Of a stretch of 38,874 nucleotides of DNA, positions 1-38,874 are shown piece after piece (the first letter of the stretch is position 1; each line of letters opens with the position of its first letter). The stretch comes from Candidatus Daviesbacteria bacterium RIFCSPLOWO2_01_FULL_39_23 (GTDB lineage Bacteria; Patescibacteriota; Microgenomatia; Daviesbacterales; UBA10151): positions 357,449 through 396,322 of the forward strand of contig MFDN01000001.1 of assembly GCA_001776935.1 (NCBI GenBank), written 5' to 3'. Below the pieces are notes generated by a model. That model worked only from the letters and a program-made list of their open reading frames with translations, ran no database searches and was not told where the DNA came from. The position numbers and the translations under genes are program-made.

Positions 1-610
1 CCACGGATGAAATTATAACCGTATCTTTTTTGCCTGAATTGCCAAGCTGGTTGGCCAGAATTTCGGCATCTTTTATATTCAGGCGGCTGCTCATAAGCAG
101 GGGTACAACTTTTGCATCCGGCAGAAAATATTTAATAAAAGGCATCAGGGCAGACAAGGCCTGATCCTGCGGCAAAACATCCTCATCTATTTTAACAAGG
201 TTTAACTCCTGAAGCCTGTTTAAGGTCATCTTATCCGGCTTGACCTTCCCGAAAGGAGTATCCCAGTCGTAAAGCGAGCTTAGGACCTTAAAATTTCCCT
301 TTTCAAAGTGGTTGGGGCCAAGCAGGATAATGGAATCCGGTTTTTGAAAGGCAAGTCTTTTGAAAAAGTCAGCTATGATAAAGCTTGCAAAAAGATCGTG
401 CGGGACAACGCCTCCTGCGGCGCGAAAACCAAACCCTTCTAAATTTTTAGTTTCTGAAACGGCATCATAAAAAGTTTTTTCTTCAAAAAAGAGGGGAGTG
501 TGAGAATTTTCAGGTTTTACACTTCCGGAGTTTTTGTTGATTTGTCCCCAGGCAATTAAAATAAGAAAAAAGATAAAAGGCAGAAGAAAAAGGAATTTCT
601 TAATTGTCAT
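1..610 (-). CDS. MEMO-like / AmmeMemoRadiSam system protein B family protein, C-terminus off window edge
   Basis: Reverse-strand reading frame from ATG at 610: MTIKKFLFLLPFIFFLILIAWGQINKN...GFRAAGGVVPHDLFASFIIADFFKRLAFQKPDSIILLGPNHFEKGNFKVLSS...; N-terminal hydrophobic anchor, then MEMO-like VPHDLFAS and ILLGPNH motifs. Start overlaps the A2M stop by 11 nt. Absent from ORF track because it runs off the edge. Confidence 0.75.
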   Translation of the reverse strand, partial: MTIKKFLFLLPFIFFLILIAWGQINKNSGSVKPENSHTPLFFEEKTFYDAVSETKNLEGFGFRAAGGVVPHDLFASFIIADFFKRLAFQKPDSIILLGPNHFEKGNFKVLSSLYDWDTPFGKVKPDKMTLNRLQELNLVKIDEDVLPQDQALSALMPFIKYFLPDAKVVPLLMSSRLNIKDAEILANQLGNSGKKDTVIISSV

Positions 611-3600
611 TTGGAGTTTGCGGAGGGGTTTGTTTTTTTCTGATCACCCGGATGATAACCATGAAAATTACTACCGTAAGCACTATTAATATTACTGCTG
701 CTGCAAGTATTTGTTTTTGTCCTATGATGCCAACTTCCGGGGCGCGTTCTGCTTTTTTGGCAATATTTATTTTTTGTACATTTGAACTGCCGCTTATTTC
801 CGGGGCATACATCAGTGAGGCAACCCCCGGAGGCGTTAAGAACGTGCCCTCGCTGACTACCCTGGCCCGGTAGGTGTAGGTTTTTTCTCCGGCCGGGATT
901 TGATACAAAGACAGGATAATCCCGTTTTCCGTAATTTCCCTTTCAGTGACTTGGTTTGAATTAAAAGACATATTGCCGTACTGCTCGTTTTCAAATGATT
1001 CATTTATGGGTATCATGCCGGACGGCAGTTCGTCTTGTATGACTGCATAATTTTCTTCTGTTTTTAAGCCCCCGACAGTAATTTTAACCAGCGCAGTATC
1101 TCCGACCCCGAGGCCAAATTGAGGATTTTTCTCGTTTACGTACTCTCTCTTCACTGTTAAGCCGTTATTTTCTGCCTTGGAATTTTTGTCGGTCCGCAGT
1201 TCATTTACTGTTAAGGTTGAGTAAATTTGGCCGCTGCCGTTTTTGGTTACGGCAATTTTTGAGCCGGATGATTTTATGTTTTCGGCCGGGATATTGATAT
1301 CTTTGATGGACTGTTTAGGGTCGGAAACCGTGCCGCCTGCAATTTGCTTACCGTCAATTGTTACGGCGTAGGAATAAGCAGGAGTTTGTTCCTCAGTACT
1401 TTTGGCAAATTCTGTCAGGGCCCGCAAAACCTGTGCAGTGGCAAAGGTGTTGGACCAGTAGTCTGATTGCCGGTTTCTGGTCAGGAAGCGGGCGCCTTTT
1501 GCAGCCAATTCCCTGTCCCCGTTTGTCAAAAGTATTGCCCTGATTGCAAGGGCTGTTGAAGCATCCCGGGAACCGAAGTTTATTTTTGTCCCGGCTTCCC
1601 AAAAAAGCGCATTGCCTTGTTCGCGGGCCATCAGGATAAGGGCATTTAGTCCGTTTGTTTGAGGGTTGGTGTCTCCGTTTAAGTAATTTGACATCACCAG
1701 CAAAGACAAAAGGTCCGGTGTCAGGCCGGGGAAAACAGGAAGCAGTTTGTTTGTACTGGTTTGTCCCAGCAGCGCCAGGCCGTAATTTTTCGAAATTATT
1801 TCTTCATTGCTAAACTTTTTTTCCTGACTTGAGTCGTAGTATTTATCCAGCAGCAGGTATGATTTTGCCTGATTTAAGATATAAGCATTAACTTTTGTGC
1901 CTGATTTTTGTGCCAGCAGCAAATATTCTAAAACATATGCGCTGACAAAAGGATTGGAATTGTCTCGGCCCCACCAAGTCCAGCCGCCATCTGATTGTTG
2001 CTGGCTTTCCAGTCTTTTAACCCCTTTTTGCAGGATATCGTCCGTATTTTTATCTTTTAAGGCATCGCCATAAAGATCCGGGTTTAATTTTGCAATAATT
2101 GCAGGCACTATGGTGCTGGTTGTTTGTTCGGTGCAGCCGTATGGATAGTTAATGAGGTATTTCATGGCCGAAGGCAGGGAACCGGTTATGGCAGGGGATA
2201 ATGACAGGGTGATTTGGGATTTTTCTCTATGGCTGTCAGGGGCAAGTTTTACGTCAAAAGTTTTTGGCCCTTCTGCCGCATAGCTTAGTTTGCGTTCAAA
2301 GCCGAAGTTTTTCACCGGTATTTGCAGGGTAACTATATCAGCCAGATTTTTATCGGCTTTTGATCTTGCGCCAAAGGTAAGTTTTGCTGCCGGGTTTTCT
2401 GTGTCCGGTTTCACCTTCCAGAAAAATTCCTGCATGCTGTTTGATTTTATTTGAACATTTTGTTTTCTTTCATCCCCTACGTTTCCGGAGTCAAATTTTA
2501 AATCTATATCCAGGTTTTGGGCATTTTCCGTAAAATTTTGCACCAGGGCAGACAACACAATTTCATCCCCCACCCTTAAGATATTTGGCAGGATAGGGCG
2601 GATAACAAGGTCCTTATTTACCGTGATTTCAGCAGTGGTTTGTCCGACTTTTGTATCGGTTGTGGCGGCTACGGCTGCAATGGTCCAGGTAGTCAAATTA
2701 TCAGGCAGCTTAAAGCTTACCTTGGCAAGGCCGTTTTCATCCGTATGTACGGAAGGATTCCAGTATGCAGTATCTTTAAAGGCATTTCTGTCTATGCCTT
2801 TTTCGTTGTGCACCCACAGTCCGTCGGCAAAATAGGTGTGGTATTTTTCTATTTCCAGATTGTAGACTTTGAACTTTCCGCTTTGCCATTCAATTGAATT
2901 AATTTTTACTTCCCCGCCGGATTGATCTGTTAAGGTGTCGCCTGTTTGCATGCTGCCGGCCTCTTTCCAGCTATTATTGATCCGTAGAATGTGATTTGCG
3001 GTCACTTTTAAGTGAGAATTTAGTATCAGGTAGCCGGGTGCTTCTGCGGAATGAGTGCCTAAAACTTTGGCCTTGATTAATTTTTGGTCTTTTTCATCCC
3101 TTGTTAAAATATAATCTCCTTTTTTTACATCTTCAATATTTTTGATTTTATCCTCTGCCATCAATATTTTTGTGCCTTTGGCAAAGCATCCGCCCCCTTC
3201 TGCCATACGGACCAGGATGCCTTCCAAAGAATGTGCCTCCTCAGTTGTGTTGTACCGTTCATTCCAGAAGGTTGTGAAAATATCTCCCAGTTTGTTGTCT
3301 GAAAGTTCAAATATCGCTTTATCAACAGCCCACAAAGCTACATCTGAAGAAACAGGGTTTCCTTTTGCATCTTTTGTGGAAATATCTACTGTCACGGTTT
3401 CTCCAGGGCCGAAATTTAAATTGTTCGGAGTCAAATTTACTGCGATTTTTTTACTTTCCGGAGAAACAATAATATTGGTTTGACTGGAATTCAAAGCCCC
3501 GGCGGAAAAACTTTGCGCTTGAGCAAAAATATTGGGCATATCCGAATTTTGAAGCGGTACTTCCAAAGAACCGCTTGCGCCGTTTAAGCGGATAATTTGG

Positions 3601-5675
3601 AATCTTGAAACCCTGCCTCTTTCCAAAGAAAAAAATATATCGCGGTCAGGAATTTGTGAGAAGATTTTAAGCTGAACTGTTTCGCCGGGCGCGTATTTTT
3701 GTTTGTCGGTTGAAATGGTAAGTTCTTCTTCCGCGTCACTATTATAAAACGGTTGGTTTTCGGCGGAAACGTATGAGTAGAATGTTTTTGATATGGTATT
3801 TCCCCGGCTGTCGCTGCCCTGGGCTGTGATGGCATATGAGCCGATTTTTTGCGGAGTGAAGTTGAATACGGCGTCTCCTTTGGCATCTGTTTTTGCATTA
3901 AGATCCGGCAGATCTGTTATTTCTTCTTTGTATGTGGGGTATTTTTTATCCGGTTCCTGATGTTTAACCCAAATTGACAGCTTCACTTTGGCAGTTAAGT
4001 TTATGTTTGTTAGCTTTGCCCCGCTTTTATTTGCAACCAGGGAAACCGGCAAAGACAGGGGAGTATTGACCATTGTGCCGTATGAGTCATCCTTGCGGTA
4101 AATTCCGTATTCGCCGGCATAAACCAATATATTTTTTTTGGCAAAAGCCGGGGTTTGCGCACCGGAGTCAACCTGCGCCTCAATGGAAAATACCTGTGTT
4201 TTTCCCTGATTGAAAGTCATCCTGGTGCCCAGTTCAATTTCTGCTTCCCCGCTTTTATTTAATGTTGCAGTACCTTCTGAAGCTTTGTTGTTTCCGCCCC
4301 AGTAGGCATATCGGTAATTATTTTCATTAGAAAAAGCCCGGCGGTCAGACAAATAATGATAGTCTGAAAAATCAGAAGAATAGACAGTATATTTAACTTT
4401 CTGATCCATTAAAGGCTGGCCGGAAAAGTAGGTGCCGGTTATTTTAAAAGATGTCTTATCCGAAGCAATAAGTTCATTTTTGGGAGTGGTGATATCAATG
4501 GAAAATTCCGGTTTTTTAAAATATTCCACATCAAAAGAAATGGAGTTTGAGGAGTATTCGCTGCTCCAGTAGTTTTGCTTTTTTTGTCCGCCCGACAGGT
4601 CGACAACCAGCCCATAATAGCCGGTTTTGGCACTTTCGGGTATTTTGTATTCACCGTTGATTGTGCCCTCCGGCGAGACCGGGTAAGTTTTTTCAAAAAT
4701 CGTATCTTCATCGTTGTAGCCGTTTCTGATTTTAACCAAAGCCTCGCCAGGGGGAATACTGTAGCGGGCATCGTCATCATCCCTTAAAACGGTTTTAAAA
4801 TATACGGTATCACCCGGTTTATAAAGCGGGCGGTCGACAAAAATGAAATATCTTGTTAATTTTTCTTTCGGCAAAAACTTTTCATAAGAATAGCCTGTGT
4901 TTAAGTACTTTAGATTTAACGGGATAATAGTTTTCTCATCATTTTGAGAAAACAAGCCAATATCTGCCTCAGCCACTAAGGTTGTTTTTGCGATCCCTTC
5001 GGCATTAAAAGAAGCAGTCTGCAGTTGTTTGCGGCCATCCTGCAGGTTTAATATTTTAACAGTGCCTTCAGAAATGCTTCTTTTAGTTTTAAAATTTTGG
5101 CCCCAGAAGATAAATTCATTATCCCCTTCTTTGGATAAAACCCCGATATTTGACCTTAAAACAAAAGCATCTGCTAAAGTTGAGCCGGTTTTTACTTTTA
5201 AATACCAGATGCCTTTTTCCCCGAGCGGCAGGGAGATTTTTGTTTCCCGACCGGACCCGGTATTTATCGGACGGTTTACAGTTGTGATAAATTGCAGTTT
5301 TGAGACATCCGGACTTTTCTTGGTTTGCTTTCCTTCTTTGTCGTGCGTTAGATAGTCAAGTAGATGATTTTCATCAGCTTCGTACAGGGAAACTTCTGCA
5401 TCCCCTGCCAGGTTATAGCCGCCAATTATTACAGCCGGTTCGTCTGTTGAGGCCAGGGATATCAGGCCGCCGCTTGCATAACCATTATCACTGCCTGAGA
5501 TATAAATTTGCGGGCTCTGATAGGATCTTCCCAATACTTCTGAAGCAGGGGTTTGTACAGATTGGGCAACTTTGGGTGGTTCATTTACTTTTAGAGATTT
5601 TAGGGATGAGGAGCCGCTGTAAAACCCAAGAATAAAAAGAAAAAGAACTAAAAGCAATCTTTTGATTTTGCTCAT
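600..5675 (-). CDS. Membrane-anchored bacterial alpha-2-macroglobulin family protein with inserted Hint domain
   Basis: 1691 aa; N-terminal signal/TM, MG-type repeats, A2M domain (FKDTAYWNPSVHTDENG...LPDNLTTWTIAAVA), thioester motif PYGCTEQT, C-terminal TM (ILAAAVILIVLTVVIFMVIIRVIRKK). Confidence 0.93.
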   Translation of the reverse strand: MSKIKRLLLVLFLFILGFYSGSSSLKSLKVNEPPKVAQSVQTPASEVLGRSYQSPQIYISGSDNGYASGGLISLASTDEPAVIIGGYNLAGDAEVSLYEADENHLLDYLTHDKEGKQTKKSPDVSKLQFITTVNRPINTGSGRETKISLPLGEKGIWYLKVKTGSTLADAFVLRSNIGVLSKEGDNEFIFWGQNFKTKRSISEGTVKILNLQDGRKQLQTASFNAEGIAKTTLVAEADIGLFSQNDEKTIIPLNLKYLNTGYSYEKFLPKEKLTRYFIFVDRPLYKPGDTVYFKTVLRDDDDARYSIPPGEALVKIRNGYNDEDTIFEKTYPVSPEGTINGEYKIPESAKTGYYGLVVDLSGGQKKQNYWSSEYSSNSISFDVEYFKKPEFSIDITTPKNELIASDKTSFKITGTYFSGQPLMDQKVKYTVYSSDFSDYHYLSDRRAFSNENNYRYAYWGGNNKASEGTATLNKSGEAEIELGTRMTFNQGKTQVFSIEAQVDSGAQTPAFAKKNILVYAGEYGIYRKDDSYGTMVNTPLSLPVSLVANKSGAKLTNINLTAKVKLSIWVKHQEPDKKYPTYKEEITDLPDLNAKTDAKGDAVFNFTPQKIGSYAITAQGSDSRGNTISKTFYSYVSAENQPFYNSDAEEELTISTDKQKYAPGETVQLKIFSQIPDRDIFFSLERGRVSRFQIIRLNGASGSLEVPLQNSDMPNIFAQAQSFSAGALNSSQTNIIVSPESKKIAVNLTPNNLNFGPGETVTVDISTKDAKGNPVSSDVALWAVDKAIFELSDNKLGDIFTTFWNERYNTTEEAHSLEGILVRMAEGGGCFAKGTKILMAEDKIKNIEDVKKGDYILTRDEKDQKLIKAKVLGTHSAEAPGYLILNSHLKVTANHILRINNSWKEAGSMQTGDTLTDQSGGEVKINSIEWQSGKFKVYNLEIEKYHTYFADGLWVHNEKGIDRNAFKDTAYWNPSVHTDENGLAKVSFKLPDNLTTWTIAAVAATTDTKVGQTTAEITVNKDLVIRPILPNILRVGDEIVLSALVQNFTENAQNLDIDLKFDSGNVGDERKQNVQIKSNSMQEFFWKVKPDTENPAAKLTFGARSKADKNLADIVTLQIPVKNFGFERKLSYAAEGPKTFDVKLAPDSHREKSQITLSLSPAITGSLPSAMKYLINYPYGCTEQTTSTIVPAIIAKLNPDLYGDALKDKNTDDILQKGVKRLESQQQSDGGWTWWGRDNSNPFVSAYVLEYLLLAQKSGTKVNAYILNQAKSYLLLDKYYDSSQEKKFSNEEIISKNYGLALLGQTSTNKLLPVFPGLTPDLLSLLVMSNYLNGDTNPQTNGLNALILMAREQGNALFWEAGTKINFGSRDASTALAIRAILLTNGDRELAAKGARFLTRNRQSDYWSNTFATAQVLRALTEFAKSTEEQTPAYSYAVTIDGKQIAGGTVSDPKQSIKDINIPAENIKSSGSKIAVTKNGSGQIYSTLTVNELRTDKNSKAENNGLTVKREYVNEKNPQFGLGVGDTALVKITVGGLKTEENYAVIQDELPSGMIPINESFENEQYGNMSFNSNQVTEREITENGIILSLYQIPAGEKTYTYRARVVSEGTFLTPPGVASLMYAPEISGSSNVQKINIAKKAERAPEVGIIGQKQILAAAVILIVLTVVIFMVIIRVIRKKQTPPQTPNDN
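2124..2135 (-). other. A2M thioester motif Cys-Thr-Glu-Gln
   Basis: Revcomp reads TGC ACC GAA CAA within NYPYGCTEQTTS. Confidence 0.93.
2805..3188 (-). other. Hint / bacterial intein-like domain (128 aa) embedded in the A2M CDS
   Basis: Begins CFAKGTKILMAEDKIKNIEDVKKGDYIL, internal LKVTANHILRI (Hint block B-like TxxH), ends YHTYFADGLWVHN; followed by Glu. No endonuclease insert. Confidence 0.9.
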
Positions 5676-5717
5676 TTAATTGATCCATACTTATAATTGT
5701 ATATATAAAAGGATTTG

Positions 5718-6374
5718 TCAAATGAATTTAAGCAATTGGAGTAGTTTTGCCAAAATCCAGCCCGCAATAAAACCTCCTATGTGGGCAAAGAAGGCTACTC
5801 CTCCAAACGAGGAGGTGTCAGCCATAATTGAGGCGCTGCCTGCAAATATTTGAGTAAAAAACCAGAAAAATAAAATGTAGAAGGCGGACACTTCGATAAC
5901 AGTAAAAAATCCAAAAATTGGCAATAAGGTTTTTACTTTATGATGGGGGTATATGGCCATGTATGCACCTAAAACCCCTGCTATGGCACCTGAGGCTCCA
6001 AGCATGGGGATGGAAGAACCCGGAATAAAAATATACTGGGCTAATCCACCTATAATTCCTGCAAAAAGATAAAAAAGGGGGAAAAGGAAAAATCCAAAGC
6101 TTTCTTCCACATTGTCTCCAAAAATCCATAAAAACCACATATTGGAAATAATGTGAATAAAACCGCCATGCAGAAATTGACTGGAGATAAAGGGGATTAA
6201 GGTATTTATGTTGGAAAAATCCACCAAAGCGGGAATTAGGGCAAATTTCCTGATAAAAAGATCTGGATTTGGAGCAGTCAGTTCAAGGAAAAACACCCAT
6301 ATATTAATCAAAAGAATGATAATGACCCATAAAGGGAAAGAACCGGAGGTTTTGGTATCCGAAAGAGGGATCAT
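5718..6374 (-). CDS. Rhomboid family intramembrane serine protease
   Basis: Multi-TM; GASGAIAG catalytic Ser motif, HGGFIHIISNMWFLWIFG, and FFAHIGGFIAG catalytic His motif. Confidence 0.95.
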   Translation of the reverse strand: MIPLSDTKTSGSFPLWVIIILLINIWVFFLELTAPNPDLFIRKFALIPALVDFSNINTLIPFISSQFLHGGFIHIISNMWFLWIFGDNVEESFGFFLFPLFYLFAGIIGGLAQYIFIPGSSIPMLGASGAIAGVLGAYMAIYPHHKVKTLLPIFGFFTVIEVSAFYILFFWFFTQIFAGSASIMADTSSFGGVAFFAHIGGFIAGWILAKLLQLLKFI

Positions 6375-6502
6375 TTTTCCAATTTACCATTTTACTTAAA
6401 GCTTTAAGAACAGTTTTTGTAATAAGAATGTATGATTTTAATAAACCCTGAATTGCTATGGGCCTTGACGGAAAATTTTAGATCTGTTAGAATCCTTGAT
6501 CA

Positions 6503-6937
6503 ATGATAAATTCTACAAAAGAGCGTATTGTCGGTTCTTGTTCCGGTGAAACATATTACCGTCTAAGACCTGTAAGAAAATCACCCACTCCCTCAGGAGA
6601 ATGCGAAGATGTGTTGGACCTGCAAAGTTTAAAATTAAACTGGAGAGTGATGAGGCCAAGAGGGGAGAGAAACAGAATAGGGTATAACAAAGTTGAAAAA
6701 CCCAGCTACATATTATTAGAACCAATATATGGTCCGCATGAACCTACGGATGAAGATTTTGATCCTCGAGTAGAATTGAGAATATTTCTTGCCGATCGTG
6801 AAAAGCTGGATAGAAAAATTAGCGCAGTCTCGGCAGAAGTGATGTTTCGTCGAGAAAGAGGCGAAATGCTTCCAAGACCATTAATTAGATTGTTAGTTCG
6901 TTACGGAAGAAGTCATGTGCTCTCTTCGGCTGGTTAA
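6503..6937 (+). CDS. Hypothetical protein (YYRLRP-containing), 144 aa
   Basis: Intact ORF preceded by TTGACG-17-TAGAAT promoter-like sequence; no recognised family. Confidence 0.6.
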   Translation: MINSTKERIVGSCSGETYYRLRPVRKSPTPSGECEDVLDLQSLKLNWRVMRPRGERNRIGYNKVEKPSYILLEPIYGPHEPTDEDFDPRVELRIFLADREKLDRKISAVSAEVMFRRERGEMLPRPLIRLLVRYGRSHVLSSAG

Positions 6938-6992
6938 AACTCTTATTTTCTTTCCTGATTTTGATAGAATACTCATAAGCGCAGGTTTAAAG

Positions 6993-7067
6993 GCCGGTGT
7001 AGCTTAGTGGTAAAGCACCACTTTCGTAAAGTGGGGAGCGACGGTCCGATCCCGTCCACCGGCTCCA
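6993..7067 (+). tRNA. tRNA-Thr(CGT)
   Basis: Full cloverleaf: acceptor GCCGGTG/CACCGGC, D-stem GCTT/AAGC, anticodon arm CCACT-TTCGTAA-AGTGG, T-stem GACGG/CCGTC, encoded CCA. T-loop is TCCGATC (C at position 55). Confidence 0.93.
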
Positions 7068-7108
7068 ATGGTATATAATTAAACCAAAGTGACAGAGGTA
7101 ATCTAAAA

Positions 7109-8962
7109 ATGAGAAGAATTAACCCTCTTTCTATGCAGGATAGCTACAAGACTAATCCCTGGTATGTAACAGCTGCAGTTTTATCCTCAGCTTTATTTAT
7201 TTTATATTTAACCACTTTTTACAATTACGTTTTATTCCACACTTTGGCCGAGTGGTTTGCAATTATTGTTGCAGGGGGGATATTTATGGTGGCCTGGAAT
7301 ACCCGGCAGTTTATGCGGAATAATTATTTTCTCTTTATCGGCATTGCCTTGCTGTTTATTGCACTTATAGATGTATTGCACACCTTATCTTATAAAGGCC
7401 TGGGGGTATTTGTTGATTTTGATGCCAATTTACCCACACAAATGTGGATTGCCGGCCGCTATTTGCAGGCAGTTTCTTTTATTATTGCCCCAATTTTTTT
7501 AGGCAGGAAGTTAAGAAGTAATTTAGTAGTGATAGTTTATGCAATCATCACCGCCTTGATACTTTTGTCCATTTTTTACTGGAAAATATTTCCGGATGCA
7601 TTTATTGAAGGAAAGGGTTTGGCCCAATTTAAAATAAACAGTGAGTATATAATCTCACTGCTTTTTCTGTTTTCTGCAGGTACTTTAATATGGACGCACC
7701 GGTATTTTGATACGCGTGTCCTGAATTTTCTAGTAGCATCGATAGGAGTGACTGTCTTATCTGAGCTGTTTTTTACAACCTATATTAGTGTTTATGGTTT
7801 TTCCAATATGGTGGGACATTTTTTGAGGATTATTTCCTTTTTCTTATTATATAAAGCAGTTATCGAAACAGGGTTAAGAAGGCCTTATAACTTGCTTTTT
7901 TGGGAGCTTAAGGGTTCTGAGAACAGGTACCGCTCGGTTACAGAATCTGCAAATGATGCAATTATTTCTGCGGATACAAACGGCAAGATTATTTCATGGA
8001 ACAGGGGAGCAGAAATAATTTTTGGGTATAGCGAAGAAGAGGCTATGGGAAAGCCTTTGACTTTAATTATGCCGGATGAATACCAGCAAAAACACCAGCA
8101 AGGCATGCAAAGGGTTAAAACAACCAGAAAATTACGTGTCAGCGGAAAAACTTTAGAAGTAGAGGGGTTAACCAAAGCCGGAGCAAAAGTGCCGCTTGAG
8201 CTTTCTTTGTCTTCGTGGGTGTTAGGCAGAAGGATGTATTTCACCGGCATAATCCGGGATATCTCTGAAAGGAAAGAACTTGAGAAGAGAAAAGACGAGT
8301 TTATTTCCATTGCCAGTCATGAGCTTAAGACCCCGATAACCGCTTTAATGGGATTTAGTGAAATATTAAGTTATGAGTTGAAGAAAAAAAGCATCGCTAA
8401 AGCCTCTATTTATTTGAACCGGATGAGCGAACAAATGCGTAATTTGTCTATGCTGGTTAGTGATCTTTTGGATGTGACAAGGATAAATGCTGGCAGATTA
8501 GAACTTAATAGAGAAAGTTTTAGTTTGGATAAGCTGATTGATGAAACCATTGATAATTTATATATGAACTGTGCAGGACATGAGATTTTCTTTGCAGGCA
8601 ATAAAGTTGAATCAAAAGTTTTTGCAGACCGTCACAGAATCAGCCAGGTATTGACCAACTTGATTTTAAATGCTATTAAATACTCGCCGGGTAAAGAGAA
8701 AGTTATTGTGAGGGTAAGGAAAGATAAAAATTTCGTTAAGGTAAGCGTTACTGATTTTGGTATTGGAATTGCTAAAAAGGAACATAAAAAAATTATGCAA
8801 TCTTTTTATCGTGCGGAGAATGTCAGCAAAGGGCAGTTTGCAGGGGCAGGTTTGGGATTGCATATTGCTGTTAAAATAATCGAAAGACACAAGGGTAAAC
8901 TTTGGTTGGATTCTGAGTTGGGGAAGGGTTCAACGTTCTATTTTACTTTACCGGAAAGATAA
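7109..8962 (+). CDS. Sensor histidine kinase (MASE3-like membrane sensor, PAS, HisKA, HATPase_c)
   Basis: N-terminal multi-TM region with IDVLHTLSYKGLGVF; PAS domain (SANDAIISADTNGKIISWNRGAEIIFGYSEEEAMG); H-box IASHELKTPITAL; G boxes DFGIGIAKKE and GAGLGLHIAVKIIERHKG. SD-like GAGGTAA upstream. Confidence 0.95.
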   Translation: MRRINPLSMQDSYKTNPWYVTAAVLSSALFILYLTTFYNYVLFHTLAEWFAIIVAGGIFMVAWNTRQFMRNNYFLFIGIALLFIALIDVLHTLSYKGLGVFVDFDANLPTQMWIAGRYLQAVSFIIAPIFLGRKLRSNLVVIVYAIITALILLSIFYWKIFPDAFIEGKGLAQFKINSEYIISLLFLFSAGTLIWTHRYFDTRVLNFLVASIGVTVLSELFFTTYISVYGFSNMVGHFLRIISFFLLYKAVIETGLRRPYNLLFWELKGSENRYRSVTESANDAIISADTNGKIISWNRGAEIIFGYSEEEAMGKPLTLIMPDEYQQKHQQGMQRVKTTRKLRVSGKTLEVEGLTKAGAKVPLELSLSSWVLGRRMYFTGIIRDISERKELEKRKDEFISIASHELKTPITALMGFSEILSYELKKKSIAKASIYLNRMSEQMRNLSMLVSDLLDVTRINAGRLELNRESFSLDKLIDETIDNLYMNCAGHEIFFAGNKVESKVFADRHRISQVLTNLILNAIKYSPGKEKVIVRVRKDKNFVKVSVTDFGIGIAKKEHKKIMQSFYRAENVSKGQFAGAGLGLHIAVKIIERHKGKLWLDSELGKGSTFYFTLPER

Positions 8963-8964
8963 TA

Positions 8965-9330
8965 ATGAGAAAAAAGATTTTAGTTATTGATGATTCCAAA
9001 GCTATTTTAGAAGTTATTCAAATTATGCTTGAGGAGAAAGGGTATTTGGTTAAAATTCTTGATCATACGGAAGATGTTTTTAGGGAAGTTGAGGGCTTTG
9101 GGCCGGATTTAATTATCTTAGATGTTTGGATGCCTGCGTTAAGCGGAAAAGACATCACCAAGAAGCTCAAACAGGCAGACAGCACAAAAAATATTCCGAT
9201 TATTATTTTTTCTGCTTTAACAAAAAACCAGGCTTCGGAGGAGGTTAAAGAAGCTGATGATTATTTATCCAAACCTTTTGAAATGGAAGAGCTTTTTGAG
9301 AAAGTTGTAAAAAATATCAGCGGGGGATAA
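8965..9330 (+). CDS. Response regulator receiver-domain protein
   Basis: MRKKILVIDDSKAILEVIQ...PDLIILDVWMPALSG...IIIFSAL...YLSKPFEMEEL; two nt downstream of the histidine kinase. Confidence 0.95.
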   Translation: MRKKILVIDDSKAILEVIQIMLEEKGYLVKILDHTEDVFREVEGFGPDLIILDVWMPALSGKDITKKLKQADSTKNIPIIIFSALTKNQASEEVKEADDYLSKPFEMEELFEKVVKNISGG

Positions 9331-9976
9331 TTAAAACAGAGCCCACTTCTATTTGATTGGGGTTTTGGATATTGTTTGCTTTGGCTATTTTCTCAAATGC
9401 AAAAATATCTCCATAGGCGCGTCCGGATATGGACGAGAGCCAATCCCCTTCTTTGACATTATATTTATCGCCTTCAATTCTTTCGCCCCAGATTGTGCTG
9501 TTGCCGCCGCCCACTCCCAAAGATTCTGTATTTCCGGCAGGAGAAGGCTGGAGGGAGCTTTGGACTATTTGTGTTTTATCCAATTCCGGAATATCAAGGA
9601 CTTGTCCCGCTTCAATAAGATCAACATTTTTCAAATTGTTTGCTTTTGCAATTTCGGAAAATTTAAAGCCGTCATTATAATATTTTTGTGCAAGAATATA
9701 TAAAGTATCTCCTTCTTTGACAGTATGTTTTGCAGGAAGATTACTGGCTGTTTCCTGGTTTAGTTGAGCTTCCTGTGCCGGGCCCAGGGAGGCTTTGTTT
9801 TTATTGAAGTAGTTAAAAATTAAAACTCCCACCACCAAAATGATTAAAGCCCCCAAAACTATGCTTACTTTTGATTGGTTTGATTGAACCTCTGTTTGAA
9901 TCTTCTCTAAATAAGAACTGTTTTTAACAGGAGCTTTTACAGCTGTCTTTTTTTTGTTTAAATTTCTTTTGGCCAT
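9317..9976 (-). CDS. Membrane-anchored protein with two LysM domains
   Basis: One TM (VSIVLGALIILVVGVLIFNYF), then HTVKEGDTLYILAQKYY...AGQVLDIPEL and YNVKEGDWLSSISGRAYGD...VGSVLIIPR. Overlaps the convergent response-regulator gene by 14 nt. Confidence 0.92.
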   Translation of the reverse strand: MAKRNLNKKKTAVKAPVKNSSYLEKIQTEVQSNQSKVSIVLGALIILVVGVLIFNYFNKNKASLGPAQEAQLNQETASNLPAKHTVKEGDTLYILAQKYYNDGFKFSEIAKANNLKNVDLIEAGQVLDIPELDKTQIVQSSLQPSPAGNTESLGVGGGNSTIWGERIEGDKYNVKEGDWLSSISGRAYGDIFAFEKIAKANNIQNPNQIEVGSVLIIPR

Positions 9977-10123
9977 TTTTTTGGAGCAGGCGTTAAGATA
10001 ATTACTGTCGGTTCCTTTTTACTGCGAAGATGTTTTATTGTCAAGGGGGCATTTTGAAAAAAGTCATATTTTATTCTTGATTGCTGCAGAGTGAATTGTT
10101 TGATAGAATATGAACGTTCTTAT

Positions 10124-10199
10124 GGGGTCGTAGTGAACCGGTCATCACGTCTCCCTGTCACGGAGAAGATAGCGGGTTCAATTCCCGTCGACCCCGCCA
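10124..10199 (+). tRNA. tRNA-Asp(GTC)
   Basis: Acceptor GGGGTCG/CGACCCC, anticodon arm TCTCC-CTGTCAC-GGAGA, T-arm GCGGG-TTCAATT-CCCGT, encoded CCA. Confidence 0.93.
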
Positions 10200-10228
10200 A
10201 TTTTTTCTTTTTCAAAAAATTGGCGGGG
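10192..10228 (+). repeat. Perfect 15-bp inverted repeat including the 3' end of tRNA-Asp
   Basis: CCCCGCCAATTTTTT-(CTTTTTC)-AAAAAATTGGCGGGG. Confidence 0.9.
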
Positions 10229-10323
10229 TTCGCCTCGCCCAAAGGGCGGCGACCCGCCTCCTTAGATGTATTCAGTTTATATTCTCCAGAGTCAAAAGAA
10301 CAAAAAACTTTTTAGCTCAGCGC

Positions 10324-10352
10324 TTGACACCTATAAGATTTTATGTTATATT
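10324..10352 (+). promoter_or_regulatory. Sigma70-type promoter for the TPR gene
   Basis: TTGACA, 17-nt spacer, TATATT with TG extension (TGTTATATT). Confidence 0.8.
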
Positions 10353-10362
10353 TCCACACCAT

Positions 10363-11208
10363 ATGGCAGAAGGTTTGCAAGATAAATTAGTAGCTGCTGA
10401 AGCTCTTCAAGTTAAAGGTGGTACTGACAATTGGGATCAATCTATTAAAGCATATGAAGCAATTATTACAGAACAAGGTCCAAGTTCAGTTGTCTTAAAT
10501 GGATTAGGTGTACCGCTAAGGATGCGTAATCGTCAGCCAGAGGCTATAGCAACTTTTACTTATGCCCGGGCACTGGCTTTAAAGGAAAGAGATTTAGAAG
10601 CTCAGTTAACTGCTGTGAACGGATTAATTGATGCTTGGAGAACTGGAAATAGGTGTCCTACTTTTCCCTACCCCTTTTATGTCGAAAAGGAAGAAAGACT
10701 ACCCTATTTACATACAGTAGCCCAGTCTTTTATTCCTGATACAGATGCAATAATGTCACAGATGCGAGGTCTCAACCTTACTCGAGTTGAGGCATATAAT
10801 CAACGAGGATTGTTATATAACGATATGGGCGATATTGAAGGAGCTTTAGCTGAATATCGTGAAGCTACAAGAAGAGCAAGAATGTTGACAGAGACGGATC
10901 CTTCTAATGACAGATATCAAAATAGATTAGCCCGTGCATTAACTACTATGGGAGTAAGCCTGTTAAGAAATGGAGATGTAGACGGAGCTTTAGCTGGTCA
11001 GCAAGAATCTCTAGGCATCTATCTTCAAGTGGATGATATGCGAGGGGTTGGTAATGCAGGCGCAGGCGTAATAGATGCATTAGACGCAAAACAGGACTAT
11101 GCAGCAGCTCGGAAATTAGCTAAGGACCTGCTTCCTAAGGTTGAGCAAGATCCAGAATCAGTTAGGATGTTAACTGAGAGATTAGCAAAACTTCCTCCAG
11201 TCCTCTGA
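10363..11208 (+). CDS. TPR-like repeat protein
   Basis: Helical repeats such as YNQRGLLYNDMGDIEGALAEYREATRRA and LTTMGVSLLRNGDVDGALAGQQESLGIYLQ. Start reassigned from TTG 10324 (part of the -35 box) to ATG 10363. Confidence 0.8.
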   Translation: MAEGLQDKLVAAEALQVKGGTDNWDQSIKAYEAIITEQGPSSVVLNGLGVPLRMRNRQPEAIATFTYARALALKERDLEAQLTAVNGLIDAWRTGNRCPTFPYPFYVEKEERLPYLHTVAQSFIPDTDAIMSQMRGLNLTRVEAYNQRGLLYNDMGDIEGALAEYREATRRARMLTETDPSNDRYQNRLARALTTMGVSLLRNGDVDGALAGQQESLGIYLQVDDMRGVGNAGAGVIDALDAKQDYAAARKLAKDLLPKVEQDPESVRMLTERLAKLPPVL

Positions 11209-11302
11209 ACTAACTTAAACTAGCTAAGTTATTTTGTAGTTCTATAGGGCATACCACTACTATAGGTTGCAAATTTAATCTGTTTCATGCTAATATTGAA
11301 TG

Positions 11303-12202
11303 ATGCAACGTGCTGAATCGGCTTTTTGGACAAGTCAAAATAGCAGTTATGTCCGTCCGGTGGATGTGGCAGTGAGAAAAATATCTTCCTTTGAGGCAGT
11401 AGGATTTGTCAGGGGAGTCAGGTCGGTATTTAATGTAATTGAAGCTGCAGACCCGGATATAATTTTTTTGCCTGAAAGAGGTGCAGGGCCTATTGATTGG
11501 GCATTGCAAAGATTTGGAGAGATATACAGAGGCAAGGAAAGATTCAAGGTCTTCCTGCCGATTGGCACATGTGTGGATCCTTTTACCTGTGCAGAATGGG
11601 GACCTGGGAAACGCGATAAAAGTGAAATTGTTGGTAAAATTGTGGGGAATTTAAGGGAAACCAGGGACTGGTTATCCAAGCCCTTATTAATTGATGAAGT
11701 GCAATCAGGAGCTACTATCACAAAGGTGACGCATGATTTGGTCAGAGCATTAATAGGTCTTTATTCAGGCGGCAGCGTTCAGCCCATAACAGATAAGCTG
11801 CAGGTTGTAGCAGTTCAAGATAATCGGAATGGTTGGCTAGCCCAGAAAAAGGCAAAGGGATATACATCTATAGTTGATAACAGTAAAGCATACATTCAGG
11901 GTTTTATTACAGAAATGCCGTTGTTTACTGTAGACAGACAAATCTTTTTGAATTATTTGTTGGCTCCAAAAGATTCTACAAGAAAGCAAGTGGTGTTGCC
12001 TATGGTGATGCAAAATACGGAGGCGCAGGAATTTATCAGAAATTTAGTTACAGTAGTTACTGATCCGATGAGGATGGATGATTATGCAGATGAATTATTG
12101 CAAAAGGACAGATACAGTGAAAGGATGCTTCATGAACGGGTTGATGATGGAAGCATTATTGCCTGGTACAGGCAGCTGGCTAAAGCTGCAAGTAGCGCCT
12201 AA
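11303..12202 (+). CDS. Phosphoribosyltransferase-like domain protein
   Basis: PRPP-loop-like KPLLIDEVQSGATITK. ORF track starts at 11300; the second ATG (11303) lies 6 nt after a TGCTAATAT box. Confidence 0.6.
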   Translation: MQRAESAFWTSQNSSYVRPVDVAVRKISSFEAVGFVRGVRSVFNVIEAADPDIIFLPERGAGPIDWALQRFGEIYRGKERFKVFLPIGTCVDPFTCAEWGPGKRDKSEIVGKIVGNLRETRDWLSKPLLIDEVQSGATITKVTHDLVRALIGLYSGGSVQPITDKLQVVAVQDNRNGWLAQKKAKGYTSIVDNSKAYIQGFITEMPLFTVDRQIFLNYLLAPKDSTRKQVVLPMVMQNTEAQEFIRNLVTVVTDPMRMDDYADELLQKDRYSERMLHERVDDGSIIAWYRQLAKAASSA

Positions 12203-12269
12203 GTTAAAAGAAATCGCTCCTGATGCAGCGCTTGCAAACAAAAGCTAATGGGGTATATATTTAAGCCAA

Positions 12270-14021
12270 ATGATTTTCAGTAATGCTTCTGTTGCAAAAA
12301 TGCTTCGTGAAGTGGCTGCAGCTCACAGCTTGAAGCATGGGAATTTATTTCAAATAAGGGCTTATGAAAATGCGGCATCTGCTATTGAAAATTTAACCTC
12401 TGAAATTCATGATCTTTGGGAAGAAGGCAAATTGGATCAGATTCCGGGGATTGGTGCAAGCTTAAAAGATCACCTAAATGAGCTTTTTAAGACCGGTCAA
12501 GTTCAGCATTGGGAGATTATAAAAAAGGGGGTGGCGCCTGCCACTTTTGAATTTTTAGAGATTGCAGGAGTGGGCCCGAAAACTGCGGAGAAATTAGCCG
12601 GTCTTGGGGTTAATAATCTTGAGGATTTAAAGAAAAAATTAAAAAGCGGAGAATTGGTTAAAAAAGGCTTTTCGGCAAAAATTGCCCAAAATATTTTGGG
12701 AGGGCTTGACCAGGCCGGACAAAAGGGGAATAGGATGCTTCTGCCTTATGCCGCTGTACAGGCAGACAGGATCTTAAATTATTTAAAGAAAAGTCCTGAT
12801 ATTTTGCAGGCTCATCCTCTGGGATCTCTGCGCAGGATGGTTGCAACAGTAGGGGATTTGGATTTTGCAGTCTCTTCAAGAAATCCCAAAAAAGTTGTCG
12901 AACATTTTTGCAAAATGCCCGGCATAGCAAGAATTTTAGATCAGGGGGAATATAAAGCAACAGTAGTGCTAAATTCAGGCATACAGGCAGATTTGCTTGT
13001 TGGAAAGCCCCAAAGCTACGGAGCGCTCCTGCAGCATTTTACGGGTTCAAAGCCGCACAATATAAAGCTTCGGACCTTGGCGCAGAGAAAAGGTTTTTCT
13101 TTGTCAGAATATGGAGTAAGGAGTGACAAGAGAAAAGCAACAAGTGACAAATTAATACAAACAGAAACAGAAGAGGAATTTTACAAGTTATTAGGCATGC
13201 AGGTACCGCCGCCTGAAATAAGGGAAAATTCCGGCGAAATTGAAGCGGCTTTGGCAGGCAATCTTCCGCAGTTGGTTAAATCAGCAGATATAAAAGGGGA
13301 TTTGCACCTTCATTCTAGTTATCCTTTCCCTTCTCCTGCGCATGGACCGGGAGTAAATTCAATTGCAGAAATTATAGATAAAGCAATACAGCTGGGGTAT
13401 GAATTTGTCGGCATAGCTGACCATCCACCGGGTTTTACTGCGCTTTCCAAGGAAGAAATTATACAGGAAATTCAAAAGAGGACAAATAGTATTCAAAGGC
13501 TTAAAAAGAGGACAGAAAGTATTCGAGTATTAAATGGACTCGAAATTGACATACTTGCTGACGGATCTTTATCTGTTCCGGATGCAGCTTTGAAAACCCT
13601 TGACTACTGTATAGCAGGTATTCATTCAGGCCACAAAGGCTCAAAAGAAAAAATAACTAAAAGATTATTGAAAGCTTTGGAAAGCCCTTATGTAGATATA
13701 ATTTCACATCCCACCAACCGCTTGCTGAACGAAAGAGAGTCATCAGATGCTGATTGGGGAGCAGTGTTTAAAGCAGCTGCTAAAAATAACAAGTTGCTTG
13801 AGATTAATTCTTATCCAAACAGGCTGGATTTACGGGATGATTTAGTCAGGTTAGCGCTTTCATTTGGTGTTAAATTTATAATAAATACAGATGCTCATGA
13901 AATTTCTCAGATGGAAAATATGAAATTTGGTGTGGCTGTGGCAAGAAGAGGCTGGGTAGGTAAAAAGGATATTGTCAACGCTTGGGACTGGACAAGCTTT
14001 GCAAAATGGTTTAAGATTTAA
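12270..14021 (+). CDS. polX: PolX family DNA polymerase / PHP-domain protein
   Basis: HhH motifs (IPGIGASLKDHL, AGVGPKTAEKL), nucleotidyltransferase region (GSLRRMVATVGDLDFAV), C-terminal PHP domain (DLHLHSSYPFP...GIADHP...INTDAHEISQM). Confidence 0.93.
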   Translation: MIFSNASVAKMLREVAAAHSLKHGNLFQIRAYENAASAIENLTSEIHDLWEEGKLDQIPGIGASLKDHLNELFKTGQVQHWEIIKKGVAPATFEFLEIAGVGPKTAEKLAGLGVNNLEDLKKKLKSGELVKKGFSAKIAQNILGGLDQAGQKGNRMLLPYAAVQADRILNYLKKSPDILQAHPLGSLRRMVATVGDLDFAVSSRNPKKVVEHFCKMPGIARILDQGEYKATVVLNSGIQADLLVGKPQSYGALLQHFTGSKPHNIKLRTLAQRKGFSLSEYGVRSDKRKATSDKLIQTETEEEFYKLLGMQVPPPEIRENSGEIEAALAGNLPQLVKSADIKGDLHLHSSYPFPSPAHGPGVNSIAEIIDKAIQLGYEFVGIADHPPGFTALSKEEIIQEIQKRTNSIQRLKKRTESIRVLNGLEIDILADGSLSVPDAALKTLDYCIAGIHSGHKGSKEKITKRLLKALESPYVDIISHPTNRLLNERESSDADWGAVFKAAAKNNKLLEINSYPNRLDLRDDLVRLALSFGVKFIINTDAHEISQMENMKFGVAVARRGWVGKKDIVNAWDWTSFAKWFKI

Positions 14022-14024
14022 TTG

Positions 14025-14576
14025 ATGAATCCGCTGTATATTATAATCGGGCTGCTTGTTTTGGTTGGGCTTTGGATTTTATTTACCTACAACAGCCTTA
14101 TTACGCTCCGCAATCGGGTCCGGGAAGCCTGGTCCCAAATTGATGTTCAATTAAAAAGAAGATCTTCTTTAATCCCTAACCTGGTTGAAACAGTTAAAGG
14201 TTATGCAAAGCACGAAAAAGGAGTTTTGGAAGAAGTAACAAAGGCAAGAACGGCGTTAATGGGCGCCAAAAATCCTCATGAGGCTGCGGATGCAGACAAT
14301 ATGTTGACTGGTGCTTTAAAAACCTTGTTTGCTGTTTCTGAAAATTATCCCCAGCTCAGGGCTTCGGAGAACTTTAAACAGCTTCAGGATGAAATTTCTG
14401 ATACGGAAACAAAAGTGGCTGCTTCAAGACAGTTTTATAATACTAATGTTTTGGACTTAAATAATAATTTGGAAACAATTCCTTCTGCATGGGTAGGTCA
14501 GATATTCAACTTTAAAAAAGAAGAATTCTTCAAAGCTACAGAAGAAGAAAAAGCAGACGTCAAGGTTCAATTCTAA
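14025..14576 (+). CDS. lemA: LemA family protein
   Basis: N-terminal TM then NSLITLRNRVREAWSQIDVQLKRRSSLIPNLVETVKGYAKHEKGVLEEVTKAR. Confidence 0.95.
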   Translation: MNPLYIIIGLLVLVGLWILFTYNSLITLRNRVREAWSQIDVQLKRRSSLIPNLVETVKGYAKHEKGVLEEVTKARTALMGAKNPHEAADADNMLTGALKTLFAVSENYPQLRASENFKQLQDEISDTETKVAASRQFYNTNVLDLNNNLETIPSAWVGQIFNFKKEEFFKATEEEKADVKVQF

Positions 14577-14600
14577 GCTCCATTGTGCTAATATTCTCTT

Positions 14601-15524
14601 ATGGCAACTATTAATACCGCATGGGATCATGTTTCAGGAAATGTCTTCAAAACCTGGATAATAATGTTTTTATTCTCACTTTTTACGGTTGGGGTAATTT
14701 ATATAATTGCCCAAGGGTTTGGTTATGGTGAGATCGGAGGGCTTGGGATAACAGGATTTGCATTGATTTTGGCAGGAATTATGAATTTTGTTTCATACTA
14801 TTGGTCGGATAAGATTGTTTTGGGGATTTCAGGAGCAAAGCCTGTTGAGAAAAAGGATAATCCGGAAATTTATCGCCTCGTTGAAAATTTATGCATTGCT
14901 GCGGGTTTACCTTTGCCAAAAATTTATATTCTGGAAGACACTGCTCCAAATGCTTTTGCAACAGGCAGGGATCCAAAACATGGGGTGATTTGTTTTACCA
15001 CCGGGATTTTGCAAAAACTGAATAAAGAGGAATTGGAAGGAGTGACAGCTCATGAGCTTTCCCATATCGGCAACAGGGACACTTTGCTTATGAGTGTAGT
15101 TTCGATTTTAGTGGGAACAATTGCATTGCTTTCGGATTTTTTCATGAGATCTATGTGGTATGGAGGAAGGGACAGGGACAGTAAAAATAGCGGTATTTTT
15201 ATGATTATTGCAATTGTTGCAGCAATTTTGGCACCGATTGTGGCAACTTTAATACAGCTGGCAGTTTCAAGGCGCAGGGAGCTTTTGGCAGATGCATCAG
15301 GGGTTCTTTTAACAAGGCATCCTTCAGGACTTGCAAATGCTTTACAAAAAATTTCATCTGATCGGGAACCGCTTGAAGCAGCCAATAGGGGAACAGCGCA
15401 TATGTATATTATTAATCCTTTGAAAGGTTCTGAAGCAAAAGCCTGGCTGGCCGGTCTTTTTAACACTCACCCGCCGGTAGAAGTCAGGGTTAAAGCGCTC
15501 CGCGAGATGGAAGGCAAAGTTTAG
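14601..15524 (+). CDS. htpX: M48 family metalloprotease HtpX-like
   Basis: TAHELSHIGNRDTLL zinc motif, RRRELLADASG, multi-TM; adjacent to lemA. Confidence 0.95.
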   Translation: MATINTAWDHVSGNVFKTWIIMFLFSLFTVGVIYIIAQGFGYGEIGGLGITGFALILAGIMNFVSYYWSDKIVLGISGAKPVEKKDNPEIYRLVENLCIAAGLPLPKIYILEDTAPNAFATGRDPKHGVICFTTGILQKLNKEELEGVTAHELSHIGNRDTLLMSVVSILVGTIALLSDFFMRSMWYGGRDRDSKNSGIFMIIAIVAAILAPIVATLIQLAVSRRRELLADASGVLLTRHPSGLANALQKISSDREPLEAANRGTAHMYIINPLKGSEAKAWLAGLFNTHPPVEVRVKALREMEGKV

Positions 15525-15528
15525 ATTT

Positions 15529-15822
15529 ATGAAACTAACTTCTGAGCAGGTTAAAAAAGTTGCTAAACTTGCCAATTTGCCTTTAACAGTTGAGGAAGAA
15601 GAGAAATATTCAGAACAACTATCAAAGATTTTAAGTTATGTTGAGCAATTAGACAGCGTTGATACCTCAAATATTGAGCCAACTTTTAATGTGACAGGCC
15701 AGGTAAATATTCTTGCAGAAGATGAGCCAAGAGTATCAATGCCTCAGGAAGATGCATTGTCTAACGCGCCTGTAGCAAAAGATGGCTTTTTTGCAACCAA
15801 AGGAGTGTTTGAGGAAGAGTGA
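15529..15822 (+). CDS. gatC: Asp-tRNA(Asn)/Glu-tRNA(Gln) amidotransferase subunit C
   Basis: MKLTSEQVKKVAKLANLPLTVEEEEKYSEQLSKILSYVEQLDSVDTSNIEPTF. Confidence 0.95.
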   Translation: MKLTSEQVKKVAKLANLPLTVEEEEKYSEQLSKILSYVEQLDSVDTSNIEPTFNVTGQVNILAEDEPRVSMPQEDALSNAPVAKDGFFATKGVFEEE

Positions 15823-15823
15823 G

Positions 15824-16198
15824 ATCTGTCATTCCGATCCGCCAGCAACTGCGTAGCTGTGGGCGGTGAGGAATCTCTAGATTGAAAAGTTATTTTGTTT
15901 ATATTTTGGCTAGTAAAACAGGAACATTGTATATAGGAATTACTGATAATTTAGAAAGGAGAATTAGCGAACATAAAAATAAACTGATACCAGGGTTTAC
16001 AAGTAAATACAACATTTCTAGGCTTATGTATTATGAGGTATTTGGTAGGGTAGAAGATGCAATAGCTGCCGAAAAGAAATTGAAAGGCTGGAGTAGACAA
16101 AAGAAAATGGAACTAATAAGAACAATAAACCCCATAACTAAGGATTTAGCTGAAGGTCTGAATCTAGAGATGTTTCGCTAACGCTCAACATGACAGAT
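15824..16198. mobile_element. GIY-YIG cassette with imperfect terminal inverted repeats between gatC and gatA
   Basis: Left ATCTGTCAT (15824-15832) and ATCTCTAGATT (15873-15883); right AATCTAGAGAT (16161-16171) and ATGACAGAT (16190-16198) are their exact reverse complements; they flank a GIY-YIG ORF. Confidence 0.7.
15882..16181 (+). CDS. GIY-YIG nuclease family protein
   Basis: KSYFVYILASKTGTLYIGITDNLERRISEHKNKLIPGFTSKYNISRLMYYEVF; TTG start likely. Confidence 0.93.
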   Translation: MKSYFVYILASKTGTLYIGITDNLERRISEHKNKLIPGFTSKYNISRLMYYEVFGRVEDAIAAEKKLKGWSRQKKMELIRTINPITKDLAEGLNLEMFR

Positions 16199-17548
16199 AG
16201 CATAACAAAGTTAACATTAACACAAACTATAGAAGCTCTTGAGGCTAAGGATTTCTCGGAAGAGGAGTTAAATAATGCTTATTTTGAAAGGGCAGCAAAA
16301 TTAAACCCGAAATTAAATGCTTTTTTGGAAATTTCAAAAAATTCCTGCGGTATTCCTGCGGCAATTAAAGACTCAATTTTAACAAAAGGAATAAAAACTA
16401 CAGCTGGGTCTAAAATATTGAGTAATTTTGTTCCTCAATATAACGCAACAGTTATAAATCATCTTTTAGAAAAAGGTGTAAGCATTTTAGGAAAAACAAA
16501 TTGCGATGAATTCACCATGGGTTCATCCGGTGAAAATTCTGCCTTTGGTCCCACAAAAAATCCGTGGGATCAAAGCAAGGTGCCGGGAGGTTCTTCCAGC
16601 GGTTCTGCTGCAGCTGTTTCTGCGGATTTGTGCGCTTTTGCTTTGGGTACAGATACAGGAGGGTCTATCCGGCAGCCTGCCTCTTTTTGTGGCATAGTCG
16701 GACTAAAACCAAGCTACGGCCGGGTCTCAAGGTATGGCGCAATTGCCATGGCTTCTTCTTTTGATCAGATCGGACCTATGACAAAATCTGTGGAAGATGC
16801 GGCTTTGGTTTTGGAATGGATAAGTGGTTCGGATGCTTATGACAGTAATTGCATCAGCGTAAAATGGAAAATGGAAAATGAAAAATGGAAGGAAAGCCTA
16901 AATGGGTTAAAGGTGGGGATGCCGAAGGGGTATTTTACAGATGGCTTGGATCCAAAAGTTAAAGTTGTGATAGAGGCGGCAATAAAAAAAATGCAGGAAT
17001 TGGGAGCGGAGATTGTGGAAATAAGCCTGCCTAGTACGCACTATGGTTTGGCTGCCTATTATATACTGGTGCCTTCTGAGATATCTTCAAACTATGCCAG
17101 GTTTGACGGGATCAGGTTTGGCGGGAAAAGGGATCAATTTGGGCAGGAAGTCAAAAGAAGAATAATGCTGGGGACATACAGCTTGTCTTCAGGATATTAT
17201 GATGATTATTATGCAAAAGCTGCAAAGGTCCGGACGCTAATAAGACAGGATTTTGATAAAGCATTTCAAAAGTGTGATGTGATGGTGAGCCCTGTCTCCC
17301 CCACCACAGCGTGGAGTTTAGGAGAAAAAATAGATGATCCCCTGACTATGTACCTTTCGGATGTTTATACAATTTTTGCCAATTTAGCAGGAATCCCTGC
17401 TTTGTCTGTGCCTTGCGGGTTTTCAGATAACTTGCCTGTTGGTTTACAGATTTTAGGCAAATATATGGATGAGGAAACAATATTGAAGGTAGGGTATGCC
17501 TATGAACAAGCCACGGAGTGGAGAAAGGAAAAACCAGTACTACAATGA
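16190..17548 (+). CDS. gatA: Asp/Glu-tRNA amidotransferase subunit A
   Basis: Amidase signature GGSSSGSAAAVSADLCAFALGTDTGGSIRQPASFCGIVGLKPSYGRVSRYG. Confidence 0.97.
   Translation: MTDSITKLTLTQTIEALEAKDFSEEELNNAYFERAAKLNPKLNAFLEISKNSCGIPAAIKDSILTKGIKTTAGSKILSNFVPQYNATVINHLLEKGVSILGKTNCDEFTMGSSGENSAFGPTKNPWDQSKVPGGSSSGSAAAVSADLCAFALGTDTGGSIRQPASFCGIVGLKPSYGRVSRYGAIAMASSFDQIGPMTKSVEDAALVLEWISGSDAYDSNCISVKWKMENEKWKESLNGLKVGMPKGYFTDGLDPKVKVVIEAAIKKMQELGAEIVEISLPSTHYGLAAYYILVPSEISSNYARFDGIRFGGKRDQFGQEVKRRIMLGTYSLSSGYYDDYYAKAAKVRTLIRQDFDKAFQKCDVMVSPVSPTTAWSLGEKIDDPLTMYLSDVYTIFANLAGIPALSVPCGFSDNLPVGLQILGKYMDEETILKVGYAYEQATEWRKEKPVLQ
16861..16888 (+). repeat. Tandem heptanucleotide (AAAATGG)x4 inside gatA
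   Basis: aaaatgg aaaatgg aaaatga aaaatgg, encoding KWKMENEKWK. Confidence 0.95.
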
Positions 17549-17694
17549 TCAGCTTGTCAGTGCGCAAAAAAACGTTCGCGCGATCAGATCGCTCACTTGA
17601 AGTTTGTTTCGCGCCTACCATAATCTATATTCCTAAAATAGCGGTGCGCTCAACTGCACTACATTTTTTGTCTGCACAGGACTTCGCTGATCAT
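17545..17694. repeat. ~150-bp foldback / MITE-like element between gatA and gatB
   Basis: ATGATCAGC (17545-17553) and GCTGATCAT (17686-17694) are perfect inverted repeats, with imperfect extension (GTC..GTGC / GCAC..GAC). Left end overlaps the gatA stop codon. Confidence 0.65.
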
Positions 17695-17707
17695 AAGAGG
17701 AGTAATT

Positions 17708-17791
17708 ATGAAACAGATATATGAACCAATTATAAGACCTCTTCTCGCTTCGCTCGAATATCTTGTAATTGGTTCTGGAGGACTATTATGA
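17708..17791 (+). CDS. 27-aa upstream ORF duplicating the gatB start, overlapping gatB ATG
   Basis: MKQIYEPIIRPLLASLEYLVIGSGGLL*; its TGA overlaps the gatB ATG (ATGA). GGAG-type SD upstream. Confidence 0.5.
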   Translation: MKQIYEPIIRPLLASLEYLVIGSGGLL

Positions 17792-19155
17792 ATTTGATAT
17801 ATGAACCAATTATTGGTTTAGAAGTGCATGTTGAGCTTAATACAAAAACCAAAATGTTTTGCAGGTGCTCTGCTGAGTATTTTGGTAAAGACCCGAATAC
17901 GCATACCTGCCCTGTTTGTTTGGGATTACCCGGCGCACTCCCCTATACCAATAAAGCTGCAATTGAGGGATGCATGAAAATAGGTTTGGCGCTAAATTGT
18001 ACAGTTTCCGAAAAATCTTTGTTCGAAAGAAAAAATTATTTTTACCCGGATCTTTCCAAAGGTTATCAGATTTCCCAATACAGATGGCCTTTGTGTGTGA
18101 ATGGTTGGGTAGAGGTGGAAGATCCTCATGGTAATTCTAAAAAGATAAGGATCAATAGAGCTCATCAGGAAGAAGATACAGGTAAACTGACTCACAGAGG
18201 ATCTGAAACCCTGATTGATTTTAATAGGTGCGGGCTGCCGCTTGTAGAAATTGTGACTGAGCCGGATTTTAAGGATGTTGAGGAAGTAAGAGATTATGCC
18301 AAAAAACTCCAGCAGCTTTTCCGCTACTTAGGAGTTTCTAATGCTGATATGGAACGGGGTGATATGCGCCTTGAGGCTAATGTTTCGGTCCGTCTGCCCG
18401 GTCAGAAAGAATTACCAAATTACAGAGTAGAGTTAAAAAATATAAATTCATTCAGGTTTATGGTGGCGGCTATAGAATATGAAATAAAACGCCAAATTGC
18501 CGCTTTGGAAAAAGGAGAAAAGCTTTCGCAGGAAACCAGGGGTTGGAATGCAGACAAAAAGTGTACATATTTGCAAAGGAGTAAAGAAGAGGCTCATGAT
18601 TACCGCTATTTTCCCGAACCGGATATACCGGAAATTAGTTATCAGTCTTCAGACATCAGTCTTCAGACAATAAAAGACCAAATGCCGGAATTACCATGGG
18701 ATAAACAGAAAAGATTTGTTTCGGAATTTAAATTAATCCAATCTCAGGCAAAAATTCTTACAGAATCAAAAGAGCTGGCAGCGTATTTTGAGATGGCGAT
18801 AAAGCATGGAAAAGAACATGGGGTTGAGGCTGTTTCGATTGCCAATTACCTTATAAATACAAAAATAAATATAGAAGAAATCTTAATTGCTCAACTAATA
18901 GATAATATAAAAGGTAAAAAAGCGGGAATAATAGGGGATGAAGGAGAGCTTGAAAAACTGGCACAACAGGCAATTGATGAAAATCCCAAAGTAGTCCAGG
19001 ATTATAAGCAAAGCTTGCCTCCGCCTATCGGCGAAGGTAAAAAAGGCAAAGCCTCTGCAATTAATGTTTTAATTGGAGCTGTAATGAGAATATCGGGCGG
19101 CAAGGCAGATGTATCTTTGGTAAAACCCATTTTGGAAAACCTGCTTAAAGAGTAA
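17788..19155 (+). CDS. gatB: Asp/Glu-tRNA amidotransferase subunit B
   Basis: YEPIIGLEVHVELNTKTKMFCRCSAEYFGKDPNTHTCPVCLGLPGALPYTNKAA. Confidence 0.97.
   Translation: MNLIYEPIIGLEVHVELNTKTKMFCRCSAEYFGKDPNTHTCPVCLGLPGALPYTNKAAIEGCMKIGLALNCTVSEKSLFERKNYFYPDLSKGYQISQYRWPLCVNGWVEVEDPHGNSKKIRINRAHQEEDTGKLTHRGSETLIDFNRCGLPLVEIVTEPDFKDVEEVRDYAKKLQQLFRYLGVSNADMERGDMRLEANVSVRLPGQKELPNYRVELKNINSFRFMVAAIEYEIKRQIAALEKGEKLSQETRGWNADKKCTYLQRSKEEAHDYRYFPEPDIPEISYQSSDISLQTIKDQMPELPWDKQKRFVSEFKLIQSQAKILTESKELAAYFEMAIKHGKEHGVEAVSIANYLINTKINIEEILIAQLIDNIKGKKAGIIGDEGELEKLAQQAIDENPKVVQDYKQSLPPPIGEGKKGKASAINVLIGAVMRISGGKADVSLVKPILENLLKE
18641..18668 (+). repeat. Perfect tandem 14-mer x2 inside gatB
   Basis: ATCAGTCTTCAGAC ATCAGTCTTCAGAC. 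Confidence 0.95.
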
Positions 19156-19251
19156 TGTTTCCCCCTTGCATTAAAGATTTTACTGCTGTTAAATGGATAA
19201 GTCGCATTTATTCCGGTGTCTAATGTTGCCCGGTGTAGTGGGACAATAACT

Positions 19252-22200
19252 ATGGCACGCTTTGTTCACCTGCACAATCACACAGAATATTCCCTCCTGG
19301 ACGGATTGTGCAAGATTCCCCAGCTTGTAAAAACTGCAAAAGACTTAGGCATGGAAGCTTTGGCCATTACAGACCACGGAGTTATGTATGGAGCCATACA
19401 ATTTTACAAAGCCTGCAAAGAAGCAGGTATTAAGCCTATTGTCGGCGTAGAAATGTATGTTGCCAAAAGATCGCATACAGATAAGGAAGGCAAGCTTGAC
19501 AGCGAGCCGTTTCATTTAACAGTGCTTGCTAAAAACTTTCAGGGATATTTAAATTTAATGAAGCTGACTACCATTGCCCATACTGAGGGTTATTACTATA
19601 AACCAAGGGTTGACAGGGCTTTGCTGAAAAAATACCACGAAGGGTTAATTGCGCTGTCAGGTTGTCCTTCGGGTGAATTTATCAGGTCTTTGGATCTAAA
19701 AGATTTAAGGAAAGCAGAAGATGTTTTAAAGACCTATCTGGATATTTTCGGAGAGGGTAATTTTTACCTTGAGATTCAGCGCCATCCTTACAAACAAGCT
19801 TTGGAAACAGCAACAGATGAACATATCAGGAAAGATTTAAGCGAACTTTTGGAGATACAGGAAAGGACATTTGCAGGGATTAAGGAGCTCTCTCAAAGCT
19901 TGGGTTTACCTATTGCAGCCACAAATGACTGCCACTACATAAAAAAAGAAGATGCAGAAGCTCAGGATGCTCTTTTGTGTATTCAGACCGGAAAATTTTT
20001 GCTGGAAACCGCAAGACTTCGAATGATAGATACTCCTGATTATTATTTAAAAACCCCCCAGGAAATGGAAGAACTTTACCGGGATCTGCCGCAGGCTTTG
20101 GAAAACACTGTCCGTATTGCAGATTCTGTAAATTTGGAAATTCCTTTGGGCACTGCCAGATTTCCTGTTTTTGAAACTCCCGAAGGAAAATCTTCAATGG
20201 AATACCTGCGGGAGATGACTTACAAACAGGCAGAAGAAAAGATAGAAATTACGGAAAAAGTTAAAGAAAGACTGGAATACGAGTTAGGAGTCATTGAGCA
20301 AAAAAAGTATGCGGATTATTTTTTAGTGGTTGCAGATTTTATGCGGTGGGCGCATGAGAAAGGAATTATCACCAACACCAGGGGGTCTGCAGCTGCTTCT
20401 ATGGTTTTATATTGTCTGGGAGTAACCAATTTAAACCCTTTAGATTATGTTTTGCCTTTTGAACGGTTCTTAACAGTTTACCGTCCCTCACTTCCTGATA
20501 TAGACGCTGATATTGCGGATGATAGGCGGGATGAAATTTTAAATTATGTGATGGAAAAATACGGCAGGGACCGGGTTGCGCATATTGTGACCTTTGGAAC
20601 CATGATGGGCAGGGCTGCAATCCGGGATGTGGGCAGGGTTTTGGGGATGAGTTATGGGGATGTTGACCGGATTGCCAAACTTGTTCCTCCCCCTCATCAG
20701 GGCTTTCATAAACCGCTCCCCGAAGCTATTAAAGAAGTGCCGGACCTTGAAATCCTCTATAAAAATGACAGTCAGATCAAAAAGCTTCTGGATCTTGCTT
20801 CAAAGATTGAAGGGACAGTCCGGCATGCCTCTGTTCATGCGGCAGGAGTAGTAATTGCTCCGGATGAGATCACCAATTTTACTCCTTTGCAAAGGGAATC
20901 AAGCGGAGAAAGGCTGGTCTGTCAGTATGACATGTTTGCGGTGGAAGATGCGGGACTTGTTAAAATGGACCTTTTGGGTATAAGAAACCTTTCAATTTTG
21001 GGAAGAGCTGTTGAGTTTGTTAAAGAAAACAGGGGTGTTTTGGTTGATTTGAATAAAATCCCGCTTGACCAAAAAAAAGCCTTTGAACTTTTGGCAAAAG
21101 GAGAGACTTTAGGGGTGTTTCAGCTTGAAGGTTCCGGTATGACAAGGTATGTGATGGAACTGAAGCCCACCAGTATTTTTGATATTCAAGCTATGGTGGC
21201 TCTTTACCGGCCGGGCCCGATGAGCATGATCCCTGAATATATCGCAAGAAAACACGACCCTAAAAAGGTTAAGTTTTTCGATCCCCGAATGAAAGACTAC
21301 ACCGAAGCTTCTTTGGGCCTTTTGGTCTATCAGGACGATGTGCTTTTAACTGCCATAAATTTGGCGGGATATTCGTGGGAAGAGGCGGATAAATTCAGGA
21401 AAGCAATGGGCAAAAAAATCCCTTCTGAGATGGCCAAGCAAAAAGGTAAATTTATCGAAGGATGCATTGAGAAGGGGATGAGAAGGCAAAAGGCGGAAGA
21501 ATTGTTTGCCCTGATTGCTCCCTTTGCTGCGTATGGCTTTAATAAAGCGCATGCCGCCTCATATGCCATGGTAGCTTACCAGACAGCCTACATGAAGGCC
21601 AATTTCCCGGTGGAATTTATGGCGGCTGTAATGACAGCTGAATCAGGAGATACGGATAAAATTGCCGCGGCTATTGAGGAATGCAAAAGACTTGGGATTG
21701 TGGTTTTACCGCCGGATGTAAATAAATCAACTGTCGGATTTTCTTTGGAGAAATTAAGGAGCCTGTCTCAGGCGGATTTGGAACGAAGTTTGAGTGTTGG
21801 TGAAAGCGGCGTCAAGCAGGGTATAAGATTCGGATTGTCTGCCATTAAAAATGTCGGCATTTCTGCTATCGAATCAATAATTTCTGCAAGAAAAGACGGA
21901 GAATTTAAGTCGCTTTCTGACCTTTGCGCCCGTTCTGATAACCGCCTGGTTAACAGGAAAACTTTGGAAAGTTTAATAAAGGCCGGTGCATTGGATCATT
22001 TGGGAAGCCGCGCTGCCCAGCTTTTGATTTTGGATCAATACCTTGAGGAGTCTCATAAATTAAATAAAAATAAATTGTCCGGGCAGGTATCTTTATTTGA
22101 CAGCGAGAGCGAGGCCACTCTCTCAATAAGGCTTCCGGATGTGCCGGAACTTTCTTTGGAGCAGCTTTTAATATTTGAAAAAGAGCTTTTAGGATTTTAT

Positions 22201-22806
22201 TTACATGAACCTCCATACCTTGCGCTTTTGGAGAAATTGTCACAAATTATTCCTAATAAACTATCTGCGCTTGAAGATATGCATGTTGGAAAGAGTTTAA
22301 AATTGGGCGGAGTGATAGTTTCTGTTAAAAAGGTTTTGACTAAGAAAACAGCTTCTGAGATGGCTTTTGTAAAAATTTCTGATAACTACAAAAGCATAGA
22401 AGTGGTGGTGTTTCCTAAAATATATGAAACCTGTAAAGAAGTTTTAGATAAAGATATTGTTGTGGTGTTTTCCGGCAGGGTGGAAAAAAGGGAGGAAGAA
22501 TTATCTTTAATTGTTGAAAAAATCAGTAAATTTGACCCCGGTGCGATTGAAATCACACCCACAGGTATCGGTGTTGAGATTCATATTCCCCAGGGATCAG
22601 ATATCTCTGTTTTACAGTCTGTTAACAGGACTCTGAGGAGTTTTCCCGGAAGCGCTCCGGTAGTACTTCTTTTACCCGGCAAGGAAGGGGTGAAAAGAAT
22701 GAATTTGCCGTTTTCCATAGATCCCGGGATTTCTTTGGAAGAAGAGATTAATCAAATACTAGGGGAAGGCGCATTCAAAATCGTCCAGGTTGCCAAGCAG
22801 GCTTAG
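19252..22806 (+). CDS. dnaE: DNA polymerase III alpha subunit
   Basis: MARFVHLHNHTEYSLLDGLCKIPQLVKTAKDLGMEALAITDHGVMYGAIQFYKACKEAGIKPIVGVEMY; PDIDADIADDRRDEI; C-terminal OB-fold region. ORF track starts at 19216; MARF start preferred. Confidence 0.97.
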   Translation: MARFVHLHNHTEYSLLDGLCKIPQLVKTAKDLGMEALAITDHGVMYGAIQFYKACKEAGIKPIVGVEMYVAKRSHTDKEGKLDSEPFHLTVLAKNFQGYLNLMKLTTIAHTEGYYYKPRVDRALLKKYHEGLIALSGCPSGEFIRSLDLKDLRKAEDVLKTYLDIFGEGNFYLEIQRHPYKQALETATDEHIRKDLSELLEIQERTFAGIKELSQSLGLPIAATNDCHYIKKEDAEAQDALLCIQTGKFLLETARLRMIDTPDYYLKTPQEMEELYRDLPQALENTVRIADSVNLEIPLGTARFPVFETPEGKSSMEYLREMTYKQAEEKIEITEKVKERLEYELGVIEQKKYADYFLVVADFMRWAHEKGIITNTRGSAAASMVLYCLGVTNLNPLDYVLPFERFLTVYRPSLPDIDADIADDRRDEILNYVMEKYGRDRVAHIVTFGTMMGRAAIRDVGRVLGMSYGDVDRIAKLVPPPHQGFHKPLPEAIKEVPDLEILYKNDSQIKKLLDLASKIEGTVRHASVHAAGVVIAPDEITNFTPLQRESSGERLVCQYDMFAVEDAGLVKMDLLGIRNLSILGRAVEFVKENRGVLVDLNKIPLDQKKAFELLAKGETLGVFQLEGSGMTRYVMELKPTSIFDIQAMVALYRPGPMSMIPEYIARKHDPKKVKFFDPRMKDYTEASLGLLVYQDDVLLTAINLAGYSWEEADKFRKAMGKKIPSEMAKQKGKFIEGCIEKGMRRQKAEELFALIAPFAAYGFNKAHAASYAMVAYQTAYMKANFPVEFMAAVMTAESGDTDKIAAAIEECKRLGIVVLPPDVNKSTVGFSLEKLRSLSQADLERSLSVGESGVKQGIRFGLSAIKNVGISAIESIISARKDGEFKSLSDLCARSDNRLVNRKTLESLIKAGALDHLGSRAAQLLILDQYLEESHKLNKNKLSGQVSLFDSESEATLSIRLPDVPELSLEQLLIFEKELLGFYLHEPPYLALLEKLSQIIPNKLSALEDMHVGKSLKLGGVIVSVKKVLTKKTASEMAFVKISDNYKSIEVVVFPKIYETCKEVLDKDIVVVFSGRVEKREEELSLIVEKISKFDPGAIEITPTGIGVEIHIPQGSDISVLQSVNRTLRSFPGSAPVVLLLPGKEGVKRMNLPFSIDPGISLEEEINQILGEGAFKIVQVAKQA

Positions 22807-22825
22807 ATTGTGTTAATATTCCATA

Positions 22826-23140
22826 ATGATTTCAGTTACTGTCGGTGAGCAAAATATACATATTGGCGATACCTTAAGAGTGCACAATAAAGTGGTGGAA
22901 GGCGCCAAGGCCAGGATTCAAATTTTTGAAGGTATTTTAATCAACCTCCGCGGAAGGGGAGAGAATAAAACTTTCACCATCCGTAAAATCGGCGCCGGAG
23001 GAGTGGGAGTTGAAAGAATCTGGCCCTTAAATTCGCGTTCGATTGTTAAAATTGAAGTAAAGAAAAAAGCCACAAAAGTAAGACGGGCCAAGCTTTTCTA
23101 TTTAAGGGATTTAACAGGCAAAGAAGCGGTCAGAGCTTGA
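22826..23140 (+). CDS. rplS: 50S ribosomal protein L19
   Basis: [66 protein letters not shown]-type L19 sequence. Confidence 0.95.
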
Positions 23141-23148
23141 TTATCCTT

Positions 23149-24654
23149 TCACCCTAAACTTTTTCTAAGCAGGGCAGCTTTTAAAATATATTTTGTCGGA
23201 TCTTCTGCATTTTTAATGCAGTTAAAAATCTTTCCGGTCAGATTCCGGTGTTTATGCTCATTTACGTTTTGGGGTCCTAAAGTAATGCCAAATATTTCTT
23301 CTATACTTTCCACATCTTCTAAAACTTTTTTCCAGGCTCTAGATTGCCTGCTTAAATTTACTAAATTCTGTTTATTTAAGTATCTTCCTGCTTCCACAAG
23401 GTCTTCTTTTAAATATTTATAATATTTTTTAATGATATTGAAATTCCCCGACTTTTTTGCCCATATAAGTCCTCTGCCGCTTCCGATCAGTTCAGGAGGC
23501 ACGCCTAAAGAATAAAAAGAAGCGGTGAAAGTGATAGCTCTTGGGAGTTTTACTTTGCCTACGCTCCTTGAGTAGCCGTACAAACCTGTATGCTGTACCC
23601 TTTCCCGCCGCTTTGGTATAAATGCAGCCACCTTATTGACAAGAGGGCTTATTTTTTCTATTACTTCTTTGTAGTATTTTTCAAAAACAGGAAAAATGTT
23701 TTGCAGGGAATTTTCTTCATCTTCGGGTATTTTAACTGCTTTGGATTTTGGGAGTAATTTATTTAAGGTCAAAATTGCTTTTTTAACTGTTTCTTTTTCA
23801 AAATCATACCGGAATGCAGACTGAATTGTGGTGGTCCTAATCCCGGCGTATTCATTGATAAACTTTTTGACATTTAACGGGTTTAAGCCTCCCCGGAATG
23901 GTAAAGCAGCTGCTCCTATTATGGGGTAAAGAGGGATATTAATCCTGCTTTCAAGTTTTGCATATCTGGAAAGGGCGATTTTAATAGCCAAAACCGTGGG
24001 AATAATCCCAAAATTTAAGGCAGGATCAGACCGGGCCACATAAGGCCGCATGTAAGGCGGCAATTTTTTAAACATTTTTTTATGAATACTCAAGTATTTT
24101 TCCAATATTTTGTCTGATGAAATAATAGTCGGCACATCTTCAAACAAGGGGATGACCCGGGGGTTTGATAAAATCCCCCAAAGCCGATAGACAGGATGGG
24201 TTAACTTATGCATTTGCTGATAGCCTTCCTGTATATAAATCATTTCTTCGGCGGAAGTGGTCATCGGCAGAATGACCTCAAATAAAGGAGGGGTGGGTAG
24301 GTTAAAATGCTGGGCTTCCGAAGCTGCAGAGGCCAGATTCATAAAAGCCCTGCCTATCCGGAATTCTGTTTCCACTTTGGGATTTGGCAACCTAAAAGTC
24401 AAATAAGTTTTTAAGCCCAGGGGGTTTTTCTTAAAGAACTTAAAATAATTACTAAAAAGCCTTTCTAAGATAGATTCATCCACTAATTTTCCTTCCCAAT
24501 CCCATTTGTATTCTTCAATCCCAAGTTCGGAAAATGATAAATAAACTTCTTTTGATTCAAACTGGGTGGAAATATATGCTTCATTGTGCCAATAAGGGAC
24601 CCCGGCATGATCCGGGTGCTGGGTTGCCATTGTTGAGGGAATTTTGCCTGTCAT
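23149..24654 (-). CDS. ppcA: Archaeal-type phosphoenolpyruvate carboxylase
   Basis: MTGKIPSTMATQHPDHAGVPYWHNEAYISTQFESKE; ~500 aa, characteristic of the short archaeal-type PEPC rather than the ~900-aa bacterial type. Confidence 0.88.
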   Translation of the reverse strand: MTGKIPSTMATQHPDHAGVPYWHNEAYISTQFESKEVYLSFSELGIEEYKWDWEGKLVDESILERLFSNYFKFFKKNPLGLKTYLTFRLPNPKVETEFRIGRAFMNLASAASEAQHFNLPTPPLFEVILPMTTSAEEMIYIQEGYQQMHKLTHPVYRLWGILSNPRVIPLFEDVPTIISSDKILEKYLSIHKKMFKKLPPYMRPYVARSDPALNFGIIPTVLAIKIALSRYAKLESRINIPLYPIIGAAALPFRGGLNPLNVKKFINEYAGIRTTTIQSAFRYDFEKETVKKAILTLNKLLPKSKAVKIPEDEENSLQNIFPVFEKYYKEVIEKISPLVNKVAAFIPKRRERVQHTGLYGYSRSVGKVKLPRAITFTASFYSLGVPPELIGSGRGLIWAKKSGNFNIIKKYYKYLKEDLVEAGRYLNKQNLVNLSRQSRAWKKVLEDVESIEEIFGITLGPQNVNEHKHRNLTGKIFNCIKNAEDPTKYILKAALLRKSLG

Positions 24655-24690
24655 TGAGGCAGATTATATTAGATGTATATAATTAAATAA

Positions 24691-25050
24691 ATGTCCAAAC
24701 AACAAGATGGGGATCTGGGCGAACAAACAGGCTGTGAATTTTTAAGAAAACAGGGATATAAAATTCTGGAAAGAAATTTTAGGATAAAAGGCGGGGAGAT
24801 AGATATTGTGGCAAGGGAAGGAAAAGTTCTGGTATTTGTGGAAGTAAAAACCCGCTGGTCGCATGAATATGGCCCCCCGGTAGAATCTATGACAGGCTGG
24901 AAAATAAGATCGCTTTTAAAAACCGCCAAATTTTATATTCAAAAAATAAACTGGGGTGAAAAAGAATACAGGCTGGATTTTGTGGGAGTAGACTTTGCAG
25001 CCGATACAGTGAGTCCAAAAATTGAATTAATTAAAAATATTACAGGCTAA
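24691..25050 (+). CDS. YraN/UPF0102 family nuclease-like protein
   Basis: GEQTGCEFLRKQGYKILERNFRIKGGEIDIVAREGKVLVFVEVKTRWS. Confidence 0.95.
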   Translation: MSKQQDGDLGEQTGCEFLRKQGYKILERNFRIKGGEIDIVAREGKVLVFVEVKTRWSHEYGPPVESMTGWKIRSLLKTAKFYIQKINWGEKEYRLDFVGVDFAADTVSPKIELIKNITG

Positions 25051-25054
25051 ATAA

Positions 25055-25951
25055 TTAAACTTTTTTATGGTTTCCCTCAACAGCAAAAGGGATTTCTTCC
25101 CAGTCATGAACCTTGCGCACTTCTTTATTTAAGGCCCAGACTGTTCTAAGAAGTTTTGGTTCTATCTTTAAATCTTTTGCACTTCCTATTAAAGCAACTA
25201 GATCCTTGGGTAAACATTTACCTCCAAAACCTCTTGCAGTAGTTACATTAAGGTGCGAATCGCCGATCCGGCGGTCTGCTGCAGCCATGCTTTTTACTTC
25301 CTCATATTTCACTCCCAAAGAATTACAAATATCAAACATCTCATTGGCAAACATGACTTTGGTAGCCAAAAATGCATTTGCCATGTACTTAATCATTTCC
25401 GCAGTTGTGGTGTCTGTCTGGAAGATCTTTTGAGTGGGGAACCTTTGCCTGAAAAGGGCAATCACTTTTCTTGAGGTTAGATCATTATTGGCGCCGACTA
25501 CAGTCCTGTCTGCATTGATAAAATCAGCCAGATAATTTGCTTCTGTTAAAAATTCAGGGTTAAATGCAAAATTGCTTTTTGGATACTTGCTTTCAAATTT
25601 TTTGGTCGTACCCGGGACTATAGTGGATTTAATAACAATAATTTTATCCGTGCCGTTTGTAAATTTGGTAGTCTGGTCGATCATCTCATCAAGTATTGAA
25701 AGATCAATGCCTGATTCATCCTGTTTCATTGGGGTTGGCAGGCAGATAAAAATGAATTCAGAATCCCTGACAACTTCTTCCAAAGAAGGGCTTTCCTTGT
25801 ACTTGTCGTGGTACTTGATGGTATATTTGGAGGCGATATCTTTTTGAGAAAAACCAAATGCAAGAGCTTGGCCTACGATCCCAAAACCTACAATTCCAAT
25901 TCTTGCAGGGCTTATCCAATCAGCGTGTGTGGGAGATGTATCAGGTGACAT
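25055..25951 (-). CDS. UDP-glucose/GDP-mannose 6-dehydrogenase family protein
   Basis: N-terminal Rossmann GIVGFGIVGQALA; FICLPTP; NPEFLTEANYLADFINADRTVVG; catalytic GFGGKCLPKD. Short, apparently lacking most of the C-terminal domain. Confidence 0.88.
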   Translation of the reverse strand: MSPDTSPTHADWISPARIGIVGFGIVGQALAFGFSQKDIASKYTIKYHDKYKESPSLEEVVRDSEFIFICLPTPMKQDESGIDLSILDEMIDQTTKFTNGTDKIIVIKSTIVPGTTKKFESKYPKSNFAFNPEFLTEANYLADFINADRTVVGANNDLTSRKVIALFRQRFPTQKIFQTDTTTAEMIKYMANAFLATKVMFANEMFDICNSLGVKYEEVKSMAAADRRIGDSHLNVTTARGFGGKCLPKDLVALIGSAKDLKIEPKLLRTVWALNKEVRKVHDWEEIPFAVEGNHKKV

Positions 25952-26008
25952 TTTAGCTAAATTAGATTATATCAAAAGGAATGAATTGTCAAATGATACA
26001 ATGCATAT

Positions 26009-26410
26009 ATGCGCGTAATCTATAAAGCGGCTTTGGCAGTTTTTAAAGATAAAAAAATGTTGCAGGTTAGGACAAATAAGGAAAGTGACGTTTTTTACAC
26101 ACTGGGAGGAAAAATTGAAGAAGGTGAGTCGGATTTAGAGTGTTTAAAAAGGGAAGTAAAAGAAGAAATCGACTGCGAAATTGAAGAAAGCTCCATAAAG
26201 TTTTTATCGGAGTTTGAAGATGTGGCGCACGGAAAAGATGCTTTGCTTAATGTCAGAATGTATCAGGGTAAGTTGATAGGTGATCCAAAAGCTTCTTCTG
26301 AGATAGTGGAAATCGGCTGGTTTGACACAAATTCTGATCAAAAAAACCTTTCAGAAATTGCTAAAAGAACAATCTTCCCCTGGTTAAAAAAACACGGGTA
26401 TATTAATTAA
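26009..26410 (+). CDS. Nudix hydrolase
   Basis: Nudix box GGKIEEGESDLECLKREVKEEIDCEI. Confidence 0.93.
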   Translation: MRVIYKAALAVFKDKKMLQVRTNKESDVFYTLGGKIEEGESDLECLKREVKEEIDCEIEESSIKFLSEFEDVAHGKDALLNVRMYQGKLIGDPKASSEIVEIGWFDTNSDQKNLSEIAKRTIFPWLKKHGYIN

Positions 26411-26429
26411 CTGCTACTAGACTAGATTA

Positions 26430-26458
26430 TTGACAGGCAGAAAAACTCATAGTAGTAT
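26430..26458 (+). promoter_or_regulatory. Sigma70-type promoter
   Basis: TTGACA-17-TAGTAT. Confidence 0.65.
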
Positions 26459-26465
26459 TTCTAAT

Positions 26466-26999
26466 CTGGAGAGAAATCTGGAGAGAAAACCTGGGTGTGT
26501 GGAATGTATTGTTGTCCGGTTATTTGAAAGAGCAAATGGAATTTCAAATGGACAAAAAATGCGCAGCGGTAGCTTGGAATCAGGAGTTTATCCCGGATCC
26601 AGGTTAAACAGGAGATTTTTTCAAGGTCATCGAAGAAGATTAACAGTTACACAGAATACCCCGCAGTAAATACTGCAGATTGCAGGATATGAACCGTTGG
26701 ATTTCTTATATGTAAAAACAAGAAAAATTACACAGCCGGGCAGGATTCTCAGAAGGAAAAATTGTAATGGGAACGAAAGATACAGAGATTTTAGCAAAAC
26801 TCCGCGGCCTGTATTGGTTGCCTCTAGGGCAGCAGATATCAGTGTGATGTATGAGGGAAATGGCGTTGCAGACAGTAAATTTTTCGGTTCGGTTCCTGTA
26901 AAACCTTTTGAATATCTTTACCAGGCAGGATCAGTATCTTTTCAGGGTGAGGATTTTCCCCGGGATACTATTGCCGAAAGATGTGTGCTGAATTTTTAA
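26466..26999 (+). pseudogene. Single reading frame of unknown product interrupted by one in-frame TAA (26667-26669)
   Basis: ORFs 26430-26669 and 26697-26999 are in the same frame; only one stop separates them. No recognised family. Confidence 0.5.
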
Positions 27000-27059
27000 A
27001 ATCCTGCATTTTTGCATATTTGTCCCCCAAAGGACTCAATATTTTGGTAAGATTTCAAT

Positions 27060-28400
27060 ATGGATTTTAATTTGGTATTTAAATTTATTTTGGCATTTTT
27101 AATCGGGGCAGTTATCGGACTGGAAAGAGAAGTTAATGAGAAAAAGCATCTTCTCGAAGGATCCAAAAAAACTGCAATATTAGGGCTTAGGACTTTTTCT
27201 TTAACTGCAATTTTAGGAGCAATAACCGGAATGCTTTCTTTAAATTTTCCTGTTATTTCTATCATTTTAGCTTCGGCTTTTTTGTTTTTGACAATAGTTT
27301 TTTATACATTGGACAGTTTTTTCTCCCGGGATTTTGGCATTACCACAGAAATTGCCTTAATTTATAGTTTTGTTTTAGGGTTACTCATTACACTGGAGGT
27401 AATACCGATGCAGCTTACTCTGGCAATAGCTGTTGTTTTGATTTTTCTGCTTTCCAGAAAAGAAACTATCAAAAATGTAATGGAAGATATTAAACACACA
27501 GAAGTCAATGCCTTTGTAAGTTTTGCTATTATTGCTTTGGTAATATTGCCATTTTTGCCTAACTTTTCATATTCCCTTTCCGATATCCCGAATTTTTCCA
27601 ATTTTATTGGAAACTTCGGAACAGACTTTAATCAAATTATTAATTTAGAACTTATAAATCCTTTTAGATTATGGATGATAGTGGCGCTTATTACAGGGGT
27701 AAATTTAGTGGGTTATACATTGGAGAAAACCTTAGGGCAAAAAAAGGGCTGGGTGCTGGCAAGCATAGCAGGCGGATTTATTTCTTCTACAGCCACCACT
27801 CAGTCATTGGCCCAAAAAAGCAATAAATCAAAAGGTGTAAATCATTTGGTTTCGGCTGCAGTAATTTCCAATCTGGTGAGTTTTATTCAGATTGCCATTA
27901 TTTTGGGCTCGTTTAATATTGCCTTTTTAATAAAACTTATACCAACACTTTTGGCTATGATATCCGCTGCTTTTGCTGCTTTGGTATTTTTCTTAACAGC
28001 TAAGGAAGAAAATGTATCTGTAATTGAAAAAGAAAACATTGCACCGCAAAAAGAGATTATAAATTTAGGCTCAGCTTTAAAATTTGCAGGGCTTTTTGTA
28101 TTTATTAGTCTTGTCTCCAAAATTGCTTTAGTTGTTTTTGGGAGTAACGGATTTTTAGTCACAACAGGTTTAGGAGCAATGGTAGGGCTGGATGCTGTGA
28201 TGATCAATACTGCTCAGATTGCCGGAAATGCAATTGATTTTAAGCTGGCAATTTTAGCTTTTATTTTGGCTAATTTTGTAAATCTTGCAGCAAAAGTTAT
28301 CTATAGTTTCCTGCAGGGTAAAAAAGAATTTGCAGTTAAGTTCTCAATAAGCATGGGAGTAATTATATTGGCCAGCTTAACAGGGTTATTTTTTAGTTAA
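27060..28400 (+). CDS. MgtC/SapB - DUF4010 family membrane protein
   Basis: FILAFLIGAVIGLEREVNEKK...KKTAILGLRTFSLTAILGAITG; multi-TM with DUF4010-like C-terminal half. Confidence 0.88.
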   Translation: MDFNLVFKFILAFLIGAVIGLEREVNEKKHLLEGSKKTAILGLRTFSLTAILGAITGMLSLNFPVISIILASAFLFLTIVFYTLDSFFSRDFGITTEIALIYSFVLGLLITLEVIPMQLTLAIAVVLIFLLSRKETIKNVMEDIKHTEVNAFVSFAIIALVILPFLPNFSYSLSDIPNFSNFIGNFGTDFNQIINLELINPFRLWMIVALITGVNLVGYTLEKTLGQKKGWVLASIAGGFISSTATTQSLAQKSNKSKGVNHLVSAAVISNLVSFIQIAIILGSFNIAFLIKLIPTLLAMISAAFAALVFFLTAKEENVSVIEKENIAPQKEIINLGSALKFAGLFVFISLVSKIALVVFGSNGFLVTTGLGAMVGLDAVMINTAQIAGNAIDFKLAILAFILANFVNLAAKVIYSFLQGKKEFAVKFSISMGVIILASLTGLFFS

Positions 28401-28420
28401 GACCTAAAAATTTCATTACA

Positions 28421-29050
28421 TCAGATTTCACGAGCGTCGACAGCATTTGCTATAAGATAATTAGTATGACCTCTTCTGAATTCGATAAAATTCTCAACGG
28501 TAAAACTATACTTTTTTAAGAAATCAAGAAAAGTATCTTTTCCTAAATATAAATTATGTCTGGTAACTTTACCATCAAAGTATGATTCCTTTGCTGAATC
28601 TGATTTACCGTTAAGCATACACCACCCAAAAGCTCCTCCATTTTTTAAAACTCTTTTCGCCTCTCTAAGCGCAATATCTAATTCATCTAAATCCTGGACA
28701 TGATTTAAAGATTTATATGCTCAGATACCGTCAAAAATTTGTCCGAAAGGAAGATGTAAAAACGTACCTCTTATTGAATAAAATCCTTTAGTATGGGATG
28801 TTTTAGCCATTTCCATTGCACCGTCTAAACAAACAGGGCGTAATCCTAAATTTGTGAGCAACTCTGCTTCTTCTCCTAAGCCTGAACCAATGCATAAAAC
28901 TAATGCTGATGGGTCTGAAGAATTCTTAATTAATGAGGCAAAACGCACTGCAGCTTTTCGGGGGAACTGTTTCCAGAAACCTGAATAAGTTTCCCTGCAA
29001 TGCTCAACGGCTTCTATACTATCATAGGGGGTATAACCTTCTGTTTTCAT
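28421..29050 (-). pseudogene. Class I SAM-dependent methyltransferase interrupted by one in-frame TGA (28721-28723)
   Basis: Frames 28721-29119 and 28421-28618 are the same frame: MKTEGYTPYDSIEAVEHCRETYSGFW...ALVLCIGSGLGEEAELLTNLGLRPVCLDGAMEMA...FDGI*AYKSLNHVQDLDELDIALREAKRVLKNGGAFGWCMLNGK.... Confidence 0.8.
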
Positions 29051-29368
29051 ACAAAAAGTTAGTGTTAGAGTATGACATTTCTTAATACATATTATACTAC
29101 TAACTAAATTCAGACGCAAAATAGCTTCAATTTTAGAAAATAGAAAGTATGGGTTAAAAACCTGAGGCTAGTGCTGCCAACGGCAGAACACAGATTAATT
29201 TCTTTCAGAAATTTGTGAAACAAAAAGAACGAGACAGGTACCGCGCAGGGGAAAAGTGAGGAGGTTTATTTTAGTTTTTGAGCATAGTTATTGAAAAAAT
29301 AGATCTATTACATATAATTATTTCTAAAAGAATAGGGTATTTTACAACAAAATATTGATTAATGGCTG

Positions 29369-29397
29369 GCAAATGCTTAAAAGCATTTGCTTTTTTT
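29369..29397 (+). terminator. Rho-independent terminator
   Basis: GCAAATGCTT-AA-AAGCATTTGC followed by TTTTTTT. Confidence 0.85.
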
Positions 29398-29628
29398 AAA
29401 ACCTAAAATGTTAAATTTAAACGATAAAAAAAACCTGGCAGATAATTTAGGTTTACCTAAATAAAACTTGTGAATTCCAAAGCTACCAAGAAATATAGCC
29501 AATAATGCAGCAGCAATCCTATTTTTATTAGTTTTTGATTCAAGAACAGGAGTATAGTTACTCTTCATTTCCGCCCTGTATTTCTCCTTTTCCTCGATGT
29601 TTCTTCTTTTTGCTTCAGTCAATACCAT
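29377..29628 (-). pseudogene. Truncated TM2-domain protein
   Basis: NKNRIAAALLAIFLGSFGIHKFYLGK is the TM2 first half; sequence diverges to low-complexity KPKLSARFFLSFKFNILGFKKSKCF where the second TM is expected. Confidence 0.65.
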
Positions 29629-29674
29629 ACTACCCTGATGATATCAAAAATTCAGTAATTGCAGGGGCAGAGAT

Positions 29675-29915
29675 TTATTCGTCTGAAAAGGTACGTCCTA
29701 AAGTAAGCTCAATAAGTTCTTTTTGGAATCCTTTCTCCAGTCTGACAGCTTCTTTAATTACCTGTTCAGGTGTCGGATGAGGTGGTAAATCAGTGGTAAT
29801 TGGGGTACCAAAAGGAGCCGGTCTAAGTCTTCTATAATAAGGGACCTCTGTGTCCTTCTCGGTCTCTATCTTCTTGAACCTCCAACAAACTATTTTTCCC
29901 TGCTGCTTCTACCAT
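29675..29915 (-). pseudogene. Frameshifted small protein (YYRRLRP-type)
   Basis: ATG at 29915 sits 6 nt after TGCTATAAT and gives MVEAAGKNSLLEVQED...; the next frame encodes FKKIETEKDTEVPYYRRLRPAPFGTPITTDLPPHPTPEQVIKEAVRLEKGFQKELIELTLGRTFSDE*. Confidence 0.6.
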
Positions 29916-29932
29916 GGTTCGATTATAGCATA

Positions 29933-30299
29933 CTATGGATTAGCCTGACCCATGAATGTTCTTGGATTCACTGGTATTCCGAAGACCCTGATTTCAAAAT
30001 GAAGATGGGGACCTGTTGACCAGCCTGTTGAACCTTCTTTTCCTATAACATCAGTAAGTTTTACTTTTTGGCCTTTATAGACATAGATTTTATCCAGTGG
30101 GCATAAAGGGAACTGATATTATTCCCGTTATCTATAACTATGTGTTTTCCGTATCCCCACCATATTTCCCCGAAATCCCGGCATTTACCAGAATAAAAAC
30201 AGCAATAATAGGGAGTAATAAAACAATTAAGAAAGTAACAGCAACAAGCCTTAATTCTCTTTTGAATGACCAAAGATTATATAGTAAAAATAAATTCAT
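29933..30299 (-). pseudogene. Degenerate M23 (LytM) metallopeptidase with internal deletion
   Basis: N-terminus MNLFLLYNLWSFKRELRLVAVTFLIVLLLPIIAVFILVNAGISG; another frame gives [21 protein letters not shown], and a third [58 protein letters not shown]. Confidence 0.8.
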
Positions 30300-30360
30300 C
30301 TGCCATTAGGCAGGCAGAGGTATTATACAGCAAGAGTTAGCGGTAAATTTTCTTCAAGCT

Positions 30361-31119
30361 CTACTCAACTTTAGCAGAGGTTAGAATTTGATCAAAGGTA
30401 TTCCCTATACTACTGTGTTCTTCTTTGTATACCTCCAAACAGGTTTTTGTATCTTGGAAAAATTTTACTGCCCGGCTACTTGACCAGCCCCTTTTGCCCA
30501 GGTCTGGCGGAAAGATTAGCTCAATTTTATCTGCTAGCATTACACTACTAAACCAACTTTCTGAATAATATTGATTGTGCTTGGATGTTTCCTGGCAAAT
30601 AGTATTGTCTTTAGTTATCCAGATTGTCATTCTATAACCTTTCTTAAATTCAATCTCCTCCCTATTTCCTAAATCACTGTACCTTGATTCTACTCCCTCC
30701 GGAGTAATATAAGTTAAATTCAAGAATTTACTTTTGATAATTTTTTCATTTATTTTGGGCGGTTCTGTTTGGGTTGGTGGTAATAGTGTTACTTTAAGGA
30801 GGCCAGGGTCTTTTTGCTGAGTAGTATTTGATCCGGAATTTAAATTTTTACGTGTGGTATTTGCAGGGGTAATGATTTGGAAAGGTCTAAAATTATAGGA
30901 GTATAACCAGGTATTATCATCCTTGGGGTAAATATATTAACTGATTTATGTTCAATATTTATCTGGGCATACCTTGAACCTAAAGGAATATTAGCAACTA
31001 TCTGAGAGAAGTTAATTAAATAAATTATCCCCGCTATTGTAATAACAACAAATGACAAAGCTAAAAGCACTAATTTTTTAGCTTTTGATAACTTTTTAAA
31101 TAAAGAAACGATTAAAACA
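30361..31119 (-). pseudogene. Membrane-anchored hypothetical protein disrupted by a frameshift
   Basis: KKLVLLALSFVVITIAGIIYLINFSQIVANIPLGSRYAQINIEHKSVNIFTPRMIIPGYTPIILD joins, after a one-base frame change near 30885, to an uninterrupted frame ending ...IKSKFLNLTYITPEGVESRYSDLGNREEIEF...SAKVE*. 5' boundary uncertain. Confidence 0.6.
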
Positions 31120-31176
31120 ATGGTAGCATAAAACTCCTTGTCTTGACATAAGATACTGCTTAGCTTTAGTGTGAAT

Positions 31177-34100
31177 ATGATGGAACAAGAAACTGCTGGA
31201 TTCCAATTTAATAAAACATCGATTATTTCTTTAATTGCTTTTGTAATTTTGCTAATCTCAATACCTATTGGTACTTATTTAATTCAGAAAACTCAAATAT
31301 TCAAATCCAGAGCAGCAGATAACCCTAAGAAACTAACTGATTCTCTAAAAGGTAAAGCTGATTTAGGAATCAAATTAATGAGCCAGTATGATTTAAACAA
31401 TGACGGAAGAATTTCGCTTGAAGAATTGAAACCCATAATTAATGCTCAGGTGTCTTCTTCTAGGAACAAACCTAAAAATTTTTATGAAGCCAAAGGTTTT
31501 ATTATAGAATTCAAGAGTGTTCCTCTGAGCTCTTTTAAAAAACAAGCAAAATTACGGACTTTTGCAGAATACAAACAAGCATTACAAAAAGAGCACCAGG
31601 AAGCAAAAAAGGATATTCTTTCCAGGTTAGGAAAGGAATCATTTTCTTCTAACTCAAAAACAACTGCTGAACGGTCTAAAACTTCAGTAACGCTGCTGGG
31701 AGAATACTTAACTTTGTTTAACGGTATAGCGCTTGATATTACAAATGAAGAATCAGAGAGAGTTAAAAAATCGCCTTATGTGAAAAAGATATATCCTAAC
31801 AATAAAGCCCAAACATACTTAAACGATTCCGTCCCTTTGATAAATGCTCCCCAAGTTTGGGAAATCTCAGACTCACAAGGAAATAAACTTACAGGTAAAA
31901 ATATCAAAGTAGGTGTTATTGATACTGGCATAGATTATACGCATCAAGATTTAGGTAGTTGCAGTACGCAGGCTTTTCTGTCAAACCAATGCAGTAAAGT
32001 TGCAGGAGGATATGATTTTATCAACAATGATAATGATCCAATTGATGACAACGGCCATGGAACACATGTAGCTGCAACTATCGGAGGGAACGGTTTGACT
32101 CAAAATGGCATTGTATTAAAAGGAGTAGCTCCCGAGGTTACCTTATTTGCATACAAAGTACTTGGGGGAAATGGAAGTGGTTATTTCTCCACTATACTCA
32201 GCGGTATAGAAAGAGTCTCGGATCCAAATCAGGATGGCGATTTATCTGATCATTTGGATATTATAAATCTCAGTTTGGGTGGATCAGGAGACCCGACTGA
32301 CCCATTGTCACAAGCAATAGACAGAATTTCTGAAATTGGGGTTTTACCGGTTGTAGCAGCGGGCAATAGTGGTCCAAATGAGGCTACGATAATATCTCCC
32401 GGTAATGCCCGTAAAGCCCTGACGGTTGGAGCAAGTGACAAAAGTAACCGGCTTGCTTATTTCAGTAGCCGAGGACCTGTTTTAACAATCCCGGGCCAAG
32501 AATTTGATTTAGGTAAGCCTGATATAGTCGCTCCCGGTGTCGAAATCTGCGCTGCCGAATTTGGGAATTGGAACAGCTCAAAAAGGTGTGCTGACAATAA
32601 ACACATTGCCATTTCAGGAACCAGTATGGCAACGCCTCATGTTGCTGGTTTGGCTGCCCTGATCAAGCAAAAAAATCCCACCTGGATGCCTGATGATATT
32701 AAAAGTGTCATTACTATCTCTTCGGGCAGCATCGGAGAAAATTATCTAAATGAAGGAAGAGGTAGAATAAACGCTTTGAGTGCTGTTGAGACTTCTACTA
32801 TTATTAATCCAACAAGTCTCAGTTTTGGGATGGTCAATAAAACAAGCGGTTCTTGGACAGAAACAAAAACAATTACTATTAAAAATGCCGGTAACATTTC
32901 CGCTAGTTATTCTCTTAATACGGGCAGTATTCCTAATGGCTCTTCCATTATCTTGAGTGAAAATAATTTCCAAATTCTTCCCAATAGTCAAAAAACTATC
33001 CAAGTGAGCTTAACTGCGGATAATAATATTCTAAGCAACGGGGTTTATAGCGGGGTAATTAATGTTTTGCAGTCGGGTAAAACCTACCGTATACCGGTTT
33101 TGTTCTTTAAAAGCAGTATGCAGATAATTCCCGAGCCATCGATTACCAACAACTATCTTCATATTAAAGTGGTAACTCCATATCTGGATTTAATTGATCC
33201 GCCGCAACTTACAATATTCTCATCTACCGGTAATCCAATAAGTGTTCCGATGTATCCTTATTCTAGTTTCTTTGGATCAAATAAAACAACTTGGTTTTCA
33301 GAACTTATACAAGTAAACAAAAGCACTGGCGTTCGTACCATAAACGCGAGTACTAACGAATTAGCCAATTATAACGCCAGCGCGCAATTTACTGTTGATT
33401 TAGATCCCCCCGTATTTAATATTACTCCTACCGTTAATCAGAATGATCTTAATTTACAGATCACGGCGAACGAAAGCATCAGTCCTGACTATGCAAAAAC
33501 ACTTATAGATAACAGCGGATATTATTCTCATTGGATGCCCCGTATTCTTGCAGATGGTCAAAACGTATATATTCTTTACCAGTCTTTTACCGATGACACT
33601 TCTAGTGATAAAGTTGATTTTATTAAAAGTTCAGATGGGGGTTATACCTGGGGTAGACCAAAAACACTACGTGTGTTTACCGGATCATTTTTCAATTTTC
33701 CACCGATCTCAATTGCTAAATTGAGTGGCGTCTTGTATGCAGTTTTAGATAACACTATAATTTCCAGCAGAGATGAAGGCGAAACATGGAGTAATCCGAT
33801 TAATTTCACAAACGAACCTTTTCCTTATGATACTAATGTTGTAGATCTTAAAGCTTCGGAGGGCAAACTGCATCTTGTATACACGACGACAGATGCTGTG
33901 GGATTCCGACCTCGTTTTATCAATTATATGAGTAGTAATGACGGAGTAAATTGGACTCAAGCAGTGCGGATAGCAAGTAGCGATGGACCATCTGGCGACA
34001 TGACTGCTTCTTTGGCTGTTGATAAAGGCAAATTGAGGGTGGTGTATACATATAATCACAAAGTCTATTTTGCTATCCCTCAGAGCGAGCGACTTGAGCG

Positions 34101-35274
34101 TTTTGGCTGGGAATCAAAGGTGATTGCGGAAAGTTTTAATGGAGCATTTTATCCTACAATTATTTCACGAGGGAATGATATTTTTATAGTATGGGGTGCA
34201 AATTGGGATATAGATTTTGCCAGAAGTAGCGATGGAGGTAAAACATGGGCTATAACCCGAGATCTCACAGGCACAAATCGTTTTGATATGCAGCCAAATT
34301 TGGCGTATGCGGGAGGTAAGCTTTATATCTCTTGGACTAGAGACATTTTTAATGGCACTTTCTTGAAAGTTAGTGGCGATGGCGGAAAGTCCTGGGATAG
34401 AGAAATAGCACTTGATAATCAAATGACGTTTTTGTCAACAATATATGGAGACAAAGATACAATTCATTTCAGCTGGCCAACAGCTCCTAGTATAGGTTAT
34501 CCTTTTGCTCTCGTGTATGCCAACAACAACGACTTGGTGGCGAAGGTGACATATAATGGGACCGAAGAAATTTTACAAACCCGTAAATTAACTAATTACT
34601 GGAGCACTCAAACTCCTTTGAGAGGAAACGGAATTTATGATATTGAGGTACTCGGGCGTGATATTGCCGGAAACGTCGGAAGAACTACAGCTTCCTTTAC
34701 TTATAATACTTCTGCCAGCCCGACACCAAGACCAACAATTACTTCGCCGAGTCCAACTTTAACTCCTACTCCTACCCTTACTCCTGCACCATCACCCATA
34801 TCTTCTGTGAAACGCATTTTTGTAACGAGTACAACTTACCAAGGAAACCTGGGTGGTTTATCAGGAGCTGATAATAAATGCCAGCAGATTGCTGAATCAG
34901 CAAGTCTGGGTGGCATATGGAAGGCTTGGTTATCAACTCCTGGCACATCTGCTTTGTCCCGCATTGTGCATGGGAATGACTACTACAAATTAGTAAACGG
35001 TACTGTGATTGCAAATAATTGGAATGATTTAACTGACGGAAGTTTACTTGCGCCAATTAATGTTACCGAAAGCGGAGTAAATCTTGATACAACTGTTTGG
35101 ACAAATACTCTTCCCGATGGCTACCAAGAACCATTTAGCTGTGGTGATTGGACTTCTGTTTCATCAGGTATTAACGGTGTAATTGGAAAGTCTTCAGAAA
35201 CCTCAGCTTATTGGTCTGATTTTGATCGTGCTTATTGTTCGAGCTCTAATTCATTGTATTGTTTTGAACAATAA
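31177..35274 (+). CDS. Secreted/anchored S8 subtilisin-like protease with Asp-box propeller-like insert and C-terminal DUF1554-like domain
   Basis: N-terminal TM; EF-hand-like YDLNNDGRISLEEL; S8 triad motifs VGVIDTGIDYTHQDL, NGHGTHVAATIGG, GTSMATPHVAGLAALI; repeated Asp boxes (SSDGGYTWG, SRDEGETWS, SNDGVNWT, SSDGGKTWA, SGDGGKSWD); PT-rich linker; C-terminal RIFVTSTTYQGNLGGLSGADNKCQQIAESASLGGIWKAWLS...CFEQ. Confidence 0.92.
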   Translation: MMEQETAGFQFNKTSIISLIAFVILLISIPIGTYLIQKTQIFKSRAADNPKKLTDSLKGKADLGIKLMSQYDLNNDGRISLEELKPIINAQVSSSRNKPKNFYEAKGFIIEFKSVPLSSFKKQAKLRTFAEYKQALQKEHQEAKKDILSRLGKESFSSNSKTTAERSKTSVTLLGEYLTLFNGIALDITNEESERVKKSPYVKKIYPNNKAQTYLNDSVPLINAPQVWEISDSQGNKLTGKNIKVGVIDTGIDYTHQDLGSCSTQAFLSNQCSKVAGGYDFINNDNDPIDDNGHGTHVAATIGGNGLTQNGIVLKGVAPEVTLFAYKVLGGNGSGYFSTILSGIERVSDPNQDGDLSDHLDIINLSLGGSGDPTDPLSQAIDRISEIGVLPVVAAGNSGPNEATIISPGNARKALTVGASDKSNRLAYFSSRGPVLTIPGQEFDLGKPDIVAPGVEICAAEFGNWNSSKRCADNKHIAISGTSMATPHVAGLAALIKQKNPTWMPDDIKSVITISSGSIGENYLNEGRGRINALSAVETSTIINPTSLSFGMVNKTSGSWTETKTITIKNAGNISASYSLNTGSIPNGSSIILSENNFQILPNSQKTIQVSLTADNNILSNGVYSGVINVLQSGKTYRIPVLFFKSSMQIIPEPSITNNYLHIKVVTPYLDLIDPPQLTIFSSTGNPISVPMYPYSSFFGSNKTTWFSELIQVNKSTGVRTINASTNELANYNASAQFTVDLDPPVFNITPTVNQNDLNLQITANESISPDYAKTLIDNSGYYSHWMPRILADGQNVYILYQSFTDDTSSDKVDFIKSSDGGYTWGRPKTLRVFTGSFFNFPPISIAKLSGVLYAVLDNTIISSRDEGETWSNPINFTNEPFPYDTNVVDLKASEGKLHLVYTTTDAVGFRPRFINYMSSNDGVNWTQAVRIASSDGPSGDMTASLAVDKGKLRVVYTYNHKVYFAIPQSERLERFGWESKVIAESFNGAFYPTIISRGNDIFIVWGANWDIDFARSSDGGKTWAITRDLTGTNRFDMQPNLAYAGGKLYISWTRDIFNGTFLKVSGDGGKSWDREIALDNQMTFLSTIYGDKDTIHFSWPTAPSIGYPFALVYANNNDLVAKVTYNGTEEILQTRKLTNYWSTQTPLRGNGIYDIEVLGRDIAGNVGRTTASFTYNTSASPTPRPTITSPSPTLTPTPTLTPAPSPISSVKRIFVTSTTYQGNLGGLSGADNKCQQIAESASLGGIWKAWLSTPGTSALSRIVHGNDYYKLVNGTVIANNWNDLTDGSLLAPINVTESGVNLDTTVWTNTLPDGYQEPFSCGDWTSVSSGINGVIGKSSETSAYWSDFDRAYCSSSNSLYCFEQ

Positions 35275-35432
35275 ACTACTTTAGATTTCAATAAATAAAA
35301 AGGATCAGATATAGATCTCTTTTGGATCAGTAGTAAGCAGTGGATGTTCTTTTTCTGAGGCAACTACTTTTAGGGCAACATGGTTTTGATCAGCAATAAT
35401 CAACGCTTCTTCTTCCCTAAAAAATAACAAAA

Positions 35433-35453
35433 AAGCTGCCCCAAAGGCAGCTT
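35433..35453 (-). terminator. Rho-independent terminator for the minus-strand gene at 35542
   Basis: On minus strand: AAGCTGCC-TTTGG-GGCAGCTT then TTTTGTTATTTTTT. Confidence 0.75.
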
Positions 35454-35541
35454 AAATTAACTGAATATTCTATATCATATGCTTATCCAAAAAGTCAACC
35501 GGTTGTGTAGAAGAATGAGTTTGAAGAATTAAAAAGTATTT

Positions 35542-35928
35542 TTAATCCCTTGGTCTTCTAGTTTCTACGCTATAGTCCTGATGATATTTCCCAAGAAGTT
35601 CAGCTGTTACATTTCTTGCTCTATCGTTCACAGGAAGTTTCAGTTTCCAGGAATCATCCCAGATATTTATTGACCTGTCTTCAGGTAAAACACGTATATA
35701 ACCAGCATCAACTCTTGGGCTGTTAACCTTTTTTAATCTTTCAATAACATCTGCAAATTTATTTTTTTCACCATAAACCCATCCTTTTGGACAGATTATA
35801 ACGGGATGATCAATCATAGGATCAGGAGTTACAACCAATAATTTACCAATCCTTACAAATTTTCCGCCAAGCATTTCTTCGGGGCCTTTATAAACATGTC
35901 CAACAAGAAATTCTAAATTTTCCTTCAT
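35542..35928 (-). CDS. Hypothetical protein
   Basis: MKENLEFLVGHVYKGPEEMLGGKFVRIGKLLVVTPDPMIDHPVIICPKGWVYGEKNKFADVIERLKKV...; start trimmed from the 36087 call because the upstream part overlaps the opposite DUF2958 gene. Confidence 0.6.
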   Translation of the reverse strand: MKENLEFLVGHVYKGPEEMLGGKFVRIGKLLVVTPDPMIDHPVIICPKGWVYGEKNKFADVIERLKKVNSPRVDAGYIRVLPEDRSINIWDDSWKLKLPVNDRARNVTAELLGKYHQDYSVETRRPRD

Positions 35929-36014
35929 ATTATCCGGAATATATCTTGGAAGCAGGCAGGCTGCTTCCAGAAAAAATATTTTCCAGGAAAAAGCCAGGGA
36001 AGGGGGTGATAAAA

Positions 36015-36323
36015 ATGCAACTGCTGACAAAAGAAATAACAAGTAAGCTTCCATTCTTGTATACACAGGAAGACGAAGAGGATCCAATGGTTATCTGCAA
36101 ATTCTTTACTGTTTGGTCAAACTGGACATGGTACGGGATTGAGTTTGACGGGAAAGACACGTTCTTTGGTTATGTAGTAGGACATGAGGCAGAGCTTGGA
36201 TATTTTAGTCTTTCCGAGCTGCAAGGCCTCAAGGGACCAATGGGATTGGGAATAGAGCGGGATATGTATTTTAGACCGTGCAAGCTCTCAGAGATTAAAA
36301 GGCTACACGAAGGACGCTATTAG
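36015..36323 (+). CDS. DUF2958 domain protein (plasmid/ICE-type)
   Basis: MQLLTKEITSKLPFLYTQEDEEDPMVICKFFTVWSNWTWYGIEFDGKDTFFGYVVGHEAELGYFSLSELQGLKGPMGLGIERDMYF; SD-like AGGGGGTG upstream. Confidence 0.88.
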   Translation: MQLLTKEITSKLPFLYTQEDEEDPMVICKFFTVWSNWTWYGIEFDGKDTFFGYVVGHEAELGYFSLSELQGLKGPMGLGIERDMYFRPCKLSEIKRLHEGRY

Positions 36324-36332
36324 ATACTAAAG

Positions 36333-36366
36333 CCTGCCGCTGATATCCCCGGCGGCAGGTTTTTAA
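36333..36366 (+). terminator. Rho-independent terminator after the DUF2958 gene
   Basis: CCTGCCGC...GCGGCAGG then TTTTTT. Confidence 0.8.
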
Positions 36367-36392
36367 AAAAAACAGAAAGGAGGTAAAAATTT

Positions 36393-36560
36393 ATGATACA
36401 TCCATTACTAACATCAAAATACGAGGATGAAATTTTAGATCTTATTGATAATCAGGATGAGTTTACAAGAAGTGATTTACAGGGAATAGTTACTGTACTT
36501 GTTAATAAAATTATGAATGAGGGCTTCAAAATAATTAGCAATCAGAAAAAGACAAAATAA
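36393..36560 (+). CDS. Small (55 aa) accessory protein
   Basis: MIHPLLTSKYEDEILDLIDNQDEFTRSDLQGIVTVLVNKIMNEGFKIISNQKKTK*; strong SD AGGAGG 9 nt upstream. Missed by ORF track (short). Confidence 0.75.
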   Translation: MIHPLLTSKYEDEILDLIDNQDEFTRSDLQGIVTVLVNKIMNEGFKIISNQKKTK

Positions 36561-36564
36561 GATT

Positions 36565-36826
36565 TTACTCTACCTTTTGCCAGATATTTGTTTTACCTTT
36601 ACTAAAGGTAATAGCATCCTGGGTGGTTTGAAAAAGAGAAATATCTTCAAAAGTCTTTTCCAGCTTGGCTTTACCATAATGGTAAATATGTTTTTTTCTT
36701 CTTTCATCTGGTTGAACAAACAAAATCATGGGAAAAGGGCTGTTTTCTGTATTTGCCTGCCATGCTCCATCTTCACAAAACTTAATATATTTCCTTACGG
36801 CAAATCTCCCTTGGCCTGCAGATTTT
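36565..36826 (-). pseudogene. C-terminal remnant of a mobile-element protein, possibly replication-relaxation family
   Basis: Startless frame KSAGQGRFAVRKYIKFCEDGAWQANTENSPFPMILFVQPDERRKKHIYHYGKAKLEKTFEDISLFQTTQDAITFSKGKTNIWQKVE*; not in ORF track. Confidence 0.5.
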
Positions 36827-37000
36827 AGTGAGACTTATAAAAGATCCCGTATACGCCAGCTTCGGGTGCTACTTGGTTCAATCTTTCCTTCCGGACTGGC
36901 TTGGAAGTATGAGGGTACATTGAACCATAAGATTAGCCCTATATATCAACCTATTCGCAACTTTGAAGAAAGTAGCGTCTCACTCAGTAGCGATCTATGA
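36827..37000 (+). pseudogene. C-terminal remnant of a probable serine recombinase
   Basis: SETYKRSRIRQLRVLLGSIFPSGLAWKYEGTLNHKISPIYQPIRNFEESSVSLSSDL* resembles large serine recombinase tails; no catalytic domain present. Confidence 0.45.
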
Positions 37001-37386
37001 TACCGCTCGAATATATTTTATCAGGAATTGCTAGGTGATCAAAGCTTGCAAGGGAAAGGGGTCAAGGGGAAAAGGAATTGCAAGCCACATTTGCATTTGC
37101 GCCCAGCTCTTCTTCGTACCCGACCGCATTACAAATCCCAACCTCCAACAACAAATCGACGCATCGGTTCGGTCGCTCAGCCCCGCTTCGCGGGGCTTCG
37201 CTAACTCCTGCATTGTCGTCGTGACGCTTCGCTCAGTCGCCTTCGGCGACTTCGCTGCAAACAAATTTACAGGAAGAAATTTTCGCCAGAACAAGGGGAA
37301 GGGGAAAAGGAAAAGCGGAGAGGCAACTGTGGCACTCCCCAGAAATAATTTTAAAATTTACATATTTTATTGAATACCACATTTAT

Positions 37387-37490
37387 CTTGTTGTAACAAG
37401 CTAATCACCACAACCCTAGGTTGTGGACCACAATTGTGGTAGGAGTGCGTAAAACTCCACAATTGTGGAGTTGTGGTAGGTTGTGGAGCT
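37387..37490. repeat. Cluster of CCACAA/TTGTGG half-sites forming nested palindromes
   Basis: CTTGTTGTAACAAG, CCACAACC-CTA-GGTTGTGG, ACCACAATTGTGGT (14-bp perfect), ACTCCACAATTGTGGAGT (18-bp perfect), plus two further TTGTGG. Confidence 0.95.
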
Positions 37491-37549
37491 AGTTTGATGT
37501 TCCTGGCAACCCACCCTCCCAAATAGTTGTCGCGGCACCCCCGCTTTTG

Positions 37550-37915
37550 GGCGAGTGGTCGCCCTAGGGGGCGACTCGCCTATATCTTTGCCTTACGAAA
37601 AGGTCTATACAGTCTCTAACACGGCGGGAAACGGTGCACAAAAACGCTTCGCGCGTTTCCCGCCTACCTATTCCTCTTTCTATTTCCGCCTGCCGTTGCG
37701 GGGGTATTCCGCTTTCGCCCCCGCCGCAATTTTTACCCTGTTCTGTTTCCATACCGTTCGGTCCCGTCTCGAGACGGGACACTCACAGCTGATTCCTATG
37801 GCTCGGGCCGGTTTTCTCAAAATCCAAAGTTATCTTTTCGGCCCTCGCGTATATTCGGGCAGCACCCAATTTTATTTTTTTTAAATCCCGAAATTTCCTT
37901 CTAATGGTGCTGCCC
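37550..37915. repeat. Series of GC-rich inverted repeats in non-coding DNA
   Basis: GGCGAGTGGTCGCCC...GGGCGACTCGCC (37550-37580); GGCGGGAAACG...CGTTTCCCGCC (37623-37664); GTCCCGTCTCGAGACGGGAC (37761-37780); GGGCAGCACC...GGTGCTGCCC (37857-37915). Confidence 0.9.
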
Positions 37916-37982
37916 TCAGTGATGGGTCTTTATACCTGGACAGGGCGGGGGCGGCGGAACCGCGACAAAAAGAAAAAAAGAT

Positions 37983-38285
37983 TTATACTTTACTTAAAAT
38001 AATTCCGATGATTATCCCGCCAACAATACCAATTCCCAAAATCGGAGCGTAGGTTTTGGTAATAATTGCATCAGGCAAACTCAAGAATAATCCAATCAAT
38101 GCACCAGTTGCCCATTTGGGCATAGGCAAGTTTACAGTTGCAATCAAAAACCCAATGGCAAAACGGTTGATGAAAGAAGCAACCATTGCAGTTGCTTTAT
38201 TTGGCAGAGGCAAAGGAACCATAACTAAAACATCCAAAATACCAAATGCTAATCCTGCGATAATTCCCTGAATGACTGCGGTCAT
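37983..38285 (-). CDS. Small multi-TM hypothetical membrane protein
   Basis: MTAVIQGIIAGLAFGILDVLVMVPLPLPNKATAMVASFINRFAIGFLIATVNLPMPKWATGALIGLFLSLPDAIITKTYAPILGIGIVGGIIIGIILSKV; TGATATACT extended -10 upstream. Confidence 0.75.
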   Translation of the reverse strand: MTAVIQGIIAGLAFGILDVLVMVPLPLPNKATAMVASFINRFAIGFLIATVNLPMPKWATGALIGLFLSLPDAIITKTYAPILGIGIVGGIIIGIILSKV

Positions 38286-38353
38286 ATTAATTTGAGTATA
38301 TCACCCAGTCTAAAAAGTTGCACCTTAAATCATCTTAGGATTATACTGAAGAT

Positions 38354-38874
38354 ATGGATAACCTGCCCAATGATCCATCAAATCCAAACAACGGAAACAA
38401 CAACAATCCACCTGCCTCGCCTGACGGCAGTCAAGGCGGGCCCCCGCCATTTGGTTCCGGCTTTGCCCCTCACACCAACCCAATAGATCCAAATAACTCG
38501 TACCAAGCCCAACCACCTCAACAACCAGCTCCTCCTGTCCCAAATCTCCCCAATACCCTTAACACCCCCTTGTCCTCCGAAGCCTTGGCGAAGGAGGATG
38601 AAAACCCTGATGCTTTAAAACACGAACACTATTCAGAAGCAGCCCAAAACAAACCAAGAGATGAACATGGCCACTTCAAGAGCAACAGCTCGCAAGCTCC
38701 GCTTATTCATACTAATCCAGATCCCCAAACACCCCCAACTTCCCCTAATCCCCCAAATCCTTCTTTACCCAGCGAAGCTTCAACGAAGTCGGGCTTTCTC
38801 CCTCCCATCATTGAAATAAATCAAAATACTAAACCTACTGAAAAAGAAGACCCTCCTCTTTTTGGCTTCTTTCT
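38354..38874 (+). CDS. Pro/Asn-rich disordered N-terminus of a protein running off the window
   Basis: MDNLPNDPSNPNNGNNNNPPASPDGSQGGPPPFGSGFAPHTNPIDPNNSYQAQPPQQPAPPVPNLPNT...; open to window end; TATACT box 6 nt before ATG. Confidence 0.7.
   Translation, partial: MDNLPNDPSNPNNGNNNNPPASPDGSQGGPPPFGSGFAPHTNPIDPNNSYQAQPPQQPAPPVPNLPNTLNTPLSSEALAKEDENPDALKHEHYSEAAQNKPRDEHGHFKSNSSQAPLIHTNPDPQTPPTSPNPPNPSLPSEASTKSGFLPPIIEINQNTKPTEKEDPPLFGFF

What the first reader, a model, noticed from the sequence alone, without database searches (positions are those of the whole stretch)
2805..3188. Mini-Hint (intein-like) domain inserted at the bait-region position of a thioester alpha-2-macroglobulin
Seen: a 128-aa block beginning with Cys (CFAKGTKILM) and ending His-Asn (GLWVHN) lies just before the FKDTAYWNPSV...LPDNLTTW segment, where bacterial A2Ms normally carry the Gly-rich/bait linker. 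The rest of the A2M is intact, including CTEQ. Established: Hint domains catalyse N-S acyl shift at Cys1 and Asn cyclisation at the C-terminus; splicing needs Cys/Ser/Thr at +1. Here +1 is Glu, so cleavage without ligation (B-type BIL-like) is the expected chemistry. Inference: the protein may self-process into a two-chain trap, or use the Hint domain as a conformational trigger or bait. I am not aware of a described A2M of this design, but could not search.
Basis: partly seen in the sequence, partly recalled or inferred. Interest (0 to 1): 0.88.

Follow-up and report, generated by a model that had tools for sequence, protein, structure and literature searches.

The report
Self-cutting domain inside bacterial protease trap
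Many tiny Patescibacteria make a surface protein related to our blood's protease trap and complement proteins, but with a small self-cutting (intein-like) domain built into the exact loop whose cutting springs the trap; its cutting residues never vary, so the trap probably cuts or re-joins itself, an arrangement we could not find described.

Summary
Window 600-5675 (-) encodes one intact 1691-aa thioester alpha-2-macroglobulin (A2M). Residues 830-957 (2805-3188) are a complete 128-aa mini-Hint domain lying in the bait loop of MG6. The fold match is to bacterial intein-like (BIL) domains, and the site matches the anaphylatoxin insert of complement C3. It is not a misassembly. The same architecture occurs in 76 distinct A2Ms across Patescibacteria, always at this site, and Hint-less relatives have an unbroken Gly run there. 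Cys1, T-x-x-H and terminal His-Asn are invariant (76/76). Position +1 is never Cys, Ser or Thr, and a Lys lies at +1 to +3 in all 72 full-gene cases. The window protein has only two cysteines: Hint Cys1 and the thioester Cys. One reader detail is wrong: a Hint ending His-Asn with no +1 nucleophile is a type A BIL, not type B; type A can also ligate through an amine. Conservation of both catalytic ends argues for excision of the whole Hint; rejoined and two-chain products cannot be told apart without protein. The thioester is lost in 45 of 73 Hint-A2Ms while the Hint stays intact, so the Hint does not serve the covalent trap alone. Verdict: real, conserved, apparently undescribed.

The parts
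600..5675 (-). A2M-family gene, 1691 aa, with N-terminal signal/anchor segment, MG domains, Hint, thioester domain and C-terminal membrane anchor
   Evidence: single ORF; Pfam MG2, A2M_BRD, PT-HINT, A2M, TED, bMG10
3303..3722 (-). A2M_BRD (bait-region domain, MG5-MG6), aa 652-791
   Evidence: Pfam PF07703, 58.8 bits
3189..3218 (-). N-side bait linker ILVRMAEGGG (aa 820-829), predicted disordered
   Evidence: AlphaFold2 pLDDT below 50 for model residues 179-188; Gly-rich in all relatives
2805..3188 (-). mini-Hint / type A BIL-like domain, aa 830-957
   Evidence: PF07591 over cut-off; model pLDDT 90.9; Foldseek best hits BIL2 6y75 and CthBIL 2lwy
3186..3188 (-). Cys1 of the Hint (C830), predicted N-S acyl shift with Gly829
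   Evidence: invariant 76/76; one of only two Cys in the protein
2991..3002 (-). block B T-x-x-H motif (T892, H895)
   Evidence: invariant 76/76
2805..2810 (-). terminal His956-Asn957 (block G), predicted Asn cyclisation
   Evidence: invariant 76/76; 31/31 in the subset found without an HN-based pattern
2778..2804 (-). C-side bait linker EKGIDRNAF (aa 958-966): non-nucleophilic +1 (E958), conserved Lys +2 (K959), Gly +3
   Evidence: Lys within +1 to +3 in 72/72 full-gene cases; pLDDT below 50
2502..2771 (-). A2M domain (MG7), aa 969-1058
   Evidence: Pfam PF00207, 73.9 bits
1848..2192 (-). thioester domain (TED), aa 1162-1276
   Evidence: Pfam PF07678
2124..2135 (-). thioester motif CTEQ (C1181-Q1184)
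   Evidence: aligned with CLEQ of E. coli A2M
798..1163 (-). bMG10 domain, aa 1505-1626
   Evidence: Pfam PF17973
651..707 (-). C-terminal transmembrane anchor, aa about 1657-1675
   Evidence: hydrophobic 19-mer, mean Kyte-Doolittle 3.38
2..610 (-). Memo-like gene overlapping the 3' end of the A2M gene (cut by the window edge), N-terminal hydrophobic segment
   Evidence: Pfam PF01875; a Memo gene adjacent and overlapping in many relatives

Best explanation
This is a secreted, membrane-anchored A2M whose bait loop carries an active type A BIL-like mini-Hint. After export and folding, Cys830 takes over the Gly829 peptide bond as a thioester and Asn957 cyclises to cut the chain before Glu958, so the Hint is cut out of the bait loop. 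In at least part of the molecules the freed C-side chain (alpha-amine of residue +1, or the side chain of the near-invariant Lys +2) attacks the Gly-Gly-Gly thioester and rejoins the loop, giving a Hint-free A2M like its Hint-less relatives. In the rest the loop stays open as a two-chain A2M, which by the known A2M mechanism is the sprung form. Shown by computation: domain identity, insertion site, conservation of both catalytic ends, purifying selection, absence of a +1 nucleophile. Inferred: that the reactions occur, where and when they occur, and that rejoining is a main outcome.
For: Catalytic residues of both ends are invariant in 76 distinct A2M-Hints (C1, F2, T-x-x-H, block F Asn, H-N) and C1 and H-N are 31/31 in the subset found without an HN-based pattern; a Hint used for one cut only would not need both. 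dN/dS in the Hint equals that in the flanks (for example 0.058 vs 0.065 and 0.083 vs 0.105). Mean pairwise identity is higher in the Hint (0.44) than in MG7 (0.34) or TED (0.22). Best fold matches are BILs, one of which makes an isopeptide bond to Lys. No C/S/T at +1; Lys within +1 to +3 in 72/72. Hint-removed loop is 60 aa (quartiles 59-63) vs 68 (64-71) in Hint-less A2Ms; near relatives are identical in length (L041 and L106 71, L047 and L159 71). Hint-less relatives nest among Hint-bearing ones with an unbroken Gly run. The thioester is kept in 28/73, which uncontrolled nicking would waste (inference).
Against: No protein data. Reviews differ on type A BIL ligation: PMC4031507 says they can splice but cleavage dominates, PMC7765530 says they cannot ligate. 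Lys near +1 also occurs in most non-A2M BIL-like Hints of the phylum (about 8 of 10), so it may serve something other than ligation. A pure splicing element would be expected at many sites, whereas 20 of 25 genomes with a PT-HINT over cut-off have it in the A2M bait loop, which suggests a function there.
Confidence: 0.5

Rival explanations
1. Self-springing two-chain trap: the Hint cuts at one or both ends without rejoining, constitutively or on a signal (thiol, metal, amine, contact), and so replaces the attacking protease as the trigger; the A2M changes shape and the thioester, where present, is exposed. It works like complement C3, whose inserted anaphylatoxin domain is cut out of the same loop.
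For: Insertion site equals the E. coli A2M bait stretch (4rtd chain residues 902-952) and lies next to the C3a/C3b cut. Bait cutting springs E. coli A2M (PMC4498604). Type A BILs mostly cleave (PMC4031507). Hint almost confined to this site in the phylum.
Against: Constitutive nicking would waste the thioester that 28/73 keep; the other 45/73 keep the Hint without any thioester. No sensor or trigger identified. One cut would suffice, yet both ends are invariant.
Confidence: 0.28
2. Conjugating device: the Gly-Gly-Gly thioester on Hint Cys1 is passed to an amine of another molecule (lysine of a protease or of a partner cell surface), so that the N-terminal half of the A2M is attached to a target, as the Tetrahymena BIL2 attaches a ubiquitin-like domain to lysines.
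For: Nearest fold is BIL2, which conjugates its N-flank to Lys (PMC8616854). GG at -2,-1 in nearly all members.
Against: The GG is inherited from the Gly-rich linker of Hint-less A2Ms. No acceptor known.
Confidence: 0.1
3. Inert passenger: the Hint folds in the bait loop but does not react, serving as a spacer or bulky bait.
For: The loop tolerates inserts; flanking linkers with Lys and Arg stay disordered.
Against: 76/76 conservation of the catalytic residues and strong purifying selection.
Confidence: 0.07
4. Assembly artefact: a Hint gene wrongly joined to an A2M gene.
For: None found.
Against: One open frame, and the same junctions in dozens of independent assemblies from many projects.
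Confidence: 0.01

Closest known systems
Bacterial A2M (E. coli YfhM/ECAM, Salmonella SaA2M)
   Same: MG domains, bait-region domain, CUB/TED with CxEQ, C-terminal MG domain; Foldseek best hits include 4u48, 5a42, 4rtd; profile aligns over the MG5-MG6, MG7-TED and C-terminal domains.
   Different: No Hint in the bait loop; in E. coli an inner-membrane-anchored periplasmic protein, often in an operon with pbp1C (PMC4498604), rather than a C-terminal anchor and an overlapping Memo-like gene.
Type A bacterial intein-like (BIL) domains (C. thermocellum BIL 2lwy; Tetrahymena BUBL1 BIL2 6y75)
   Same: Hint fold, Cys1, block B T-x-x-H, terminal His-Asn, no +1 nucleophile; TM-score about 0.85.
   Different: Host is an A2M and the site is constant (bait loop); known BILs sit in variable regions of varied proteins, or between ubiquitin-like domains.
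Complement C3/C4/C5 anaphylatoxin insert
   Same: A whole domain inserted in the same MG6 loop; the alignment of the C3b alpha' chain begins at its residue 15, at the C-side linker of the Hint.
   Different: The anaphylatoxin is helical, unrelated to Hint, and is cut out by proteases, not by itself (own knowledge).
Pretoxin HINT (PF07591) of polymorphic toxins
   Same: Best Pfam family for the domain.
   Different: In toxins the Hint precedes a C-terminal toxin; here it is internal to an A2M and no toxin is attached.
Class 1 inteins
   Same: Fold and Cys1/His-Asn chemistry.
   Different: No Cys/Ser/Thr at +1, no homing endonuclease, secreted host protein, variable loop.

Membership tests
A2M / thioester-protein family | MG domains plus A2M, bait-region and TED domains | tested here: met
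   Pfam over cut-off; Foldseek to A2Ms and C5
A2M / thioester-protein family | CxEQ thioester motif | tested here: met
   C1181-TEQ in the window; 28 of 73 Hint-A2Ms keep it
A2M / thioester-protein family | protease trapping after bait cleavage | not testable with these tools
   needs protein
Hint superfamily | Hint fold with Cys1 and block B T-x-x-H | tested here: met
Type A BIL | terminal His-Asn and no +1 nucleophile | tested here: met
   76/76 HN; +1 never C/S/T; definition from PMC4031507
Type A BIL | auto-cleavage, with some ligation | not testable with these tools
   needs protein
Type B BIL | lacks intein-like block G | tested here: not met
   block G His-Asn present in all; NCBIfam intein_Cterm hit
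Class 1 intein | Cys, Ser or Thr at +1 | tested here: not met
   +1 is D/E/Q/N/A/K in all 72
Class 1 intein | homing endonuclease (optional) | tested here: not met
   128 aa, no insert between blocks B and F
Hedgehog Hog domain | no Asn cyclisation; sterol-recognition region after the Hint | tested here: not met
   HN invariant; MG7 follows directly
Polymorphic toxin PT-HINT | Hint followed by C-terminal toxin | tested here: not met
   Hint is internal to an A2M

The most novel reading that the evidence does not exclude
A bacterial macroglobulin family in which the protease-cut bait is supplemented by a built-in autocatalytic Hint that controls the trap: it springs it, or passes the Gly-Gly-Gly thioester to a lysine (own Lys +2 or a target), so that one protein carries two different thioesters. 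It would be a self-operated counterpart of complement C3, in organisms thought to live on other cells.
Probability: 0.35. Interest if true: 0.93.

Novelty: new variant of a known kind. Interest (0 to 1): 0.8.

Why it matters
A2Ms and complement proteins are sprung by an outside protease. Here the spring site itself carries a self-cutting domain with perfectly conserved chemistry, throughout a phylum of mostly uncultured, presumably host-dependent bacteria in which A2Ms have been proposed as defence against host proteases (PMC8080830, PMC9793634). If active, it gives a genetically encoded way to open or rejoin the bait loop without a protease, makes the question of what BIL domains are for directly testable in one host protein, and offers a bacterial parallel to the domain insert of C3. 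It also bears on Lys near the splice junction as a possible substitute nucleophile in BILs.

Tried and rejected
Misassembly: rejected. Type B BIL: rejected on block G. Canonical intein: rejected on +1. Chance: rejected. Simple link Hint-thioester: rejected, since 45/73 Hint-A2Ms lack CxEQ; a first regex count of the thioester was too strict and was replaced by an alignment count. Rhomboid partner: a rhomboid gene lies upstream in the window, but only one other locus has it nearby (L088). Memo as a Hint-specific partner: not supported; Memo follows 32/66 Hint-bearing but also 9/44 Hint-less A2Ms. Vertical versus lateral history of the Hint: unresolved. Identity correlations are weak for Hint against A2M domains (0.31-0.37, against 0.73-0.80 among A2M domains), but the AU test also rejected the control MG7, and quartet agreement is 0.64 vs 0.78. 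A first tree input was truncated by a script error and redone. The related-loci scan used a VHN[QED]K pattern, so the +1 and HN statistics from it are biased; the unbiased subset is given separately.

Full report
What is there. The window lies in a 1.28-Mb genome whose nearest named relatives are Daviesbacteria, in Patescibacteria. Window 600-5675 (-) is one open frame of 1691 aa. Pfam finds MG2, A2M_BRD, A2M, TED and bMG10, with PT-HINT between A2M_BRD and A2M, all over cut-off. The protein has a hydrophobic N-terminus and a C-terminal anchor. Its only two cysteines are Hint Cys1 (C830) and the thioester Cys (C1181).

Where it sits. A profile of 25 relatives aligns to E. coli A2M (4rtd) up to chain residue 901 before the loop and from 953 after it, so Hint plus linkers occupy residues 902-952. 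That is the stretch holding the bait, reported as disordered Arg923-Leu942 in the structure paper; its numbering may be offset from the chain index by about 20, and either way the stretch lies in or at the edge of this interval (PMC4498604). In complement C3 the same profile resumes at residue 15 of the C3b alpha' chain, so the anaphylatoxin insert and the Hint occupy the same MG6 loop to within a few residues. AlphaFold2 (mean pLDDT 84.9) folds Hint and MG domains as separate units joined by two linkers under pLDDT 50, and Foldseek returns A2Ms and C5. The Hint alone is modelled at pLDDT 90.9; best matches are Tetrahymena BIL2 (6y75) and C. thermocellum BIL (2lwy), ahead of inteins and Hedgehog.

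How widespread. In the 142 genomes nearest to the window the full architecture is found in 14 including the window's own, and in 20 of 384 sampled across the phylum. The GTDB-wide scan returned about 65 loci with it, nearly all Patescibacteria or unnamed bacteria, one labelled WOR-1. In all, 76 distinct sequences were aligned. Within the phylum sample, 20 of the 25 genomes with a PT-HINT over the curated cut-off have it in the A2M bait loop. Hint-less A2Ms have an unbroken Gly run at the same point: AEGGGGGDGEGISDRDHF in L046 against AEGGG-Hint-EKGIDRNAF in the window; KGGSGGGGGGGNDTSR in L047 against KGGSGGG-Hint-QKGGNDTSR in L041. With the Hint taken out the loop length matches Hint-less relatives, so the Hint is added to, not swapped for, the linker.

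Is it active? Cys1, Phe2, T-x-x-H, the block F Asn and terminal His-Asn do not vary over 76 sequences. In the subset found by searches that did not require His-Asn, Cys1 and His-Asn hold in 31/31. dN/dS in the Hint is that of the flanks, 0.06-0.25 where it can be estimated. The Hint is more conserved than any A2M domain tested. Position +1 is D, Q, E, N, A or K, never C, S or T, and a Lys is present at +1 to +3 in 72/72. That Lys is not conserved in Hint-less A2Ms at this point but is common in other BIL-like Hints of the phylum.

Mechanism. By the published classification this is a type A BIL (His-Asn end, no +1 nucleophile), not type B (PMC4031507). Type A chemistry is a Cys1 thioester plus Asn cyclisation, with optional attack of the freed amine on the thioester to rejoin the flanks. 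Tetrahymena BIL2, the closest fold, joins through a lysine side chain (PMC8616854). Both ends being invariant points to removal of the Hint rather than a single cut. Three considerations favour rejoining in part of the molecules: the Lys, the natural-length loop that results, and the retention of the thioester in 28/73, which would be wasted if every molecule were nicked, because bait cleavage springs A2Ms (PMC4498604). Against it: cleavage dominates in known type A BILs, and the near-exclusive use of this one site suggests a role in the trap itself. Sec export of an unfolded chain would defer Hint folding until after secretion (inference).

History. On an A2M tree built without the Hint, presence/absence needs about 10 changes (shuffles 37), with Hint-less proteins nested among Hint-bearing ones. 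The Hint's own distances follow the A2M only loosely, but a control domain also failed the AU test, so lateral exchange is suspected, not shown. The thioester is absent in 45 of 73 Hint-bearing proteins, with the motif GDRxDQ at the place in many, while the Hint stays intact.

Neighbours. A Memo-like gene with an N-terminal hydrophobic segment overlaps or abuts the 3' end of the A2M gene in 32 of 66 Hint-bearing and 9 of 44 Hint-less loci. This is an A2M-Memo operon, not a Hint partner.

Novelty. No paper in the searched library joins A2M with Hint, BIL or intein in this sense. Patescibacterial A2Ms have been noted as possible defence against host proteases, without mention of the Hint in the passages read (PMC8080830, PMC9793634). 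The library lacks most subscription journals, so prior description cannot be excluded. Both modules are known; their fixed combination at the trigger site is the new thing.

Noticed in passing
window 2-610 (-), and L033, L088, L117, L141 and others: A Memo-like (PF01875) gene with an N-terminal hydrophobic segment overlaps or abuts the 3' end of the A2M gene in many Patescibacteria: a conserved A2M-Memo operon of unknown purpose.
   Followed up: partly
L113-L146, L193-L199 (thioester column): Many Hint-A2Ms lack CxEQ and have a recurrent GDRxDQ motif at that place in the TED, as if a new conserved function had replaced the thioester.
   Followed up: no
L216 (428-aa ORF): Two tandem Hint domains joined by VHNKGGGGCF in one small protein of a genome (G114, Gottesmanbacteria) whose A2M (L047) has no Hint.
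   Followed up: no
L203, L207, L213, L215, L216, L220, L227: Non-A2M Hints without a +1 nucleophile usually have Lys at +1 or +2 (about 8 of 10), which may be a general BIL feature.
   Followed up: partly
window 5718-6374 (-): Rhomboid protease gene directly upstream of the A2M gene; not conserved in relatives except one (L088).
   Followed up: partly
window 31171-35274 (+): 1367-aa subtilase with I9 propeptide, BNR repeats and DUF1554.
   Followed up: no
L183 (G402): Two Hint-less A2M genes in tandem, in a genome that also has a Hint-A2M on another contig (L193).
   Followed up: no
L121: A Hint-A2M on a contig labelled WOR-1; either transfer outside Patescibacteria or mis-binning.
   Followed up: no
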